Below are positions 1 to 64,000 of a DNA stretch of 64,000 nucleotides, piece after piece. Under the pieces are notes generated by a model that searched no databases, was not told where the DNA came from, and saw only the letters and a program-made list of their open reading frames with translations. The position numbers and the translations under genes were made by a program. Position 1 is the first letter of the stretch; each line of letters opens with the position of its first letter. Source of the DNA: Halarchaeum rubridurum (GTDB lineage Archaea; Halobacteriota; Halobacteria; Halobacteriales; Halobacteriaceae); assembly GCF_014647115.1 (NCBI RefSeq), contig NZ_BMOO01000005.1, positions 186,001-250,000 of the forward strand, read 5' to 3'.

Positions 1-287
1 TCCTCGACGCCTACGTCGTCCCCGACGTCCTCGACGCCCTCTTCGTCGACTTCCGCGAGCCCGTCGAGGCCATCCTCGCCTCGGAGACGGTCGCGCTCTT
101 CGAGGCCGCACCGACCTACCCCTTCGGCCTCGTCCTCTGTTACCTCCCGGACGGCAGGCGAATCGTCGCCCTCGTCTGCGGCGAACGCGGCGTCTCGCTC
201 CTCCTCGTCAACGACAACCGCGACGCCCTCGCGTGGGCGCGCGAGCGTCTCGACCGCGTCGCCGCCTCCGCCCGGACCCTGCGCTGA
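1..287 (+). CDS. C-terminal part of a probable FilR1-type HTH regulator (cut by window edge)
   Basis: An open frame enters from the left edge and ends at TGA 285-287, giving about 94 residues. It shows an alternating hydrophobic strand pattern (YPFGLVL, then GRRIVALVCG, then GVSLLLV) and ends in a helix with ALAWARERLDRV. That layout resembles the C-terminal half of the haloarchaeal FilR1-domain transcriptional regulators, which carry a winged helix at the missing N-terminus and end in a W-A-x-x-x-[FY/L] helix. The DNA-binding part is outside the window, so the family assignment is from memory of the pattern only. It could instead be another small sensory domain. Confidence 0.45.
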   Translation, partial: LDAYVVPDVLDALFVDFREPVEAILASETVALFEAAPTYPFGLVLCYLPDGRRIVALVCGERGVSLLLVNDNRDALAWARERLDRVAASARTLR

Positions 288-321
288 CCGCCGGACGCGA
301 CGCTGACGTCGACGCCGGCGC

Positions 322-891
322 CTACGTCCGGAGCGTCGCGGCCTCGTACGTCCGCTCGACGCGGTACTCGACGTCCGCGAGCCGCGTCGCCGACCAGACG
401 CCGAGGTCGACCGTCGCGTCGTCGTCCACCCCGCCCGGCACGACCGTCAGGTGTTCGCCCGACCGCAGCACGGGCCGGAGCTCGTCGTACACGCGCTCGC
501 CGTCCACCGCGACCGCGATGCGCGCGTCGATGGCGGGACCGGCCCCGACGTTGCTGGCGACGACCGCGCCGCCGCGCGTTTCGAGGACGATTTCGGGGGC
601 GGCGTCGGCGCGCCGTGTCCGACGCTGCTCGACGTTCCCCCAGACGAGCGTCAGCGCGTACCAGACGGTCGCGAGCACGACGTAGAGCGCGAACAGCAGG
701 CGGGTCCGGCCCGCCGCGACGGCGCCCGTGAGGTACGCGACGAAGGTCAACCCGACCGAGAGGCCGAAGGCGACGACGCCCGCCGCGAGGACGACCGACC
801 GCCCGACGAGCCGCCGGACGCGCGTCCCGTAGCCGCGAAAGCCGACTTCCGACTCGCCGCTCGGCGACCAATCGAAGGGGAGCGAGGACAT
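322..891 (-). CDS. Haloarchaeal membrane protein of unknown function
   Basis: A protein of 189 residues when started at the ATG ending at 891 (a start 27 nt further out is possible but gives an unconvincing leader). I do not recognise a family. Two hydrophobic segments follow one another after about 30 residues (one rich in VVLAAGVVAFGLSVGL, the next FALYVVLATVWYALTLVW), so it is probably a two-helix membrane protein. The last 90 residues form a soluble beta-rich region (EIVLETRGGAVVASNVG) that looks like a small immunoglobulin-like fold facing one side of the membrane. It is convergent with the regulator to its left and divergent from the ABC exporter operon to its right. Confidence 0.6.
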   Translation of the reverse strand: MSSLPFDWSPSGESEVGFRGYGTRVRRLVGRSVVLAAGVVAFGLSVGLTFVAYLTGAVAAGRTRLLFALYVVLATVWYALTLVWGNVEQRRTRRADAAPEIVLETRGGAVVASNVGAGPAIDARIAVAVDGERVYDELRPVLRSGEHLTVVPGGVDDDATVDLGVWSATRLADVEYRVERTYEAATLRT

Positions 892-986
892 CGTCGGGGG
901 CGTGTGAGCGCGAGGCACTACGGTCCACCGGTCGCGCCCACCCCGCTCGCCCCGACGCCCGCGACGCCGCGGTCGCCGTAACGCCC

Positions 987-1901
987 TTGTCGGTGCCGGC
1001 CGCGCGGACGTACGTGCTCTCCGTCTCCGGTCTCACGAAAACCTACGGCGACGTCGAGGCCGTCCGCGGCATCGACTTCGAGGTCGCCGACGGCGAGGTG
1101 TTCGGCCTCGTCGGCCCGAACGGCGCGGGCAAGACGTCGACGCTCAAGACCCTCGCCGGCCTGCTCGAACCCACGTCGGGCGAGGTGGTCGTGAACGGCT
1201 ACGACGCCGGCGACCCCGAGATGCGCCGGACGCTCGGCTTCCTCCCCGAGGAGTCCCCGCTCTACGAGGACATGACGCCGCGCTCCTATCTCCGTTTCTT
1301 CGCCGACCTCTACGACGTCGACCGGGAGACGGCGGACGAGCGGATCGCCGCCGCGCTCGACCGCCTCGACCTCGACGCGCGCGACCGGCCCGTCGGGGAC
1401 TTCTCGAAGGGGATGAAGCGGAAGGTCGCCATCGCGCGCTCGCTCGTCAACGACCCGGACGTCCTCGTCTACGACGAACCCGCCTCCGGGCTCGACCCGA
1501 CGACGACGAACGTCGTCATCGAGTTCACGCGCGACCTCGCCGCGCAGGGCAAGACCATCGTCTTCAGCGCCCACGACCTCCACCACGTCGAATCCGTCTG
1601 CGACCGCGTCGCCATCGTCTCCGACGGCCGGATAGCCGCCAAGGGGACGCTCGACGAGATACGCAGCGCGCACGGCCGCGTCGAGTACCGCGCCTTCACG
1701 GACGTCGAGGTGCCGGGCGCGGAGCGCGTCGAGGCGGAACGCGGGGACCGGGCGCGCTATCGGGTGCGCGTCGACTCGATGGCCGCCGTCGACGACGTCC
1801 GCGAGCGCGCCCGGGCGGCCGGCGGCGACGTCGTCGACATCCGGACGCGCGAATCGACGCTGGAGGACGTCTTCCTCGCCGTCACCGGGGGCGCGGAGTG
1901 A
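987..1901 (+). CDS. ABC exporter ATP-binding protein
   Basis: About 304 residues from a TTG start; GTG codons at 993 and 1014 are alternatives. Walker A is GPNGAGKT near residues 43-50, the signature is FSKGMKRKV, Walker B is VLVYDEPASGLDP, and the switch histidine is in FSAHDLHH. The order and the short C-terminal tail of about 80 residues are those of single-domain ATPases of ABC-2 exporters (NatA/CcmA type). It would energise the two permeases encoded next: its stop overlaps the start of the following gene by GTGA, so the three genes form a translationally coupled operon. The cargo cannot be read from the sequence; the NatA/NatB resemblance suggests ion or small-molecule efflux but that is weak. 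Confidence 0.9.
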   Translation: MSVPAARTYVLSVSGLTKTYGDVEAVRGIDFEVADGEVFGLVGPNGAGKTSTLKTLAGLLEPTSGEVVVNGYDAGDPEMRRTLGFLPEESPLYEDMTPRSYLRFFADLYDVDRETADERIAAALDRLDLDARDRPVGDFSKGMKRKVAIARSLVNDPDVLVYDEPASGLDPTTTNVVIEFTRDLAAQGKTIVFSAHDLHHVESVCDRVAIVSDGRIAAKGTLDEIRSAHGRVEYRAFTDVEVPGAERVEAERGDRARYRVRVDSMAAVDDVRERARAAGGDVVDIRTRESTLEDVFLAVTGGAE

Positions 1902-3694
1902 ACCCGCGACGCGTCCTCCGAATCGCGCGCTGGGAGGCCGGGCGCAACGCCGGGACGGTCGACCGCCGCACCGCGATCCTCCTCGCCTGCACGGTCCTGG
2001 TCGTCGCCCTCGTCGCCCCCGCGCTCGTGTTGTACGCGCCGACGCCCGGCGAGGGCGTCTACCGCGTCGCGGTCGACGACGCGAACCCCTACCACGCGCC
2101 CGTCGCCGCGAACGACCGGCTCAGCGTCGTCCCGCCGGGCGCGGACGCCGTCGAGCGCGGCCGCGCGGACGTCGCCGTCGTCGGCACCGGCGGCTTCGTC
2201 GTCGCCGACAGCGAGAAGGGCCGCGCCGCGCTCGCCACCCTGCGGAGCGCCACCGAAGCGTACAACGACCGGCTGATGGCGACCGAGCGCGACGTCGCCG
2301 CGGCCTTCCCCGTGACGGTCGACGTCTCGTACGTCGAGCGCGGCACGCGCGTCGTCGGCGGCTCCGACGGCGGCACCGCGAGCGACGGGACGAGCGACGA
2401 CGGGGCCGGCGCGGGCGCGGACGATGGTGGTGCGACCACCGACGGCGACACCGGTGCGACCGAGTCCGGCACGACGACCGGGAGCGGGGCCGGGAACGGT
2501 GCGTCCGCCCCCGAGGCGACGCCGAGCGCCGGCGGCGACGCGAGCGCACCCGCGAACACGCCCGGCGGGCTCACGCCGCCGTTCCCGCTGGAGTCGCTGT
2601 TGCTCGCGTTCGTCTTCGTCCTCCCGCTGAACGTCGTCATCCAGTCCTACGGGTCGAGCGTGCTCGACGAGCGGATCGACCGCCGGGGCGAACCCCTGCT
2701 CGTCTCGCCGGCGACGCGCGCCGACATCGTCGTCGGGAAGGCCCTCCCCTACCTCGCGGCGGCCGCGCTCGTCACCGTCCCCATCGCGTACGCGGTCGGG
2801 GCGGGCGTCCCGGCCGTCCTCGCCGTCCTCCCGCTCGCCGGACTCTTCCTCGGCGTCACCTTCCTCGGCGCGCTCTTCGCGCGCTCCTACAAGGAGCTCA
2901 CGTTCGTCACGGTCACCGTGACGGTCGTCCTGATGGCCTACGCCTTCGTCCCCGCCGTCTTCACCGAGGTCCACCCCATCGCGGCCATCAGCCCGCTCTC
3001 CGTCGTCGTCCGCGACATCCGCGGCGACCCCTTCCAACTCGGGGGCTTCCTCCTCGCCACCGTCCCGGTCGCCACCGCCGCCGTCGTCTGCTACGGCCTC
3101 GGCCTCGGCGTCTACCGCGAGGAGGACCTCTTCACGCAGAAGCGCCTCCCGGCGAAGGCCCTCGACGCGCTCGCCGCGCCGCTCTCGTCCGTCCGGCGCG
3201 TCGGTCTGCTCACCGTGGCGCTCGTCCCCTTCGTTCTCATCGCCGAGCTGTTCGCCGTCGCGGCGCTGTTCGTCGCGCCGCCCGACCTCGCCGTGCCGCT
3301 CGTCCTCGCGCTCGTCGCCGTCATCGAGGAGGTTGCGAAGAGCGTCCACGTCTACGCGGGGTTCGCGAACGCCCGCTTCGAGCGCTCGACGCGGACGGCG
3401 CTCGCGCTCGGCGTCGCCTCCGGCGTCGGCTTCTTCCTCGGCGAGAAACTGCTCCTCCTGACGCGCCTCGTCGGCCTCCCCGACCTCACCGTCGGCGGCG
3501 CGGCGTTCGGCAACGCGGAGCTCGGCGCGGGGTCGCTCGCGCTCCTCGTCGCCCCGCTCCTCTTGCACGTCGTCACCGCCTCGGTGTCGGCGCTCGGGGC
3601 GCGCCGGAGCGCCAGGGGGTACGCGCTCGCCCTCGCCGGGGCGGTCCTCCTCCACCTCGGCTACAACTACACGGTGGTGAGCACCCTTGGATAG
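1898..3694 (+). CDS. ABC-2 permease fused to a PrsW-like intramembrane protease domain
   Basis: 598 residues, GTG start overlapping the ATPase stop. The first 440 residues are an ABC-2 exporter permease: one membrane helix, an outside domain with a Gly/Thr/Ser/Asp-rich linker (about 150-225), then a helix bundle containing the usual post-helix motif (VLDERIDRRGEPLLVSPATR). The last 150 residues are another hydrophobic bundle with four spaced motifs: E477-E478-x-x-K481, F512-x-x-x-E516, H557 and H586-x-x-x-N590. These match the conserved residues of the PrsW/CPBP glutamic intramembrane protease superfamily. Permease-plus-protease fusions are known in haloarchaea as far as I recall, but without an assigned role. 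The next gene overlaps by 8 nt. Confidence 0.82.
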   Translation: MNPRRVLRIARWEAGRNAGTVDRRTAILLACTVLVVALVAPALVLYAPTPGEGVYRVAVDDANPYHAPVAANDRLSVVPPGADAVERGRADVAVVGTGGFVVADSEKGRAALATLRSATEAYNDRLMATERDVAAAFPVTVDVSYVERGTRVVGGSDGGTASDGTSDDGAGAGADDGGATTDGDTGATESGTTTGSGAGNGASAPEATPSAGGDASAPANTPGGLTPPFPLESLLLAFVFVLPLNVVIQSYGSSVLDERIDRRGEPLLVSPATRADIVVGKALPYLAAAALVTVPIAYAVGAGVPAVLAVLPLAGLFLGVTFLGALFARSYKELTFVTVTVTVVLMAYAFVPAVFTEVHPIAAISPLSVVVRDIRGDPFQLGGFLLATVPVATAAVVCYGLGLGVYREEDLFTQKRLPAKALDALAAPLSSVRRVGLLTVALVPFVLIAELFAVAALFVAPPDLAVPLVLALVAVIEEVAKSVHVYAGFANARFERSTRTALALGVASGVGFFLGEKLLLLTRLVGLPDLTVGGAAFGNAELGAGSLALLVAPLLLHVVTASVSALGARRSARGYALALAGAVLLHLGYNYTVVSTLG

Positions 3695-4733
3695 CCGCCT
3701 CGTCCTCGCGCGCCGCGAACTCGCCTCGCTGCGTCGCGAGAAGACAATCGTGCTCGCGCTCGCCATCCAGCTGTTCGTCGCGGCGTTCTCCTCCGTCCTC
3801 GTCGTCGGCCTCGTGAGCCTCTACGCGCCCGGGGCCGCGGGCGGCGCCGTCGCCGTCGACGTCGGCGTGACGGGCGACGCCGCCGGCGACCTCGGCCCCG
3901 TCGTCGAGCGCGGCGACGCGATGCACGCGACCTACTACGAGCGCGAGTCGGCGGCCCGCGCGGGCTTCCAGGACGGCGAGGTCGACGCCGTCCTCGTCGC
4001 CGACCGCCTCGACAGCGGGCGCACGCACGTCGACGCGACCGTCCCCGACGGCTCGTTCGCCACCACGGTCGTCGTGAGCCGGCTGAAGACCGCGCTCTCG
4101 CGCTACGAGCGCCAGCGCCGCGCGGCGCTCTCGACGCGCCTCGACTACCAGCCGCTCGACCTCCCGCCAGAGCGCGGCGGCAGCACGTACCACGGCTTCA
4201 CGTACACGGTTCTCATCCCGGCGCTCGTCTTCCTCCCGGCGTTCATCAGCGGCTCCATCGCCGCCGACAGCGTCGCCGAGGAGCGCGAGCGCAAGACGTG
4301 GGACCTCCTGCGGAGCGCGCCGCTCTCCGTCCCCGAAATCGTCGACGGGAAGGCGCTCGCGTTCGTCGCCATCGCGCCCGCGCAGGTCGCGTGTTGGTTC
4401 GCGTTCCTCGCGCTCAACGGCACGCCGATTCACGGCCCCGTCGCGGCGCTCGGCTTCGTCACGGCGCTCACGGGCCTCCTCGTCGTCGGCGGCATCGCCG
4501 CGGCGCTCGCCGTCCCGAAACACCGCGAGGCCCAGCTCGTCTACTCCTTCGGCGCGCTCGGGGCGTTCGGCGCGGCGAGCCTCCTCCCCGAGAGCCCGCA
4601 GAACGTCGTCGCCAAACTCGCCATCGGCTCGCCGACGCTCGCGACGTGGCTCACGCTCGCGGGCGCGCTCGTCCTCGGGGTCGCCGGCTACGCCGCCATC
4701 CGCACCGCCGCCGGCCGGGTGGCGAACACCTGA
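3687..4733 (+). CDS. ABC-2 exporter permease
   Basis: 348 residues from a TTG start that overlaps the end of the preceding permease by 8 nt, so translation is probably coupled. The N-terminus is cytoplasmic (RRELASLRREKTIV) followed by one membrane helix, an outside domain of about 130 residues, and five hydrophobic segments from about residue 165. The motif EERERKTWDLLRSAP after the second helix is the one found in NatB-like permeases. With the gene before it, it would form a heterodimeric channel driven by the ATPase at 987. Unlike its partner it has no protease domain. Confidence 0.85.
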   Translation: MDSRLVLARRELASLRREKTIVLALAIQLFVAAFSSVLVVGLVSLYAPGAAGGAVAVDVGVTGDAAGDLGPVVERGDAMHATYYERESAARAGFQDGEVDAVLVADRLDSGRTHVDATVPDGSFATTVVVSRLKTALSRYERQRRAALSTRLDYQPLDLPPERGGSTYHGFTYTVLIPALVFLPAFISGSIAADSVAEERERKTWDLLRSAPLSVPEIVDGKALAFVAIAPAQVACWFAFLALNGTPIHGPVAALGFVTALTGLLVVGGIAAALAVPKHREAQLVYSFGALGAFGAASLLPESPQNVVAKLAIGSPTLATWLTLAGALVLGVAGYAAIRTAAGRVANT

Positions 4734-4780
4734 ACGTCGACGCCGAACCGTTCTTCGGGGCGGGCGTCCTACCCCTCCCC

Positions 4781-5206
4781 ATGGCCGAACGCGTCACCAG
4801 CGAGGGCGTCCGCACGCTCGACACCGTCCTCGAACGCTACGGATCGACGAACCGCCCCCAACTGCGCGTCGCCGACCCCGACGCGGTGCCGACGGGCGAG
4901 GTGGTCCGCCTCGTCGTCGACGACACCGAGTACCGCGCGCGAATCGAGGCGGACGCCTCGGGGAACGCGGTGCTCCGCGGGGCGTTCGAGTCGCCGCGGC
5001 TCGCGCGGACGCCCGGCGAGGGCGAGAACCACCTGCGCGCGTGGCTCCAGGGGCTCGACCTGGACTACGGGCGGACGGTCCACCTCGACGTCGTGACGCC
5101 CGACTACAAGTACGGGGTGCGCGCGCCGGGCGAGCGCGCGACCTACGCGGCGACGGACGCGCCCGACGAGGGGTTGGCGAGCATCGCGCGCGACCTCGAC
5201 GGGTGA
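4781..5206 (+). CDS. Conserved haloarchaeal protein, DUF7112-like
   Basis: 141 residues from ATG 4781. The sequence is soluble and acidic with no membrane segment. Features include a short N-terminal helix (VRTLDTVLERYGSTNRPQLRV), a barrel-like middle (GEVVRLVVDDTEYRARIE) and a conserved-looking end (YGVRAPGERATYAATDAPDEGLASIARDLDG, shown here only as landmarks). This is the layout I recall for the haloarchaeal DUF7112 family, function unknown. It lies 47 nt after the exporter operon on the same strand and converges with the HalX regulator, whose stop is 4 nt away, so there is almost no space for separate terminators. Confidence 0.65.
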   Translation: MAERVTSEGVRTLDTVLERYGSTNRPQLRVADPDAVPTGEVVRLVVDDTEYRARIEADASGNAVLRGAFESPRLARTPGEGENHLRAWLQGLDLDYGRTVHLDVVTPDYKYGVRAPGERATYAATDAPDEGLASIARDLDG

Positions 5207-5210
5207 GCGC

Positions 5211-5789
5211 TCAGAAGTCGGGGATGTCGCGGAAGGTCGCCCGGTAGTCGTCCGGGGTGAACTCGGCCGCGACGGCGTCGAGGGCGCGCCGTCGCTCGCC
5301 GATCTCCGCGACGAGGTCCTCGCGCGCCGCTTCGTCCGCCTCCGGGCCGGCGAGCGTCGCCCGCTTCGCGCAGAGGTCGTAGAGCTCCGCGAGCTCGTCG
5401 TCGTAGCGGGTGCGACGCAGGAGGCGCTCGACCGTCCCGCGGAGGCGGTCCCGCGAGACGGGTTTGACGAGGTAGGCGTCGAAGCCCATGTCGACGATGT
5501 CCCGGTCGGGCTCGACGGCGGTCACCATCGCCACCCGGCAGTCGTGGCCGGCCTCGCGGATGCGCGAGAGCGCCTCGTCGCCGGACATCTCCGGCATGTC
5601 GCGGTCGAGGAGGACGACGTCCACGTCGTCGTCGACGACGTCGAGGGCGTCCGGTGCGTTCGAGGCGGTCCGGACGCGGTAGTCGTCCCCGAGCTGGGCC
5701 TCGTAGAGCTGGAGGTACTCCTCCAGGTCGTCGACTGCGAGGACCGTCGGGTCGGCGGGCCGGTACGACGAGTCGGCGGTCACGGCCAC
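5211..5789 (-). CDS. HalX-domain response regulator
   Basis: 192 residues. A receiver domain occupies about residues 14-125: acidic pair D20-D21, phosphoacceptor D62 in VVLLDRDMPEMSG, Thr at MVTAVE and the switch lysine K109 in YLVKP. The remainder is the HalX domain, a short helical region of haloarchaeal regulators (about 135-190, YDDELAELYDLCAKRATL). There is no DNA-binding helix-turn-helix, so it acts through partner proteins. No kinase gene adjoins it, which makes it an orphan regulator in this window. It is a close paralogue of the regulator at 15935, including a near-identical central stretch around DIVDMGFD-YLVKPV. Confidence 0.9.
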   Translation of the reverse strand: MAVTADSSYRPADPTVLAVDDLEEYLQLYEAQLGDDYRVRTASNAPDALDVVDDDVDVVLLDRDMPEMSGDEALSRIREAGHDCRVAMVTAVEPDRDIVDMGFDAYLVKPVSRDRLRGTVERLLRRTRYDDELAELYDLCAKRATLAGPEADEAAREDLVAEIGERRRALDAVAAEFTPDDYRATFRDIPDF

Positions 5790-5823
5790 TCCCCCGCCTC
5801 GCCGTCTCCGCCCGTGTCGTCAC

Positions 5824-6174
5824 CGCGGTCCCTCGGCCGGCGTTGCGACCCCGTCTTCGACGCTCCCGCGCGACTCATTTACGGTGTCCCGGTTTCCGCT
5901 TTGACCGACCTAAACGTTCCCCCGCGTGTCAGCCGGCTATGGGATGCGCTGCCACACATAACACATAAACTTGCCGATTCACATAGCATCGGGTGCCGGC
6001 CGGCAAAACGGCCAGTATACGACGGTAACGGCTCTGTATGGGTTGTTAGTGTCTACCAAGATCGGGAGTCACCACCGACAGGTTTAAGTACGTTTCTACC
6101 TTATGTATGGTTAGGAAGCACCGGTCGGAGGGACTTATACATTCTTCCTCCACCGGGTCCGGAGTATCCCCATC
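5824..6174. promoter_or_regulatory. AT-richer regulatory region upstream of tfb
   Basis: About 350 nt without a credible gene between the divergent HalX regulator and tfb. It is clearly richer in A and T than its surroundings. On the + strand I see three TATA-like elements: TTTAAGTA at 6083-6090, CTTATGTATG around 6098-6107 and CTTATAC at 6134-6140. A short imperfect direct repeat (ACACATAACACATAAAC) lies near 5954-5970, and a GGCCGGC palindrome near 5998-6003. A possible minus-strand TATA (GTAAATG) near 5877-5883 could serve the HalX gene. The multiplicity suggests several start sites for tfb. Confidence 0.55.
6134..6140 (+). promoter_or_regulatory. Proximal TATA box of tfb
   Basis: CTTATAC lies 35-41 nt before the tfb ATG at 6175, so transcription would begin near 6163 and leave a leader of about 12 nt. 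It is the nearest of three TATA-like elements in this region. Confidence 0.6.
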
Positions 6175-7155
6175 ATGAGTGACACCACGATCCGCACGTA
6201 CACCAGCGACAGTCAGCGAACAGAGCGCACGACGGAGGAGACGACCGACGAGCGGACCGACGTCGACGTCTGTCCGGAGTGTGGCGGCACCCTTCACACC
6301 GACGAGTCCCACGGCGAGACCGTCTGCGCCGACTGCGGCCTCGTCGTCGAGGAGGACGGCATCGACCGCGGGCCCGAATGGCGGGCGTTCAACAGCCAGG
6401 AGAAGGACCAGAAATCGCGCGTCGGGGCCCCCACCACGAACATGATGCACGACAAGGGGCTCTCGACGAACATCGGCTGGCAGAACAAGGACGCCTACGG
6501 CAACTCGCTGTCGAGCCGCCAGCGTCAGAAGATGCAGCGTCTGCGCACCTGGAACGAGCGCTTCCGCACCCGCAACAGCAAGGAGCGGAACCTCAAGCAG
6601 GCGCTCGGCGAGATCGAGCGCATGGCGAGCGCCCTCGGTCTTCCCAAGGAGGTCCGTGAGACGGCGTCGGTCATCTATCGCCGCGCGCTCGACGAGGACC
6701 TCCTCCCCGGGCGCTCCATCGAGGGCGTCGCCACCGCCGCACTCTACGCGGCGGCGCGTCAGATGCAGACCCCGCGCTCGCTCGACGAGGTCGCCACCGT
6801 CTCGCGCATCGACGACATGGAGTTCAAGCGGACCTACCGCTACATCGTCCGCGAGCTCAACCTCGAAGTCGCCCCCGCCGACCCCGCGAGCTACGTCCCG
6901 CGTTTCGTCAGCGAACTCGACCTCTCGGACGAGGTCGAACGCCAGGCCCGCGACCTGCTCCAGACCGCCGGCGAGAAGGGGGTCACCAGCGGCAAGTCGC
7001 CGGTCGGCCTCGCCGCCGCCGCGATCTACGCCGCGAGCCTGCTCGCCAACCAGAAGGTCACGCAGAGCCAGGTCAGCGACGTGACGGACGTCTCCGAGGT
7101 CACCATCCGCAACCGCTACCAGGAGCTCCTCGAGGCCGCCGAGAACGCGGCGTAA
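6175..7155 (+). CDS. tfb: Transcription initiation factor IIB (TFB)
   Basis: 326 residues. It binds the TBP-TATA complex and recruits RNA polymerase. The N-terminal zinc ribbon uses CPEC (about residue 32) and CADC (about residue 51), followed by the B-reader region (GPEWRAFNSQEKDQKSRVG). Two cyclin-like repeats follow, about 125-215 (helices with SVIYRRALDEDLLPGRSIE) and about 220-320 (KSPVGLAAAAIYAASLL), the second ending in the BRE-contacting helix-turn-helix with SEVTIRNRYQEL. The length is normal. Haloarchaea usually carry several tfb copies that combine with several TBPs; which paralogue this is cannot be told from one window. Confidence 0.97.
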   Translation: MSDTTIRTYTSDSQRTERTTEETTDERTDVDVCPECGGTLHTDESHGETVCADCGLVVEEDGIDRGPEWRAFNSQEKDQKSRVGAPTTNMMHDKGLSTNIGWQNKDAYGNSLSSRQRQKMQRLRTWNERFRTRNSKERNLKQALGEIERMASALGLPKEVRETASVIYRRALDEDLLPGRSIEGVATAALYAAARQMQTPRSLDEVATVSRIDDMEFKRTYRYIVRELNLEVAPADPASYVPRFVSELDLSDEVERQARDLLQTAGEKGVTSGKSPVGLAAAAIYAASLLANQKVTQSQVSDVTDVSEVTIRNRYQELLEAAENAA

Positions 7156-7276
7156 GCGGGTCACTCCACTCCGGTGTCCGTGACACGACCCCGCGCCGTG
7201 TGACGCTTCGGTGCAACGGTTCGGTTGCGACTTTTCGCGCTTCGACGACACGCCCCGTAGCGACGGCGTTCTCGCT

Positions 7277-7828
7277 CTACTCCCGGATTCGTTCGCCCGC
7301 CTCGACGGGGACGCTCACGTGGTTCCCCCCCGGGGGGACGACGCACGCGAACCCGTCGTCGTACGCGCAGAAGGGGCTGTACGCGGTGTTGAAGTCGATG
7401 ACGACGTCGTCGCCCGTCTCGAACGTCTCGACGTCGAGTTCGAGGTAGCGCCCGCGTTCGTACGTCGCCTCGCCGTTCGTCGGGTCGGTGAAGGGCACGA
7501 AGAGGCCCTCCTGTGCGGGCGCGGCGTACGCTTCGAGGACGTGGTGCTCGTCCGCGAGCGTGAACCCCACCGTCGCGACGCGCTCGTATGTCCGGTCCGG
7601 GCCGGCCGTCGTCGCCAGCTCGACCTCCTCGACCTCGCTCGGCACCTGGATGCGCGCGACGACGCGATAGCGCGGGTCGGGCGCGTAGTAGTCGAGGCCG
7701 TCGAAGGCCTCGCGCTCCCCCGGCGGGATCGGCGACTGGGGGTGGTCGGCGAGGAACTCGTCCTTCTCCGCGCGGTACTCGGCGATACGCTCGCGCCACG
7801 CGCGCTCGTCGAAGTCGGACTCGGGCAT
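7277..7828 (-). CDS. DUF1684 family protein
   Basis: 183 residues from the ATG ending at 7828; a TATA-like CCTTACC at about 7851-7857 puts transcription at that ATG, so the message is probably leaderless and longer upstream starts are unlikely. The sequence follows the DUF1684 pattern closely: an N-terminal helix (WRERIAEYRAEKDEFLADH), then SPIPPGEREAFDGLDYY, the ATYERGRYLELD strand, and the signature DFNTAYSPFCAYDDGFAC followed by PPxxN. The family is widespread in bacteria and haloarchaea, with unknown biochemical function. No signal peptide. It converges with tfb and diverges from rtcA. Confidence 0.9.
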   Translation of the reverse strand: MPESDFDERAWRERIAEYRAEKDEFLADHPQSPIPPGEREAFDGLDYYAPDPRYRVVARIQVPSEVEEVELATTAGPDRTYERVATVGFTLADEHHVLEAYAAPAQEGLFVPFTDPTNGEATYERGRYLELDVETFETGDDVVIDFNTAYSPFCAYDDGFACVVPPGGNHVSVPVEAGERIRE

Positions 7829-7905
7829 ACCCCCCGTAGTGCGTCCGGCGCGGTAAGGCGTACGGTAGCGGCGCGTTTTTGTCCCGGCCGCGCGATGCCC
7901 GTCCC

Positions 7906-9009
7906 GTGCGCTCGATATCCGGCGCCCGCGGCGGCGGCCAGCTCGTCCGCAGCGCCGCCGCGTTCGCCTGCCTGACCGGCGAGGCCGTCGCGGTGACGGA
8001 CGTTCGCGCCGCCCGCGAGACCCCCGGCCTGAAGCGCCAGCACGTCGCCGCACTCGACGCCCTCGCCGCGATCACGGACGCCGACCTCGACGGCGCGCGC
8101 GTCGGGTCCGAGCGCGTCGCCATCGACCCCGGTCCCGTCGCGGGCGGCGACGCGCGCGTCGAGATCGGGACCGCGGGCAGCGTCCCGCTCGTCGTCGACG
8201 CCGTCCTCCCGCTGGCCGCGCGCCTCGACGACCCCTTCCGGTTGACCGTCACCGGCGGGACGGACGTCCGCTGGGCCCCGCCGCTCGACTACCTCCGGTG
8301 CGTGAAACTCCCGCTCCTGCGTGCGCACGGCCTCGACGCCTCGCTCACCTGCGAGCGCCGCGGCTTCTACCCCGCGGGCGGCGGCGCGGTGACGCTCACG
8401 CTCCGGCCGTCCGACCTCGATTCGCTCTCGCTTTCGGCGCGCGGCGCGCGTCGGGGAATCGACGTCCGCTCGGTGGCGAGCGAGTCGCTCGCGGACGCCG
8501 ACGTGGCCGAGCGGCAGGCGGACGCGGCGCGCGACGCCCTCCCCGGCGACGGCGAGACGTCGGTCGCGTACGTGCCGGCGGACTCGCCCGGGTCGGTCGT
8601 GACGCTCGTCGCCCGGTACGCGGGGGTCCGCGCGGGCTTCTCGGCGCTCGGGGAGCGCGGGAAACCCGCAGACGACGTCGCCCGCGAGGCCGTCGCCGCC
8701 TTCGAGGCCTTCGAGGCGACGGCGGCGAGCGTCGATACGCACCTCGCGGACCAGCTCCTCCCGTTCGCGGCGCTCGCGGGCGGCGAGTACGTCGCGCCCG
8801 AACGGACCGCGCACCTGGAGACGCACGCGGCCCTGCTCGAAACGTTCGGGGTGGACGTGACGCTCGCAAACGACGCGGACGGCGAAACGAAAGGGCGGGG
8901 AGACACGACGAAAGGGGAGGGGGACGCGAGAGCGGGCGACGGGACCGAAAGCGACGGAGATACCGACGGGCCCGTGCGGGTGCGCGTCGCGCCGGGCTTC
9001 AGTCGGTGA
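7906..9009 (+). CDS. rtcA: RNA 3'-terminal phosphate cyclase
   Basis: 367 residues from GTG 7906, chosen because the family begins almost directly with the GxRGGGQ(L/V)xR motif (here GARGGGQLVRS). The enzyme converts RNA 3'-phosphate to a 2',3'-cyclic phosphate using ATP through an enzyme-AMP intermediate. Other landmarks are PGLKRQHVAAL, GGTDVRWAPPLDYLR, RRGFYPAGGG and HLADQLLPFAALAGG. The histidine in TAHLETHAALLE near the C-terminus is in the position of the adenylylated residue. Odd: a Gly/Asp/Lys-rich insertion (about 325-360) interrupts the C-terminus before a last strand VRVRVAPGF. The 3' end overlaps the convergent permease gene by 11 nt. Confidence 0.93.
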   Translation: MRSISGARGGGQLVRSAAAFACLTGEAVAVTDVRAARETPGLKRQHVAALDALAAITDADLDGARVGSERVAIDPGPVAGGDARVEIGTAGSVPLVVDAVLPLAARLDDPFRLTVTGGTDVRWAPPLDYLRCVKLPLLRAHGLDASLTCERRGFYPAGGGAVTLTLRPSDLDSLSLSARGARRGIDVRSVASESLADADVAERQADAARDALPGDGETSVAYVPADSPGSVVTLVARYAGVRAGFSALGERGKPADDVAREAVAAFEAFEATAASVDTHLADQLLPFAALAGGEYVAPERTAHLETHAALLETFGVDVTLANDADGETKGRGDTTKGEGDARAGDGTESDGDTDGPVRVRVAPGFSR

Positions 9010-9778
9010 GGCCGTAGCCGCGCTTGAAGAGCGCGACGTCGACGGCGAGGACGACGGCGGTGAGGCCGACGAGGACGCCGAGGGCCTCGTTCACCGGGAT
9101 GTCGGACACCCCGAGGACGCCGTAGCGGACGCCGTTGACCATGTAGACCATCGGGTTGAGGTAGGAGGCGGTGAGCGCCGCGCCGCTGAGGGCGTCGAGG
9201 GAGTAGAAGACGCCGCCGAAGAAGACGAGCGGCCGGAGGATGAACTGATTGAGGACCGTGAGGTGGTCGAAGTCCTCGGCGACGAGGCCGCCGACGACGC
9301 CGAGGCCCGCGAACAGCGTGGCGATCACGAGCAGGAAGACGACGGCGTAGACCGGGTGGGCGAGCGAGTGGACGGGCGTGAAGACCGCGCCGATGACCGC
9401 GATGAGGACGCCGATGATGATGCCGCGCAGCGCCGACGACGCGACGTAGCTGAACACCATCGAGCGATAGGAGAGCGGCGACGTCAGCGGCTCGTGGATG
9501 TACTCGTTCCACCGGCCGTGGAAGATGGAGAACGAGGCGTTCTCGAAGGCGTTCCCGATGGCCCCGAGGACGACGAGGCCGGGGAGGATGAACTGGATGT
9601 AGGGGACGCCGCGTATCTCCTGGATACGCGCGCCGAGGATGACGCCGAAGACGGAGAAGTAGAGGACGTTCGTGATGAACGGCGGGAGGAAGGTGTTCCA
9701 GGGACGCCGGAGGAAGCGCAGTATCTCGCGCTTCGTGAGCGTCTTCGTCCCCGTGGAGAGGAGGCCGCTCTCGCTCAT
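8999..9778 (-). CDS. ABC-2 type transporter permease
   Basis: 259 residues with six hydrophobic segments, matching the compact ABC-2 permease of DrrB/ABC-2 type. The N-terminal amphipathic part (TLTKREILRFLRRPWNTFLPPF) is followed by GARIQEIRGVPYIQFILPGL, the typical first loop, and FSIFHGRWNEYIHEPLTSPLS after helix 2. It is encoded directly after its ATPase with an ATGA overlap (9775-9778), so the pair forms a two-gene exporter. Substrate unknown. Its 3' end overlaps that of rtcA by 11 nt on the other strand. Confidence 0.92.
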   Translation of the reverse strand: MSESGLLSTGTKTLTKREILRFLRRPWNTFLPPFITNVLYFSVFGVILGARIQEIRGVPYIQFILPGLVVLGAIGNAFENASFSIFHGRWNEYIHEPLTSPLSYRSMVFSYVASSALRGIIIGVLIAVIGAVFTPVHSLAHPVYAVVFLLVIATLFAGLGVVGGLVAEDFDHLTVLNQFILRPLVFFGGVFYSLDALSGAALTASYLNPMVYMVNGVRYGVLGVSDIPVNEALGVLVGLTAVVLAVDVALFKRGYGLTD

Positions 9779-10812
9779 CGGCTCGCCTCCGCGGCGACGC
9801 GCTCGTCGCCGTCGCCGTCACCGTCCGCGTCCGCGTCTCCATTACCGCTCCCCGCGCCATCGCTCGACCTGCTCGTCGCTCCGTCGTCCGCGCCCTCCTC
9901 GCGGCGCGTCAGGTCGACGAACACCTCCTCGAGCGAGGTGCGCTCGATGTCGATGTCGAGGGGGGTGTGGCCCGCGGCTTCGAGTTGCCGGAGGACGCTC
10001 GGGACGACCTCGCTCGCGCTCGTCGCGCGGACGCGGAGCGCGTCGCCCTCGACCGTCACGCTCTCGACCCGCTCGTCGTCGAACGCCGGGGCGTCCCCGA
10101 CGTCGCGCTCGCAGTAGACGGTGAGGGTGTCGCTGCCCTTCTCCGTGAGCTCGTCCGGCGTCGCCACCGTCACCTTCCGCCCGGAGTCGATTATCGCCAC
10201 CTCGTCGCAGAGTCGTTCGGCCTCCTCGATGTAGTGGGTGGTGAGGAGAATCGTCGTCCCCTCGTCGTTCAGGTCGGTGATGACCTCCCAGAGGTCGTGG
10301 CGCAACTCCACGTCGACGCCCGCCGTGGGCTCGTCGAGGATGAGGAGGTCGGGGTCCGTGACGAGGGCGCGCGCGAGCATGAAGCGGCGCTTCATCCCGC
10401 CGGAGAGCCAGTCGAAGCGGACGTCGCGCTTGTCGTAGATACCGACGCGCTTGAGCGCCTCGACGGCGCGCTCCTCGGCTTCGGCCTCGGGGACGCCGTG
10501 GTAGCCGGCCTTGTGGTGGAGGACCTCCTCGATGGGGAAGAACCGGTCGACGTTGAACTCCTGTGGGGCGAGCCCGATGGCGTCGCGTGCGCCCTGATAG
10601 TCCGCCTCGACGTCGTTACCGAACACTTCCGCGCGGCCGCCGGTCTTGCGGACGAGGCCGACGAGGACGTTGATGAAGGTCGTCTTCCCCGCGCCGTTCG
10701 GCCCGAGGAGGCCGAAGAACGACCCCTCGGGGACCGTGAGGTCGAGACCGTCGAGCGCCTGGACGTCGCCGTAGTCCTTCTCCAGACCCTCGACGCGGAT
10801 GGCTGGTGGCAT
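9775..10812 (-). CDS. ABC exporter ATP-binding protein
   Basis: 345 residues from the ATG ending at 10812; an upstream in-frame extension exists but the TATA-like CTTAAT at about 10838-10843 places transcription at the chosen ATG. Walker A GPNGAGKTT is near residues 37-45, the signature is WLSGGMKRRF, Walker B LLILDEPTAGVD and the switch region TTHYIEEAERLCD. These features put it in the DrrA/CcmA exporter group. The C-terminal 35 residues are a Gly/Asp/Ser-rich low-complexity tail, a type of insertion seen in several proteins of this window. Coupled to the permease by an ATGA overlap. Confidence 0.94.
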   Translation of the reverse strand: MPPAIRVEGLEKDYGDVQALDGLDLTVPEGSFFGLLGPNGAGKTTFINVLVGLVRKTGGRAEVFGNDVEADYQGARDAIGLAPQEFNVDRFFPIEEVLHHKAGYHGVPEAEAEERAVEALKRVGIYDKRDVRFDWLSGGMKRRFMLARALVTDPDLLILDEPTAGVDVELRHDLWEVITDLNDEGTTILLTTHYIEEAERLCDEVAIIDSGRKVTVATPDELTEKGSDTLTVYCERDVGDAPAFDDERVESVTVEGDALRVRATSASEVVPSVLRQLEAAGHTPLDIDIERTSLEEVFVDLTRREEGADDGATSRSSDGAGSGNGDADADGDGDGDERVAAEASR

Positions 10813-10917
10813 TCGTGTCCGAATGGAGGCGACGGCCCGGATTAAGACCGGCGGAACCCGGGCCATAACGCCGAGAACCGCGGGACGGAGTCACACGCGC
10901 CCGAGCATCTTTCCACG

Positions 10918-11016
10918 CGCTCGCCGTTCGGCGGACCCTCGCTTCGCTCGGTTCCGCTCGCGGGTCGTGCCGTCCCGCTCGCCGTTCGGCGGAACCTCGC
11001 TTCGCTCGGTTCCGCC
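10918..11016. repeat. Two direct copies of an about 40-nt hairpin-forming repeat
   Basis: Nearly identical copies lie at 10918-10957 and 10976-11015 (period 58). Each has the form CGCTCGCCGTTCGGCGGA followed by a CTCGCTTCGCTCGGTTCCGC segment; one base differs (C versus A). The second copy folds into a perfect 9-bp hairpin, GGCGGAACC (10988-10996) pairing with GGTTCCGCC (11008-11016), with an 11-nt loop. The first copy has a mismatch in that stem. A smaller CGCCG-TT-CGGCG hairpin is present in both. The pair sits between the ppc stop codon and the upstream end of the ABC operon. Confidence 0.85.
10988..11016 (-). terminator. Hairpin at the ppc stop codon, possible terminator
   Basis: The 9-bp perfect stem starts on the first base of the ppc stop codon when read on the minus strand. 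No T-run follows, so it is not a classical intrinsic terminator; it may instead stabilise the 3' end of the message or belong to an intergenic repeat family. Confidence 0.35.
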
Positions 11017-13733
11017 TACCCCGTGTTCTTCATCCCGGCCGCGATGCCCTTCACGGTGAGCCGCAGGGTCCGCTCGGCCTCGTCGGTGCGGTGGGTCCGT
11101 CGGAGGAGCGAGACCTGGAGGGCGTTGAGCGGGTCGACGTAGGGGTTGCGGCGTTCGAGGCTCTCGGCGAGCCAGTCGCGCCCGACGAGCTCCTCGGACT
11201 CCAGCACGTCGAGGACGGCGTCGCTCGCGCGCCCGTACTCGGTCTCGATGGTGGGGAAGATGCGCTCGCGGAGGTCGGGGTCGGCGAGCGCGGCGTACTC
11301 AGCGGCGACCTCCATCTCGGTGCGCGCGAGCGCCATCGAGGCGTTGTCGATTGTCGTGCGGAAGAAGGGCCACGCCTCGTACATCTCCCGCAGCGTCTCG
11401 ACGTCACCCCCGTCGTCGAGGTAGGCCTCGATGCCGGTACCGAGGCCGAACCACCCGGGGACGACGCAGCGAGATTGGGTCCACGAGAACACCCACGGGA
11501 TGGCGCGCAGGTCCTCGACGCTGCGCTCCGCGGAGCGACTCGCCGGCCGCGAACCCATGTTCAGCTCCTCGATGACGGTTATCGGGGTCGCCTGCTCGAA
11601 GTAGGAGACGAACCCCTCGGTGTCGAGGAGGCCCCGGTAGGCCTCGCGGGCCGCGGGCGCCATCGTCTCCATCGCCTCGACCCACTCCGGGTCGATGTCG
11701 TCGCCCCGGTCGCTCGCGACGTCGCGCTCGCCCCGCGAGACCGCGTCGTAGCGCGCGCGGAGCTGGGCGTTCAGCATCTGTTCGAGGTTCCGCTCGGCGA
11801 TGTAGGGGTTGCCGTAGGTGTCCGCGATGGACTCGCCCTGCTGGGTGAACTTCACCTCGCCAGTGACCGTCTCGGGCGGGAGGGCGAGGAGGGCCTCGTT
11901 CATCGGGCCGCCGCCGCGGGAGATCGAGCCGCCCCGACCGTGGAAGAGCCGAAGCTCGACGCCGAGGTCGTCCGTGATGTCGGCGAGCTTCCGCTGGGCC
12001 TCGTTGAGCGCCCAGTTCGCGGCCAAAAAGCCGTTCTCCTTGTTCGAGTCCGAATACCCCAACATGACCTCCTGGACGTTCCCGCGGGCGTCGACGGCGG
12101 CGCTGTAGGCCTCGTTGTCGAAGAGGGTCTCCATCGTCTCGCGGGCGTTCCCGAGCGCGGACTCCGTTTCGAGCAGCGGGACGACGTCGAGCCCGCAGTG
12201 CCCGGGGAGGTCGACGACGCCCGCCTGGTCCGCGAAGAAGAGCACTTCGAGGACGTGGCTCGGGCGCTCGGTCATGCTGATGCAGTAGGTGTCGATGGCG
12301 GCCTCGCCGTACTCGTCGTGCCAGTCGCCGAGCGCGTCGAAGCGCGAGCAGACGCGCGTCGCCTCCTCGGAGAGTCCCTCCGTGTCCGCGAGGTCGAGGA
12401 CGGCCTCCTCCTGGAGCATCGCCTCGGTGAGGAACTCGACGCGCTCGTCCTCGTCCATCCCCGCGTAGTCGACGCCCTCGCGTTCGAGGGTCTCCTCCAG
12501 CGTCCCGGTGTGCATCTCCTGGTGGTCGCGGAGGTCGAGGCTGGCGAGGTGGAAGCGGAAGGTACGGACCTGCCGTTCGAGGGGGTCGAGGTACTCGTCG
12601 GCGATGCGGTCCGCGCCGTTCGCGCGCAGGGCGTCCTCGACGACGTCGATGTCCGCGAGGAACTCATCAGCGTCGTCGTAGCCGCCGGGACGGACGTCGC
12701 GGATGCGCGCGAGGCGACGCCACATGACGAGCACCTTCTGACGCAGCGGTTCGTCCGGGTAGCGCTCGCGGGTCTCCGAGACGAGCGACGGCACGCGTTC
12801 GGCGTCGCGGTTGAGCGACTCTTCGACCTGCTCTAGGTCCATCCGCGAGGCGTCCTGGCTGAGCACGCCGGAGACGTCGTCGAGCGCCTCGCGGTACTTC
12901 TCGACGACGATGTGGCGCTGGCGCTCGAGGGTCTTGCTCGTCACCTCCGGGGTGACGTAGGGGTTGCCGTCGCGGTCGCTCCCCGCCCACGAGCGGAAGT
13001 CGAGGATTTCGGGGACGGCGGGCGGGTCGTCGTACTGTTCGGCGAGGGCGTTCTCCAGGCGGTCGTACACCTCGGGAATCTGGTCGAAGATGGCGTTGGC
13101 GAGGTACCAGTGGACGTTCCGGGCCTCGTCGAAGGGCTCGGGGCGTCTGTCGCGCACCTGCTTGGTCGTCCAGAGGCTCTCGACGAGCGCGTCGAGGCGC
13201 GCGAGCTTGTTCGCCTGCTCGCGCTCGGTGAGGCGGTGCTGGTCGAGTTCTTCGAGGAGGTCCGTCACGCGCACGAGCGTCGCCTTCACGGTCTTGCGGC
13301 GGGCCTCCGTCGGGTGGGCGGTGAAGGTCGGGACGACACGGACCGCGTCGAGGACGTCGGCGACGTCGTCCGCGCTCGCGCCCCGCTCGGCGAGGGTCTC
13401 GACGGCCGCGGGGAGGCCGTCGGCGAGCGTCCCCGCGTCCTCGCCCTCGCGGAGCGAGCGGACGCGCTCGCGCTCCTCCGCGAGGTTCACGAGCTCGAAG
13501 TAGGTGGTGAACGCGCGGGCGACCGAGGCGTTGACGGCCTCGTCGTTCGCCTCGACGAGCCGCTGGAGGGCCTCCCGGCTCGCGGCGTCGCCGCGTCGAT
13601 AGTCGATCGCCGCCGTCCGGGCGTCCTCGACGGCATCGAACGCCGCCGGCGAGGCGTGGCGCTCGACGGCGTCGCCGAGCAGCTCCCCCAGTTCGCGGAC
13701 GTCCTGCCGAACGCTCCGTCCGTGTAAGTCCAT
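11016..13733 (-). CDS. ppc: Phosphoenolpyruvate carboxylase
   Basis: 905 residues from the ATG ending at 13733. The enzyme carboxylates PEP with bicarbonate to oxaloacetate, refilling the citric acid cycle. Landmarks of the bacterial-type family are all present: catalytic histidine in FTAHPTE (137-143), GSDRDGNPYVT, the mobile-loop region GYSDSNKENG, FHGRGGSISRGGGP, the TQQGESI stretch, LNMGSRPASR, SWTQSR and the C-terminal end LRLTVKGIAAGMKNTG. Length is that of bacterial and haloarchaeal PEPC, not the shorter archaeal type. The open frame continues upstream but the TATA box at 13759-13765 fixes this ATG. Confidence 0.97.
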   Translation of the reverse strand: MDLHGRSVRQDVRELGELLGDAVERHASPAAFDAVEDARTAAIDYRRGDAASREALQRLVEANDEAVNASVARAFTTYFELVNLAEERERVRSLREGEDAGTLADGLPAAVETLAERGASADDVADVLDAVRVVPTFTAHPTEARRKTVKATLVRVTDLLEELDQHRLTEREQANKLARLDALVESLWTTKQVRDRRPEPFDEARNVHWYLANAIFDQIPEVYDRLENALAEQYDDPPAVPEILDFRSWAGSDRDGNPYVTPEVTSKTLERQRHIVVEKYREALDDVSGVLSQDASRMDLEQVEESLNRDAERVPSLVSETRERYPDEPLRQKVLVMWRRLARIRDVRPGGYDDADEFLADIDVVEDALRANGADRIADEYLDPLERQVRTFRFHLASLDLRDHQEMHTGTLEETLEREGVDYAGMDEDERVEFLTEAMLQEEAVLDLADTEGLSEEATRVCSRFDALGDWHDEYGEAAIDTYCISMTERPSHVLEVLFFADQAGVVDLPGHCGLDVVPLLETESALGNARETMETLFDNEAYSAAVDARGNVQEVMLGYSDSNKENGFLAANWALNEAQRKLADITDDLGVELRLFHGRGGSISRGGGPMNEALLALPPETVTGEVKFTQQGESIADTYGNPYIAERNLEQMLNAQLRARYDAVSRGERDVASDRGDDIDPEWVEAMETMAPAAREAYRGLLDTEGFVSYFEQATPITVIEELNMGSRPASRSAERSVEDLRAIPWVFSWTQSRCVVPGWFGLGTGIEAYLDDGGDVETLREMYEAWPFFRTTIDNASMALARTEMEVAAEYAALADPDLRERIFPTIETEYGRASDAVLDVLESEELVGRDWLAESLERRNPYVDPLNALQVSLLRRTHRTDEAERTLRLTVKGIAAGMKNTG

Positions 13734-13758
13734 GGTACGCCATTCCGCGGCGTGCTCC

Positions 13759-13765
13759 CTATAAA
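13759..13765 (-). promoter_or_regulatory. TATA box of ppc
   Basis: On the minus strand TTTATAG lies 26-32 nt before the ppc ATG (13733), so the transcript starts at or just before the ATG and is leaderless. This decides the start codon. Confidence 0.75.
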
Positions 13766-13860
13766 CCACCGGCTTCTTCCAGTATTGCCACGGACCCGAG
13801 TTAACGCTGTGACGCCCGGGGTGCCACAACCTTTTGGAGCGTTCGGCGAGGCGAGTGAGT

Positions 13861-15759
13861 ATGAAGCCGCGCCGACGGGTGATCGACCGCCTCGGCCCGC
13901 TCGCCCTCGGAATCGCCGGGTTCGTCGCGCTCGCCGTCCCGGTCGTCGACCTCGTCCTCTTCGCCGGTCGCGGAGCGGCCGCGCTCCCGACACTCGCCGA
14001 GAACGCCCTCCCGACGCTCTGCGGTGTCCTCCTCGTCGCGGTCGCGTACTGGCTCGCCGCCGGGGGGACGCGCCCCGGGGAGAGCCGCCGGGTCGTGGGC
14101 TGGTGTCTCGGTGCCGTCGCGGTCGTCGCCGCCCTCCACGCGTGGCTGTTCGGCCTCGGCCGCCTCGCCGCGGACGGCGTGCGCCCGTACGCGATTACCG
14201 CCAACGCCGTCGCGGCCGCGGGCGTCGGCGGTCTGCTCGCCGGCGTCTACGACGTCCGCCGGGGGCGTCGTGCCGACGGGGCCGACGCCGACGCGGCCGC
14301 CACCGACGAGGCGGGGGCCGAGCGCGAACACCTCGCGGCGCTCTTCGAGGGGACGACCGACTGCGTCCTCCACGTCGCCTACCGGGAGCGGGGACCCGTC
14401 GCGCGGGCCGCCAACGAGGCCTTCGAGGAGACCTTCGGCTACGACGAGGCCGACGTCGTCGGCCGGCCGCTCGCCGACCTCATCGTTCCCGGCGGCGAGG
14501 GCGAGACGCGCGTCCCGGACTTCGAGCGCCGCGTCCGCAACGGCGAGTCCTTCGAGACCGAGGTCACGCGCGACACCGCCGACGGCCCCCGGCGCTTCCT
14601 GCTCCGGCTCGTTCCCCTCGACCCGCCCGGGGAGGCGTACGCCGTCTACACGGACATCACGGACCGCAAGCGCCTCCACGAGGAAATCGCGGACCGGAAC
14701 CGTGTCGAGTACCTCCACCGCGTCGTCTCCGACCTCGCGGACGTCGACGACGCGGCCGCCGTCGCGGACGTCGTGTTGGACGCCGCGACCGAGACGTTCG
14801 ACAGCGAGGTCGCGTGCGTCGTCGTCGACGGCGACGTCGTCGCCTCGCGGGAGACGGACGGGGACGTCGTCGCCGCCGACGCCATCGGGGCGCTGGAGGA
14901 CGCCGTCGCCCGGGAGCGCTCGGTCGTCACGACCGCCGACGACCGGGCGGTGCTCACCATCCCCATCGGCGACCGCGGCGTCGTCCAACTCGGCACGACG
15001 GGGTCGTTCGACGACCGCGACCGGCGCGTCGGCGACCTCCTCGGGACGCACGCCGCGGAGACGCTCGCGCGCATCGCCCGCGACCGCGAGGTCCGCGCGG
15101 AACGCGAGCGCCTGGAGTTCGTCAACCGCGTGCTCCGTCACACCCTCCTGAACGGGATGAACGTCGTCCGGGGCCGCCTCGACCTGCTCGACGGACACGT
15201 CGAGGACGCGTACGCGGAGCACCGGCGGACGGCCGCGGCGCGCGTCGAGGAGATGATTACCCGCGTCGAGACGATGCGCTCGTTCACGAACGCTGTCGTC
15301 GCCGACGACCCCGACCTCCGCCCGGTCGCGCTCGACGACGTCCTCGCCGACGAGGTCGAGCGGGTGCGCGGGGACTACCCGGGGGCGGACATCGCCGTCG
15401 AGGGCGACCTCCCGGCGCTCGACGTCCTCGCCGACGACCTCCTCGGGGAGGTGCTCGCGAACCTCCTGACGAACGCCGTCCAGCACAACGACCGCGAGCA
15501 CCCGACGGTCCGGGTGGCGGCGTCGGTCGACCCCGAGACGGTGACCGTGGCCGTCCGCGACGACGGGCCGGGGGTCCCGGACGCCGAGAAGGAACGCATC
15601 TTCGAGAAGGGGATGGAGGGCCTGCAAAACCCCGGGGACGGCTTCGGGCTCTACCTCGTGGCCGAGGCCGTCGAGCGCTACGGCGGGGAGATAACCGTCC
15701 GCGACAACGACCCGCGCGGGGCCGTCTTCGAAGTCACGCTCGAACGCGCCGACGCCTGA
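13861..15759 (+). CDS. Membrane sensor histidine kinase with PAS and GAF domains
   Basis: 632 residues from ATG 13861; a TATA-like CCTTTTGG at about 13830-13837 supports this start. About four membrane helices (residues 15-135) are followed by a PAS domain (about 160-275, ending DITDRKRLHEEI), a GAF-like domain (about 285-415), a phosphoacceptor helix with H427 in RVLRHTLLNGMN, and an HATPase domain with N-box LLTNAVQHND, G1 DDGPGVPDAEK and G2 DGFGLYLV. The HalX response regulator at 15935 follows on the same strand after 175 nt and is the obvious candidate partner. The signal sensed is unknown. Confidence 0.93.
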   Translation: MKPRRRVIDRLGPLALGIAGFVALAVPVVDLVLFAGRGAAALPTLAENALPTLCGVLLVAVAYWLAAGGTRPGESRRVVGWCLGAVAVVAALHAWLFGLGRLAADGVRPYAITANAVAAAGVGGLLAGVYDVRRGRRADGADADAAATDEAGAEREHLAALFEGTTDCVLHVAYRERGPVARAANEAFEETFGYDEADVVGRPLADLIVPGGEGETRVPDFERRVRNGESFETEVTRDTADGPRRFLLRLVPLDPPGEAYAVYTDITDRKRLHEEIADRNRVEYLHRVVSDLADVDDAAAVADVVLDAATETFDSEVACVVVDGDVVASRETDGDVVAADAIGALEDAVARERSVVTTADDRAVLTIPIGDRGVVQLGTTGSFDDRDRRVGDLLGTHAAETLARIARDREVRAERERLEFVNRVLRHTLLNGMNVVRGRLDLLDGHVEDAYAEHRRTAAARVEEMITRVETMRSFTNAVVADDPDLRPVALDDVLADEVERVRGDYPGADIAVEGDLPALDVLADDLLGEVLANLLTNAVQHNDREHPTVRVAASVDPETVTVAVRDDGPGVPDAEKERIFEKGMEGLQNPGDGFGLYLVAEAVERYGGEITVRDNDPRGAVFEVTLERADA

Positions 15760-15934
15760 CGGCTCGGGACTCACCCCGTTCCCCGCCTCCGTGTCCGGAC
15801 ACACCCGCGGCCGCGCTCGACGTCTCCCGCCGCGCACACGCGGGCAGCGTGAAACCGCGGCGGGAAAGCCATAAGACTATACTGCCGGGCGGACGTACTA
15901 GCCCCAACGCGACCTCCCCCACTCCCCCCTCACT

Positions 15935-16540
15935 ATGCCATCCGACGACGATCCGGGCCACGGCGACGCCTCCGATGCGGACGAGCGCGGTCTCCCCACC
16001 GTCCTCGCCGTCGACGACGATCAGGATCTCGCCGACACCTACGCCATCTGGCTCCGCGACGACTACGACGTCCGCACCGCATACGACGGCGAGAGCGCCC
16101 TGGAAACCATCGACGACGCCGTCGATGTCGTGCTCCTTGATCGCCGCATGCCCGACATGTCCGGCGGCGAGGTGCTCGACCGTATCCGCGAGGCCGGCTA
16201 CGACGTTCGGGTCTCCATGCTCACCGCCGTCGAACCCGACGTCGACATCGTCGACATGGGCTTCGACGAGTACCTCGTGAAGCCCGTCACCCGCGAGGAC
16301 GTCGTTGACGTCGTTGAGCGCCTCCTCGCGCGCGCCGACTACGACGACGACGTACAGGAGTACTTCGCCGTCTCCGAGAAGGTCGCCACCTTGGAGGCCG
16401 AACTCTCCCCCGAGGAGCGCTCGGAGAGCGACGAGTACCAGCGACTCGCGGACCGGAAGACGGAGTTGGAGGACGTGGTTGACGAGGAGCTGATGGAGAT
16501 GCAGGACTTCGAGGACGCGTTCCGCGAGATCGAGGGGTAG
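15935..16540 (+). CDS. HalX-domain response regulator
   Basis: 201 residues. Receiver domain at about 22-130 with acidic cluster VDDDQD, phosphoacceptor D69 in VVLLDRRMPDMSGG and switch lysine K116 in YLVKPV. A HalX helical domain follows (about 140-195), ending in an acidic coiled stretch (RKTELEDVVDEELMEMQDFEDAF). No DNA-binding domain. A TATA-like ACTATACT at about 15875-15882 suggests its own promoter although the histidine kinase gene lies directly upstream. Very similar to the orphan regulator at 5211, so the two probably arose by duplication. Confidence 0.93.
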   Translation: MPSDDDPGHGDASDADERGLPTVLAVDDDQDLADTYAIWLRDDYDVRTAYDGESALETIDDAVDVVLLDRRMPDMSGGEVLDRIREAGYDVRVSMLTAVEPDVDIVDMGFDEYLVKPVTREDVVDVVERLLARADYDDDVQEYFAVSEKVATLEAELSPEERSESDEYQRLADRKTELEDVVDEELMEMQDFEDAFREIEG

Positions 16541-16587
16541 GGCGTTTTAGGCGACGCCGATATAGTAAACCGGCTTCGGCTTGCCGT

Positions 16588-18408
16588 TCAAGCGACCCCT
16601 GTATCCTTATCCACGACTATTGCGCCGCCGGTAGCGTTCTCAAACTGTTTCGGGGTCGGCGCATCGACAACGTTGTCGACGTACCACAGTTGATTGTCGC
16701 TGTAACGGACGAAGACTATCTCTAACTCCTCGTCGCCGTCGACGTCGTACGTCGTGAGCGGTACTTTTGCGGCTTTCATATCGGTAAGCAGCTTTTGCGA
16801 ATCGATATTCGCATTGACGTACGAGACGTAGCCGGACGAGTCGACGTACGGAACGACGGCAGCGGTGCTATCGTTCGCGAAGTCGGCCGGTGCTCCGACA
16901 CCGTATCCCCCGATGCCCTGCACTTCGCCGTTCGTCTCTTGGTCGGCCGGGTTCGTCTCACGATATGAGATGGTACTACTCCCGTCGAGGTAGACGAACT
17001 CCGGTTCTCCATCGGCATCGATATCGCCGACGCCAGCGATAGCCGAAATACTGTCGGTGTCATAGTCACTGAAGAGAGTGTGTGCTACTCCCGTTCCGGG
17101 GTTAATCCGGTGAACCTTGTCGCCGCCGGCGTAAAATATCGAAGGAGCACTCCCGTTCCAGCTCCCGACGGCGAGGAGGGATGAGGAGTCCTCGGCGTTC
17201 GATACCGGTAGTCGCATTGATCCGCTCTCGTTTGCGAGGTAGATGGTGCCGCTGCCGTCCGTGTACGGAACGTCGAGATAACCATCGCCGGTGAAGTCGT
17301 ACTCCTGCGGCCCGATGACCGTGGCGGTCGTTGGCGGGAGGCGCGTTATACGGCCAGTGGCGGACACAACTGAGAGGTTCGTCGACGCAGTGCTATCAGT
17401 GAAGACTAGTCCTCCGGTCTTCGGAATGACGCCGTAGCGGATGTCGTCGGTGCCACCGCCGTCAGGTTCGTCGTCCGCGTGGTAGCTGGCCGTCACAGTC
17501 CCGAATGCCTTCGGTTCTATGTGGATGTCCGTCCGATACGTCACGTCTGGCGAGACATACGCCGCGTTCACCGTCGCCGCGTAGACGGCCGACACGGCGT
17601 ACGGTGAGCGATTCGGTGTCTCGTAATAGTTAGACGTGGACGTAACGGCCGTTCCGTCCGCCCGCTTTACTACCACGACGTACCGACCACTCGCGCGACT
17701 CCCGTTCTCGACGGTCACGCGCGTGATGTTCGCCCCGTTGAGGAAGTCCAGCGCCGGACAGTCGTCGCCGCCAACAGTCCCGTTCGCGAAGTCGATCGTC
17801 GTCGGTTCGCCCGCGCGACACGTCTTCCCGACTAGCGTGTCGTTGACGACGATCCCGTCCCCGGACGCGTTCGCGTAGATCGCGACAGGCTGTACGATGC
17901 CGCTTTCGAGCGCGACATTGAGGGCGAACGCGCGGGATACGCTGTCGGCGTCCACCGTGCTGACGTTCATCCGGAACCCACGGACGTCGAGGGCATTCGA
18001 GAATAGCGGCCAGTTCCCCTCGTGAGCTTTATTAGTAAAGCTTCGATTCTGAGCTTGATGGACACTCGTTCCGGGTGTGACGTGTACCGTTGCGTTGACG
18101 AGTGTTCCGTACGCGCCATACTGCTGGGTGAGGAGATCGGAGAGTGAGTGTGTCCCTTTGCGGACGGTAACGGGTGCTTCTGCCCCATAATCACGCACAT
18201 TCGCCGCCGACACCAGTCCGCGAACGCCGTCCTCGACGGCGTGCTCGTAGGCGATGGCGTCGCCCCCGTCCGCGGTCGGTTTCGTGGCGAGGTACTGCGT
18301 GAAGACGAGGCTGTTGAGGACGAGCGCGAGCGCGACGAGCGCCACCGCGATGCCGACGCCGGCGATGAGGATGAGCTGGCCCCGGTCGTCGCCGCGTCGG
18401 TCGTCCAT
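16588..18408 (-). CDS. Surface protein: DUF7261-like N-terminus with calcium-loop (VCBS/FG-GAP-like) repeats
   Basis: 606 residues from the ATG ending at 18408. The N-terminus is a charged DRRGDDRGQ followed by one long hydrophobic helix (LILIAGVGIAVALVALALVL), the pattern of haloarchaeal DUF7261 proteins and resembling a pilin-like signal. The rest is Ser/Thr/Asn-rich with many N-x-T/S sequons, so it is probably exported and glycosylated. Three Asp-rich calcium-loop motifs, DFTGDGYLDV (about 371), DIDADGEPEF (about 462) and DVDGDEELEI (about 555), indicate a beta-propeller-like repeat domain. The coding region is plainly lower in GC and uses codons such as ATA and GTA unlike its neighbours, suggesting transfer. 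Confidence 0.72.
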   Translation of the reverse strand: MDDRRGDDRGQLILIAGVGIAVALVALALVLNSLVFTQYLATKPTADGGDAIAYEHAVEDGVRGLVSAANVRDYGAEAPVTVRKGTHSLSDLLTQQYGAYGTLVNATVHVTPGTSVHQAQNRSFTNKAHEGNWPLFSNALDVRGFRMNVSTVDADSVSRAFALNVALESGIVQPVAIYANASGDGIVVNDTLVGKTCRAGEPTTIDFANGTVGGDDCPALDFLNGANITRVTVENGSRASGRYVVVVKRADGTAVTSTSNYYETPNRSPYAVSAVYAATVNAAYVSPDVTYRTDIHIEPKAFGTVTASYHADDEPDGGGTDDIRYGVIPKTGGLVFTDSTASTNLSVVSATGRITRLPPTTATVIGPQEYDFTGDGYLDVPYTDGSGTIYLANESGSMRLPVSNAEDSSSLLAVGSWNGSAPSIFYAGGDKVHRINPGTGVAHTLFSDYDTDSISAIAGVGDIDADGEPEFVYLDGSSTISYRETNPADQETNGEVQGIGGYGVGAPADFANDSTAAVVPYVDSSGYVSYVNANIDSQKLLTDMKAAKVPLTTYDVDGDEELEIVFVRYSDNQLWYVDNVVDAPTPKQFENATGGAIVVDKDTGVA

Positions 18409-18430
18409 TCGTGCGTCCCGTTGTCGACCC

Positions 18431-18451
18431 GGCGGGAAATAGCTTCCCGCC
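18431..18451 (-). promoter_or_regulatory. Inverted repeat framing the TATA box of the surface-protein gene
   Basis: GGCGGGAA (18431-18438) and TTCCCGCC (18444-18451) form a perfect 8-bp inverted repeat with a 5-nt centre. Read on the minus strand the centre gives GCTATTTCC, a TATA-like element about 31 nt before the ATG at 18408. A protein bound here would cover the TATA box, so it is a plausible operator. Confidence 0.5.
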
Positions 18452-18564
18452 CCGAGGGCGCCCCCACGGGGTTCCGTGACGGTCCCGCGACCGCCCCGTG
18501 CCGGGGCGCGCCGGGACGCGCGGACACCGCAAGGCTCACCGGCCGACGCCGCGAGGGGACGGGT

Positions 18565-19494
18565 ATGCACGTCGGGGTGCTCGGCGCGGGGTCGATGGGA
18601 TCGCTGTTCGCGGGCCTGCTCGCGGCGGCCGACGTCGAGACGACGCTGCTCGCGCACGGCGGCGACCACGTCGCGGCGGTCCGCGAGCGCGGCCTGCGGA
18701 TCGAGCGCGCCGACGGGGAGCGCGAGGTCGTGGACATCGACGTCGTCACCGACCCCGCGGAGGCGCCGGCGCTCGACGCCGCGCTCGTCTTCGTGAAGAG
18801 CCACGCGACCGCGGACGCGGCCGACGAGTGGCGCGATGCGCTCGCGGGCGCACACGTCGCCACGCTCCAGAACGGCCTCGGGAACGCCGAGGCGCTCGCG
18901 GCCCGCTTCGACTCCGTGCTGGCGGGGACGACGAGCCACGGTGCGTTCGTCGAGAAACCGGGGCTCGTCCGGCACGCGGGCGTCGGCGACACCCGACTCG
19001 GGCGGTGGTGCGGGCCGAGCGACGACGCGCCCGCGTGCCTCGCGGGGACGCTCTCCGCGGCGGGCGTCGACACCGAGGTCGTCGCGGCGCCGCGGACGGC
19101 GCTCTGGCACAAGGTGCTCGTGAACGTCGGCATCAACGCGGCGACGGCGCTCGCACGCGTCGAGAACGGCGCGCTCGCCGAGCGCGACTCTGGACGACGA
19201 CTTCTCAAACGCGCCGTCACGGAGGCCGCGCGCGTCGCCCGCGCGGAGGGCGTCGCCGTCGACGACCCGGTCGAGGAGACCGTGACGGTCGCCGAGCGGA
19301 CGGCATCGAACGTCTCCTCGATGCGCCAGGACCTCGAGGCGGGGCGGGAGACGGAGGTCGAGGCGCTCCACGGCGCGGTGGTCGCGCGTGCGGTCGAGCA
19401 CGACCTCCCCGCGCCGGTGAACCGGACGCTCGCGGACCTCGTGCGCCTCGCCGGGCCTCAGGATTCGGGGTCGTCCGGCCGCGGACAACCGTAG
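18565..19494 (+). CDS. panE: 2-dehydropantoate 2-reductase
   Basis: 309 residues from ATG 18565. It reduces ketopantoate to pantoate with NAD(P)H on the way to coenzyme A. The Rossmann motif GAGSMGSLFAG begins at residue 7; further family marks are VFVKSHAT with the conserved Lys, TLQNGLGN, TSHGAFVEKPGLVRHAG, the LWHKVLVNVGINAATAL stretch carrying the catalytic lysine, and SSMRQDLEAGRETEV near the end. Length is normal for the ApbA/PanE family. The last 37 nt overlap the convergent gene at 19458. Some family members act on related ketoacids, so the substrate is not certain. Confidence 0.9.
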   Translation: MHVGVLGAGSMGSLFAGLLAAADVETTLLAHGGDHVAAVRERGLRIERADGEREVVDIDVVTDPAEAPALDAALVFVKSHATADAADEWRDALAGAHVATLQNGLGNAEALAARFDSVLAGTTSHGAFVEKPGLVRHAGVGDTRLGRWCGPSDDAPACLAGTLSAAGVDTEVVAAPRTALWHKVLVNVGINAATALARVENGALAERDSGRRLLKRAVTEAARVARAEGVAVDDPVEETVTVAERTASNVSSMRQDLEAGRETEVEALHGAVVARAVEHDLPAPVNRTLADLVRLAGPQDSGSSGRGQP

Positions 19495-20048
19495 GTGTCG
19501 CGGACGGTGTCGGCGAGGACGCCGCCCTTCTCGGCGACGAGGTAGACGAGGACGAAGCCGTGGGTGGCGGGCCGGAGGACGAAGACCTCGTTCGGGGCGT
19601 CGAAGCCCGCCTCGCCGTCGCGGAAGCGCGCGATGAGTGGTTCGAGCGGCGCGGTGCCGTCGCGGAGTTCGGCGTAGACGTCGCGCTCGCCGGCCTGCTC
19701 GGCGAAGGTGTAGACCGCGCCGTTGGGCTCGCCCGACTGGTCGTAGGTCGGGCGGGCGTTGACGCCGCTGTTCTCGCGGCGGGCGTCCTCCCACGTGTCG
19801 AGGGCGGCCTCGAAGAGGTTGGCGACGCCGTCCGCGTACGCGAAGAGCGTGCGGTCCGTGATTTCGTAATCGACGACGCGCGCCGTCCCGTCGTCCCACG
19901 CGAGGTCGCCGTCGAAGCGGTAGCCGGGGCGCAGGCCCTCGGCGGACGCGACGTCGACCGCCTCGCCGTCGTCGAGGGAGACGCAGCGGAGGCGTCCGTC
20001 GGCCGCCCGCGAGCGGACGCGGTACGTCCCGGTGGTCGTGGGTGTCAC
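19458..20048 (-). CDS. Conserved haloarchaeal protein, DUF6663-like
   Basis: 196 residues from a GTG ending at 20048 (VTPTTTGTYRV). Soluble and acidic. It begins with a small beta domain (TYRVRSRAADGRLRCVSLDDGE), includes AWDDGTARVVDYEITDRT, and ends with VYLVAEKGGVLADTVRDTYGCPRP. This series is the one I associate with the haloarchaeal DUF6663 family, whose function is unknown. Its 3' end overlaps panE by 37 nt in convergent orientation, and the MFS gene lies 50 nt upstream on the same strand, so it may be co-transcribed with the transporter. Confidence 0.7.
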   Translation of the reverse strand: MTPTTTGTYRVRSRAADGRLRCVSLDDGEAVDVASAEGLRPGYRFDGDLAWDDGTARVVDYEITDRTLFAYADGVANLFEAALDTWEDARRENSGVNARPTYDQSGEPNGAVYTFAEQAGERDVYAELRDGTAPLEPLIARFRDGEAGFDAPNEVFVLRPATHGFVLVYLVAEKGGVLADTVRDTYGCPRPDDPES

Positions 20049-20098
20049 ACCCGAGCGGACGGGGGCGACGCGCAAAAGTCGCGCGGCTCGCGGGCCCG

Positions 20099-21280
20099 TC
20101 ACTCGGCCGCGAGCGCGAGGCGGCCGGCGACGAGCGCGCAGGCGACGCCGAGGGCGATGCAGACGGCGAGGAGGTCCCAGCCGGCGGCGTAGCCCGCGGT
20201 GTCGGCGAGATAACCGAAGGCGGGCGGGACGACGAGACCGCCGAAGTTGATGGTCGTCTGACCGGCGGCGGTGGCCGCGCCGGATTCGCCCTCGCCGGCG
20301 AGCGCGACGAGCGCGCCGTGGTAGAGGCCGGTGACGCCGAGGATGCCGAGGCCGAGGACGGCGAAGCCGACGGCCGCGCCCGGCATCGCCAGGAACGGGA
20401 TGGCGGCCATCGTCACCGCGCCGAGGCCGGACTGGGCGGCGAGGACGCGGATGGAGGCCGTGGCGGCCGTCCCGCGCACGCGGTCGGCGAGCGCGCCCGC
20501 GCCGATCCGGCCGACGCTCCCCGTGAGCTGGGTGACGCCGAGGACGACGCTGGCGACGGCGGCCGTCGCGGTCGTGTCGGCCTCCAGGTAGGGGACGGCG
20601 TAGCCCGTCGTGGTGAAGACGGCGGCCCCGACGAAGAAGCCGCCGGCGGCGAGCGCCATCAGGGGCCGGTTCCCCCAGAGCGCGCCGACGTCGGGGAAGG
20701 AGAGGGAGCCGGTGCCGCCGCTGCCCTCGTAGGAAAGAAGGAAGCCGACGCCGACGACGCCCGCGGCGGCCGCGGCGACGAGGAAGCCGAGCTGCCAGCC
20801 GAGAGCGTAGGCGGCGAGGCCGGCGACGACGAACGCCGCGAGCGCGGAGCCGAGCGTGACGCCGACCTGCTTGATGCCGACGGCGAGGTTGTACGACCCG
20901 CGGGGGGCGCGCTCGGCGACCGCGACGTTCGTCGACGGCATCGCGGTCGCGTACGCCGCCCCGAGGACGAAGACGGCGACGAGCAGCGTCGCGTAGCTCG
21001 TGGCGAAGGAGACGCCGAAGGCCCCGAGGGCGAGGCCGGCGAGGCCGCCGACCATCGCGGGGCGGTCGCCGTAGGCGTCGACGAGCGCGCCCGCGGGGAA
21101 GAGCATCAGCGTGTAGCCGAGCGTGAGCGTCGTGATGACCAACCCGACTTCGACGCCGGAGAGGGAGAACGCGGTCTGGAAGGCGTCGGTCGCGGGGAAC
21201 GCGGAGTAGTAGCAGAGGCTGGCGACGACCTGCCAGAGCGCGACGACGAGGACGCCGCGCCACCCGCGCTCGTCGCTCAC
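20099..21280 (-). CDS. MFS transporter
   Basis: 393 residues from GTG 21280, which overlaps the stop of the small upstream membrane gene by GTGA. The protein is almost wholly hydrophobic with about twelve helices. The loop between helices 2 and 3 carries the MFS motif GALVDAYGDRPAMV, and the equivalent loop in the second half is GALADRVRG. The family moves small solutes, usually with protons; substrate cannot be deduced. The short upstream gene looks like an operon partner. Confidence 0.88.
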   Translation of the reverse strand: MSDERGWRGVLVVALWQVVASLCYYSAFPATDAFQTAFSLSGVEVGLVITTLTLGYTLMLFPAGALVDAYGDRPAMVGGLAGLALGAFGVSFATSYATLLVAVFVLGAAYATAMPSTNVAVAERAPRGSYNLAVGIKQVGVTLGSALAAFVVAGLAAYALGWQLGFLVAAAAAGVVGVGFLLSYEGSGGTGSLSFPDVGALWGNRPLMALAAGGFFVGAAVFTTTGYAVPYLEADTTATAAVASVVLGVTQLTGSVGRIGAGALADRVRGTAATASIRVLAAQSGLGAVTMAAIPFLAMPGAAVGFAVLGLGILGVTGLYHGALVALAGEGESGAATAAGQTTINFGGLVVPPAFGYLADTAGYAAGWDLLAVCIALGVACALVAGRLALAAE

Positions 21281-21540
21281 TGCCGGGCGGAGAGGAGGAC
21301 GGCGATGCCGGCGACGAACGCGAGGACGTACGCGGGGTGGGCGCTCGCGTAGCCGACGAGGCCGGTGCCGGCGAGGGCGAGGTCGCCGGCTTCGAGCGCG
21401 GCGCGCGACCCGACGCCGTCGCCGACCGAGACCCACGCGACGAAGTGGAGGAGCCCGACGCAGCCGACGACGCCGCCGAGGAACTCGCGCGAGCGCGACC
21501 CGACCGCCTCGAAGACCCGGGAGCTGAGGGTGGAACGCAT
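21277..21540 (-). CDS. Small membrane protein of unknown function
   Basis: 87 residues with two hydrophobic segments, one in the middle (FLGGVVGCVGLLHFVAWV) and one at the end (YVLAFVAGIAVLL). Its stop overlaps the GTG start of the MFS gene (GTGA at 21277-21280), which supports the chosen start there and joint translation. I recognise no family. It could help the transporter, but that is only context. Directly upstream on the same strand lies the structured IS remnant. Confidence 0.65.
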   Translation of the reverse strand: MRSTLSSRVFEAVGSRSREFLGGVVGCVGLLHFVAWVSVGDGVGSRAALEAGDLALAGTGLVGYASAHPAYVLAFVAGIAVLLSARQ

Positions 21541-21579
21541 TACGGCGGAGTGGGTCCGGCGGGAGCAAAAGCGTGGTGA

Positions 21580-21990
21580 CATCCTCGCCCGCCGTGAACG
21601 GCGGGGCTTCCCACACAGTGAGAACCCCGGCACGGTGCCGAGAGAGGTTTCAGGGCGCGTCGTTCCGAGCCTCAGACGGCAGGGTCCCTGCCTTGGCCCG
21701 GAGTGCCCTGCAGTGCTGTCACGGGCACTCCCATCCGCAAGCGTGTCATTGCCGTCCGGTTTCTCGGGACGGCTCTCACCCAAGCGGTCATCCGGCGGGG
21801 GACCGGACGAGTATAGTTCAGCGAAACCACGTCGGCCGACGCAGGCACAGCCCGCGTTACCTGCTAATAGGTGCTTGAACACACTATGACTTTCGGTTGG
21901 GGGTTCGACCCGGCCACCGACGGCAGTTGTACATTTGATAGTCGCATTCCCTCCCGGCCTAAAGGCCGGGATTCCCTGCTTGAATTAAGA
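21580..21990 (-). mobile_element. Structured IS200/IS605 (TnpB-type) remnant without a transposase
   Basis: About 400 nt that encode no convincing protein but hold eight inverted repeats: 21588-21605 (CCCGCCG, TGAA loop, CGGCGGG), 21628-21640, 21678-21692 (GGCAGGG-T-CCCTGCC), 21700-21731 (9 bp), 21751-21773 (7 bp), 21791-21807, 21830-21841 (CGTCGGCCGACG) and 21953-21970 (CCCGGCC, TAAA loop, GGCCGGG). Read on the minus strand the first and last share the layout GGGAA-n-CCC, stem-tetraloop-stem, AGG, which I recall from the 3' ends of haloarchaeal tnpB genes where the guide-RNA scaffold is encoded. A stretch translating as PPFTAGEDVT beside the first hairpin also resembles TnpB C-terminal ends. 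No RuvC-like core is present. Confidence 0.55.
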
Positions 21991-22169
21991 TGGGACGCGA
22001 CGGGGCGCGCGCCGTCGGGCGGTTCGCGCGACGCGCGACGAGCGACGGGACGACCGGGCGCGGACTCGTCACGGGCGAGCGTGTGCGTCGCGGGTGCGCG
22101 GCGTGCGTCGCGGGACGCGAGTCGCCGGCGAGTCGAGGGTTCTTGTCCGCGCCCGTCCAAGCGCGGCGT

Positions 22170-23279
22170 ATGCGAGCGTCCAATGACCACCGGATACGTG
22201 CCGCGCGGGTCGCCCTCCGCGAGCGCGGGGCGGCGGCGCTCGCGCTCACGCCGGGCGCGAACACCGCCTACCTCGTCGACTACGCGGCCGACGCCGGCGA
22301 GCGCCACGCCTTCCTGTTCGTCCCGGCGGAAGGCGACCCCGTCCTCGTCGTCCCCGAACTCGACGGGGCGCGCGCACGGGCCGACGCGGCCGTCGCCGAC
22401 GTGCGGACGTGGGGCGACGCGGACGACCCCCTCGCCGTCGTCGACGACGCGCTCGCGGACTGCGGCGTCGCGGGCGGCGAGGTGTTGCTCGACCCCGAGA
22501 TGGCCGCCCGCTTCGTCCTCGACCTCCAGACGCTCCGGCCGGACTGCACGTTCGGCCTCGCCGACGCGGTGCTCGGGCCGCTGCGCGCCCGGAAGGACGA
22601 CGCCGAAATCGACGCCCTGCGGCGTGCGGGGCGCGCCGCCGACCGAGCGATGCGCGACGTCCGCGAGTGGGGCGACGACGTCGTCGGCGACACCGAGCGC
22701 GAGCTCGCGCGCCGGATCGAGACGCGCCTCGACGCGCACGGCGGGACCGGGACGGCGTTCCCGACCATCGTCGCGTCGGGGCCGAACGCCGCGAATCCGC
22801 ACCACGAGCCCGGCGAGCGGATTATCGAGGCGGGCGACCCGGTCACGCTCGACTTCGGGACGCTGATGGATGGGTATCCGAGCGACCAGACCCGGACGGT
22901 CGTCTTCGCGGGCGACCCGCCGGAGGGGTACGCCGCGGCGCACGAGGCGGTCGTGGCGGCCCAGCGCGCGGCCGTGGACGCCGTCGAACCCGGCGTGCCG
23001 GCGGGCGAGGTCGACGCCGCGGCGCGCGACGTCATCGCGGCCGCGGGCTACGGCGACGCGTTCCTCCACCGCACCGGCCACGGCGTCGGTCTCGACGTCC
23101 ACGAGCCACCGACCATCGTCGCCGGGAACGAGACGCCCCTGGAGGCCGGGATGGTGTTCAGCGTCGAGCCCGGCATCTACGTCGAGGACGCGTGGGGCGT
23201 CCGAATCGAGGACCTCGTCGTCGTCACCGAGTCGGGGTGCGAGCGGCTGAACGACACGCCGCGCGGGTGGCGAATCTGA
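22170..23279 (+). CDS. M24 family metallopeptidase (Xaa-Pro aminopeptidase-like)
   Basis: 369 residues from ATG 22170. An N-terminal creatinase-type domain (about 1-125) precedes the pita-bread catalytic domain. The five metal ligands can be placed: Asp in LDFGTLMDGY, Asp in PSDQTRTV, His in HRTGHGVGLDVHE, Glu in FSVEPGIYV and Glu in VRIEDLVVV. The family cleaves an N-terminal residue preceding proline, using two metal ions. It is cytoplasmic, with no signal peptide. It is on the same strand as the thioesterase gene that begins 43 nt later. Confidence 0.92.
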   Translation: MRASNDHRIRAARVALRERGAAALALTPGANTAYLVDYAADAGERHAFLFVPAEGDPVLVVPELDGARARADAAVADVRTWGDADDPLAVVDDALADCGVAGGEVLLDPEMAARFVLDLQTLRPDCTFGLADAVLGPLRARKDDAEIDALRRAGRAADRAMRDVREWGDDVVGDTERELARRIETRLDAHGGTGTAFPTIVASGPNAANPHHEPGERIIEAGDPVTLDFGTLMDGYPSDQTRTVVFAGDPPEGYAAAHEAVVAAQRAAVDAVEPGVPAGEVDAAARDVIAAAGYGDAFLHRTGHGVGLDVHEPPTIVAGNETPLEAGMVFSVEPGIYVEDAWGVRIEDLVVVTESGCERLNDTPRGWRI

Positions 23280-23322
23280 CCGGCGGCGGCCGGCTTTTGG
23301 GGGTGCATCACGCAGCGGGTGT

Positions 23323-23760
23323 ATGGCGACCGTCTCCGAGACCTACATCGAGAACCGGAACCGCGTGCAGCCGAACCACGCGAACAACTACGACGCCGTC
23401 CACGGCGGGAACGTGATGAAGTGGATGGACGAGGTGGGCGCGATGAGCGCGATGCGCCACGCCGGCGAGTCGTGTCTGACGGCGAGCATCGACCGGATGA
23501 ACTTCATCCGGCCGGTGCCCGTCGGCGACATCGTCGTCATCCGCGCGTACGTCTACGACGTCGGTTCGACGAGCCTGAAGGTCCGCCTGCAGGCGTTCGG
23601 CGAGGACCCCCGGACGGGCGAGCGCGAGCAGACGACGGAGTCCTCCTTCGTCTACGTCGCCGTCGACGAGGAGAACGAACCGACGTCCGTGCCGGCGCTC
23701 GACGTCGAGACGGACCGCGACGAGGAGCTGCGGGCGGCGGCGTTCGAGAAAGGGGAGTAG
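23323..23760 (+). CDS. Acyl-CoA thioesterase, hotdog fold
   Basis: 145 residues. The sequence follows acyl-CoA hydrolases of the YciA/BACH type: ANNYDAVHGGNVMKWMDEVGAMSAMRHAG contains the hotdog central helix with the catalytic-loop Asp and HGG (landmarks only), followed by SIDRMNFIRPVPVGDIV and the long strand SSFVYVAVD. These enzymes hydrolyse acyl-CoA thioesters; chain-length preference is not visible. A TATA-like CTTTTGG at about 23294-23300 suggests a separate leaderless transcript. The tail (about 125-145) is charged and probably disordered. Confidence 0.9.
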   Translation: MATVSETYIENRNRVQPNHANNYDAVHGGNVMKWMDEVGAMSAMRHAGESCLTASIDRMNFIRPVPVGDIVVIRAYVYDVGSTSLKVRLQAFGEDPRTGEREQTTESSFVYVAVDEENEPTSVPALDVETDRDEELRAAAFEKGE

Positions 23761-23762
23761 GC

Positions 23763-23967
23763 GACGACCGATAGGGAGTCGCCGAACGAACGAGCGGCGA
23801 ACCGGAGCCGCGAGTAACGCGGCGGCTTCGTCGCCGCGGACACGCGAACGGGGAGCGACGCGACCCGTGAGCAGGGACGACCGATAGGGAGTCGCCGAAC
23901 GAACGAGCGGCGAACCGGGAGCCGCGAGTAACGCGGCGACTTCGTCGCCGCAGACACGCGAACGGGA
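23763..23967. repeat. Tandem pair of an about 91-nt intergenic repeat
   Basis: Two copies, 23763-23853 and 23876-23967, lie 113 nt apart and differ at only a few positions (one inserted G, and A/G changes). Each starts GACGACCGATAGGGAG and contains GCGGCGAC-TTC-GTCGCCGC, a perfect 8-bp stem in the second copy (23933-23951) and a G-T pair variant in the first. The unit fills the space between the thioesterase stop and the phosphatase promoter and codes for nothing plausible. Confidence 0.85.
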
Positions 23968-24032
23968 CGTGAGCGCGCTCGCTCGTCGGCGCATCCGCGG
24001 GGGTTTTGTCGCCGCGGGCCCCTCCTCCGGGC

Positions 24033-24710
24033 ATGGTTCCACCCCTCGCCGTCGACATCGACGGCACGCTGACGGATGGGGCGGGCGCTATCGACCCGCG
24101 GGTGTTCGACGTCCTGCAGGCGTGGGCGTCGCCGGTCGTCGTGGCGACCGGGAAGGCGTTCCCGTACCCGGTGGCGCTCGCGCACTTCCTCGCCATCGAG
24201 CGCGCGGTAATCGCGGAGAACGGCGGCGTCTCGCTCGTCGGCGACGACCTCGTCGTGCACGGGGACCGCGCGGGCGCACAGCGCGTCGCGGACGCCTACC
24301 GCGACGAGGGGTACGACCTCGGGTGGGGCGGCGTCGACCTGACGAACCGGTGGCGGGAGACGGAGGTCGCGGTGAGCCGCGACCGGCCGCTCGCCCCCCT
24401 GCGACGCCTCGCGGAGGCCGAGGGACTCGAAGTCGTCGACACGGGCTACGCCTACCACGTGAAGGCCCCGAATATCAGCAAGGGCCGTGCGCTGCGCGAC
24501 GTCGCGGACCGACTCGGTTACGACGTGACCGACTTCGCGGCGGTCGGCGACTCGCGCAACGACGCGCACATGTTCGAGGAGGTGGGGACGAGCTACGCGG
24601 TGTCGAACGCGGACGAGCACGCGCTCGCCGCGGCCGACAACGTGACCGAGGCGTCGTACGCGGGCGGGTTCGTCGAGGCCGCCGAGGCCATCGCGGAGCG
24701 GGCGGAGTAA
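24033..24710 (+). CDS. HAD-family phosphatase, archaeal phosphoglycolate phosphatase type
   Basis: 225 residues from ATG 24033; a TATA-like GGTTTTGTC at 24002-24010 fits a leaderless start. HAD motif I is DIDGTLT near the N-terminus, motif II is VVVATGKA, the conserved lysine is in APNISKGRAL and motif III is AVGDSRND. Together with a cap of about 75 residues between motifs II and III this is the Cof/sucrose-phosphatase-like layout of the archaeal phosphoglycolate phosphatases (TA0175 group). The following sugar-kinase gene begins at the base after its stop, so the two are co-expressed and may act on related compounds. Other phosphate esters are possible substrates. Confidence 0.87.
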   Translation: MVPPLAVDIDGTLTDGAGAIDPRVFDVLQAWASPVVVATGKAFPYPVALAHFLAIERAVIAENGGVSLVGDDLVVHGDRAGAQRVADAYRDEGYDLGWGGVDLTNRWRETEVAVSRDRPLAPLRRLAEAEGLEVVDTGYAYHVKAPNISKGRALRDVADRLGYDVTDFAAVGDSRNDAHMFEEVGTSYAVSNADEHALAAADNVTEASYAGGFVEAAEAIAERAE

Positions 24711-25892
24711 GTGGAGATGGAGGACATCGCGGACGCGCTCGGTCGCGCGGCGGACGTCTCGGTGACGTGCCTGCCGGACGGGAGCGTCGACCGTCGGTAC
24801 GCGGTCGAGGACGCCGCGGGGGACGTCGAGACGCGCCGGGACCTCGGCCGGCGTATCGCCACGGGGCACGCGAAGTCGTTCCTCGTCGACCACGAGGGGA
24901 CGGCTCCCGGCGGCCAGGCGGTGAACGCCGCGCGACAGCTCCACGCGCTCGGCGCGACGACGACGCTCTACGGCCACCTCGACCACGCGGTCTTCGACGG
25001 CCTCCCGTTCCGGACGCGCTCGATGGGTCGCCCGGCGGACGTCGCCGTCTTCGAGTTCGACGACGACGCCGTGATGTTCACGGAGGAGTCGCCGGACGTC
25101 GCCGACTGGTGTCTCGACGCCCTCGACGCCGTCGCCGACGCGGACGCGGAGACGGGCCCGTTCGAGGCGGACGCGGTCGTGTGGACGAACTGGGCGTCGA
25201 CCGCGAACGGGACGGCGGCGCTGCGGGCGCTCGCGGAGCGCGAACGCGGGGCGGAGCGTGGCGACGGTGGCGACGGAACGGCGTATAGCGGCGATGGTGG
25301 TGGAACGGGTGAGACGAGCGACGACACCGAGGTCGACGCGTGCGGAGGCGACGGCGCCGGCACGCTGACGCCGCGCGCGGACGGCCGCCGGTGGCTCGTC
25401 CTCGACCCCGGCGACGTGACGGTGTGCGAGCGCGACGCCGTCGGGCCGTTCCTCGACGCGCTCGCGGCACTCGACGGGTTCGACGTCGCGTTGAGCGTCA
25501 ACGACGACGAGCTCGACTTCCTCGCGGACGCGCTCGGCGGTGAGTCGGACGCGGCCGGCACGGACGGGGAGGTGAGCGACGCCGCGCGTCTCGAACGCGT
25601 CCGAGAGCGCGGTGACCTCTCCCTCGCGGTGTTGCACGGGGTGGACGCGGCCGTGGCGCGCGACGCGGAAGGGACGACGCGGTGTCCGAACCTCGCGGTC
25701 GACGCGCGCCGCTACACGGGAGGCGGCGACCGCTTCAGCGCGGGGTTGGCGTACGCGCTCGCGGCCGACTGGACGCTCGGCGAGGCGCTGACGCTCGCCA
25801 ACGCCTGCGCGACGTACTACGTCTCGCACGCGGAGACGGCGGGCCCGGACGGCCTCGCGGCGTGGCTCGCCGGGCGGGACGTGGACGGCTGA
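24711..25892 (+). CDS. PfkB-family carbohydrate kinase with low-complexity insertion
   Basis: 393 residues from GTG 24711, or 391 from ATG 24717. PfkB signature 1 is present as GGQAVNAARQLHALGA and signature 2 as TGGGDRFSAGLAYALA with the catalytic Asp. It would phosphorylate a sugar or nucleoside with ATP. Odd: residues about 180-215 are a Gly/Asp/Thr-rich insertion (GDGGDGTAYSGDGGGTG) in the middle of the domain, not usual for the family. It abuts the HAD phosphatase gene with no gap, so a kinase and a phosphatase share an operon; the substrate is unknown. Confidence 0.85.
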   Translation: MEMEDIADALGRAADVSVTCLPDGSVDRRYAVEDAAGDVETRRDLGRRIATGHAKSFLVDHEGTAPGGQAVNAARQLHALGATTTLYGHLDHAVFDGLPFRTRSMGRPADVAVFEFDDDAVMFTEESPDVADWCLDALDAVADADAETGPFEADAVVWTNWASTANGTAALRALAERERGAERGDGGDGTAYSGDGGGTGETSDDTEVDACGGDGAGTLTPRADGRRWLVLDPGDVTVCERDAVGPFLDALAALDGFDVALSVNDDELDFLADALGGESDAAGTDGEVSDAARLERVRERGDLSLAVLHGVDAAVARDAEGTTRCPNLAVDARRYTGGGDRFSAGLAYALAADWTLGEALTLANACATYYVSHAETAGPDGLAAWLAGRDVDG

Positions 25893-25942
25893 CGGCGACT
25901 TTCCCCGCTCTTTTTGGGACCGTGTTGAGAACGTGCACCACC

Positions 25943-26437
25943 GTGACTCCCCCCTCGGACCGACCCGCCGTGGACGACGACGTCGCCGACGCCGGTGGAC
26001 CCGCCGAGCGCTCGGCGGACACCGTCCTCGTCGTCGGCCGCGACGCCGACCGCCACGAGCGGACGTGCCGGTCGCTCGCGACCGACGCCGATTATCGGCT
26101 ACGCGCGCTGTTCGACGAGACCCCGGTCGTCGACGTCAACGACTGGTACGAGGACGGCGTCTTCGCCGGGATGACGCCCTCGCAACTCGGTATCGCGGTC
26201 TCGGACGCGACGAGCACGCTCGCGTCCGTCGGCGAGACGCCCGCGTACCACGTCTGTCTCGACGCGGTGCCGCCGCTCGACGGGGCGGACGACGAGCGCG
26301 CGCTCTTCCGGTTCCTCCACGCCTTCCTCTCGCACGTCACGACCGACGGCGGGCGCTGTCACCTCCACCTCGACGAGTACGGCGTCGCGGACACCGTCGC
26401 GCCGCTGTTCGACCGCGTCGTCGACGACCGCGAGTGA
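25943..26437 (+). CDS. RAD55/DUF7504-like protein lacking the P-loop
   Basis: 164 residues from GTG 25943, supported by a T-rich TATA-like element (CTTTTTGGG) at about 25910-25918. The second half aligns by eye with the RAD55-like protein at 35477: SQLGIAVSDA against GIGIEFSE, then ALFRFLHAFLSHV against RLFRFLHVFTSQI, then VAPLFDRVVD against ISQLFDGMVE. The N-terminal part has a strand (TVLVVGRD) but no GxxxxGK motif. It therefore looks like a haloarchaeal DUF7504-type, KaiC-related regulator that has lost nucleotide binding. Its partner is unknown. Confidence 0.65.
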   Translation: MTPPSDRPAVDDDVADAGGPAERSADTVLVVGRDADRHERTCRSLATDADYRLRALFDETPVVDVNDWYEDGVFAGMTPSQLGIAVSDATSTLASVGETPAYHVCLDAVPPLDGADDERALFRFLHAFLSHVTTDGGRCHLHLDEYGVADTVAPLFDRVVDDRE

Positions 26438-26445
26438 CGGTCGGC

Positions 26446-26568
26446 CTATCGGATCGCGTCCGCGTCGAACGCCCGCTCGCACGCCCGACAGTAGTACGCG
26501 TTGAGACCGCGTTTCTCGACGGCATCGGTACGCGCACACACCGGACAGGGGATGTCGACGACGACCAC
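26446..26568 (-). CDS. Unannotated 40-residue zinc-ribbon protein
   Basis: A frame of 40 codons read from GTG at 26568 to TAG at 26446-26448. It has two cysteine pairs, CPVC (residues 8-11) and CRAC (27-30), separated by 15 residues including RGLNAYY, followed by ERAFDADAIR. That is a complete four-cysteine zinc ribbon of the kind found in the many small CPxCG proteins of haloarchaea. It lies 81 nt downstream of the DUF5789 gene on the same strand and ends 8 nt from the stop of the convergent gene. The start is uncertain since only GTG is available. Function unknown. Confidence 0.7.
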   Translation of the reverse strand: MVVVDIPCPVCARTDAVEKRGLNAYYCRACERAFDADAIR

Positions 26569-26649
26569 GCCGTCCCGGACGCGTCCGTGGGAGATGAGGC
26601 GTTCGGCTGGGGTTCGAGTGCGAGGGGTAGGGCGTGCGGAGCCGGAGCG

Positions 26650-26985
26650 TCAGAACGAGGGGATGAGCGAGCGCACGAAGCCCACGATACCGCCGGGGCT
26701 CGACTGGCGCGCCTCCTCGAAGACGGGGTGGAGGGCGTTCAGGAGGTCGCGGCGCGACTCGTAGCGCCGCCGCTCGGTGCGTTCGAGCGCCGTCGAGAGC
26801 GCGAGCGTGCGTCCGCCGGTGTCGACCGGGACCTCGGGGTCGCCGGTCGTGTCGACGACCGTCTGCCGGTCGACCGGGTAGGAGAAATCCGCGCCGTCGA
26901 GGAACTCCTCGACGGCCGCGATGCCGAACGTTACGACCGTCGGTTCGTCGTCGGTGTCGTCGCTCGGGGGCGGACGAGCAGCCAT
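26650..26985 (-). CDS. DUF5789 family protein
   Basis: 111 residues. After a disordered N-terminus (PPPSDDTDDEPTVV) comes the family core: FLDGADFSYPVDRQTVVDTTGDPEV, then GGRTLALSTALER and the helix YESRRDLLNALHPVFEEAR. DUF5789 proteins are small, haloarchaea-specific and of unknown function; their core suggests a mixed alpha/beta fold. The C-terminus (GGIVGFVRSLIPSF) is a short amphipathic stretch. The zinc-ribbon gene follows on the same strand and may share the transcript. Confidence 0.82.
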   Translation of the reverse strand: MAARPPPSDDTDDEPTVVTFGIAAVEEFLDGADFSYPVDRQTVVDTTGDPEVPVDTGGRTLALSTALERTERRRYESRRDLLNALHPVFEEARQSSPGGIVGFVRSLIPSF

Positions 26986-27029
26986 ACTGTGACTCCACGG
27001 ACGCTACCGCCGAAAGCGCTACGGTCGAC

Positions 27030-27776
27030 TCATTCGCCCGGGAACGCGCGCTCGTGGAGGCCGGCGGTGACGCGCTCGGCGAGCGCGCGGAGGTTCACGG
27101 TGTCGTAGCGGTTGTACTCGACGAGCCGGTCGAGGGCGGCCTCGTCGTTCTCGCGCTCGTAGCGGTGCCAGAGTCGGACGGCCTCGCGCCCGTCGACGCC
27201 CTCGACGCCCTCCCGGTCGAGGCCGAGTTCGGACTCGATCTGCTTCAGCCCGCCGGTGAGGTCGAGGCGCTTGCAGGGGTACATGAGGTCGAGGTGGGGC
27301 GTCGTGACGTCGAGGTCGAAACTCGACTCGATGAAGGGCGCGTCGAAGCGCTTGCCGTTGAAGGAGACGAGGAGGTCCGCGGCGTCGAGTTCCGCCCGGA
27401 CGTTCGCGGCGGTGAGGTCGTCGCCGCGGACGAGCGTCGTCGTCTCGCCGCCGCGGTGGAAGCTCACCGTCGTCACGTCGTTCGTCGCGGCGTCGAGGCC
27501 CGTCGTCTCGATGTCGAAGAAGCAGGCGTTCTCGGCGAAGTTCTCGTAGGTCCGCCAGAGTTCGCCGTCGGGGAGCGTCTCCGCGAAGAAGTCGGCGTCG
27601 CCCGCGGCGAGGCGCTCGCGGGCGGCCGCGATGTAGTCGTCGACCGCGCGGCCGGTCTTCTCGCCGAGGTGGTCGGGGTCGAAGTCGTCCCAGTGACGGA
27701 CGCCGTCCGCCCAGAGCGACCGCTCGGTGCGCTCGCCGACGCCGTCCACCGCGATGAAGGAGTTCTCGACGCGCAT
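27030..27776 (-). CDS. RNase H-like 3'-5' exonuclease (YprB type)
   Basis: 248 residues. The second half is a DEDD exonuclease fold with all motifs visible: FFDIETTGL (Exo I, about 88), VSFNGKRFDAPFI (Exo II), DLMYPCKR and YNRYDTVNL (Exo III). The N-terminal 70 residues contain VDGVGERTERSLW, a helix-hairpin-helix-like stretch that would bind nucleic acid. The same architecture occurs in YprB-like proteins of bacteria and archaea. It likely trims DNA or RNA 3' ends; the exact substrate is unknown. Its gene is flanked on both sides by small same-strand genes. Confidence 0.85.
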   Translation of the reverse strand: MRVENSFIAVDGVGERTERSLWADGVRHWDDFDPDHLGEKTGRAVDDYIAAARERLAAGDADFFAETLPDGELWRTYENFAENACFFDIETTGLDAATNDVTTVSFHRGGETTTLVRGDDLTAANVRAELDAADLLVSFNGKRFDAPFIESSFDLDVTTPHLDLMYPCKRLDLTGGLKQIESELGLDREGVEGVDGREAVRLWHRYERENDEAALDRLVEYNRYDTVNLRALAERVTAGLHERAFPGE

Positions 27777-27869
27777 ATCCGACCGTGGTCACGAACGCGT
27801 ATGAGTGCTACGCCGCGGCCGTGACGGACCGGCGCGTCACGCACTCTCGTCGTGCGCGCCGTCGCGCGG

Positions 27870-28070
27870 TCACTCGAAGGACGCGCCGCCGCCGGACTCC
27901 TGGCCATCGAGGGCCTCGGTGAGGCCGTCGTCGATGGCGTGGGCGACCGCGCCGTTCTCGTCGCGGACCTCCGCTGCGTGGTCGACTCCCTCGTGCTGTT
28001 CCTCGACGACTTCGTCGGTGCCCGCGACGGTCTCGAAGACCTCGCGCAGGCCGTCCGTATCGGCCGACAT
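27870..28070 (-). CDS. Small acidic haloarchaeal protein
   Basis: 66 residues from the ATG ending at 28070; a TATA-like ACTAATCC at about 28100-28107 fits a leaderless start. The protein is very acidic, helical and without hydrophobic stretches (GLREVFETVAGTDEVVEEQ, then AHAIDDGLTEALDG). The pattern is like small haloarchaeal proteins of unknown function. A much longer open frame runs through this gene on the same strand, but only this part has a promoter and ordinary haloarchaeal composition. Confidence 0.6.
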   Translation of the reverse strand: MSADTDGLREVFETVAGTDEVVEEQHEGVDHAAEVRDENGAVAHAIDDGLTEALDGQESGGGASFE

Positions 28071-28274
28071 GACACCGGGTCCCACCACGGGAGTCGGATT
28101 AGTCCTTTCGGCCGCGGGCAGAAGATTCATACGCGATACACGCTGTCGCGGCGCTTTTCGCCGGGTCGGTCGAGCGCGGTTCTGACTCGACGCGGGTCGG
28201 TGGGTCCGCGGCGACCGGCGGGCGGCCCGCCGCGAGTTGAAGCCTTTTAGTCGGCGCGCGAAGTGGGGGTGGGT

Positions 28275-29651
28275 ATGAACCACGTAGACGTGGCCGTCGT
28301 CGGCGGCGGACCCGCCGGCACGTCGGCCGCCGAGCGCGCCGCCGCCGAGGGTGCCTCGACCGTCGTCTTCGAGAGCGGCGTCCCGCGCGCGGACCGGGAC
28401 CGCCTCGGACCGGACTCCACCGACGCCGCGGGCTTCCTCGACTACTGGGTCGACATCGCCGACATCGACGTGGACGAACTCCCCGAGGGCGTCGTCCAGT
28501 GCGAACTCGACGACGCCGAGTTCATCGGTCCCGAGGAGTCGGTGTCCGTCGACCGGACCGGAATCGAGTCGTCGTACGACGGCTTCGGCTTCACGTTCCA
28601 GCGCGCGAAACTCGACGACTGGCTCCGCGAGCGCGCGGAGGACGCGGGCGCGGACTACCGCGTCGGGGACAGCGTCACGGACGTCGAGACGGACCTCTCG
28701 GACGGCCACGAGCACACGCTCACGCTCTCGAACGGCGAGGAGTGGACGGCTGAGTACGTGATCCTCGCGGACGGCCCGCAGCGCCGCGTCACCATCCCCG
28801 TCCTCGACCGGTTCCTCCCCGCCGACGAGTCGGCGAGCGAGCGCCTGAGCCCGCCGAAGACGAACCACATCGCCTACCAGGAGTACCGGAAGTTCCCGGA
28901 GGGCGTCCTCGACTCGCGCAGCATCAAGTTCTGGTGGGGGTGGATGCCGGGCGAGACGGCCTACCCGTGGGTGTTCCCGAACGCGGACGACGTCGCGCGC
29001 GTCGGGCTCACGATGCCCATCGGGATGGACATGGAGGGGATCGACGCGAGCGACTATCGCCTCCTCCGCGAGGACGACGAGTCGATACCGAACGGCAGCG
29101 AGTACATCCGGCGGCTCCTGGAGGACCTCTACGGCGACGAGTACGACGTCGAATCGGACTTCCCGGTCGTCGAGGAGGGGTACGGGAAGTCGAAGGGGAC
29201 GGAGACGTACTCGATCTCCTCGACGCGGCCGATAGACTCCCCGACCGCGGCCGGCATCGCCGTCGTCGGCGGCGCGATGGGTACCACCTCGGCGTTCCAC
29301 GAGGGCGGCGACCACGTCGCCATCCGCACCGGGAAACTCGCGGGCGAGCTCGCCGCGCTCGACCGACTCGAGGCCTACAACGACGCGTGGAAGGACGCCA
29401 TCGGCGACGAAATCCTGCGGAACGTCGCCATCGCCGACGTCGTCGAGGAGTACGGACCGGACGACTGGGACACCGCCTTCCGCGTCTGCCGGCAGATGCT
29501 CGAATCCGCGGACTCCGGGAAGATAGTCACGCGCAAGAACGCGAGCGTCGGGCTCGACGGGATACGCCTCTACAAGAACTACAAGAGCGCGAAGTTCCGC
29601 TACCGGAAGGGCAAGTACACGCAGCTGCGCGAGGCCGAGTACCGCTACTAG
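28275..29651 (+). CDS. FAD-dependent oxidoreductase, geranylgeranyl reductase family
   Basis: 458 residues from ATG 28275, with a TATA-like CTTTTAG at about 28245-28251. The N-terminal FAD motif is VAVVGGGPAGTSAAERAA. Family marks further on are WLRERAEDAGADYRVG, ILADGPQRR and WWGWMPGETAYPWVFPNADDVARVG, matching the GGR family that saturates isoprenoid chains of archaeal lipids. The second GD-type FAD motif is replaced here by AVVGGAMGTTSAFHEGG. A role in lipid or quinone side-chain hydrogenation is plausible, but the family also contains other flavoproteins. The small gene that follows starts at the base after its stop. Confidence 0.82.
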   Translation: MNHVDVAVVGGGPAGTSAAERAAAEGASTVVFESGVPRADRDRLGPDSTDAAGFLDYWVDIADIDVDELPEGVVQCELDDAEFIGPEESVSVDRTGIESSYDGFGFTFQRAKLDDWLRERAEDAGADYRVGDSVTDVETDLSDGHEHTLTLSNGEEWTAEYVILADGPQRRVTIPVLDRFLPADESASERLSPPKTNHIAYQEYRKFPEGVLDSRSIKFWWGWMPGETAYPWVFPNADDVARVGLTMPIGMDMEGIDASDYRLLREDDESIPNGSEYIRRLLEDLYGDEYDVESDFPVVEEGYGKSKGTETYSISSTRPIDSPTAAGIAVVGGAMGTTSAFHEGGDHVAIRTGKLAGELAALDRLEAYNDAWKDAIGDEILRNVAIADVVEEYGPDDWDTAFRVCRQMLESADSGKIVTRKNASVGLDGIRLYKNYKSAKFRYRKGKYTQLREAEYRY

Positions 29652-29879
29652 ATGGACTGGCACGAGACGACGCCCGACGTGGGCGAACGCTGGGAGCGCG
29701 ACGACGGCAACGCGGTGGTGTCGGTCCGCGAGACCGCGACGGGCGCGTGGGCGGTGACGTACGACCGCCTCCGGCAGGCGCCGGCGGGCGAGGCGTACCG
29801 CCGCGAGACATGCGAGACGGAGGCGGACGCGCTGGCGCTCGCGGCCGAGTGGCGCGACGGCGATTCCGAAGAGGCCTGA
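29652..29879 (+). CDS. Small conserved haloarchaeal protein, possibly DUF7543
   Basis: 75 residues starting at the base after the oxidoreductase stop, so both are on one message. A beta-rich fold is suggested: WERDDGNAVVSVRETATGAWAVTYDRL, then YRRETCETEADALALAAEWRDG. This pattern recalls small haloarchaeal proteins grouped as DUF7543, an assignment I hold loosely. Function unknown; the tight coupling hints at a link with the flavoprotein. Confidence 0.65.
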   Translation: MDWHETTPDVGERWERDDGNAVVSVRETATGAWAVTYDRLRQAPAGEAYRRETCETEADALALAAEWRDGDSEEA

Positions 29880-29954
29880 GTGCTGCGGCCGCTGCGGCGA
29901 CCATCGAGCTTCGAAACGACTTTGTGACGTCCGGTTTTCAACGTAATTTACAGT

Positions 29955-30770
29955 ATGACTAGTCGCATCTCGCGCAGTCTGATCGCTGCGCTCCTCGCAC
30001 TCACCGTCGTCGTCGGGGCCTCGGGCCTCGCCGCCGCCGCGAACACGGCCACCATCTCCGCGGAGCCGAGCACGCCCGGCGACGTCTCGACGCACACCGT
30101 CACCGAGACCGTCGGGAGCACGCTCAACACGTCCTCCTGGAACGGCTTCGCCGTCGACTACACGAACACGAGCGCCGACGCGAGTAACGTCAGCGCGGCT
30201 GACGTGCAGGCCATCGGTATCGACCGCGACGGGAACAGCTCCGGCGCTGCCGTCGACGTGAACGCCTCCGACGACCTCGAGGGCGTCTCCGTCAGCAACA
30301 ACGGCGGCACCGTCACGTTCAGCCTCGGCGGTTCCTACAGCCTCTACGAGGGCGACGAGGTCGTTCTCGTCTACGGGAACGTCACGAACCCCGAAGTCGG
30401 CACGTACAACGTCACGACCGACATCAACCCGCAGTCCAGCGGGAGCGAGGCCGTCGCGTCGCTGACCATCGAGAACGAGTCCACGGAGAACGAGACGACC
30501 ACGACGACGACGACGGAGAACGAGACGAACACCACGTCCACGACGACCTCCACGACGTCGGAGGAGACGTCCACCTCCACGACGACGGAGGAGACGAGCA
30601 CGTCCACGACGTCGACCACGGAAGAGACGTCCACCTCCACGACGGAGGAGACGTCCACGACCGAGGAGAGTAGCGAGGAGACGAGCAGCGGCTCCTCGCC
30701 CGGCTTCGGTGCCGGTCTCGCCCTCGTCGCGCTCGCCGGTGCGGCGCTCGTCGCCGCCCGCAAGCGGTAA
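29955..30770 (+). CDS. PGF-CTERM surface protein
   Basis: 271 residues. A signal peptide (charged start, then IAALLALTVVVGASGLAAAA, cut near residue 28) is followed by a beta-rich domain of about 130 residues with several N-x-S/T sequons. Next is a Thr/Ser/Glu linker (about 170-245) of the kind that is O-glycosylated, and the end is SPGFGAGLALVALAGAALVAARKR: a PGF motif, one membrane helix and a basic tail. That is the archaeosortase A sorting signal, where the tail is removed and the protein lipid-anchored to the cell surface. The function of the globular domain is unknown. Confidence 0.92.
   Translation: MTSRISRSLIAALLALTVVVGASGLAAAANTATISAEPSTPGDVSTHTVTETVGSTLNTSSWNGFAVDYTNTSADASNVSAADVQAIGIDRDGNSSGAAVDVNASDDLEGVSVSNNGGTVTFSLGGSYSLYEGDEVVLVYGNVTNPEVGTYNVTTDINPQSSGSEAVASLTIENESTENETTTTTTTENETNTTSTTTSTTSEETSTSTTTEETSTSTTSTTEETSTSTTEETSTTEESSEETSSGSSPGFGAGLALVALAGAALVAARKR
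30474..30690 (+). repeat. Low-complexity ACG/ACC/GAG coding repeat in the PGF-CTERM linker
   Basis: About 215 nt made almost entirely of Thr, Ser and Glu codons, with recurring GAGGAGACGTCCACCTCCACGACG-like blocks (partial repeats). It encodes the stalk of the surface protein. Such DNA is prone to length change between strains. Confidence 0.75.
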
Positions 30771-30820
30771 CCACCCGCCCTCACCCCGCACTCACCTTCT
30801 TTCGCGTCCCCGACGAGCCC

Positions 30821-31774
30821 CTAGCGATTGCGACCGACGGGGAACGCGACGCGCTCCGGGTGTTCGTTGAACCGCTCGAGAATCCGCCGATAGAGCTCGT
30901 TCTTCGTCCGCTGGCCGCGCTTGGGCGGGACGAGGTAGCGGAGGCGGAGCGTGACGAACGTTCCCTCGGGTTCGACGTTGACGCTCGGGCGCTCGTTCAC
31001 CTCGAGTTCGACCGGTGTCTCCGCGAGCTGCTCGCGGTAGTCCGCGACGCCGCGCGCCATCTCGTCGCCGAGCAGCTCGCCGGCGACGGCGCGCATCTGC
31101 TCGGTGGCGAAGTCGAGGTCCGTCTCGTAGGCGACCTGGACGGACACCTCGTTCCAGACGTAGGGGAACGATTCGCGGCTGAAGTTCGTCACGCCCGTCG
31201 CGAGCACGACGCTGTTCGGGACGGTGATGTGCCGCCCGGAGGGCTGATTCGAGGCGACGAGCCCGCCGTCGACCTCCCACAGCGTCGTGACGAGGACGTC
31301 CACGTCGATGACGTCGCCCGTCGCGCCGTCGATGGCGATACGGTCCCCCACCTCGTAGGGCTCTTTCACCATGACGTAGACCCAGCCGAACAGCGAGAGG
31401 AGGGGCTGTTGGAGGGCGAACGTGACGGCGAAGCCGGCGACACCGAGCGAGACGAGCGCCGGCACCCAGCGGTCCGTGACGACGCCGAGCACCGCGACCG
31501 TCCCGACGAGGACGGCGCACAACCGCAGGACGGACCGGAGCTTGTGTCGCTCGACCTTGTCGGCCGTGCGGCGGACGAGGAAGGAGCCGACGAGGACGTA
31601 CGCGCCGTAACAGCCGGCGACGACGGCGCACGCGAGGAACGCGCGCCCGACGAGTTCGCCGGTGGTGTAGCCGTAGGCGAGCGCGCTCGCGAACGCGCCG
31701 CCGGCGTCGAGTGCGAGACCGCCGGCCATCGCACAGCCGACGGCGAGACAGAGCGCGGCGTACCCGCGTTTCAC
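30821..31774 (-). CDS. MscS-family mechanosensitive ion channel
   Basis: 317 residues from GTG 31774; the TTTTTTG element at about 31800-31807 supports this leaderless start. Three or more membrane helices (about 5-140) end in the pore helix LVSLGVAGFAVTFALQQPLLSLFGWVYV, followed by the MscS beta domain (EVGDRIAIDGATGDVIDVDVLVTTLWEV) and a mixed C-terminal domain. The motif PNSVVLATGVTNFSR is the family's second landmark. It would open on membrane tension to release solutes during osmotic downshock, an important need in halophiles. Confidence 0.92.
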   Translation of the reverse strand: MKRGYAALCLAVGCAMAGGLALDAGGAFASALAYGYTTGELVGRAFLACAVVAGCYGAYVLVGSFLVRRTADKVERHKLRSVLRLCAVLVGTVAVLGVVTDRWVPALVSLGVAGFAVTFALQQPLLSLFGWVYVMVKEPYEVGDRIAIDGATGDVIDVDVLVTTLWEVDGGLVASNQPSGRHITVPNSVVLATGVTNFSRESFPYVWNEVSVQVAYETDLDFATEQMRAVAGELLGDEMARGVADYREQLAETPVELEVNERPSVNVEPEGTFVTLRLRYLVPPKRGQRTKNELYRRILERFNEHPERVAFPVGRNR

Positions 31775-31819
31775 GCCATCCCCTCCGCCGGGGTGGCACA
31801 AAAAACCGGCCGGTCGGGC

Positions 31820-32452
31820 CTACCGAACGAGGTAGGGGTCGGGACCGGTGAGAAAGCGCCCGAGGTCGGATTCGCGGCGGTAGTCGCGGGCCAGCAGGTC
31901 GGCGAGTGCGTCGGCGAGCGCCTCGTCGTCGCCGTCCTCCCACTCGCGCGGGTCGCGCACGGGGACGACGAGGAAGCCGCTGCCGTGGACCTCCTCGCCG
32001 TGGCGCGCGGCCATGTCGCTCGTGTCGACCTTCCCGCGGCGGGCCGTGTACTGTTCGAGGACGTGTTCGGTCGCGGCGCGCCCGACCGGGAGGAGGACGT
32101 GGGCCGTGATCGCGCGGAGCTCCGCGTCGAAGAACGGCTCCATCTCGGCGTAGTCGGCGGCGCTCGGGTCGCCCTCGACGACTCCCATGTGCCGGTAGGA
32201 GACGAAGAGGTCGTCGACGGCGGGTTCGTCGCCGGGTTCGTCGACGAGGCCGACGGCGGCGAGCGCGTGCTGGAGGCGGACGGCCGCGTCCGTGCCGGTG
32301 AACGGCACGCCGGTCTCCGCGCCGCCGTGCGCGCCCGGGTGGTCGCCGACGACGTGGAAGTCGGCGTTCGCGTCGCCGTATCCGGGGACGTACGCGTCGG
32401 TGTCCGGGTGCATCCCGAACGGATTGCTCGTCCGGTCCGTGACGTTCTCCAT
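31820..32452 (-). CDS. Uracil-DNA glycosylase superfamily protein without iron-sulfur cysteines
   Basis: 210 residues from the ATG ending at 32452, with a TATA-like CTTATTC near 32475-32481. Motif 1 of family 4/5 UDGs is recognisable as VVGDHPGAHGGAETGVPFTG, and LLPVGRAATEHVL is in the place of the inner strand-helix. However the protein has no cysteine at all, so the four-cysteine iron-sulfur site of family 4 is missing, and Glu/Ala of GEAPG are replaced by Asp/His. It is probably one of the haloarchaeal UDG-like families; activity on uracil is inferred, not shown. Confidence 0.72.
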   Translation of the reverse strand: MENVTDRTSNPFGMHPDTDAYVPGYGDANADFHVVGDHPGAHGGAETGVPFTGTDAAVRLQHALAAVGLVDEPGDEPAVDDLFVSYRHMGVVEGDPSAADYAEMEPFFDAELRAITAHVLLPVGRAATEHVLEQYTARRGKVDTSDMAARHGEEVHGSGFLVVPVRDPREWEDGDDEALADALADLLARDYRRESDLGRFLTGPDPYLVR

Positions 32453-32511
32453 ACGCCCACGTGGCGGTCCGCGAATAAGAACGATGCGCCTCCCCCGACG
32501 AGCTACGGACG

Positions 32512-32536
32512 GGTAACCCCCTTTCCGGAGGTAACC
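32512..32536 (+). promoter_or_regulatory. Two GGTAACC motifs at the HxlR-regulator promoter
   Basis: GGTAACC occurs at 32512-32518 and 32530-32536, 18 nt apart. The second directly precedes the T-run TATA-like element (32536-32543) of the gene starting at 32567, where the BRE would lie. The same heptamer and its complement occur at the promoter of the neighbouring regulator. Confidence 0.55.
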
Positions 32537-32566
32537 TTTTTTCCGCTCGAGGTCTCCACCGTACGT

Positions 32567-32929
32567 GTGAGCAAGACCGAGCGGCTCGAAATCCAGTGCC
32601 CCGGGGACGACTGGTGTCCCATCACCGCCACCGCGACGCTCATCGGCAAGAAGTGGCACCCCGTCATCATCCACCGCCTGCTCGTCAACGGGCCGGCCGG
32701 GTTCAACGAGCTACAGGACGAGGTCGACGGCATCTCCAGTAAGGTGCTCTCGGAGAGCCTCGACGACCTCGAGGCGAAGGGGCTACTCGACCGGGAGGTC
32801 ATCGAGGAGAAGCCGATTCGGGTGCGCTACTCGCTCACGGAGACGGGCGAGTCGCTCGAAACGGTCGTGCTGGCGCTCGCCGAGTGGGGCGACGAGCACT
32901 TAGAAGCCGGAACCGAACCGACGCCTTAA
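32567..32929 (+). CDS. HxlR-type winged-helix transcriptional regulator
   Basis: 120 residues from GTG 32567, about 26 nt after a TTTTTT promoter element. The single domain matches HxlR regulators: CPITATATLIGKKWHPVIIHRLLVNG leads into the recognition part FNELQDEVDGISSKVLSESLDDLEAKGLL and the wing RVRYSLTETGESL (landmarks). The N-terminal cysteine of HxlR sensors is present in IQCPGDDWCP, with two cysteines that could sense redox or metals. Its stop overlaps that of the convergent MarR-type gene (TTAA at 32926-32929). Both promoters carry the GGTAACC motif, suggesting shared control. Confidence 0.92.
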   Translation: MSKTERLEIQCPGDDWCPITATATLIGKKWHPVIIHRLLVNGPAGFNELQDEVDGISSKVLSESLDDLEAKGLLDREVIEEKPIRVRYSLTETGESLETVVLALAEWGDEHLEAGTEPTP

Positions 32930-33201
32930 TCGAGCAGCGCGGCGCTCTGGTCGTCCGCCGTCTCCGCCTCCGAGTCCGTCTCGACGTCGAGTTGATAGAG
33001 GTTCTGTCGGGCGTCCGGGATGTAGATGTCCTTCTGAACGACGCCGCTCTCCTGCAGGCGTTCGAGCGCGTCCCGGACGGTCCGCTGGGAGAGCCGGGAC
33101 TTCTCGACGATCTCCTTCTGGGTCAGCCCACCGTTGTACTCGAGTACCTTCAGGACGAGCTTCGCACTCGGCGGGAGGTCTTGGACCGTCTCTTCGTTCA
33201 T
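32926..33201 (-). CDS. Small MarR/TrmB-type HTH regulator
   Basis: 91 residues from the ATG ending at 33201. An upstream ATG at 33228 is excluded because the TATA box (ACTATAG, about 33229-33236) lies over it and places transcription at 33201. A single winged helix fills the protein: SAKLVLKVLEYNGGLTQKEIVEKSRLSQRTVRDALERLQESGVV, in which the recognition helix is SQRTVRDALERL (landmarks), then a wing with DARQNLYQL. The acidic tail of about 20 residues has no visible function. The 16-bp palindrome at 33260-33275 and a degenerate copy next to the TATA suggest autoregulation or regulation by the neighbouring HxlR protein. Confidence 0.88.
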   Translation of the reverse strand: MNEETVQDLPPSAKLVLKVLEYNGGLTQKEIVEKSRLSQRTVRDALERLQESGVVQKDIYIPDARQNLYQLDVETDSEAETADDQSAALLD

Positions 33202-33233
33202 CGTGTTCGATGGGAGGTGCGCCACCACTATAG

Positions 33234-33275
33234 TACCTCGGTAACGGCTGCGTGAGGGGGTTACCTATAGGTAAC
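33234..33275. promoter_or_regulatory. Perfect 16-bp palindrome plus degenerate copy upstream of the MarR-type gene
   Basis: GTTACCTATAGGTAAC at 33260-33275 is a perfect palindrome with TATA at its centre. A shorter version, GTACC-TC-GGTAAC (33234-33245 on the + strand), abuts the TATA box of the gene that starts at 33201. Both halves contain the GGTAAC/GTTACC core that also appears twice at the promoter of the HxlR gene. This looks like a regulator operator. Confidence 0.65.
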
Positions 33276-33412
33276 TGGGTGGCGCGCCCCGCCGGCCACG
33301 GCGCGGTTCGTTCCCCGCCCGCGTTCCGCTCCGAACGGCGCGGATGGCCGCCGCTGAGCGGGCGTGACGACACGGAAAAACGGCGGTCGGTCGCGACGCG
33401 TCGCGCCGTGCG

Positions 33413-33649
33413 CTACTCCTCGTCGTCGTCGTCGGACACCGGCTCGGACCCCGCGACCTCGGCCTCGTAGCCGGCGCGCTCGACCTTCCCGACGAGCTCG
33501 TCCGAGTCGACGTCGCCCTCGACGGTCGCCTCGCCGGACGCCAGGTCGACGTCGACGTCGCCCGCGCCCGACGCCTCGGAGAGCGCGCCGGAGACGATGT
33601 CCACACAGCCGTCACAGCCCATTCCGCGAACGCGAAGTTTCGTGACCAT
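33413..33649 (-). CDS. Heavy-metal-associated (HMA) domain protein, copper chaperone type
   Basis: 78 residues, one complete HMA fold: metal site GMGCDGC (residues 9-15) after the first strand, then a helix, and VDLASGEATVEGDVDSDELVGKVERAGYEAEV. The Cys pair binds Cu(I) or another soft metal. The end is a run of Asp/Glu. A TATA-like CCCTAAG at about 33673-33679 fits a leaderless start. No metal ATPase is encoded nearby; the two small HTH regulators downstream could be its control genes, which is only an inference. Confidence 0.92.
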   Translation of the reverse strand: MVTKLRVRGMGCDGCVDIVSGALSEASGAGDVDVDLASGEATVEGDVDSDELVGKVERAGYEAEVAGSEPVSDDDDEE

Positions 33650-33737
33650 ACCCCCGCTTCGACCGGCAGCCCTTAGGGCGTTGTGGGCCGCGACGAGGGC
33701 ACGGAATTATACGACTGCCGCCGCTATCCCGGCCCGG

Positions 33738-35396
33738 ATGAACGCCCAACAGCGACGGGCCGCAGGCTACGTCGCCCTGCTCGTGACGGTCACCGTCGCC
33801 TACGCCCTCGTCTACCAGTGGGGGATGGCGCACCTCGAAGGACGACCGGTCACGTTCGTTCGCGCCCTCGGCGTGACGGTCCAGTCGTTCACCTCGACGG
33901 GGTACGGCGAGGACGCGCCGTGGGCGACCGCGCCGATGAACGTCCTCGTGATGGTGATGCAGCTCACCGGCCTCGTGCTCCTCGTCCTCACGCTCCCGCT
34001 GTTCGCCGCGCCGTGGGTCGAACGCCGCCTCGAAGTCGACCCACCGACGTCGAGCGACCGCACCGACCACGTCGTCATCGCCGGTTTCTCGGCGCGCGGC
34101 GAGACGCTCGTCGACGAACTCGTCGCGGCCGGCGTTCCCTACGTCCTGCTCGTCGACGACCGGGAGGCCGCCCGCCGTCACCACGAGGCCGGCCGCTCCG
34201 TCGTCTTCGCCGACCCCGAGACGGCCGCGGGGTTCGACGCCGCCAACGTCACCGCCGCGCGCAGCGTCGTCCTCGACGACACCGACGAGGCGAACGCGAT
34301 GATGGCGCTTTCCGCACGGGCCCGCGACGACGACGTTCGCATCGTCAGCTTCGCCGAGGACCCCGACGTCGCGACGTACCTCGAATACGCCGGCGCGGAC
34401 GACGTCCTCAGCCCGCACGACATCCTCGGGCGCTCGCTCGCCGACAAGGTGACCGCGACCGTCAGCACCGACCTCGGCGAGACCGTCACCATCGGGGAGG
34501 ACTTCGTCGTCGCCGAGATGCCGATTCAAGCCGGGAGCGACCTCGACGGCGCGACCATCGCCGAGAGCGACATCCGCGAACGAGCGGGCGCGCACGTCGT
34601 CGGCGCGTGGTTCGAGGGCGAGTTCGTCGGCGCGCCCGACCCAGAACGCCCCATCGGCCGCGACACGATTCTGCTCGTCGCCGGCGCGGAGTCGGACCTC
34701 GAATCGCTCAAAGGCGAGACGATAGCCGAACACCGCTCGCAGGCCCACGGCCCCGTCGTCGTCGCCGGCCACGGCGAGGTCGGCTCGACCGTCAAGAACG
34801 TCCTCGACAGCCGCGGCGTCGAGAACACCGTCGTCGACGTCGCCGACGAGCGCGCGGTCGACGTCGTCGGGGACGTCTCGGACCCGAGTGCCCTCGACGA
34901 GGCCGGCGTGGACGAGGCGGCCGCGCTCGTCCTCGCGCTCGGCGCGGACGCGGACACCGTCTTCGCCACGCTCGTCGCGCGCGAGGCGGAGCCCGACCTC
35001 GACATCGTCGCCCGCGTCGACGAAGCCGACGCCGCCTCGAAGGTGTACGCCGCCGGCGCGGACTACGTCATGGCGCTCGCCACCGTCAGCGGCCGGATGC
35101 TCGCCGACACCGTCCTCGGCGAGAACGTCATGAGCCTCGACACCGGCGTCACCATCGTCAACACGACCGCGCCGGCGCTCGCGGGGCGCACCCTCGCCGG
35201 CGCGGACGTCCGCGACCGGACCGGCTGTACGGTCATCGCCGTCGAGCGCGACGGCGACGTCCGCACCGACCTCCCACCCGACTTCGAGTTTCGGGCCGAC
35301 GACCGTCTCGTCGTCGCCGGCACCGACGAGGACGTCGCCTCGTTCAACGAGTTCGTCGGCTCCATCGGGAGTCCCGGAGCCGCCGCCGATGGGTGA
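33738..35396 (+). CDS. Potassium channel with two RCK (TrkA) modules
   Basis: 552 residues from ATG 33738. Two membrane helices (about 11-30 and 67-92) flank a pore loop with the K+ filter TSTGYGED (52-59). Then come two RCK units: TrkA-N with the degenerate nucleotide loop GFSARG (116-121) and TrkA-C (about 240-320), and a second TrkA-N with canonical GHGEVG (344-349) and TrkA-C (about 465-545). The architecture is that of MthK/GsuK-like channels gated by ligands at RCK domains. Only the second module keeps a proper GxGxxG. It would conduct K+, the main cytoplasmic ion of halophiles. Confidence 0.92.
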   Translation: MNAQQRRAAGYVALLVTVTVAYALVYQWGMAHLEGRPVTFVRALGVTVQSFTSTGYGEDAPWATAPMNVLVMVMQLTGLVLLVLTLPLFAAPWVERRLEVDPPTSSDRTDHVVIAGFSARGETLVDELVAAGVPYVLLVDDREAARRHHEAGRSVVFADPETAAGFDAANVTAARSVVLDDTDEANAMMALSARARDDDVRIVSFAEDPDVATYLEYAGADDVLSPHDILGRSLADKVTATVSTDLGETVTIGEDFVVAEMPIQAGSDLDGATIAESDIRERAGAHVVGAWFEGEFVGAPDPERPIGRDTILLVAGAESDLESLKGETIAEHRSQAHGPVVVAGHGEVGSTVKNVLDSRGVENTVVDVADERAVDVVGDVSDPSALDEAGVDEAAALVLALGADADTVFATLVAREAEPDLDIVARVDEADAASKVYAAGADYVMALATVSGRMLADTVLGENVMSLDTGVTIVNTTAPALAGRTLAGADVRDRTGCTVIAVERDGDVRTDLPPDFEFRADDRLVVAGTDEDVASFNEFVGSIGSPGAAADG

Positions 35397-35476
35397 TCCG
35401 GTCACCTTTCGGCCGCTATCCCGCACATACTTATGTTGGCTGGGCATAGACGACCCAAGGACGGCACCGAGAGGAG

Positions 35477-36151
35477 ATGTCGGTACACCCAGCAGACATG
35501 CCATATAAGATCGACGGCGCCCTCCCGCCGGAGCTGCTCACGGAAGTCGAGCCCGGCACGAACCTGCTCGTCAGCGGTCCGGCGATGTCGGGCAAGCGAC
35601 AGCTCCTGCTGAAGCTCCTCGCGCGCGGTGAGAGCGAGGGGGAGGGCTCCGTCGTCGTCACCTCGCGGAACCCCGCCGCCGACGTCGTCGACGCCTACCA
35701 GGACGTCCGACCGAGCGACGGTCACGACTTCCTCCGCATCATCGACTGCGTCGGTGACGCCACGGAGGTAGAGGGTGCCCGCGTCCACGGCGTCTCCTCG
35801 CCCGGCGACCTCACCGGTATCGGAATCGAGTTCTCCGAAATCGCCCGCGAGGCCGAGGAGGCCGACCTCGGGCGCGTTCGAGTCGGTTTCGACTCGCTCT
35901 CCCCGCTTCTCATGTACGTCGACCTCCAGCGGCTCTTTCGCTTCCTCCACGTCTTTACCAGCCAGATTCAGAGTCGCGACTGGCTCGGTCTCTTCGCCAT
36001 CGACCCCGACAGCCACGACCAACAGGAGGTCAACACCATCAGCCAGCTCTTCGACGGGATGGTGGAGATACGCCTCGCGGACGGCGGCGGCCGCGAAGCC
36101 CGCGTCCGTGGCGTCACCGACGCCCCCACGGATTGGGTCGCGCTCGACTGA
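35477..36151 (+). CDS. RAD55/KaiC-like haloarchaeal protein (HTR-like)
   Basis: 224 residues from ATG 35477; ATG 35498 is an alternative. A TATA-like CTTATGT at about 35429-35435 implies a leader of 18-39 nt. The Walker A region is SGPAMSGKRQLLLKLL, a P-loop in which the usual Ser/Thr after Lys is Arg. Further landmarks are SVVVTSRNPAADVVDAY, SSPGDLTGIGIEFSE and VRVGFDSLSPLLMYVD in the Walker B position, as in the RecA-like DUF7504/HTR-like family of haloarchaea. Members often sit near signalling genes, role unknown. The protein at 25943 is a shorter relative. Confidence 0.85.
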   Translation: MSVHPADMPYKIDGALPPELLTEVEPGTNLLVSGPAMSGKRQLLLKLLARGESEGEGSVVVTSRNPAADVVDAYQDVRPSDGHDFLRIIDCVGDATEVEGARVHGVSSPGDLTGIGIEFSEIAREAEEADLGRVRVGFDSLSPLLMYVDLQRLFRFLHVFTSQIQSRDWLGLFAIDPDSHDQQEVNTISQLFDGMVEIRLADGGGREARVRGVTDAPTDWVALD

Positions 36152-36198
36152 CGATTCGGCCTCGGGCCGCACGCGGCGACGGCCGGTGAGCGCCCCGC

Positions 36199-36555
36199 TC
36201 ACCGCACCGTCCCGTGTCGCTCCGTCGCCACGCTCGCCAGCGTCCCGCGTTCTCGCGCGTACGTGACGTGCGTCTCGCAGTCGCAGTCCGACGCCCCGAG
36301 CCCCGGGACCGGCTCGCCCGCGTCGAGATCGGTCCCCGGGTGGCCGGTGAGATAGTCGACGTGCCAGTGCCGAACGTCGTGTTCGCCCGCGGCGACGCGG
36401 CGGTGGCGCTCGACGCGCGAGAGGCCGCCGGGGCCGAACGCCGAGCCCGTGTAGGCGTACCACCCGGAGTCGAGACGTCGCTCGCCGGCCGCGCCGAAAG
36501 TGACCGTCGCGGGCGTCGGTAGGGAGAGGAGCAGCGTGTACGTGCCGGGGTTCAC
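36199..36555 (-). CDS. GIY-YIG nuclease, DUF123 family
   Basis: 118 residues from GTG 36555; the CTTTTTT element at about 36581-36587 gives a leaderless start there. The GIY-YIG-like core is visible as PGTYTLLLSLP, GWYAYTGSAFGPGGLSRVERHRR and HWHVDYLTGHP, and the family end as GLGASDCDCETHV with its conserved Asp-Cys. DUF123 proteins are small archaeal and bacterial single-domain nucleases of unknown substrate. Flanked by the RAD55-like gene (convergent) and the aminotransferase gene (same strand). Confidence 0.87.
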   Translation of the reverse strand: MNPGTYTLLLSLPTPATVTFGAAGERRLDSGWYAYTGSAFGPGGLSRVERHRRVAAGEHDVRHWHVDYLTGHPGTDLDAGEPVPGLGASDCDCETHVTYARERGTLASVATERHGTVR

Positions 36556-36609
36556 GTCCCGTCGTGACCGCCGCGTCGGCAAAAAAGGGTCGCGTCGGCG
36601 ACGTCGCGC

Positions 36610-37752
36610 TTAGAGGTAGCCCTCGGCGTCGAGGCGCTCGACGGCCTCGGCGAGGCGCTGCTTGCTGTTCGCGTAGGAGACGCGGGCGTAGCCGGGCGCG
36701 CCGAACGCGGAGCCGGGGACGGTGGCGACGTGCGCGTCTTCGAGGGCGTTCGTGCACCACGACTGGTCGTCGTCGTCGACGGGGAGCATCATGTAGAACG
36801 CGCCCTCGGGCGTCGCGGGCTCGACGCCGTGTTCGGCGAGGAGGTCGAGGAGGAACTCGCGGCGCTCGCTGAACGCCTCGACCATCTCCTCGACGGCGGT
36901 CTCGGTGTTCTCCAGGGCCTCGACGCCACCGTACTGGACGAAGTGCGTCGCGGAGGAGACGGAGTGCGACTGTATCTTCCCCGCCTCCGCGACGATGTCG
37001 TCGGGGGCGGCGAGGTAGCCGAGTCGCCATCCGGTCATCGAGTAGGCCTTCGAGAAGCCGTTGATGGTGACGGTGCGCTCGTACATCCTCTCCAGACCGG
37101 CGAGGCTGACGTGCTCCGCGCCGTAGTTGATGTGCTGGTAGATTTCGTCGGAGATGACGGTGATGTCGTGCTCGACGGCGAGGTCACGCACGCCCTCCAT
37201 CGCCGCGCGGCTGTAGACGGCCCCCGTCGGGTTGTTCGGGGAGTTGACGACGAGGAGCGTCGTCTCGTCGCTCACCGCGTCGGCGAGGTCGTCGAGCGCG
37301 GGTTCGAGCTGGAAGTCGTGTTCGGCGAGGTCGACGCGCGTCAGGTCGCCGCCCGCCATCTTCGCCATCGCCTCGTAGGAGACCCACGCGGGGTCGAGGA
37401 GGACGACCTCGTCGCCCTCGTCCACCACGGTCTGGAAGGTCTCGAAGAGCGCCTGCTTCGCGCCGGGCGTGACGATGACGTTGCCCGCCTCGTAGTCGAG
37501 GCCGTCGCCCTGCAGTTTGGCCGCGATGGCCTCGCGGAGTTCGGGGACGCCGTTCGACGGGGCGTACCCCGTGTCGCCGCGTTCGAGCGACGTCTCGCTC
37601 GCCTCGACGATGTTCTCGGGGGTGTCGAAGTCGGGTTCGCCGACGGAGAGGTCGACGACGTCTTCGCCCTCGGCTTCGAGTTCCTTCGCGAGGTTGCTCA
37701 CCGCGAGCGTCGCGCTCGGTTCGACACGCGTGATGCGGTCTGCGAATTCCAT
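36610..37752 (-). CDS. aspC: PLP-dependent aminotransferase (class I, aspartate/aromatic type)
   Basis: 380 residues. Fold-type I aminotransferase with all key residues: SVGEPDFDTP at the N-terminus, GYAPSNGVPELR, TPGAKQALF, SPNNPTG (171-177), D202 in SDEIYQ, the Schiff-base lysine K235 in NGFSKAYSMTGWRLGY, and the substrate arginine in YARVSYAN near the C-terminus. It would transfer amino groups between amino acids and 2-oxoglutarate. The gene lies 3 nt after ribH on the same strand. The exact amino acid (Asp, Ala or aromatic) is not certain, so the symbol is tentative. Confidence 0.9.
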   Translation of the reverse strand: MEFADRITRVEPSATLAVSNLAKELEAEGEDVVDLSVGEPDFDTPENIVEASETSLERGDTGYAPSNGVPELREAIAAKLQGDGLDYEAGNVIVTPGAKQALFETFQTVVDEGDEVVLLDPAWVSYEAMAKMAGGDLTRVDLAEHDFQLEPALDDLADAVSDETTLLVVNSPNNPTGAVYSRAAMEGVRDLAVEHDITVISDEIYQHINYGAEHVSLAGLERMYERTVTINGFSKAYSMTGWRLGYLAAPDDIVAEAGKIQSHSVSSATHFVQYGGVEALENTETAVEEMVEAFSERREFLLDLLAEHGVEPATPEGAFYMMLPVDDDDQSWCTNALEDAHVATVPGSAFGAPGYARVSYANSKQRLAEAVERLDAEGYL

Positions 37753-37755
37753 GAG

Positions 37756-38166
37756 TTAGAGGTCCTCCAGTGTGTCCGCGAGTGCGAGGGCGCTCTCGAC
37801 GGCCTCCGCGCCCTTCTCGATCCGCTCTCTGGCCTCCGCACCGGACATCCCCGGGCCCGAGACGCCGAGAGTGACGGGCACGTCGCGTTCGAGGCTCACG
37901 TCGCTGAGCTTCGAGGCGATGGCGTGCCCGATAACCTCGTCGTGGTCGGTGTCGCCGGTCACGATGGCGCCGAGCACCGCGACGGCGTCGACGTCGGAGC
38001 GGCGAGCGAGGCGGTCGGCGACGAGCGGCGCGTCGTACGCGCCCGGCACGTGGACGGTCTCGGCGACCGTCGCGCCCGCGTCGGCGGCGGCGTCGCGCGC
38101 TGCCTCCTCCATGCCCTCGGTGACGCTGCGGTTGAACTCGGCGACGACCAGTCCCAGGGACACCAT
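37756..38166 (-). CDS. ribH: 6,7-dimethyl-8-ribityllumazine synthase
   Basis: 136 residues from the ATG ending at 38166. It condenses the pyrimidine precursor with dihydroxybutanone phosphate in riboflavin synthesis. Landmarks: LGLVVAEFNRSVTEGM (phosphate/aromatic binding), HVPGAYDAPL, LGAIVTGDTDHDEVIGHA with the catalytic histidine, and VPVTLGVSGPGMS. Length is typical of archaeal RibH. The aminotransferase gene follows after 3 nt, so they share a transcript, although the pathways are not obviously related. Confidence 0.93.
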   Translation of the reverse strand: MVSLGLVVAEFNRSVTEGMEEAARDAAADAGATVAETVHVPGAYDAPLVADRLARRSDVDAVAVLGAIVTGDTDHDEVIGHAIASKLSDVSLERDVPVTLGVSGPGMSGAEARERIEKGAEAVESALALADTLEDL

Positions 38167-38291
38167 GTGCGAACCGTCCACCCGGGCCGGCAAAACGCTA
38201 CCGTTCTCGCGTGCGCGCCCCCGGTCGCGCGCCGCCAACGGGGTCGCCGTTCAGAAACAGTTACCCCGGCCCGTCACGAGGCTTCGGACAG

Positions 38292-40037
38292 ATGTCCGAC
38301 TCGGATCGCCGCGTCGCCGTCGCCGTCCTCGCCGTGACGGCCGTCGCGCTCGTCGCCCGCTTCGTCTCGCTCGGCGCGCGCGTCGCCCACTGGGACGAGG
38401 GGCGCGTCGGCTACTGGGTGCTCCGGTACGCCGAGACCGGCGCGTACACCTACCACCCCATCGTCCACGGCCCGTTCCTCTTCCACGTCAACCGCGTCGT
38501 CTTCGGGGCGTTCGGCGCGAGCGACCTGACGATGCGCGCCGTCGTCGCGCTCGTCGGCGGCCTCCTCCCCCTGACCGCGTGGCTCCTCCGCGAGCGCCTC
38601 TCCGGAACGGAGACCGTCGCGCTCGCCGTCGCGTTCGCCGCGAACCCCCTCCTCCTCTACTACTCGCGGTTCATGCGCAACGACGTCCTCGTCGCCGCGT
38701 TCGCGTTCGCCGCGTTCGCCCTCGTCGTCCGGGCCGTCGACACCGGCCGACGCCGTCACCTCTACGCGGGCGCGCTCTCGCTCGGCCTCGCCTTCACGAC
38801 GAAGGAGAACGCCCTCGTCTACGTCGCCTGCTGGGTCGGCGCGCTCGGCCTCCTGCTCGACTGGGTGCTCGTCCGCGCACGCGTCCGCGACCGGAGCGCC
38901 GTCGCCGCCCTCGCCGAGCGCGGTATCGCGGTCGGCCGCGGCCTCCGAGCGTGGGCGCGCGACCTCGGCGCGGCCGTCGTCGTCTTCCTCGCCGTCGTCG
39001 TCGTCTTCTACGCGCCGCGCCCCGAGTTCGGCCGCGCGCTCACGACCCCCGCGCTCCTCCCGGACGTCCTCGCGCGGGCGACGCTCGGCTCCGTCGGGAA
39101 GTTCGCCGACACCTGGGTCGGCGGCCACCCGCACAGCTACGTCCACTTCTTCGTCCACGACCTCGGGACGCTCGCCGGCGGCGCGCTCGTCCTCTGCGGT
39201 CTCGCCGTCGTCGGCTTCCTCCACGACCGCTACACGGGCGACGGCCCGCGGCCGCTCGTCGCCTTCGCGGGCTACTGGGGCGGCGCGTCGCTCGTCATCT
39301 ACCCCGCCGTCTCCGACATCACCGCGCCGTGGGCGATGGTCCACGTCGTCGTCCCGCTCGCCGTCCCCGCGGCCGTCGGCGCGGGTCTGCTCGTCCGCGG
39401 GCTCTCGTGGCCGACGGGCACCGACGTCGGGCGGTGGGCGCGCGGCGTCGACGCCGAGGCCGCCGTCTCGGTCCTCCTCGTCGTTGCCCTCCTCGGGTGG
39501 AGCCTCTCCACGGGCGTCGCGGCGGCGTTCGTCCACCCCCAACAGCCCGGCCCGCTCGTCCAGTACGGCCAGCCGAACGCCGAGATGGGCGACACGCTCG
39601 CCGAAATCGACGCCGCCGTCGCGGCGAACGCGAACGCCTCGGGGCCGGACGTCCTCTACTACGGGAGTCACTTCTACGCGGAGTCGGAACCCTCCGCGGC
39701 ACCCGACGAGTCGTTCGCCGAGCCCGGCCACTGGACGTGGCGACTCCCGCTCCCGTGGTACTTCGAGGCGATGGGCGCAAAGACGGCGAGCACGACGAGC
39801 GAGGGGACGCTGGACGACACGACCGCGCCCGTGGTCGTCACGCGCGCGCGGAACTACGACGCCGTCGCGCCGAAGCTGGAGGGGTACCACGCGGCCACGT
39901 ACCGGCTCACCGCGACCGACACGCCGACCGTGTTCTTCGTGCGCAACGACACGGCGAGCGGGGGCGGGGACGACGCTGCGGCCCTTCGCTCGCCCGTGCC
40001 GCCCTCGACGTCGAGCGCGGCGGTCGCGGGCCGGTAG
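38292..40037 (+). CDS. Agl23-like (TIGR03663) multi-helix membrane protein
   Basis: 581 residues from ATG 38292, with about a dozen membrane helices. The first outside loop carries HWDEGRVGYWVLRYAETG, in the position of the catalytic Asp-Glu of GT39/PMT-like glycosyltransferases, and later YHPIVHGPFLFHVNR and YYSRFMRNDVLVA. These match TIGR03663, the haloarchaeal flippase activity-associated protein Agl23. It is probably part of surface-glycan or lipid-linked sugar handling. The last about 130 residues form an outside domain (VLYYGSHFYAESEP) and a Ser/Gly-rich tail. It is divergent from ribH. Confidence 0.85.
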   Translation: MSDSDRRVAVAVLAVTAVALVARFVSLGARVAHWDEGRVGYWVLRYAETGAYTYHPIVHGPFLFHVNRVVFGAFGASDLTMRAVVALVGGLLPLTAWLLRERLSGTETVALAVAFAANPLLLYYSRFMRNDVLVAAFAFAAFALVVRAVDTGRRRHLYAGALSLGLAFTTKENALVYVACWVGALGLLLDWVLVRARVRDRSAVAALAERGIAVGRGLRAWARDLGAAVVVFLAVVVVFYAPRPEFGRALTTPALLPDVLARATLGSVGKFADTWVGGHPHSYVHFFVHDLGTLAGGALVLCGLAVVGFLHDRYTGDGPRPLVAFAGYWGGASLVIYPAVSDITAPWAMVHVVVPLAVPAAVGAGLLVRGLSWPTGTDVGRWARGVDAEAAVSVLLVVALLGWSLSTGVAAAFVHPQQPGPLVQYGQPNAEMGDTLAEIDAAVAANANASGPDVLYYGSHFYAESEPSAAPDESFAEPGHWTWRLPLPWYFEAMGAKTASTTSEGTLDDTTAPVVVTRARNYDAVAPKLEGYHAATYRLTATDTPTVFFVRNDTASGGGDDAAALRSPVPPSTSSAAVAGR

Positions 40038-40125
40038 CGCGCGCCGCCGCGACGATAGCACGTTCGTGAACACTTAGAGGCGGGCTTCGACAACGCTTAT
40101 GCACTCCCGTCCACACCCCTCGGGT

Positions 40126-41250
40126 ATGCAGACGCCACCCGGAACCACGCTCGGCGTCGTCGGCGGCGGCCAACTCGGCCGGATGCTCGCCGAGGCCGCC
40201 TCGCCGCTCGGCGTCGACGTGGTCGTCCTCGACCCGACGCCGGACTGCCCCGCGGCGACGCCCGCCGCCGACCACGTCGAGGGGGCCTTCGACGACCCCG
40301 AGGCGTTCGCCGAACTCGTCGAGCGCGCGGACGCGCTCACCTTCGAGATCGAACTCGCGGACGCCGACCTGCTCGCGGACGTCGACGTCCCGGTTCACCC
40401 GAAGCCGTGGACGCTGCGGACGACCGAGGACAAACTCGCGGAGAAGGAGGCCCTCGACGAGGCGGGCGTCCCCGTCCCCGCGTACCGCCGCGTGGACGAC
40501 GCCGCGGACCTGGAGGCGGCCTTCGACGACCTCGGCGCGCCGCTGATGCTGAAGGCCCGACACGGCGGCTACGACGGTCGCGGGAACCACGTCACCGAGA
40601 CGGTCGCGGACGCCGCGGAGTACTTCGACGACCTGGAGGGGCTGGTCGCCGAGGAGCTCCTCGACTTCGAGCGCGAACTCTCCGCCATCGGCGCGAAGGG
40701 CGCGAGCGAGGAGACGCAGTTCCCCGTCGTCGAGAACGCCCACGAGGACGAGATTCTCCGGGAGACGCGCGTTCCGCCCGCGGCGAGCGACGACGTGGTC
40801 GCCGAGGCGCGCGCGGTCGTCTCGGACGTGCTCGACGTCCTCCGCGGGCGCGGCGTCTACGGCGTCGAGCTCTTCGAGGTCGACGGCGAGGTGCTCGTGA
40901 ACGAGATCGCCCCGCGCCCGCACAACTCCGGGCACTACACCATCGAGGGCGCGGTCACCTCGCAGTTCGAGCAGCACGTCCGCGCGGTGCTCGGCCTCCC
41001 GCTCGGCGACCCCTCCCTGCGCGGGCCGACGGCGATGGTGAACGTCCTCGGGGACGTCGCGGAGACGAAACCCGCGGACCTCGCGGGCGTCCCGGAAGCG
41101 CTCGCCGTCCCGACCGCGGCGCTCCACTGGTACGGCAAACGCGACGTGCGCCCGCTGCGGAAGATGGGCCACGTCACCGCGCTCGGTGACGACGTCGGCG
41201 AGGCGAGCGAGCGCGCGAACGAAGCGCGTAACGCCCTCGACTTCGAGTGA
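40126..41250 (+). CDS. purK: 5-(carboxyamino)imidazole ribonucleotide synthase
   Basis: 374 residues from ATG 40126, chosen since GCTTATGC at 40094-40101 is the probable TATA box and the in-frame ATG at 40099 overlaps it. ATP-grasp enzyme that carboxylates AIR with bicarbonate and ATP to N5-CAIR. N-terminal GVVGGGQLGRMLAEAA, then DKLAEKEALDEAGVPVP, LMLKARHGGYDGRGN, FERELSAIGAK, GVELFEVDGEVLVNEIAPRPHNSGHYT and the WYGKRDVRPLRKMGHV end. purE follows at the next base; together they make CAIR for purine synthesis. Confidence 0.96.
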   Translation: MQTPPGTTLGVVGGGQLGRMLAEAASPLGVDVVVLDPTPDCPAATPAADHVEGAFDDPEAFAELVERADALTFEIELADADLLADVDVPVHPKPWTLRTTEDKLAEKEALDEAGVPVPAYRRVDDAADLEAAFDDLGAPLMLKARHGGYDGRGNHVTETVADAAEYFDDLEGLVAEELLDFERELSAIGAKGASEETQFPVVENAHEDEILRETRVPPAASDDVVAEARAVVSDVLDVLRGRGVYGVELFEVDGEVLVNEIAPRPHNSGHYTIEGAVTSQFEQHVRAVLGLPLGDPSLRGPTAMVNVLGDVAETKPADLAGVPEALAVPTAALHWYGKRDVRPLRKMGHVTALGDDVGEASERANEARNALDFE

Positions 41251-41883
41251 GTGCACGTGACGACTGACAGCGACGAGACGGACGCGGTGGACGAACTGTG
41301 CGCCGAGTTCCGCGCGGAGGCCGAACGCGAGCGCGAGCGGACGCCCGACGTCGGCATCGTGATGGGGAGCGACTCCGACCTCCCGACGATGCGCGGCGCG
41401 TCGGAGGCGCTCACCGACCTCGGGTTCGCGGAGGTGACGGACTACGACGACCCGCCCGCGGAACGCTTCACGTTCGAGTCGTACGTCGTCTCCGCGCACC
41501 GGACGCCCGACCTGATGTACGCGTACGCGGAGACGGCCGAGGCGCGCGGACTGGACGTGATAATCGCTGGCGCGGGCGGGAAGTCCGCGGACCTCCCGAA
41601 CATGACGGCCTCAATCGCGTTCCCCGTGCCGGTCATCGGCGTCCCCGTGCAGGAGAAGTCCGTCGACTCCGTCATCGGGATGCCGACCGGCGCGCCCCTC
41701 ACGGCCGTCGACGCCGGGAAGTCCTACAACGCCGCGCTCTCCGCCGCCCAAACGTTGGCGCGCGGACACGACGGGCTGCGCGAGCGTCTCGTCGCCCTCC
41801 ACGACGAGCGCCGCGAGGGGGTGGCGAACGTCTCGCGTCGCCTCCACGAACTCGGCACCGCGGGATTCGAGGAGAGCGGCTGA
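41251..41883 (+). CDS. purE: N5-carboxyaminoimidazole ribonucleotide mutase
   Basis: 210 residues from GTG 41251, the base after the purK stop; a second in-frame GTG is at 41257. It moves the carboxyl of N5-CAIR to C4. Core motifs: VGIVMGSDSDLPTM, VSAHRTPDLMY with the catalytic His, AGAGGKSADLPNM and GVPVQEKSVDSVIGMP. About 30 extra residues precede the core and about 20 follow it, mostly charged. Its pairing with purK shows that the bacterial two-step route is used and not the one-step AIR carboxylase. Confidence 0.96.
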   Translation: MHVTTDSDETDAVDELCAEFRAEAERERERTPDVGIVMGSDSDLPTMRGASEALTDLGFAEVTDYDDPPAERFTFESYVVSAHRTPDLMYAYAETAEARGLDVIIAGAGGKSADLPNMTASIAFPVPVIGVPVQEKSVDSVIGMPTGAPLTAVDAGKSYNAALSAAQTLARGHDGLRERLVALHDERREGVANVSRRLHELGTAGFEESG

Positions 41884-41928
41884 AAGCCCCGTTTTCTTGG
41901 GTTTCGACCATATCGCAAAGAATCAACG

Positions 41929-41935
41929 CTTATAC
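41929..41935 (+). promoter_or_regulatory. TATA box of the nuo operon
   Basis: CTTATAC lies 35-41 nt before the nuoA ATG (41970), leaving a leader of about 12 nt. It is bracketed by ACGC and GCGT (41926-41939), a weak 4-bp inverted repeat. It is the only promoter-like element I see before the eleven nuo genes. Confidence 0.65.
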
Positions 41936-41969
41936 GCGTGGGGGGTGAAGTCCGGCGTGATACGGAACG

Positions 41970-42365
41970 ATGAACGAATGGATCGCCGTCGGCGTGTTCG
42001 CCGTCGTCGCCGCCTCGATACCCGCCGTGATGGTGAGTGCGTCGAGGCTGCTGCGGCCGAGCGTGCCGGAGAAAGGGAAGGAAACCGTCTACGAGAGCGG
42101 TGAGGTCCCGACGGGCGGAACGCGGCTCAACTTCAACATCCAGTACTACATGGTCGCGCTCCTCTTCGTCGTCTTCGACATCGAGACCGTCCTGATCTTC
42201 CCGTGGACCGTCGTCTATCAGGACGCCGTCGGCGCCGCCGGCCTCGGGTCGGCGCTCGCCCCGATGTTGGTCTTCATCGCCGTCCTCGTAGTCGGGCTCG
42301 GTTGGGCTTGGCGCACCGGCGTCATCCGCTGGGTGTCGAGCGCAAACACGGAGTTCAACACATGA
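41970..42365 (+). CDS. nuoA: NADH dehydrogenase-like complex subunit A
   Basis: 131 residues, three membrane helices. The family signature is the segment after helix 1: KETVYESGEVPTGGTRLNFNIQYYMVALLFVVFDIETVLIFPW (landmarks only), in which the E-S-G and F-D-x-E groups lie by the quinone entry. It is a core membrane subunit next to NuoH/NuoJ. First gene of the operon; its stop overlaps the start of nuoB by ATGA. Confidence 0.96.
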   Translation: MNEWIAVGVFAVVAASIPAVMVSASRLLRPSVPEKGKETVYESGEVPTGGTRLNFNIQYYMVALLFVVFDIETVLIFPWTVVYQDAVGAAGLGSALAPMLVFIAVLVVGLGWAWRTGVIRWVSSANTEFNT

Positions 42366-43066
42366 GTAGCGACCACCCCCGCGACGACATCATCGACACG
42401 ACCGCACCGCAGACGAAGACCCGCGAGGACCGCATGTCCGAGGTCGACTCGCGGTTCAACTCGACCCTCCGTGAGGCCTTCGGCTCCACGCCGTTCGTCC
42501 TCACGAAGTTCGACGCGTTCATGGACTGGGTCCGGGGCTCCTCCATGTTCATGCTCCAGTTCGGAATCGCGTGCTGTAGCATCGAGATGATGCACACGTA
42601 CGCGGTCAAACACGACCTCGACCGATTCGGCTCCGGCGTCCCCCGCGCCTCGCCCCGGCAGGCGGACGTGATGATCGTCCCCGGGACCATCGTCTCCAAG
42701 TTCGCCCCGCGGATGAAGCGCGTCTACGACCAGATGCCCGAGCCGAAGTTCGTCGTGAACATGGGCTCCTGTTCGACCTCCGGCGGCCCCTTCCAGCAGG
42801 GGTACAACGTCGTGAAGGGCGCAGAGGAGGTCATCCCGGTCGACATCCACATCCCGGGCTGTCCGCCCCGCCCCGAGGCGCTCGTCTACGGCATCGCCAA
42901 GCTCCAGGAGCGCGTGAAGAACGGCGAGACCTCGCCGGTGACGGTGAAGCCGTACGAACTCGAACAGTTCGGCGACCTCGAGAAGGACGAACTCGTCGAG
43001 AAGCTCGCCGACGACATCGACGAGGAGACCCTCGTCATGCGCTACAACTGGGCCGATTCGCCATGA
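42362..43066 (+). CDS. nuoB: NADH dehydrogenase-like complex subunit B
   Basis: 234 residues from ATG 42362. Holds iron-sulfur cluster N2, the last carrier before quinone: ligands CC in FGIACCSIEM, C in NMGSCSTSGGP and C in IPGCPPRPEA. The first about 30 residues are a charged extension, and the tail (about 190-234) is acidic, both haloarchaeal additions. It overlaps nuoA and nuoCD by ATGA at each end. Confidence 0.97.
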   Translation: MSSDHPRDDIIDTTAPQTKTREDRMSEVDSRFNSTLREAFGSTPFVLTKFDAFMDWVRGSSMFMLQFGIACCSIEMMHTYAVKHDLDRFGSGVPRASPRQADVMIVPGTIVSKFAPRMKRVYDQMPEPKFVVNMGSCSTSGGPFQQGYNVVKGAEEVIPVDIHIPGCPPRPEALVYGIAKLQERVKNGETSPVTVKPYELEQFGDLEKDELVEKLADDIDEETLVMRYNWADSP

Positions 43067-44745
43067 GCCAGACCGAAGAACCGGACGAGGAGGCCGTCGA
43101 GGAACCCGACCCGGCCGACCCCGCCGGCGTCGTCGACTACGACGCGCTCGAAGCGCTGCTCGGCGACGCGGTCGTGCGCCGCGAGAGACACCTCAACGCC
43201 GAGGCGTTCGTCGTCCGCGCCGACCGCGTGCAGGACGCCCTCTCGACCCTGCGGACGGAGGCGGGCTTCGACCACCTCTCGAACGTCACCGCACAGGAGT
43301 ACCACGACCGCTTCGAGTCGATCTACCACCTGAAGAAGTACGACGACCCGACCCAGGAGGTGAGCGTCGTCGTGCCGACGTCGCGCGATAACCCCGTCAG
43401 CGAGAGCGCAGAACCCGTCTTCCGCACGGCGGACTGGCACGAGCGCGAGGCCTATGATTTGGTGGGAATCGACTACGATGACCACCCCGACCTCCGGCGC
43501 ATCCTCCTCCCGGAGACCTGGCAGGGCCACCCGCTCGGGCGCGACTACAACCAGGACAAACCCCAGATAGTCGAGTTCGAGGAGAACGTCAACCCGCTCG
43601 CCGACGACCACCGGGAGTCCGACACGATGCTCGTCAACATCGGCCCCCACCACCCGGCGACGCACGGCGTCCTCCACCTCGAAACCGTCCTCGACGGCGA
43701 GACGGTCCTCGACGTCGAACCCGACATCGGCTACCTGCATCGCTGCGAGGAGCAGATGGCTCAGAGCGGGACCTATCGCCACCAGATAATGCCGTACCCC
43801 GACCGCTGGGACTACGGCTCCGCCGGCATCCTCAACGAGTGGGCGTACGCGCGCGTCGCCGAGGACTTGAACGACATCGAGGTCCCCGAGTACGCGCAGG
43901 TCGTCCGCACGATGAGCGCCGAACTCTGTCGTATCGCCGCGCACCTGCTGGCGCTCGGGACGTTCTGCCTCGACATCTACGGCGACTTCACCGCCATCTT
44001 CATGTACGCGATGCGGGACCGCGAAGTCGTTCAGAACATCCTTGAGGACCTCACGGGTCAGCGGATGATGTTCAACTACCTCCGGCTGGGGGGTGTCGTC
44101 TGGGACCTCCCCGAGCCCCGCGAGGAGTTCTTCGCGACCGTCCGGGAGTTCCTCGACGACCTCCCGAACCGCGTCGACGAGTACCACGACCTCATCACGG
44201 AGAACGAGCTCTTCCAGCTCCGGACGGTCGGCACGGGCGAAATCGACGCCGAGACCGCGAAGCAGTACGGCGTCACCGGCCCGGTCGCGCGCGCCTCCGG
44301 AATCGACTACGACCTCCGGCGCGACGACCCGTACGGCTACTACGAGAACCTCGACTGGGACGTCATCACGGACGACGGCGGGGACAACTACTCCCGCCTA
44401 CTCGTCCGGATGCGCGAGGTCGAGCAGTCCGCACGCATCATCCAACAGTGCGTCGACCTCCTGGAGGAGTGGCCGGAGGACGAGCGCGAGATTCAGGCGA
44501 ACGTCCCGCGCACGCTGAACCCCGAGCCCGACGCCGAAGTGTACCGTGCCGTCGAGGGCGCGAAGGGCGAACTCGGCATCTACATCCGCTCGGACGGGAC
44601 GGACAAGCCCGCGCGCTTCAAGATTCGGAGCCCCTGCTTTTCGAACCTCCAGGCGCTCCCCGAGATGTCGCGCGGTGAGTACATCCCGGACCTCGTCGCC
44701 ACGCTCGGGAGCCTCGACATCATCCTCGGCGAGGTGGACCGCTGA
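43063..44745 (+). CDS. nuoCD: NADH dehydrogenase-like complex, fused subunits C and D
   Basis: 560 residues. Residues about 25-170 are NuoC (30-kDa type) with FRTADWHEREAYDLVGIDYDDHPDLRRILLP, and about 185-560 NuoD (49-kDa type) with NIGPHHPATHGVLHLETVLDG, GYLHRCEEQM, IMPYPDRWDYGS and the end IRSPCFSNLQALPEM-LGSLDIILGEVDR (landmarks). NuoD shapes the quinone pocket with NuoB. The fusion is also seen in some bacteria. Starts within the nuoB stop and its TGA overlaps the nuoH ATG by one base. Confidence 0.97.
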   Translation: MSQTEEPDEEAVEEPDPADPAGVVDYDALEALLGDAVVRRERHLNAEAFVVRADRVQDALSTLRTEAGFDHLSNVTAQEYHDRFESIYHLKKYDDPTQEVSVVVPTSRDNPVSESAEPVFRTADWHEREAYDLVGIDYDDHPDLRRILLPETWQGHPLGRDYNQDKPQIVEFEENVNPLADDHRESDTMLVNIGPHHPATHGVLHLETVLDGETVLDVEPDIGYLHRCEEQMAQSGTYRHQIMPYPDRWDYGSAGILNEWAYARVAEDLNDIEVPEYAQVVRTMSAELCRIAAHLLALGTFCLDIYGDFTAIFMYAMRDREVVQNILEDLTGQRMMFNYLRLGGVVWDLPEPREEFFATVREFLDDLPNRVDEYHDLITENELFQLRTVGTGEIDAETAKQYGVTGPVARASGIDYDLRRDDPYGYYENLDWDVITDDGGDNYSRLLVRMREVEQSARIIQQCVDLLEEWPEDEREIQANVPRTLNPEPDAEVYRAVEGAKGELGIYIRSDGTDKPARFKIRSPCFSNLQALPEMSRGEYIPDLVATLGSLDIILGEVDR

Positions 44746-45797
44746 TGGCGACGACGCCGGTCGCGGTCGCCGAGTGGCTCGGCTACGCGACGCCGCCGCT
44801 CTGGCTCCAGGTCGTCCTCGCCGCTGTCGTCTCCGGGGTCGTCGTCACCGTCATGCTGACGACGTCCGCGCTCGCCGGCCCGTGGGCGAAACGGAAGATC
44901 ACCGCGATGTTCACCGACCGGATCGCCATCAACCGAAACGGCCCGGCGGGAATCTTCACCATCGCCGCCGACTCCGTCCGCCTGATGTCGAAGGAGCTCA
45001 TCGTCCCCGACGGCGCGGACCGGCCCGCGTTCGACGTCGCGCCCGCGATACTCCCGCTGTCGGCGCTGCTCGGCTTCGCCGTCATTCCGATGGGGAGCGG
45101 CCTCCAACTCGCCGACCCCGAAATCGGCCTCGCCTACGTTTTCGCCGTCTCCAGCATCGCCAGCGTCGGCATGGTCGTCGGCGGCTACGCCTCCGGCAAC
45201 AAGTACTCGCTGCTCGGCTCGATGCGCTCGGTCGCCGAGAGCATCGCCTACGAGATTCCGCTCGTCATCACGGCCGCATCGGTCGTGTTGCTCGCCGGGT
45301 CGCTGCGCCTGAGCGACATCGTCGCCGCACAGCAGGGGACGCTCGTCTCGCTCGGACCCATCGCCATCCCGGCGTGGTACGGCTTCCTCAACCCCTTCGC
45401 GCTCGCGCTCTTCCTCGTGGCGAGCCTCGCGGAGGTCGGCCGGAATCCCTTCGACATCGGTGAGGCGCCGACCGAAATCGTCGGCGGCTACATCACCGAG
45501 TACTCCAGCATCTACTTCGTCCTCTTCTTCCTCGGCGAGTTCCTCCACATCTTCCTCAGCGCCGCGGTACTCACGACGCTGTTCCTCGGCGGCCCCGCCG
45601 GGCCCGGCCCGGCGTGGCTCGGCATCGTCTGGTTCGGCGTGAAGATTTGGGCGGTCTTCCTCTTCACGCAGTGGTGTCGCGCGGCCGTCCCGCGCGTCCG
45701 CATCGACCAGATGCTCGAGATCGGCTGGAAAGGACTCCTCGTCCTCTCCTTCGCGAACCTGGTGCTCACGGCCATCATCGTGGGAGTGATAGCATGA
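44745..45797 (+). CDS. nuoH: NADH dehydrogenase-like complex subunit H
   Basis: 350 residues, eight membrane helices. The quinone-site loops are recognisable: DRIAINRNGPAGIFTIAADSVRL near the N-terminus and LAEVGRNPFDIGEAPTEIVGGY-TEYSS, the acidic loop of all NuoH proteins. It links the quinone cavity to the proton-pumping arm. The ATG overlaps the nuoCD stop by one base and the stop overlaps nuoI by ATGA. Confidence 0.96.
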   Translation: MATTPVAVAEWLGYATPPLWLQVVLAAVVSGVVVTVMLTTSALAGPWAKRKITAMFTDRIAINRNGPAGIFTIAADSVRLMSKELIVPDGADRPAFDVAPAILPLSALLGFAVIPMGSGLQLADPEIGLAYVFAVSSIASVGMVVGGYASGNKYSLLGSMRSVAESIAYEIPLVITAASVVLLAGSLRLSDIVAAQQGTLVSLGPIAIPAWYGFLNPFALALFLVASLAEVGRNPFDIGEAPTEIVGGYITEYSSIYFVLFFLGEFLHIFLSAAVLTTLFLGGPAGPGPAWLGIVWFGVKIWAVFLFTQWCRAAVPRVRIDQMLEIGWKGLLVLSFANLVLTAIIVGVIA

Positions 45798-46255
45798 TTG
45801 GACTCCTCAAGTCGATGGCGACGACGATGAAGCACGCACTGGACGGCAAGACGTTCACCGTCGAGTACCCCGAGGAGGCCCCCGACGTCTCCCCGCGGTT
45901 CCGCGGCATCCACAAGTTCAGCCAGGAGCGCTGTATCTGGTGTCGCCAGTGCGAGAAGGTGTGTCCGAACGACACCATCCAGATCGTCACCGACGACAAA
46001 CGGCAGGGCGAACAGTACAACCTCCACGTCGCGCAGTGCATCTACTGCCGGCTCTGCGAGGAGGTCTGTCCCGTGGACGCCATCCTCCTCACGGAGAACT
46101 TCGAGTTCACGGGCGACACGAAACACGACCTCGTCTACAACAAAGAACAGCTCGGGAACGTCCCGTGGTACAAGGACATCGACCCGCTCGCGTCGCGCGA
46201 ACCGGACCGCAGCGCGTGGGTCGGTGAGGGCGAAGGGGAGGTCGACTACCAGTGA
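45794..46255 (+). CDS. nuoI: NADH dehydrogenase-like complex subunit I (ferredoxin type)
   Basis: 153 residues from ATG 45794. Two 4Fe-4S sites (N6a and N6b): CIWCRQCEKVCP and CIYCRLCEEVCP, each with the four-cysteine spacing. They pass electrons to N2 in NuoB. Since no NuoE, F or G gene is present, these clusters are probably the entry site for an external electron donor. Flanked by ATGA/GTGA overlaps. Confidence 0.97.
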   Translation: MIGLLKSMATTMKHALDGKTFTVEYPEEAPDVSPRFRGIHKFSQERCIWCRQCEKVCPNDTIQIVTDDKRQGEQYNLHVAQCIYCRLCEEVCPVDAILLTENFEFTGDTKHDLVYNKEQLGNVPWYKDIDPLASREPDRSAWVGEGEGEVDYQ

Positions 46256-46539
46256 GCGCCAGCACGCTCGAACTCGCGGCGTTCGCCGCGTTCGCGCTCG
46301 TGACGCTCGGCTTCAGCGCCGGCGTCGTCCTCTCGAAGCACGCGTGGCACGCCGCGCTCTCGCTGGGCGGCGCGCTGTTGAGCGTCGCGGTCCACTACGT
46401 GATGCTCCGCGCGGAGTTCGTCGCCGCGATGCAGGTGCTCGTCTACGTCGGTGGCGTGCTCGTCCTGCTCGCGTTCGCCGTCATGCTCACGGACGACGCG
46501 GGCGACGAGAGCGACGACGGCGAGGAGGTGGCGCTATGA
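46252..46539 (+). CDS. nuoJ1: NuoJ, N-terminal half
   Basis: 95 residues from GTG 46252 overlapping the nuoI stop. Three membrane helices; the landmark of the NuoJ first half, YVMLRAEFVAAMQVLVYVGGVLVLLAFAVML, is present, with the pi-bulge-type helix VLVYVGGVLVLL. The reading frame stops after an acidic tail, and a second frame with the remaining helices begins at once, so NuoJ is made as two proteins. Confidence 0.93.
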   Translation: MSASTLELAAFAAFALVTLGFSAGVVLSKHAWHAALSLGGALLSVAVHYVMLRAEFVAAMQVLVYVGGVLVLLAFAVMLTDDAGDESDDGEEVAL

Positions 46540-46832
46540 CGACCCGACCCGAGCTGGCGACCGACGCGAACCTCGCCCGCGGTGCGGGCGCGCTCGTCCT
46601 CTTCGTCGTGCTCGCCGGCGCGTTCCTCGTCGCGGACTTCGGGAGCGCCGCGTGGTTCCCCGCGGACGTCTCCATCACCGAGGGAATCGGCTACGCGCTC
46701 ATCGGTCTCGCCGGGGAGACGCCGCTCCTCTCGAACGGCTTCCTCGCGGCCTTCGAAATCGTCGACGTCGTGCTCGTCGCGGCCGTCGTCGCGGCGATCA
46801 CGCTCGCGCGCAAGGACGGAGGTGAGCGCTGA
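46536..46832 (+). CDS. nuoJ2: NuoJ, C-terminal half
   Basis: 98 residues from ATG 46536, overlapping nuoJ1 by ATGA. Two hydrophobic helices separated by a loop with SITEGIGYALIGLAGETPLLSNGF; this loop and the helix FEIVDVVLVAAVVAAITLA correspond to the end of full-length NuoJ. The split is a real gene boundary, not an obvious frameshift: both parts have ordinary starts, stops and codon use. nuoK begins on its last base. Confidence 0.9.
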   Translation: MTTRPELATDANLARGAGALVLFVVLAGAFLVADFGSAAWFPADVSITEGIGYALIGLAGETPLLSNGFLAAFEIVDVVLVAAVVAAITLARKDGGER

Positions 46833-47134
46833 TGGTCCCCCTCCAGTACTACCTGCTGTTCTCGGCGGCGATGTTCTGCATCGGCGTCTTCGGCGTCCTC
46901 GCGCGCCGGAACGCGCTCGTCTACCTCATGAGCGTCGAGCTCATGCTCAACGCCGCGAACGTCGTCTTCGTCGCGTCGAGCGCGCACTACGGGACGATCA
47001 GCGGGCAGGTGTTCAGCCTGTTCACGATGGCGCTCGCGGCCGCCGAGGTCGCCGTCGGCGTCGGGATCGTCCTCGTCGCGTACCGGAACTTCAAAGACAT
47101 CGACATCACGAACCCGACGAGTATGAGGTGGTAA
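46832..47134 (+). CDS. nuoK: NADH dehydrogenase-like complex subunit K
   Basis: 100 residues with three membrane helices. The two buried glutamates for proton transfer are seen in LMSVELMLNAANVVFV and LAAAEVAVGVGIVLV. Length is that of all NuoK/MrpC-like subunits. Start overlaps the nuoJ2 stop by one base; nuoL begins one base after its stop. Confidence 0.96.
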   Translation: MVPLQYYLLFSAAMFCIGVFGVLARRNALVYLMSVELMLNAANVVFVASSAHYGTISGQVFSLFTMALAAAEVAVGVGIVLVAYRNFKDIDITNPTSMRW

Positions 47135-47135
47135 G

Positions 47136-49169
47136 ATGGCGGACGTAACCACAGCCGTCACCGCGATCCCGCTCGTGCCGTTCGCGGCGTTCCTCGTCGC
47201 GCTCCTCGTCGGCCACTACAAGCCGGCGGCCCTCCCGAAGGGCGGCGCGCTCGCCGGCATCGCCGCGACCGCGGTCTCGCTCGCGCTCTCCGTCTGGGCG
47301 TTCCTCACGGTGGGCGCCGGCGGGGCGACCCTCTCGCGGGTCTGGACGTGGGTGCCGGCCGCGAACGACTCGTTCGCGCTCACGTTCGGCGTCCTCGTCG
47401 ACCCGCTCTCCGCGCTGATGGTCGTCATCGTCAGCGGCGTCTCGCTGCTTGTCCACGTCTTCAGCCTCGGCTACATGAACGACGAGGGCGAGGGCGGCCT
47501 CCCCCGGTACTACGCGGGCCTCGGGCTGTTCACGGCGAGCATGCTCGCGTTCGCGCTCGCGTCGAACCTCCTGCAGGCCTTCGTCTTCTTCGAGCTCGTC
47601 GGCTTCTGCTCGTGGTGGCTCATCGGCCACTGGTTCCGCGAGCCCGGCCCCGCGAGCGCCGCGAAGAAGGCGTTCCTCGTCACCCGCTTCGGTGACTACT
47701 TCCTGCTCGTCGGTCTCGTCGGCGTCCTCGGGACGTTCGGCACGGCCGCGTTCGCCGGCGACGCGTCCTTCCCCGCGCTCGCGCACGCCGCGCTCGAAGG
47801 CGAGGCGAGCGTGAACACGTTCGGCGTCGACCCCGCGACGTGGTTCACGACCCTCGGCCTCCTGATACTCGGCGGCGTGATCGGGAAGTCCGCGCAGTTC
47901 CCCCTCCAGACGTGGCTCCCGGACGCCATGGAGGGTCCGACGCCCGTCTCCGCGCTCATCCACGCCGCGACGATGGTCGCGGCGGGCGTCTACCTCGTCG
48001 CGCGCCTCTACGGCTTCTACGCGCTCACGCCGACGGTGCTCACCGTCATCGCGCTCGTCGGTGGGTTCACGGCGCTGTTCGCCGCGACGATGGCGCTCGT
48101 CAAGCGCGAGATCAAGCAGGTGCTCGCGTACTCCACCATCAGCCAGTACGGATACATCATGCTCGGCCTCGGTTCCGGCGGGTACGTCGCCGGCGTCTTC
48201 CACCTGCTGACGCACGCGACGTTCAAAGCGCTCCTCTTCCTCGGCGCGGGTGCGGTCATCATCGCCATGCACCACGACGAGGACATGTGGAAGATGGGCG
48301 GGCTCAAAGAGCGGATGCCCACGGTTTACTGGGCGTTCCTCTCCGGCTCGCTCGCGCTCGCCGGCATCGTGCCGTTCGCGGGCTTCTGGTCGAAGGACGC
48401 CGTGCTCCACCACGCACTCACCGTCGGCCTCGGCGGCCAGCCCCTCGTGCTGCTCGCGTACCTCATGGGGCTCGTCGCCGTCGCGTTCACGGGGTTCTAC
48501 ACCTTCCGGATGGTGTTCCTCACCTTCCACGGCGAACCCCGCTCCGAGACGGCGCGCGACGCCGGTCCCGCGTCGGCGAACATGCGCGTCCCGGTGGCGA
48601 TCCTCGGCGTGCTCGCCGCGGTCGTCGGCCTCGTCAACGTCGACCCGCTGAAGGGCGTCGTCGGCGAACACCTGTTGTTCCTCGAACGCTGGCTGAACGG
48701 CCCGCTCCCCGGTCTCGCGGGCCCGACGGCCGAACACTACCACGAGCTCGTCGTCGACGTCGCGGGGTTCCACACCGTCGCGGTCAGCCCCACCGTCTCC
48801 GCGGTCGTCTCGCTCGTCGTCGCGCTCGCGGGCGTCGCGCTCGCGTGGACGTGGTACAACGTCCCCGAGCCGTCCGAGAAGACGGACGTCCTCGGGCCGA
48901 CGAAGACGCTCCTGTACAACAACTACTACCAAGACGAGTTCCAGACGTGGCTCGCCACGGGCGTCGTCGAACCGCTCGCCGACGCCGTGGACGTCTTCGA
49001 CGCGAGCGTCGTGGACGGCGTCGTGAACGGCGTCTCCTCGACGAGTCTCGTCGCGTCAGACCGGCTCCGGCGCGTCCAGACCGGCGTCGTGACGACGTAC
49101 ACGACCCAGCTCGTCCTCGGGCTCGTCGTCTTGCTCCTCATCGTCCTCCTCCTCGGGGGGTGGTTCTGA
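47136..49169 (+). CDS. nuoL: NADH dehydrogenase-like complex subunit L
   Basis: 677 residues, about 16 membrane helices, the largest antiporter-like pump subunit. Landmarks: VDPLSALMVVIVSGVSLLVHVFS, FELVGFCSWWLIGHW with the channel Glu, GKSAQFPLQTWLPDAMEGPTP with the channel Lys, and KREIKQVLAYSTISQYGYI. The long C-terminal part (about 590-660) contains the lateral helix that braces NuoM and NuoN. One base separates it from nuoK and from nuoM. Confidence 0.96.
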   Translation: MADVTTAVTAIPLVPFAAFLVALLVGHYKPAALPKGGALAGIAATAVSLALSVWAFLTVGAGGATLSRVWTWVPAANDSFALTFGVLVDPLSALMVVIVSGVSLLVHVFSLGYMNDEGEGGLPRYYAGLGLFTASMLAFALASNLLQAFVFFELVGFCSWWLIGHWFREPGPASAAKKAFLVTRFGDYFLLVGLVGVLGTFGTAAFAGDASFPALAHAALEGEASVNTFGVDPATWFTTLGLLILGGVIGKSAQFPLQTWLPDAMEGPTPVSALIHAATMVAAGVYLVARLYGFYALTPTVLTVIALVGGFTALFAATMALVKREIKQVLAYSTISQYGYIMLGLGSGGYVAGVFHLLTHATFKALLFLGAGAVIIAMHHDEDMWKMGGLKERMPTVYWAFLSGSLALAGIVPFAGFWSKDAVLHHALTVGLGGQPLVLLAYLMGLVAVAFTGFYTFRMVFLTFHGEPRSETARDAGPASANMRVPVAILGVLAAVVGLVNVDPLKGVVGEHLLFLERWLNGPLPGLAGPTAEHYHELVVDVAGFHTVAVSPTVSAVVSLVVALAGVALAWTWYNVPEPSEKTDVLGPTKTLLYNNYYQDEFQTWLATGVVEPLADAVDVFDASVVDGVVNGVSSTSLVASDRLRRVQTGVVTTYTTQLVLGLVVLLLIVLLLGGWF

Positions 49170-49170
49170 C

Positions 49171-50688
49171 ATGCTCGTAGAAGCCCTACTCGCCGTCACG
49201 TTCGTCGCCGCGTTCGCCGTGCTCCTCGCACCGGCACGGTACGCCGGTCGCCTCGCGGCCGTGTTGAGCCTCCTCCCGCTCGTCGGGAGCCTGTACGCGT
49301 ACACCGCGTTCGACGGGACGGGCAACGCGCTGCTCGGCGGGACGCCCGCCTTCGAGACGGTCGTGCCGTGGGTCGACATCGGTGGCTACGCCATCGACTG
49401 GCACGTCGGCCTCGACGGCATCAGCCTCCCGCTCGTCGTGCTCACCGCCGTCCTGACGACGGTCGCCGTCGTCGCGGCTCGCGGGCGTATCGACGAGCGG
49501 CGGTCGCTGTTCTACGCGCTCTTGCTGTTCACGGAGGCGAGCCTGCTCGGCGTCTTCTCGGCGCTGGACTTCTTCCTCTGGTTCGTCTTCTGGGAGTTCG
49601 TCCTCGTGCCGATGTACCTGCTCGTCGCCGTCTACGGCGGGCCGCGGCGTCGCTACGCCGCCATCAAGTTCTTCGTCTACACGAACGTGGCGAGCCTCGT
49701 GCTGTTCGTCGGCTTCGTCATGCTCGTCGTGGCGACGCCCGTCGAGAGCTTCGGCCTCGCGGCCGTCGCCGAGGCCGTCCGGTCGGGCGCGGTCACGGGA
49801 GCGTTCGGGCTCTCCGCGGGCGCGCTCACCGGGGTCGCGTTCCTCGCGCTCTTCTTCGGCTTCGCCGTCAAGAGCGCGTTCGTCCCGTTCCACACGTGGC
49901 TCCCGGACGCGTACACGGAGGCCCCGACGCCCGTCACCGTGCTGCTCGCGGGCGTCGTCACGAAGATGGGGACGTACTCGCTGTTGCGGTTCAACGTCAC
50001 GATGTTCCCTGACCTGATTCGACAGTGGGCGCTCCCGCTCGCCGTCCTCGCCGCGATTACCGTCCTCTACGGCTCGCTCGCGGCGCTCGCACAGCGCGAC
50101 GCGAAGCGCCTCGTCGCCTACACGTCGATCCCGTCGATGGGCTTCGTGCTCCTCGGGAGCGTCGCGGCGACGAACTACGGGCTCGCCGGCGCGACCTTCC
50201 AGATGGTGAGCCACGGCCTGCTCGTCAGCGTGCTCTTCCTCGCCGTCGGCTCCGTCGAGGACGCGACGGGCACGCGCATGATCAACAAGCTGAGCGGGCT
50301 CGCCGACCGGCTCCCGGTGACGGCGGCGGTGCTCGTCGCCGGCGCGTTCGGCTACATGGGCCTCCCGCTCATGTCCGGCTTCGCCGGCGAGTTCTTCGTC
50401 TTCACGGGCTCGTTCGCCGCGCCCTACCCGCACGCGCGACTCGTCACCGCGGTCGCCATGTTCGGGATCGTCGTCGTCGCCGGCTACCTGCTGCGGCTCC
50501 TCCAGGGCGTCCTCATGGGCCCGTTCGAGGCGCCGACGGCGGTCACGGCGCGCTCGCGTCGCGACCTCGCGCCCGCGGTCGTCCTCGTCCTCCTCTCGAT
50601 CTACCTCGGGGTCGCCCCCGGGGCGCTGATGGGGACGATTCAGGACGCCGTCGGGGCGTTCGTCGCGCTCATCGGAGGTGGTCTCTAA
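49171..50688 (+). CDS. nuoM: NADH dehydrogenase-like complex subunit M
   Basis: 505 residues, about 14 membrane helices. Antiporter-like proton pump: GLDGISLPLVVLTAVLT, FWEFVLVPMYLLVAVYGG with the channel Glu, AVKSAFVPFHTWLPDAYTEAPTP with the channel Lys, and AQRDAKRLVAYTSIPSMGFVLLG. Normal length for NuoM. nuoN starts at the base after its stop. Confidence 0.96.
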   Translation: MLVEALLAVTFVAAFAVLLAPARYAGRLAAVLSLLPLVGSLYAYTAFDGTGNALLGGTPAFETVVPWVDIGGYAIDWHVGLDGISLPLVVLTAVLTTVAVVAARGRIDERRSLFYALLLFTEASLLGVFSALDFFLWFVFWEFVLVPMYLLVAVYGGPRRRYAAIKFFVYTNVASLVLFVGFVMLVVATPVESFGLAAVAEAVRSGAVTGAFGLSAGALTGVAFLALFFGFAVKSAFVPFHTWLPDAYTEAPTPVTVLLAGVVTKMGTYSLLRFNVTMFPDLIRQWALPLAVLAAITVLYGSLAALAQRDAKRLVAYTSIPSMGFVLLGSVAATNYGLAGATFQMVSHGLLVSVLFLAVGSVEDATGTRMINKLSGLADRLPVTAAVLVAGAFGYMGLPLMSGFAGEFFVFTGSFAAPYPHARLVTAVAMFGIVVVAGYLLRLLQGVLMGPFEAPTAVTARSRRDLAPAVVLVLLSIYLGVAPGALMGTIQDAVGAFVALIGGGL

Positions 50689-52161
50689 ATGGCGCTTCCC
50701 GCACTCACCCCGCAGTACGTCCTCGGTCTCGCCGCACTGCTCGTCCTCGTCGTCGACGCGTTCACGCCGACGTCGCGGAAGAACGGCCTGCTCGCCGGTC
50801 TCACGGCGCTCGCGGGCGTAACGAGCGCCGGGGCCGCCGCGTGGCTCTACGCCGGCGGCGCGGGGCGGACGACGCTCTTCGACGGCGCGCTCGCCGTCGA
50901 CGCCTCGACGTCGTTCTTCACGGCCGTCTTCGGCTGCGTCGCCGCGCTCGTCGCGGTCGCGAGCTACGACTACGTGCGCGAGGAACCCCACCAGTCGGCC
51001 TACTACGCGCTCGTCCTGCTCGCCACCGCGGGCATGAGCGTTATGGCGGCCGCGAACTCGCTCGTCACGGCGTTCCTCGCGCTCGAACTCGTCAGTCTCC
51101 CGGCGTACGCGCTCGTCGCGTACCTCAAGCGCGACGCCGGGAGCGCGGAGGCCGGCCTGAAGTACTTCGTCGTCGGCGCGCTCTCCTCCGCCATCCTCGT
51201 CTACGGCATCAGTCTCGTCTACGCCGCGACGGGCGTCTTCGGCTTCGCGGCGCTCGCCGACGCGGTCGCGGGGAACGCCCACGTCACCGTGCTCGGCGCG
51301 GGCGTCGTCATGCTCATCGGCGGCTTCGCGTTCAAGACCGCGAGCGTGCCCTTCCACTTCTGGGCCCCCGAGGCCTACGAGGGCGCGCCCGCACCGGTCA
51401 GCGCGTTCCTCTCGTCGGCCTCGAAGGCCGCCGGCTTCGTCCTCGCCTTCCGCGTCTTCCTGCTCGCCTTCCCGCTCGCCGCCTTCGAGGCGCTCGGCAT
51501 CCCGTGGACGCTCGTCTTCGCCGTGCTCGCCGTCGTCACGATGACGCTCGGCAACGTCGCGGCGGCGACGCAGACGAACGTCAAGCGGATGCTCGCGTAC
51601 TCCAGCATCGGACACGCGGGGTACGCGCTCATCGGCCTCGCCGCGCTCTCCGGTCCGACGTCGAGCGACGTCGCGGTCGTCGGGGCGAGCTTCTCGCACC
51701 TCTTCGTCTACGGCTTCACGAACACCGGGGCGTTCCTCGTCGTCGCGCTCGCCGAGCGCTGGGGCGTCGGACGGACCTTCGAGGACTACGCCGGCCTCGC
51801 GCGCTCCGCGCCGGTCGCCTCGGCGGTCCTCGCCGTCCTCCTCTTCAGCCTCGCCGGCCTCCCGGTCGGTGGCGGCTTCTGGACGAAGTACGCCCTCTTC
51901 CTCGGTGCCGTCCAGTCCGGCCTCTGGTGGCTCGCCGCCGTCGGGGTCGTCAACAGCGCGCTCTCGCTGTTCTACTACAGCCGGCTCGTCAAGGCCGTCT
52001 GGGTGGACGCCCCCGACGAGACGGGCGTCGCCCGCGAGCGCCCGACCGGCATCTACGCCGCCGTCGTCGTCGCCGCCGTCGTCACCGTCGCGCTCCTCGT
52101 CGCCCCCGATGTCGTCTTCTCGTGGGCCGACGCGGCGGCACGGGCGCTCGTGAGCGCGTAA
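50689..52161 (+). CDS. nuoN: NADH dehydrogenase-like complex subunit N
   Basis: 490 residues, about 14 membrane helices. Third antiporter-like pump of the complex: LELVSLPAYALVAYLKRD with the channel Glu, FKTASVPFHFWAPEAYEGAPAP with the channel Lys, and QTNVKRMLAYSSIGHAGYALIG. It is the last gene of the operon. A hairpin overlapping the next gene's TATA box lies 9 nt after its stop. Confidence 0.96.
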   Translation: MALPALTPQYVLGLAALLVLVVDAFTPTSRKNGLLAGLTALAGVTSAGAAAWLYAGGAGRTTLFDGALAVDASTSFFTAVFGCVAALVAVASYDYVREEPHQSAYYALVLLATAGMSVMAAANSLVTAFLALELVSLPAYALVAYLKRDAGSAEAGLKYFVVGALSSAILVYGISLVYAATGVFGFAALADAVAGNAHVTVLGAGVVMLIGGFAFKTASVPFHFWAPEAYEGAPAPVSAFLSSASKAAGFVLAFRVFLLAFPLAAFEALGIPWTLVFAVLAVVTMTLGNVAAATQTNVKRMLAYSSIGHAGYALIGLAALSGPTSSDVAVVGASFSHLFVYGFTNTGAFLVVALAERWGVGRTFEDYAGLARSAPVASAVLAVLLFSLAGLPVGGGFWTKYALFLGAVQSGLWWLAAVGVVNSALSLFYYSRLVKAVWVDAPDETGVARERPTGIYAAVVVAAVVTVALLVAPDVVFSWADAAARALVSA

Positions 52162-52169
52162 CCGGCGGA

Positions 52170-52192
52170 GACGGCAGGCTTTACTGCCCGTC
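52170..52192 (+). promoter_or_regulatory. Inverted repeat across the TATA box between nuoN and the DHH gene
   Basis: GACGGCAG (52170-52177) pairs with CTGCCCGTC (52184-52192) through one bulged C; the loop GCTTTA forms part of the TATA-like CTTTACT about 30 nt before ATG 52211. It could be an operator for the following gene, or the 3'-end hairpin of the nuo message, or both. Confidence 0.45.
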
Positions 52193-52210
52193 GGCACAGA
52201 GTTAGGGCAG

Positions 52211-53665
52211 ATGGTATCCCGTCTGGTGCTCGGCAGCGGGACGGTCGCGCACACCGTCCTGGAAGCGATCCGCGAGCGCCCCGGCGATCTGCTCGTCCTC
52301 GACCCCGACGAGAGCCGCATCGAATCGCTGCGCAACGAGAAGGTCGCCGCGGAGACCGCGGACGTCACCGACCCCGGCGCGCTCCTCGCGCACGGCGACG
52401 GCCCGGACGTCGTGTTCGTCGCCAGCGACGACGCCGCGATAAACGCCCGCGCGGCGGAGGCGGCGGCGACGGCGCTCCCCGACGCCTACCTCGTCGCGTA
52501 CACCGGGACGGGCGCGACCGCCGACCACCGCGCGCGACTGGCGGCGGCCGCGGACCGCGTGTGCTCGGCGGGTGCGGCCGTCGTCGACCACGTCGAGGCG
52601 GGCGTCGAGCGCGGGACGGACGCCCGCGCGCGCCACCTCCGGGAGACCCTCGAATCCGTCGAGGGGACGCTGACGGTGCTCGCCCACGACAACCCCGACC
52701 CGGACGCGATAGCGGCCGCCATCGCGCTCTGCCGGATAGCCGAGGCGCTCGGGGTCGACGCGGAACCCTGCTACTTCGGCGACATCAGCCACCAGGAGAA
52801 CCGGGCGTTCGTCAACCTCCTCGAACTCGAACTCACGCGCCTCGACCCGGAGGCGGAGTACGACTTCGACGCGGTCGCGCTCGTCGATCACTCCGCGCCC
52901 GGCGTCAACGACCAACTCGACCCCGAGACGCCGGTGGACGTCGTCATCGATCACCACCCGGCGAAGGGAGAGGTATCGGTGCCGTTCGCGGACATCCGCG
53001 AGGACGTCGGCGCGACGAGCACGATAATGACGCAGTACCTCGATTGGTTCGGCGTCGAGTACGCGGAGGCGTTGGCGACCGCGCTCCTCTATGGCATCCG
53101 CATCGACACGAAGGACTTCAAGCGCGAGATCACCCAGCAGGACTTCGGGGCGGCGGCGGACCTCCTCCCGCACGCGGCCATCGACGTCCTCGAACGTATC
53201 GAGAGCCCCTCCATCAGTGCGGACACCTTCGAGGTGGTCGCGCGCGGCATCCGGAACCGAGAGGTCGAGGGCGACGTGCTCGCCTCCTGCGTCGGCGCTA
53301 TCTCCGACCGGGACGCCATCGCGCAGGCCGCGGACCGCTTGCTCGCCATCCAGGGGGTGACGGTCACCTTCGTCTACGGCTTCATGGACGGGACGATATA
53401 CGCCTCGGCGCGCGGGCGTGGCAACGACGTCGACCTCGGCGAGGCGCTCCGCGTCGCGTTCGACGGTGTCGGGAGCGCGGGCGGACACACCGACATGGCG
53501 GGGGCACAACTCCCGCTCGGCGTCTTCGCCGCCGTCCAGGAGGACGAGGGCGAGACGCTGGCGTCCGTCCTCGAAGGCGCGATCACGCCGCGGTTCTTCG
53601 AGGCGGTGCGCGGCGAGGCGAACACCGACGAAATCGCGCCGGTGGGCGACGCGACGGCCGAGTAA
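52211..53665 (+). CDS. RCK (TrkA-N)-DHH phosphoesterase
   Basis: 484 residues from ATG 52211. Residues 1-110 form a TrkA-N/RCK-like Rossmann domain (LVLGSGTVAHTVLE, then LLVLDPDESRIESLR). A DHH phosphoesterase core follows: HDNPDPDA (159-166), the VDHS motif (225-228) and DHHP (247-250), then a DHHA1 domain with GSAGGHTDMAGAQLPLG. The DHH core hydrolyses phosphodiesters, as in RecJ, NrnA and c-di-AMP phosphodiesterases. The RCK-like domain suggests nucleotide or ion sensing. The arrangement is known in archaea, but its substrate is not settled. Confidence 0.9.
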   Translation: MVSRLVLGSGTVAHTVLEAIRERPGDLLVLDPDESRIESLRNEKVAAETADVTDPGALLAHGDGPDVVFVASDDAAINARAAEAAATALPDAYLVAYTGTGATADHRARLAAAADRVCSAGAAVVDHVEAGVERGTDARARHLRETLESVEGTLTVLAHDNPDPDAIAAAIALCRIAEALGVDAEPCYFGDISHQENRAFVNLLELELTRLDPEAEYDFDAVALVDHSAPGVNDQLDPETPVDVVIDHHPAKGEVSVPFADIREDVGATSTIMTQYLDWFGVEYAEALATALLYGIRIDTKDFKREITQQDFGAAADLLPHAAIDVLERIESPSISADTFEVVARGIRNREVEGDVLASCVGAISDRDAIAQAADRLLAIQGVTVTFVYGFMDGTIYASARGRGNDVDLGEALRVAFDGVGSAGGHTDMAGAQLPLGVFAAVQEDEGETLASVLEGAITPRFFEAVRGEANTDEIAPVGDATAE

Positions 53666-53829
53666 CGCCAGCGCGGGTGGCCCGGTCGCGTAGACGGGGC
53701 GGGGCGGAGCGACAGCGGCGGGGACGGTCGGTGGGACGGCGGGGTGGTGTGCGCGACGGAGACGGGGTCGGTCCGTCCCGCGCGGTGTGGCAACGCGTTT
53801 TTGTCCGTCGGCCGCATCGACTCGACACG

Positions 53830-54636
53830 ATGGACGAACCGCTCGACGTCGATGCCGGCGGGAAACCGCGGGTCCGGGACTACATGACGCGGGACGTCGC
53901 CACCGTCGCGCCCGAGGACACCGTCGCCGAGGTGTCGAAGCGCATCGTGGAGAGCGACGGCCACAACGGATTCCCGGTGACGCAGGGACGGAAGGTCGAG
54001 GGGTTCGTCACGGCGCGCGACCTCCTCCTCGCGGACGACGTCACGCCGATGTTCCGCGTGATGTCGGACGACCTGCTCGTCGCGCACCCGGAGATGGACG
54101 TCAACGACGCCGCGCGCGTCATCCTCCGCTCGGGTATCCAGAAGCTCCCCGTGGTGGACGACGCGGGAACGCTCGTCGGCATCATCTCGAACGCGGACGT
54201 GATTCGCTCGCAGATAGAGCGGGCGACGCCGGAGAAGGTCGGGAAACTCCTGCGGACGCTGGAGGCGATTCACGACGTCGAGGCGACGGAGGAGCGCCGC
54301 GAGGTGGCGATTGCGGACCTCGTGCCGACGCAGGGGAAGGTGTACGCCGACGAGCTGGAGGGACGACGGTACGAGATAGAACACGGTCTCACGGAGCCGC
54401 TCGTCGTCATCGACAACGGTGGCGACCTCCTCCTCGCGGACGGCCACCATCGCGCGATGGCCGCCCACACGATGGACGTCGAGACGATGGACGCGTACGT
54501 CATCGTCCTCGGGACGCGTGTCGACCTCGGGATGGCCCGCACGGCCAAAGAGGAGGGCTTGGAGTCGGTCGAGGACGTCGACATCGTCGACTACGCGCGC
54601 CACCCCCTCGTGGAGACGACCGAGCGCTTCCAGTAA
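53830..54636 (+). CDS. Two CBS domains fused to a ParB/sulfiredoxin-like domain
   Basis: 268 residues from ATG 53830, with a T-rich TATA-like GTTTTTGTC at about 53795-53803. CBS 1 (about 14-70) and CBS 2 (about 77-130) make one Bateman module, which usually binds adenosine nucleotides. The rest is a ParB-like domain (about 157-245): ADLVPTQGKVYADEL, GLTEPLVVIDNGGDLLLADGHHRAMAAH with DGHHR at 204-208. ParB-fold enzymes with a DGHxR motif include the archaeal ADP-dependent serine kinase SerK, so kinase activity is possible; DNA binding as in ParB is an alternative. Confidence 0.85.
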   Translation: MDEPLDVDAGGKPRVRDYMTRDVATVAPEDTVAEVSKRIVESDGHNGFPVTQGRKVEGFVTARDLLLADDVTPMFRVMSDDLLVAHPEMDVNDAARVILRSGIQKLPVVDDAGTLVGIISNADVIRSQIERATPEKVGKLLRTLEAIHDVEATEERREVAIADLVPTQGKVYADELEGRRYEIEHGLTEPLVVIDNGGDLLLADGHHRAMAAHTMDVETMDAYVIVLGTRVDLGMARTAKEEGLESVEDVDIVDYARHPLVETTERFQ

Positions 54637-54679
54637 GGCGAGACGAGCCTTTAACTGTCCGCAGCGTTGGTGTAGGGTG

Positions 54680-55711
54680 ATGAGTGGGTCGGAGACGGGG
54701 ACGCTCGGCCGGGACGCCCTCGGTGCGCTGCCGAGTCAGCTCGCGCTCCTCGACGACGACGGAGAAATCGTCTACACGAACGACGAGTGGTCGTCGTTCG
54801 CGCGCGAGAACGGGTTCGACGGCGACCCGGGGATGGTCGGGACGAACTATCTCGCGGTCTGCGAGCGCTCGGCGTCCGAGGACGCGACGGCCGCGGCCGC
54901 GGGCATCCGTGACGTGATGTCGGGGAGTCGAGAGCGATTCGCCTACGAGTACCCCTGTCACGGCCCGGACGAGCGGCGCTGGTTCCTGATGCGTGCGCTC
55001 ACGTACGACTCCGGTGGCGAGACGTACGTCCTCGTGATGCACCTGAACATCACGGAGCGCAAGCTCGCGGAGTTGGAGGCCGCGGACCGCTCCGAGCGCC
55101 TCGAGGCGGTCGCGCGCATCCTCAGTCACGACCTGAAGAACCCGCTCGGTATCGCCAAGGGTCGGGCGGAGCTGCTCGCCGCCCAGGCGGGCGACGGCGC
55201 GGCCGTCACCGACCACGTCGAGGGCATCGAGAGTGCGCTCGACCACATGGACGAGATACTGACGGACGCGCTGTTGTTCGCGCGCGACGACTTCGACCCG
55301 GAGACGGAGCCGGTCTCGGTCGGAGACGCCGCCAGGGGCGCGTGGGCGCACGTCGACGCCGACCTCGACTTCGCCGTCGAGTCGGAGGCGACCATCGCCG
55401 CGAACCGACCGCTGTTGCGCCACGTGTTGGAGAACCTCCTGCGGAACGCGGCGGACCACGGCGGTTCGCGCGTCGTCGTCGGTGCCACGACCGACGGCTT
55501 CTACGTCGCCGACGACGGTCCGGGCATCCCGACGGGTGATCGGGAGGCCGTGTTTCGACCGGACGTCTCGACGAGCGCCGGTCACGCGAGCGGGCTCGGA
55601 CTCACGATCGTCCGGGAGGCCGCGGCCGTCCACGGCTGGTCGGTGTCCGCGACGGACGCCTCGTCGGGCGGCGCGCGTTTCGACGTGTCGGGTGTCGCCG
55701 CGGGGCGGTGA
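54680..55711 (+). CDS. PAS-domain sensor histidine kinase
   Basis: 343 residues from ATG 54680, leaderless by the TATA-like CTTTAAC at about 54650-54656. No membrane segment. A PAS domain (about 15-125, ending LNITERKLAELEAADRSE) is followed by a HisKA helix with H150 in RILSHDLKNPLG and an HATPase domain with LLRNAADHGG, ADDGPGIPTGDRE and ASGLGLTIVREA. It is a cytoplasmic kinase sensing a small ligand or redox state. No response regulator lies next to it. Confidence 0.92.
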   Translation: MSGSETGTLGRDALGALPSQLALLDDDGEIVYTNDEWSSFARENGFDGDPGMVGTNYLAVCERSASEDATAAAAGIRDVMSGSRERFAYEYPCHGPDERRWFLMRALTYDSGGETYVLVMHLNITERKLAELEAADRSERLEAVARILSHDLKNPLGIAKGRAELLAAQAGDGAAVTDHVEGIESALDHMDEILTDALLFARDDFDPETEPVSVGDAARGAWAHVDADLDFAVESEATIAANRPLLRHVLENLLRNAADHGGSRVVVGATTDGFYVADDGPGIPTGDREAVFRPDVSTSAGHASGLGLTIVREAAAVHGWSVSATDASSGGARFDVSGVAAGR

Positions 55712-55764
55712 CCGGGGTAGGACGGGCGGGTCGAACACCCAACCATCACTATCCTTTGGCAAGA

Positions 55765-55771
55765 TTTATAC
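55765..55771 (+). promoter_or_regulatory. TATA box of acs
   Basis: TTTATAC, preceded by GGCAAGA as a possible BRE, lies 28-34 nt before the acs ATG (55799). Transcription would start about 5 nt before the ATG. It is one of the clearest promoter elements in the window. Confidence 0.75.
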
Positions 55772-55798
55772 TCGATTTAGTTCATCCTACGGACGACT

Positions 55799-57802
55799 AT
55801 GGCTGACGAGGATTCCGCGGACGACGTGGAGCTCGAAGCACGACTTGCCGACCAGGGGGTCTTCGAGCCGCCGGAGTCGTTCGTGTCGCAGGCGAACGTC
55901 ACGGACGCGGGAATCTACGAGGAGTTCGAGGAGAACTGGCCCGAGTGCTGGGAGAGTGCTGCGGACCTCCTCTCGTGGGACGAGGGGTACGACGAGGTCC
56001 TGGACGACTCGAACCCGCCGTTCTACGAGTGGTTCACCGGTGGGTCGCTGAACGCCTCGTACAACTGCGTTGATCGACACCTCCCGGAGCGCGCCGACGA
56101 GGCCGCCCTCGAATGGGTCGGCGAGCCCGTCGAGGAGGACGACCGAACGATCACCTACGAGGAGCTCCACGACGAGGTCAACGAGGCCGCCGCCGCCCTC
56201 CGCGAGCTCGGCGTCGGCGAGGACGACGTCGTCACTCTCTATATGCCGATGATTCCCGAGCTCCCCATCGTCATGCTCGCCTGTGCGCGGATCGGCGCGC
56301 CCCACTCCGTCGTCTTCGCGGGCTTCTCCGCCGAGGCGCTCGCCACGCGCATGAACGCCGCCGACTCCGAGTATCTCGTCACCTGTGACGGCTACTATCG
56401 GCGCGGCGACCCCCTCGACCACCTCGACAAGACGAACGCGGGGCTCGCGGACGTCGGGCACGACGTCGAGACGGTGGTCGTCGACCGCCTCGGCCCGAAC
56501 GGCGACGACTTCGGTCACGGCCTCGGTGCCGACCAGCACGACTACGACGACCTGCTCGCCGACCACGCGGGTGCGACGGTCGCGCCGGTGGAGCGTGACG
56601 CCGAGGACATGCTCTTCCTCATGTACACCTCCGGTACCACCGGCCAGCCGAAGGGCGTCAAACACACGACGGGCGGCTACCTCGCGTGGACGGCGTGGAC
56701 CTCGCAGGCCGTCCTCGACGTCAAGCCCGAGGACACCTACTTCTGTGCCGCCGACATCGGGTGGATAACCGGCCACTCCTACATCGTCTACGGCCCGCTC
56801 GCCCTCGGCACCACCTCGATGATGTACGAGGGGACGCCCGACTACCCGACGCGCGAGCGCCTCTGGGAGATAATCGAGGAGTACGGGGCCGACCAGCTCT
56901 ACACCGCACCGACGGCCATCCGCTCCTTCATGAAGTGGGGCGCGGAGTACCCCGACCGTCACGACCTCTCCAGTCTGCGCCTGCTCGGCACCGTCGGCGA
57001 ACCCATCAACCCCCGCGCGTGGAAGTGGTACTACAAGCACATCGGGAACGAGGAGTGTCCCATCGTGGACACCTGGTGGCAGACGGAGACCGGCGGTCAC
57101 ATGGTCACGACGCTCCCCGGCGTCAACGACATGAAGCCCGGGAGCGCCGGACCCGCGCTCCCCGGCCTCGACGTCCAGATAGTCGATACGAACGGCGAGG
57201 AGGTCGAGCAGGGTCGCGCCGGCTATCTCACCGTCCAGAAGCCGTGGCCCGGGATGTTGCGCACGCTCTACAACAACGACGAGCGCTTCATCGATGAGTA
57301 CTGGGCGGAGTACTCCGATACCGACTCCGACGACCCCGCGGACTGGGTCTACTTCCCCGAAGACGGCGCGAAGGTCGACGAGGACGACTACATCACCGTG
57401 CTCGGCCGCGTCGACGACGTCATCAACGTCTCCGGCCATCGCCTCGGCACCATGGAGATCGAGTCCGCCATCGTCGGCGTCGACGGCGTCGCCGAGGCCG
57501 CCGTTGTCGGCGGCGACCACGACCTCAAGGGCGAAGCCGTCTACGCCTACGTCATCCTCGAGGAGGGGTACGAGGGCGACGACGAGATGCGCGCCGCCAT
57601 CGTCGAGGGCGTCGAGGACGCCATCGGTCCCATCGCGCGCCCCGAGGACGTCGTCTTCACGCCCGAGCTCCCGAAGACCCGCTCCGGGAAGATAATGCGT
57701 CGCCTCCTCGAAGACATCGCCAACGACGAGGAGCTCGGCGACACCTCCACGCTCCAGAACCCCGAGGTCGTCGACGACATCCGCTCGAAGTCCGACGACT
57801 GA
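55799..57802 (+). CDS. acs: Acetyl-CoA synthetase
   Basis: 667 residues. Activates acetate with ATP and CoA to acetyl-CoA, AMP and pyrophosphate. Adenylate-forming motifs: MLFLMYTSGTTGQPKGVKH (P-loop, about 277), DTWWQTETGG, the hinge Asp in ITVLGRVDDVINVSGHRLGTMEIES and the C-terminal lysine in PKTRSGKIMRR, which is the regulatory acetylation site in relatives. Length equals bacterial Acs. The region YFCAADIGWITGHSYIVYGPL carries the Trp of the acetate pocket, so acetate and not a longer acid is the likely substrate. Confidence 0.95.
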   Translation: MADEDSADDVELEARLADQGVFEPPESFVSQANVTDAGIYEEFEENWPECWESAADLLSWDEGYDEVLDDSNPPFYEWFTGGSLNASYNCVDRHLPERADEAALEWVGEPVEEDDRTITYEELHDEVNEAAAALRELGVGEDDVVTLYMPMIPELPIVMLACARIGAPHSVVFAGFSAEALATRMNAADSEYLVTCDGYYRRGDPLDHLDKTNAGLADVGHDVETVVVDRLGPNGDDFGHGLGADQHDYDDLLADHAGATVAPVERDAEDMLFLMYTSGTTGQPKGVKHTTGGYLAWTAWTSQAVLDVKPEDTYFCAADIGWITGHSYIVYGPLALGTTSMMYEGTPDYPTRERLWEIIEEYGADQLYTAPTAIRSFMKWGAEYPDRHDLSSLRLLGTVGEPINPRAWKWYYKHIGNEECPIVDTWWQTETGGHMVTTLPGVNDMKPGSAGPALPGLDVQIVDTNGEEVEQGRAGYLTVQKPWPGMLRTLYNNDERFIDEYWAEYSDTDSDDPADWVYFPEDGAKVDEDDYITVLGRVDDVINVSGHRLGTMEIESAIVGVDGVAEAAVVGGDHDLKGEAVYAYVILEEGYEGDDEMRAAIVEGVEDAIGPIARPEDVVFTPELPKTRSGKIMRRLLEDIANDEELGDTSTLQNPEVVDDIRSKSDD

Positions 57803-57877
57803 CGCGACGAACGCGGTCCCCGGCCCGACTCGCCCGGGCCACACCGTTTAGGGGCCGCCCGCTCCACCGCTTCGGGT

Positions 57878-58540
57878 ATGCCCGAGGCGCTCTGCTTCGA
57901 CATGTATGGCACGCTCTGTGACGTCTCCAGCGTCGCGGACGCAATCGAGCGCGAGCTCGACGTTCCCGGTGGTCTCGCCGCGGACGTCGACGCGCTCTGG
58001 CGCACCAAGCAGATCGAGTACGCCTACCACCGCGGGGCGATGGACCGCTACGAGCCCTTCGACGTCGTGACGCGCGAGGCACTCGACTACGCCCTCGACT
58101 ACTACGGCCTCGACGCCGGCGCGACGGACACGCTCATCGACGCCTACGACGCCCTCGACCCGTATCCCGAGGTCCTCGACGCGCTCGACGCGCTCACCGC
58201 CGACCGCGACGCCGTCGTCTTCTCGAACGGGACGCCGGCGATGCTCGACCGACTGGCCGCGAACACGGGAATCGACGCGCGGGTGGACGCGCTCGTCAGC
58301 GCGGACGACGTCGGCGCGCTCAAGCCCGACCCCGCGGTGTACGAGCACGTCGCGGACGAACTCGACAGGCCGCTCTCCGCGTGTCGGCTCGTCTCCTCGA
58401 ACGGCTGGGACGTCGCGGGCGCGAGCGCCACCGGGATGGCGACCGCGTGGGTGAATCGCGACAACGATCCCGAAGAGCGCGTCGGCGGCGACGCCGACGT
58501 CATCGTCGAGGACCTCGCCGCGCTCGCCGACGCGCTCTAA
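57878..58540 (+). CDS. Haloacid dehalogenase type II family hydrolase
   Basis: 220 residues from ATG 57878; a TATA-like CCGTTTAG lies about 27-34 nt upstream. HAD motifs: nucleophile Asp in CFDMYGTLCDV, motif II VFSNGTP, the lysine in GALKPDPAVY and motif III SSNGWDVAGASATGM followed by AWVNR. This set is that of L-2-haloacid dehalogenases (HAD type II), which lack the usual DD motif. Many archaeal members are probably phosphatases, so the substrate is open. Confidence 0.9.
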   Translation: MPEALCFDMYGTLCDVSSVADAIERELDVPGGLAADVDALWRTKQIEYAYHRGAMDRYEPFDVVTREALDYALDYYGLDAGATDTLIDAYDALDPYPEVLDALDALTADRDAVVFSNGTPAMLDRLAANTGIDARVDALVSADDVGALKPDPAVYEHVADELDRPLSACRLVSSNGWDVAGASATGMATAWVNRDNDPEERVGGDADVIVEDLAALADAL

Positions 58541-58546
58541 CGACTC

Positions 58547-58843
58547 CTATCCCTCCTCGTTCGGTTCGACGTCCGCGGGCGTCGCGTCGTCGTATCGCGA
58601 GACGTACGAGACGAGCGCCAGCAGGACGCCGAGCGACAGCCCGACCATCACCGCGCCGTAGACCGCGAGGTTCAGCGGCGTCAGCGCGAACGTGACCGGC
58701 CCGAGCGAACCGACCGTGCCGTCGAGGACGTTCGGCCGCACGACGTAGCCGAGGACGTACCCGAAGAGCGCCGAAACCGCCACCGCGACGACGTACATGA
58801 GGTAGACGACGCGACGGCCGGCGGTGAACGCGAGCGTGCGCAT
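58547..58843 (-). CDS. Cox-cluster membrane protein, DUF7520-like
   Basis: 98 residues with two hydrophobic segments (YLMYVVAVAVSALFGYVLGYVV and LAVYGAVMVGLSLGVLLALVSYV). Small proteins of this layout occur beside haloarchaeal cytochrome oxidase genes as DUF7520; the name is from memory. Its promoter element (GGCTAATC at 58866-58873 on the minus strand) overlaps that of the divergent microprotein gene. Possible role in oxidase assembly or as an accessory subunit. Confidence 0.72.
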   Translation of the reverse strand: MRTLAFTAGRRVVYLMYVVAVAVSALFGYVLGYVVRPNVLDGTVGSLGPVTFALTPLNLAVYGAVMVGLSLGVLLALVSYVSRYDDATPADVEPNEEG

Positions 58844-58902
58844 ACCGACGTGTCGGTCCCGGAGGCGATTAGCCTTTGCCGTCGCCGACCGTTCGTCCCC
58901 CC

Positions 58903-58989
58903 ATGGAAGAGAAGGAGAAACTGCTGCTCACGCTGTACGGCGTCGCCGCCGCGATGATGGTCGCGACGTTCCTCGTCGTCATCACGTAG
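58903..58989 (+). CDS. Unannotated 28-residue single-helix membrane peptide
   Basis: ATG 58903 to TAG 58987-58989, too short for ordinary gene finding. The peptide begins with charged MEEKEK and continues as one hydrophobic helix (LLLTLYGVAAAMMVATFLVVI), the form of very small oxidase subunits. A TATA-like GATTAGCCTTT lies about 27-37 nt upstream, giving a leaderless start. It is placed between the DUF7520 gene (divergent) and the oxidase subunit I gene (convergent). That it is a real gene is inferred from promoter, start and the fully membrane-like composition. Confidence 0.6.
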   Translation: MEEKEKLLLTLYGVAAAMMVATFLVVIT

Positions 58990-59093
58990 CACCCCGCGTC
59001 GTCGAGTACCGGAATACGGCGCGTAGAACGACCGTCGAAACCAGAAGTCGAAGCGCGAAACGGTACGAGTCGAGAGCGAACGGAGCGCGTCCG

Positions 59094-60857
59094 TCAGTCG
59101 GCCGCGTTCGACTCCGCGTCGTCAGCGTCCTCCTCGCCGCCGTCGGCGAGCATCGTCTGTCGCTTCCCTTCGTACCACTGCCACTCGTTCGTGAACTGAT
59201 CGGACTGCTTGAGGTTCCACGGGTCGCCGGAGTCGACGCGCTTGCCGTACTGCGCGGACTGCCAGATGTTCCAGATGAAGGCGACCACGCCGAACGTCAT
59301 GATGAACGCGCCGACGGTCGCCACGGCGTGCCACGTCATGAACTGCGGCAGGTACGTCGCGTACCGGCGCGGCATCCCGCCGTAGCCGAGGATCAACATG
59401 GCGATGAACGTGATGTTCCCACCGATGATGGAGAGCCAGAAGTGCCAGAGCGCGAGGCGCCGGTCGTACATCCGACCCGTCATGATCGGGAACCAGTAGT
59501 ACATCGCCGCGAAGAGCGCGAAGCCAATCGCGCCGAAGACGATGAAGTGGAAGTGCCCGACGACGTAGTACGTGTCCTGCATCACGAGGTCGAACGGGAC
59601 GGCGGCGAGGAAGACGCCGGTGACGCCGCCGATGATGAAGTTCTGGACGAAGCCGACCGAGAACAGCATCGGTGCGGTCATCCGGAGCTTCCCGTTCCAC
59701 AGCGTCGTGATCCAGTTGAACACCTTCACCGCGGATGGTATCCCGATTGCCAACGAGATCGCCATGAACGAAGCGGTGAGCCGCGGGTTCATCCCCGTCG
59801 TGAACATGTGGTGCGCCCACACGCCAAAGGAGAGGATGCCGATGGCGAGCGTCGAGTAGACGACGAACTTGAACCCGAAGAGCTTCCGGCCCGCGAACTT
59901 CGGGAGGATGAGGCTGACGAGCCCCATCGGCGGGAGGACGAGGATGTACACCTCGGGGTGGCCGAAGAACCAGAAGAGGTGTTGCCAGAGCATCGCCCCA
60001 CCGCCCTCACCGGCGAAGAACATCGTCCCGAAGTTCCGGTCGAGCAGCAGCATCGTGACCGCCGCGGTCAGGATCGGGAAGGCGAACAGGATGAGCCCGC
60101 CCTGCGTGAGGATCGTCCAGCTGAAGATGTCGAGCTTGCTCCACGGGACGCTCACGCTGTCGCGCTCGGCGACGATGGTCGCGATGAAGTTGATCGCACC
60201 CATCGTCGTCGAGAAGCCCGAGAGGTGGAACCCGAGGAGGAAGACGTCGACGCCCGTCCCCTGCATCGTGCTGGAGAGCGGCGTGTAGAGCGTCCAACTC
60301 GTCTTCGCGGCCTGGATGTCGATCCCGACGAGCGGGAGGAAGAAGCCCGCCCACATCAGGATGGTCGCGAACGGGAGAATCCAGAACGCGATGGCGTTGA
60401 TCCGCGGGAACGCCATGTCGTCGGCGTCGACGAGTAACGGCACCATGTAGTTCGCGAACCCGAAGATGAGCGGGGCCGCGAACAGGAACAGCATCGTGAT
60501 GCCGTGCGTGGTCAACAGGGCGTTGTAGAGCCCGACCCCGCCGAACGAGGCGAGGAAGTCCATCCCCGGCGTCGTGAGCTCAACGCGCATGAGCATCGCC
60601 GTGATGCCGCCCCAGGCGAACGCGACGATGCCGAACAGCGAGTAGAGGATGCCGAGGTCCTTGTGGTCGACGGTGGTGAGCCACCGAGTCAGTCCAGCCG
60701 GTTTCTCTTCGTGCCCGTGCCCGGTGCTTTCGCCGTAGCCGCCCCCGCCGACAGGCGTGTACGCCTGCCAGTCTTCGAGGCGGGTCAGCCACCCCGCCAC
60801 GACCAGGAGCAGCAGCCCCATCAGCACCGAGAATACGAGTTCGGGGGAGACTGCCAT
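59094..60857 (-). CDS. ctaD: Cytochrome c oxidase (heme-copper oxidase) subunit I
   Basis: 587 residues from the ATG ending at 60857, fixed by the TTCTTTAC promoter element at 60881-60888. About 12-13 helices. Catalytic residues: low-spin heme His in LTTHGITMLFLF, CuB His and cross-linked Tyr in FFGHPEVYI, CuB pair in WAHHMFTTGM, and heme ligands in GHFHFIVFGA. The GHPEVY form and FGVWAHH mark an A-type oxidase. Both termini carry acidic extensions. It reduces oxygen to water and pumps protons. The other subunits lie upstream on the same strand. Confidence 0.97.
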   Translation of the reverse strand: MAVSPELVFSVLMGLLLLVVAGWLTRLEDWQAYTPVGGGGYGESTGHGHEEKPAGLTRWLTTVDHKDLGILYSLFGIVAFAWGGITAMLMRVELTTPGMDFLASFGGVGLYNALLTTHGITMLFLFAAPLIFGFANYMVPLLVDADDMAFPRINAIAFWILPFATILMWAGFFLPLVGIDIQAAKTSWTLYTPLSSTMQGTGVDVFLLGFHLSGFSTTMGAINFIATIVAERDSVSVPWSKLDIFSWTILTQGGLILFAFPILTAAVTMLLLDRNFGTMFFAGEGGGAMLWQHLFWFFGHPEVYILVLPPMGLVSLILPKFAGRKLFGFKFVVYSTLAIGILSFGVWAHHMFTTGMNPRLTASFMAISLAIGIPSAVKVFNWITTLWNGKLRMTAPMLFSVGFVQNFIIGGVTGVFLAAVPFDLVMQDTYYVVGHFHFIVFGAIGFALFAAMYYWFPIMTGRMYDRRLALWHFWLSIIGGNITFIAMLILGYGGMPRRYATYLPQFMTWHAVATVGAFIMTFGVVAFIWNIWQSAQYGKRVDSGDPWNLKQSDQFTNEWQWYEGKRQTMLADGGEEDADDAESNAAD

Positions 60858-60930
60858 GTTCGGCAGTGGGGGACCCACGGTAAAGAAAGGTACGGGTTCG
60901 GCCGTCGCGCGACGGCGAATCGCCGGCCGG

Positions 60931-61179
60931 CTACGGGCCGACCTCGACGTCCTCCTCGACCTCGATCCGGCGCGCGGCGACGTACGTCAGGACCGCGAGC
61001 CCGACGAACGGGAGGACGAGCAGTGCGTACTGGAGGACCCGACTGAACGTCGAGTCGTTCGCCCACGGATTGGCGACGAGGAAGACGGCCGCGAAGACGA
61101 CGATCACGGCGAGCGGGATGATGTTCACCGCGATGTCGAGGAGGACCTCCTTCTCGAACACGCTGGATTTGGCCTTCAT
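60931..61179 (-). CDS. Cox-cluster small membrane protein, DUF6684-like
   Basis: 82 residues from the ATG ending at 61179, set by ATATATTT (61204-61211) as the TATA box. Starts with FEKEVLLDIAVNIIPLAVIVVFAAVFLV, then NPWANDS, then a second helix ALLVLPFVGLAVLTYVAARRI. This agrees with the DUF6684 proteins that I recall from haloarchaeal cytochrome oxidase clusters. Probably an accessory subunit, function untested. It has its own promoter, between subunit I and DUF7541. Confidence 0.8.
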   Translation of the reverse strand: MKAKSSVFEKEVLLDIAVNIIPLAVIVVFAAVFLVANPWANDSTFSRVLQYALLVLPFVGLAVLTYVAARRIEVEEDVEVGP

Positions 61180-61225
61180 TGCGTGAGCGTGCGGTCCCCG
61201 AGCAAATATATGTTGAGGGTTTCCC

Positions 61226-61582
61226 TCAGAGGTACCCCCGCTCGTAGCAGAAGAAGCCGACGGCGGCGAGGACCGCAATTCCGCCCGCGCCGGCGAGTGC
61301 GACCCCGCGGTTGAACCGCCCGACGGTGAGAAGCGCGACGCCGACCCCGCCGACGAGCAGCCCGACTCCGAGCGACGCCGGCCACAGCGAGTCGACGTAG
61401 CCGGATTCGCGGAGGATTCCGACGACGCTCGTCTCCAAGAGGAGGACGCCGCCGACCCCGACGGGGAGGAGGTAGTTGCCGAGGAACACGCCGAACTCGG
61501 TGAGGACGAGTCCGAGCGCGACGAACACCGGCCACGGGCTCGCGCGAGTGTACTGTTCGCTCAGGCCCGGTTGCTCTTCCAT
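61226..61582 (-). CDS. Cox-cluster membrane protein, DUF7541-like
   Basis: 118 residues with four hydrophobic segments. It starts EEQPGLSEQYTRASPWPVFVALGLVLTEFGVFLG (landmark), a pattern I associate with haloarchaeal DUF7541 proteins found beside oxidase genes. A CTTACG element at about 61605-61610 suits a leaderless start. Likely an assembly factor or accessory subunit. Confidence 0.77.
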   Translation of the reverse strand: MEEQPGLSEQYTRASPWPVFVALGLVLTEFGVFLGNYLLPVGVGGVLLLETSVVGILRESGYVDSLWPASLGVGLLVGGVGVALLTVGRFNRGVALAGAGGIAVLAAVGFFCYERGYL

Positions 61583-61637
61583 ACCGACGCGTTGGGACGC
61601 GGACGTAAGAAGCGTATCGCTCCGTGGTCGCCGCGTC

Positions 61638-62504
61638 TCAGAAGGGACTGAACTCCGTCCCGAAGACGGAGCCGATGTAGACGACGGCGACGAGGAACAG
61701 CCAGATGGCGTCGACGAAGTGCCAGTACCACGAGACGGTCGTGACGGAGACGTGCCGGTCGGCGTCGTACTGCCCGCGCAGCCCGCGAACGAGGAGGATA
61801 CCGAGCAGGAGCACGCCGAAGGACACGTGGAGTCCGTGGATGCCGGTCAGCCCGAAGAAGGCGCTGGCGAAGACCCCGGACGTGAGGGTGAAGCCCTCGT
61901 GGACGATGAACTCGTAGTACTCGTATATCTGCCCGCCGATGAAGACGACCCCGAGGAGGAAGGTGACGAGGAGGCCCTGGATGAAGCCCTGGTGGTTCCC
62001 CTTCTGGAGTTGCCCCTCGGCCCAGTGGATGGTGAAACTGGAGACGACGAGCAGGACGGTGTTGATGACGAGGACGCTCGTGAGGATACCGCTCTCGGGG
62101 AGGTACTCGGTGTGCCAGCCGCCGGCGCGGATGAAGAAGTAGTACGCGAACCCGGCGCCGAACGTGGCGATGTCCGTCCCGAGGAAGAGCAGCATCCCGA
62201 GGCGGAGCGACGAGCCGCCGTTGTGCGAACCCCGATCCCAGAAGTCGACGATGAACGCCTGATAGATCCAGCCGAACATCCCGAGGACCGTGACGGCCCA
62301 ACCCGCGGCGAACGCGCCGAGGCCGATGCTCGACGAGACGAGGTCGGTGCCGCGACCGATCACGTACAGCGATGCGCCGGTGTAGACGACCAAGAGCCCG
62401 ATGGCCGTAACGAACGGCCACCAACTCGCCTCGCCGTAGCCGCGCGGCCAGTCGCGGACGGCGGGCAGGAAGTGTCCGTGGTCTTCGCTTTCCTCCGTAG
62501 CCAT
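61638..62504 (-). CDS. ctaE: Cytochrome c oxidase subunit III
   Basis: 288 residues from the ATG ending at 62504, with TTTTTTAT (62530-62537) as promoter element. Seven helices. Family motifs: WPFVTAIGLLVVYTG at the start, LRLGMLLFLGTDIATFGAGFAYYFFIRAG, GFIQGLLVTFLLGVVFIGGQIYEYYEF and FFGLTGIHGLHVSFGVLLL, WYWHFVDAIWLFLVAVVYI at the end. It stabilises subunit I and is not catalytic. The N-terminal His/Asp-rich EESEDHGHF stretch is a haloarchaeal addition. Confidence 0.95.
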   Translation of the reverse strand: MATEESEDHGHFLPAVRDWPRGYGEASWWPFVTAIGLLVVYTGASLYVIGRGTDLVSSSIGLGAFAAGWAVTVLGMFGWIYQAFIVDFWDRGSHNGGSSLRLGMLLFLGTDIATFGAGFAYYFFIRAGGWHTEYLPESGILTSVLVINTVLLVVSSFTIHWAEGQLQKGNHQGFIQGLLVTFLLGVVFIGGQIYEYYEFIVHEGFTLTSGVFASAFFGLTGIHGLHVSFGVLLLGILLVRGLRGQYDADRHVSVTTVSWYWHFVDAIWLFLVAVVYIGSVFGTEFSPF

Positions 62505-62623
62505 ATACTGGCGGGTAACGCGGGATACGATAAAAAACCTCCCAACTGACTCCACGCGTCCCGTCGACACGAGCGGCTACGGAGCGGTGGAGAACGGGAG
62601 AGAACGGGGGTGAGACGCCGGTA

Positions 62624-63499
62624 TCAGGCCGACGGCGCCGCGAGCGCCGCAGTCTCGTTGGCCGCGGTGGCGTTCATCGCGGTCTCGTTCGTCGCCGTGG
62701 TGTTCGTCGTGTTCGAGTCGCTCGACGACTGGCTACCGCTCGATTCGCTCGCCTCCTCTCGGGCCTGCTGGGCCTGCTCGCTCGCCCACTGCTCGTACGC
62801 CGTCTGGTTCTTCACGACGACGTCGGCGAGCATGCTGGAGTGGCCGGCCCCACAGAACTCCGCACAGTAGAGCACGTACGGTTCCTCGCGGACGGAGTCC
62901 TCGTTGATCTCCGTGGCGATGTACGTCGTGCGGGCGGGGAAGGCGTCCTTCTTCAGGCCGAGCGCGGGGATGTGGACGGCGTGGAGGACGTCGCGTGACG
63001 TTATCCGCAACACCACCTGTTTCTCGGCGGGGAGGACGAGCTTGTCGGACGTGAAGTTCGTCCCGTCGTGCTGATAGTGGAACTGCCACGACCACTGGTA
63101 GGAGTCGACGTGGACGACGGTCGTGTCGGGTTGTTCCATCATCTGCTGGGAGTCCTCCTGGGAGGGGAGGACGTACGGCGACCCCATCGCCCCGTAGGCG
63201 ACGAGGCCGACGAACAGCAGGACGACCGCGGTCGCGGCGGTCCACGTGATTTCGAGGCGACGGTTCTCCTGAGTGGGCTTGGCTTCGTCGGCCTTCCGGA
63301 ACTTCCAGATGGCGTAGAAGAGGACCCCCTCGACGATGATCGTGATGGGGAGTGCAACGGCCAGCAGCAGGTTGCTGACGTTGTCGATGTACTGGCTCGT
63401 CACGGACGACGCCGCGGCTGCCGGTTGTGCGGCGACGACGAACGGCACCAGCCCCATCAGCCCCATCGCCAGGACGGACGAGAGCCGCTTCCGGGACAT
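62624..63499 (-). CDS. ctaC: Cytochrome c oxidase subunit II
   Basis: 291 residues from the ATG ending at 63499. Signal sequence (MSRKRLSSVLAMGLMGLV, cut near AAAA), two membrane helices (about 40-60 and 85-110), then an outside cupredoxin domain that binds dinuclear CuA: distal His in RDVLHAVHIPALG and CAEFCGAGHSSM with both Cys, Glu, His and Met. It takes electrons from a blue copper protein or cytochrome. Odd: the last about 45 residues are Ser/Asn/Thr/Ala-rich with five N-x-T sequons, probably a glycosylated tail. Confidence 0.96.
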   Translation of the reverse strand: MSRKRLSSVLAMGLMGLVPFVVAAQPAAAASSVTSQYIDNVSNLLLAVALPITIIVEGVLFYAIWKFRKADEAKPTQENRRLEITWTAATAVVLLFVGLVAYGAMGSPYVLPSQEDSQQMMEQPDTTVVHVDSYQWSWQFHYQHDGTNFTSDKLVLPAEKQVVLRITSRDVLHAVHIPALGLKKDAFPARTTYIATEINEDSVREEPYVLYCAEFCGAGHSSMLADVVVKNQTAYEQWASEQAQQAREEASESSGSQSSSDSNTTNTTATNETAMNATAANETAALAAPSA

Positions 63500-63606
63500 T
63501 GCTACCCGATGGTTGGGAAGTGCCGGACAAGTAACTACCGACTCGGGTCCTGGGCGGGAGTCGGGGGGGATAAGTACGCCGCGACCCAACTCTCGACAGA
63601 GTCATC

Positions 63607-64000
63607 GTGCGACCGATACGTCCCCGTCTCTCCCACGTGCTCGTCGTCGCCATCCTCGGCGTCTACGCGCTCCTCGTCGTCGGCGCGACGACGGCGCTGA
63701 CGGACGCCGCCGCGGCCTGCACCACCTGGCCGGCCTGCGACGGCCGGTGGTTCGCCCTCACCTCCTTCCCGCTGGAGGTCGTCTGGGCTCACCGCGTCCT
63801 CGCGGCCCTCGTCGGGCTTCTTCTCGTGGGCACGGTCGCGCTCGCGTACGTCCAGGACGCCGACGCCCGCGTCATCGCCGCCATCGGCGTCGCGCTCGTC
63901 TGCTACCCGCTCCAGGTGGCCGTCGGCGCGCTCGCCGCGACGGACTCCCTCGCGTACGTCCCCGCGGTCCACCTCGGGCTCGGCGTCACCATCTTCTCCG
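63607..64000 (+). CDS. Heme-synthesis membrane protein, CtaA/COX15-like N-terminus (cut by window end)
   Basis: 131 codons from GTG 63607 to the right edge, with GATAAGTA at about 63569-63576 upstream as promoter. Four hydrophobic helices are visible. GVYALLVVGATTALTDAAAACTTWPACDG and VVWAHRVLAALVGL match the N-terminal bundle of heme A synthase with its heme-ligand His. In haloarchaea such a bundle is often the N-terminal part of a heme O synthase (CtaB), so the full gene could be ctaB or ctaA; the missing end would decide. It is divergent from subunit II and fits as cofactor supplier for the oxidase. Confidence 0.75.
   Translation, partial: MRPIRPRLSHVLVVAILGVYALLVVGATTALTDAAAACTTWPACDGRWFALTSFPLEVVWAHRVLAALVGLLLVGTVALAYVQDADARVIAAIGVALVCYPLQVAVGALAATDSLAYVPAVHLGLGVTIFS

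Follow-up and report, generated by a model that had tools for sequence, protein, structure and literature searches.

A tnpB-less IS200/IS605-type insertion in a haloarchaeal genome retains a covarying omegaRNA scaffold that may be used in trans by TnpB

We analysed a 64,000-nt stretch of a haloarchaeal assembly of 2.81 Mb (G000:C5:186001-250000; hereafter the window) and found at 21576..21989, on the minus strand, a 414-nt IS200/IS605-type insertion that lacks both tnpA and tnpB, a PATE. The element is almost certainly a clean insertion of this type that lost the two genes and kept its end hairpins and a complete omegaRNA scaffold. The best overall explanation, to which we assign a probability of about three in four, is a PATE whose stand-alone omegaRNA serves a TnpB in trans. 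A preliminary description of this stretch had offered two alternatives, a leftover of a local loss of transposase coding or a stand-alone structured RNA usable by TnpB proteins elsewhere; the latter fits better, and the local leftover is disfavoured by the clean insertion and by a dispersed tnpB-less lineage.

The element, its boundaries and its guide

Two same-genus genomes, G003 (L073) and G001 (L074), share the intergenic region but carry the site uninterrupted, and the empty-site junction on the minus strand reads CGCGTCCCA[T/C]|CACGCTTTTGCTCCC. The G003 minus strand, without the element, is ...CGCGTCCCAT|CACGCTTTTGCTCCCGCCGG..., and the window minus strand is ...CGCGTCCCAT|CTTAATTC...[414 nt]...GAGGATGTCAC|CACGCTTTTGCTCCCGCCGG.... 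Relative to both empty sites the insertion shows no target duplication, a clean integration resembling that of IS200/IS605 elements. Directly 5′ of the left end, which starts with CTT, lies the target or transposon-adjacent motif CCAT (21990..21993, minus strand); the G001 empty site has CCAC where G003 and the window have CCAT. The junction YAT|CTT recurs at nearly all readable left ends of tnpB-less relatives (the exceptions being one GAT and one ambiguous end), and at most left ends of tnpB-bearing relatives too.

As in PATEs and other non-autonomous IS200/IS605 elements, palindromes lie near both ends, terminal inverted repeats are absent, a short fixed motif adjoins the insertion, and the element is too short for a transposase gene and contains none. 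The left-end hairpin, CCCGGCC-TTTA-GGCCGGG (21953..21970, minus strand), sits in 53 nt that match the left ends of two intact tnpB elements, L101 and L102, without a single mismatch; L052, L053, L055, L060 and further loci have similar left and right ends around intact tnpB. The right-end hairpin, CCCGCCG-TTCA-CGGCGGG (stem 4; 21588..21605, minus strand), is 98.4% paired across the alignment described below, with compensatory changes in 3/7 pairs. On the minus strand, GGGAA precedes each hairpin and a flank containing AGG follows it, as the preliminary description had reported. HqIRS71, a PATE of Haloquadratum walsbyi, is likewise short and transposase-free, with near-terminal palindromes, no target duplication and IS605-type ends, and it also retains a disrupted C-terminal tnpB coding sequence (PMC3119063).

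Within 3.1 kb surrounding the scaffold (L130), tblastn found no TnpB match, and only a C-terminal remnant is present. This remnant of the tnpB 3′ coding end (DDRLGESRPEKPDGNDTLADGSARDSTAGHSG; 21700..21792, minus strand) preserves similarity to ~30 codons of the TnpB C-terminus and overlaps the scaffold. Between 21792 and 21576 on the minus strand, the DNA matches complete tnpB elements, such as L002 from this genome and L008 from G001, over their 3′ coding end and right end at 68-69% identity. Absence of homologous copies next to tnpB genes would have spoken against the preliminary description; such copies do occur at tnpB 3′ ends, L002 and L008 among them.

The guide drawn from the right flank, CACGCTTTTGCTCCCGCCGG (21556..21575, minus strand), is identical at 20/20 nt to the G003 empty site, where it follows CCAT; the right-flank guide is thus the motif-adjacent sequence of the empty site. 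Guides of other copies are unrelated to it, and the window's own genome contains no other match with fewer than two mismatches, three-mismatch matches being near control level; an empty allele is thus its only known current target. The neighbouring genes are a small conserved gene of 87 aa (21277..21540, minus strand; homologues in 19/26 genomes of the family), an M24-family metallopeptidase gene (22170..23279, plus strand; PF00557, E = 1.8e-68) and a gene for an MFS transporter (minus strand). The 87-aa product matched no Pfam family and had no viral relatives, so we regard its gene simply as a neighbour.

Architecture and covariation of the omegaRNA scaffold

The stretch had been described as highly structured, and folding bears this out: z = -3.1 for the 414 nt of the minus strand and -3.0 for the right-hand 217 nt, with no shuffled sequence folding as well as the native one in either case. 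A 12-nt palindrome, CGTCGGCCGACG (21830-21841), and a 9-bp stem, GGAGTGCCC/GGGCACTCC (21700-21708/21723-21731), are present as reported. The accompanying figure of eight inverted repeats has no useful meaning at such G+C, where permissive seeds yield 73 pairs. We rejected the 9-bp stem, a competing fold, as a functional stem because it shows no covariation among 19 relatives; a shorter alternative, stem 1, and a pseudoknot covary where it does not.

The scaffold was defined on an alignment of 36 sequences, 19 tnpB-less and 17 tnpB-linked. On the minus strand, helix P1 (21787-21781 with 21741-21735) encloses helix P2 (21773-21767 with 21757-21751) within 21735..21787, with compensatory changes in 7/7 and 6/7 pairs, respectively. 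Stem 1 (21728-21725 with 21716-21713; 21713..21728) is 97.9% paired with compensatory changes in 3/4 pairs, and its loop carries GTGACA (21722-21717), the 5′ strand of a pseudoknot. The 3′ strand, TGTCAC (21576..21581), forms the final six bases of the right end and abuts the guide; the two strands are 99.1% paired, and five sequences carry an A-U to G-C double change. Stem 2 (21710-21705 with 21656-21651; 21651..21710), 98.1% paired with compensatory changes in 4/6 pairs, surrounds stem 3 (21701-21695/21671-21665 and 21692-21687/21683-21678). RNAalifold independently proposed stem 2 and the partner strands of the pseudoknot.

Taken together, P1, P2, stem 1, the pseudoknot and the right-end helices are paired in 93.3% of cells, with 160 double-change cells against 47 in shuffled and at most 42 in slid controls; the shuffle control can be inflated by sequence kinship, a weakness from which the slid control is free. 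For stem 1, the pseudoknot, stem 2 and stem 4 across the 36 sequences, 98.4% of cells are paired, with 91 double-change cells (21.9 shuffled, at most 16 slid). The 19 tnpB-less copies alone reach 97.7% pairing and 24 double-change cells, compared with 5.8 after shuffling. The stems therefore covary strongly, the 9-bp stem excepted, where a lack of covariation had been named as grounds for abandoning the earlier proposal.

A covariance model built from tnpB-linked scaffolds only recovered the window copy at 102.5 bits (E 3.2e-23) over all 136 positions, its second-best match in the window scoring 9.3 bits; the training members themselves score 128-163 bits. A sequence-only model gave the window copy 60.9 bits, indicating that pairing contributes much to the covariance score. 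The copy is thus homologous to tnpB 3′-end scaffolds (102.5 bits, with the 68-69% identity to L002 and L008) and has, as TnpB omegaRNAs do, a stem 1 and a pseudoknot reaching the bases that precede the guide. Since tnpB is absent within and beside the locus, the nearest one with the same scaffold type being 124 kb away on the same contig, we call it a stand-alone scaffold and not a canonical tnpB-omegaRNA locus. In the ISDra2 omegaRNA, too, the stem-1 loop pairs with the last bases before the guide and stems 2-4 follow (PMC10097598), and the two elements share the right-flank guide and the motif 5′ of the left end (PMC8612924, PMC10097598). In ISDra2, however, an intact tnpB supplies the RNA from its 3′ end and the motif is TTGAT, whereas the window element has no tnpB and the motif YAT.

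An Rfam scan of the whole window returned nothing at gathering score; in permissive mode, sot0042 (RF02656) reached 11.6 bits against a cut-off of 88, its match covering the terminal hairpin only, and HgcC (RF00062) 24.3 against 50. Haloarchaeal sotRNAs (RF02656/RF02657) are RNAs from the 3′ end of IS1341-type tnpB, and the window scaffold falls below the Rfam cut-offs. Retention of a protein from the tnpB remnant is disfavoured. The tryptophan of a PWGE motif is present in 17/17 tnpB-linked copies (as RWGE in L106) and in 0/19 tnpB-less copies, and some copies carry frame-shifting indels. Helix P1, encoded by the same bases as the PWGE region, is kept through compensation. Substitutions in the remnant show no third-position excess in either the tnpB-less or the tnpB-linked group, so that codon pattern does not decide on a protein reading.

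Upstream of the scaffold, a hairpin ACGCGGGC-TGT-GCCTGCGT (21839..21857, minus strand) is kept in L083 (GACACACGC-TGT-GCGTGTGTC) and L089 (GATACGGTC-TGT-GACCGTATC) despite many base changes, and its 3′ arm can alternatively pair with the next GACG, which forms the palindrome at 21830-21841. In the window (21830-21857) and in L082, L083 and L089, a segment is followed by its complement and then by the segment again, as in GACACACGC-TGT-GCGTGTGTC-GCGC-GACACAC of L083, so that two mutually exclusive hairpins could form. These change in concert among relatives and possibly lie at the RNA 5′ end. Judged from the letters themselves, a weak TATA-like box (TCATAGTG; 21882..21889, minus strand) may lie upstream of the RNA; CTTTATCG in L083 and CGCTTAGTAC in the other tnpB-less group occupy a comparable place.

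Relatives on chromosomes, plasmids and a virus

We extended the search from the 26 genomes of the window's own family to 394 genomes across the order. The family contains 38 loci matching the scaffold model, ~14 of them without an intact TnpB, and many elements of ~410-540 nt among the 394 genomes share the scaffold without an adjoining tnpB. The same tnpB-less element as in the window occurs in G129 (two copies, 77% identical over 418 nt) and in G311 (84% over 358 nt), genomes of other families, and on the strength of these whole copies we rejected a local one-off remnant. By family code, the sampled tnpB-less copies span at least eight haloarchaeal families, in addition to plasmids and the virus HRTV-DL1.

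A scaffold tree of only 137 columns, its tnpB-linked members chosen for their similarity to the window, separates a tnpB-less side (27 scaffolds and one beside a TnpB fragment) from a tnpB-linked side (bootstrap 84, SH-aLRT 100). This topology suggests that the tnpB-less scaffolds form a lineage separate from all sampled tnpB-linked ones, apart from L121, a further tnpB-less copy that falls among the tnpB-linked scaffolds.

BLAST placed the lineage on Haladaptatus, Natrinema and Halorubrum plasmids and, among phage records, in the Halorubrum tailed virus HRTV-DL1, although an exact-pattern scan of viral contigs had found no copies. The model trained on tnpB-linked scaffolds scores the copies of HRTV-DL1, pR1SE and pR1SE2 at 107, 100.5 and 107 bits, respectively. 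These three are 98.6-99.6% identical over ~488 nt and have different flanks, indicating recent mobility. The PATEs of HRTV-DL1 and pR1SE (OP630574, KX687704) share the scaffold lineage and end structures of the window element. In HRTV-DL1, no other locus is transcribed nearly as strongly as the 489-bp PATE, whose expression is confined to its 3′ part of ~300 bp and whose reads were described as antisense to ORF3; the authors took it for an ncRNA of unknown role and made no link to a TnpB scaffold (PMC10544981). ORF3 lies on the scaffold strand, and the transcript would be scaffold-sense only if the single-end library were of the dUTP type, which PMC10544981 leaves unstated. In the ~488-nt viral element (L166, OP630574.1), the guide GATGAGTGACCCGAGCCACC covers the possible start of an adjacent viral reading frame (ATGAGTGACC...).

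Possible use in trans and alternative explanations

Haloarchaea carry several chromosome copies. In multicopy replicons, TnpB cuts insertion-free copies and thereby acts as a gene drive (PMC11870625). The window element could exploit the same process with components encoded elsewhere. TnpA made at another locus would mobilise it, and an intact TnpA (Y1_Tnp) reading frame is present in the same genome (G000:C8:36731-37078). A promoter inside the element would drive a minus-strand transcript through the right end into ~20 nt of flank, and a TnpB from elsewhere would load this RNA. One candidate is L002, 124 kb off, the only intact TnpB with the same scaffold type in the genome; it encodes 437 aa with a TNB domain, has the end motif TCAT, and its RuvC D/E/D motifs were identified by eye. 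The loaded TnpB would cut insertion-free chromosome or plasmid copies at YAT plus guide, and repair would copy the element back, so that it is both kept and spread. The element would then be a guide-RNA-only parasite of TnpB. On balance we lean towards use of the scaffold RNA in trans by a TnpB encoded elsewhere; L002's own scaffold is only 68% identical to that of the window element, so that L002 may or may not accept this RNA.

The element might instead be a plain DNA passenger, a TnpA-moved PATE with a functionless inherited scaffold and selection on the end hairpins only. PATEs were described in 2011 as DNA elements, transposase-free IS605 derivatives (PMC3119063), and the left end here matches that of intact elements exactly. 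Without selection, however, decay of the 217-nt scaffold would break its pairs, whereas the pseudoknot, stem 1 and stem 2, far from the ends, stay 97-98% paired with compensatory changes in the 19 tnpB-less copies, and pairing persists even where the PWGE tryptophan has been lost from all of them. What distinguishes the window element from the PATEs as described in 2011 is that the retained part is an omegaRNA scaffold that covaries and carries a pseudoknot and a guide. The strong expression of the HRTV-DL1 relative (PMC10544981) also counts against an inert passenger, which we consider unlikely. Under local decay, a complete IS1341-type element would have inserted at this site and then, solely in this lineage, undergone a repeat-mediated deletion of its core, which would account for the persisting ~30 codons of tnpB. 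Deletions of this type have been recorded in Haloquadratum (PMC3119063), and the tnpB-less copy L121 may be a case in point. The window scaffold, however, clusters with tnpB-less and not with tnpB-linked copies, and G129 and G311 carry full-length tnpB-less copies that are arranged internally in the same way, making this explanation highly improbable.

Alternatively, the transcript could titrate TnpB away from other elements or regulate genes without guiding useful cuts. The sotRNAs of Halobacterium, which are omegaRNAs, are abundant, occur in circular forms and are expressed in a growth-dependent manner (PMC12558985), and the guide lies ~36 nt upstream of the start codon of the gene at 21277-21540. 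Yet a pure decoy needs neither a site-specific flank guide, which every copy has, nor the YAT present at nearly all of them; and because YAT does not adjoin the guide flank after insertion, the neighbouring gene cannot be targeted where it stands. A regulatory or decoy RNA is accordingly a distinctly unlikely account.

TnpB, the ancestor of Cas12, is usually explained as a means by which its encoding element selfishly retains itself, and omegaRNAs have been known since 2021. Stand-alone omegaRNAs have reportedly been noted for IscB, and PATEs are said to have been mentioned together with TnpB in Geobacillus; our search of the open papers found no statement of haloarchaeal PATEs as a lineage of stand-alone TnpB scaffolds. 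Beyond use in trans as such, we tentatively propose, with less than even confidence, a long-lived and horizontally spread guide-RNA-only lineage: after one early loss of tnpB, it may have branched out among haloarchaeal families, plasmids and a tailed virus, hijacking resident TnpB to destroy insertion-free chromosomes, plasmids and rival viruses. If such a lineage exists, the nuclease would be open to non-autonomous elements as a common resource to exploit, and the separation of guide RNA from nuclease gene, as in CRISPR, would become testable. Haloarchaeal PATEs, common but neglected, would gain a concrete function, and a strongly expressed viral ncRNA of hitherto unknown role would be explained. 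The HRTV-DL1 guide together with a host TnpB could target related viruses without the insertion, a possible form of superinfection exclusion.

Several further loci were observed in the same or related genomes. A second, diverged tnpB-less element of ~370 nt lies in the same-genus genome at G001:C136:8139-8350 (L054, L012), with the left end TCAT|CTTG, a scaffold of 76.7 bits and a helix P1 that is largely changed yet kept. In the window's genome, G000:C3:306432-306476 (L003, L066) is a left end standing alone, 84% identical and following GCCAT, from which no tnpB reads away; a further copy that is degraded or lacks tnpB may lie there. At G000:C10:8368-8405 (L004, L067), a right end is joined to a different structured 3′ class (GATAACT...GGATAGGAGTAACGGC...) with extra small hairpins; tblastn detected no TnpB there, and the locus could be a stand-alone scaffold belonging to a different class of TnpB. 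Finally, in L089, L095 and L071, tiny hairpin-rich insertions (e.g., CCAGAACCGTCGGTTCTGG) break end hairpins or the scaffold, recalling SMR-A, small mobile repeats for which PATE palindromes are reported targets.
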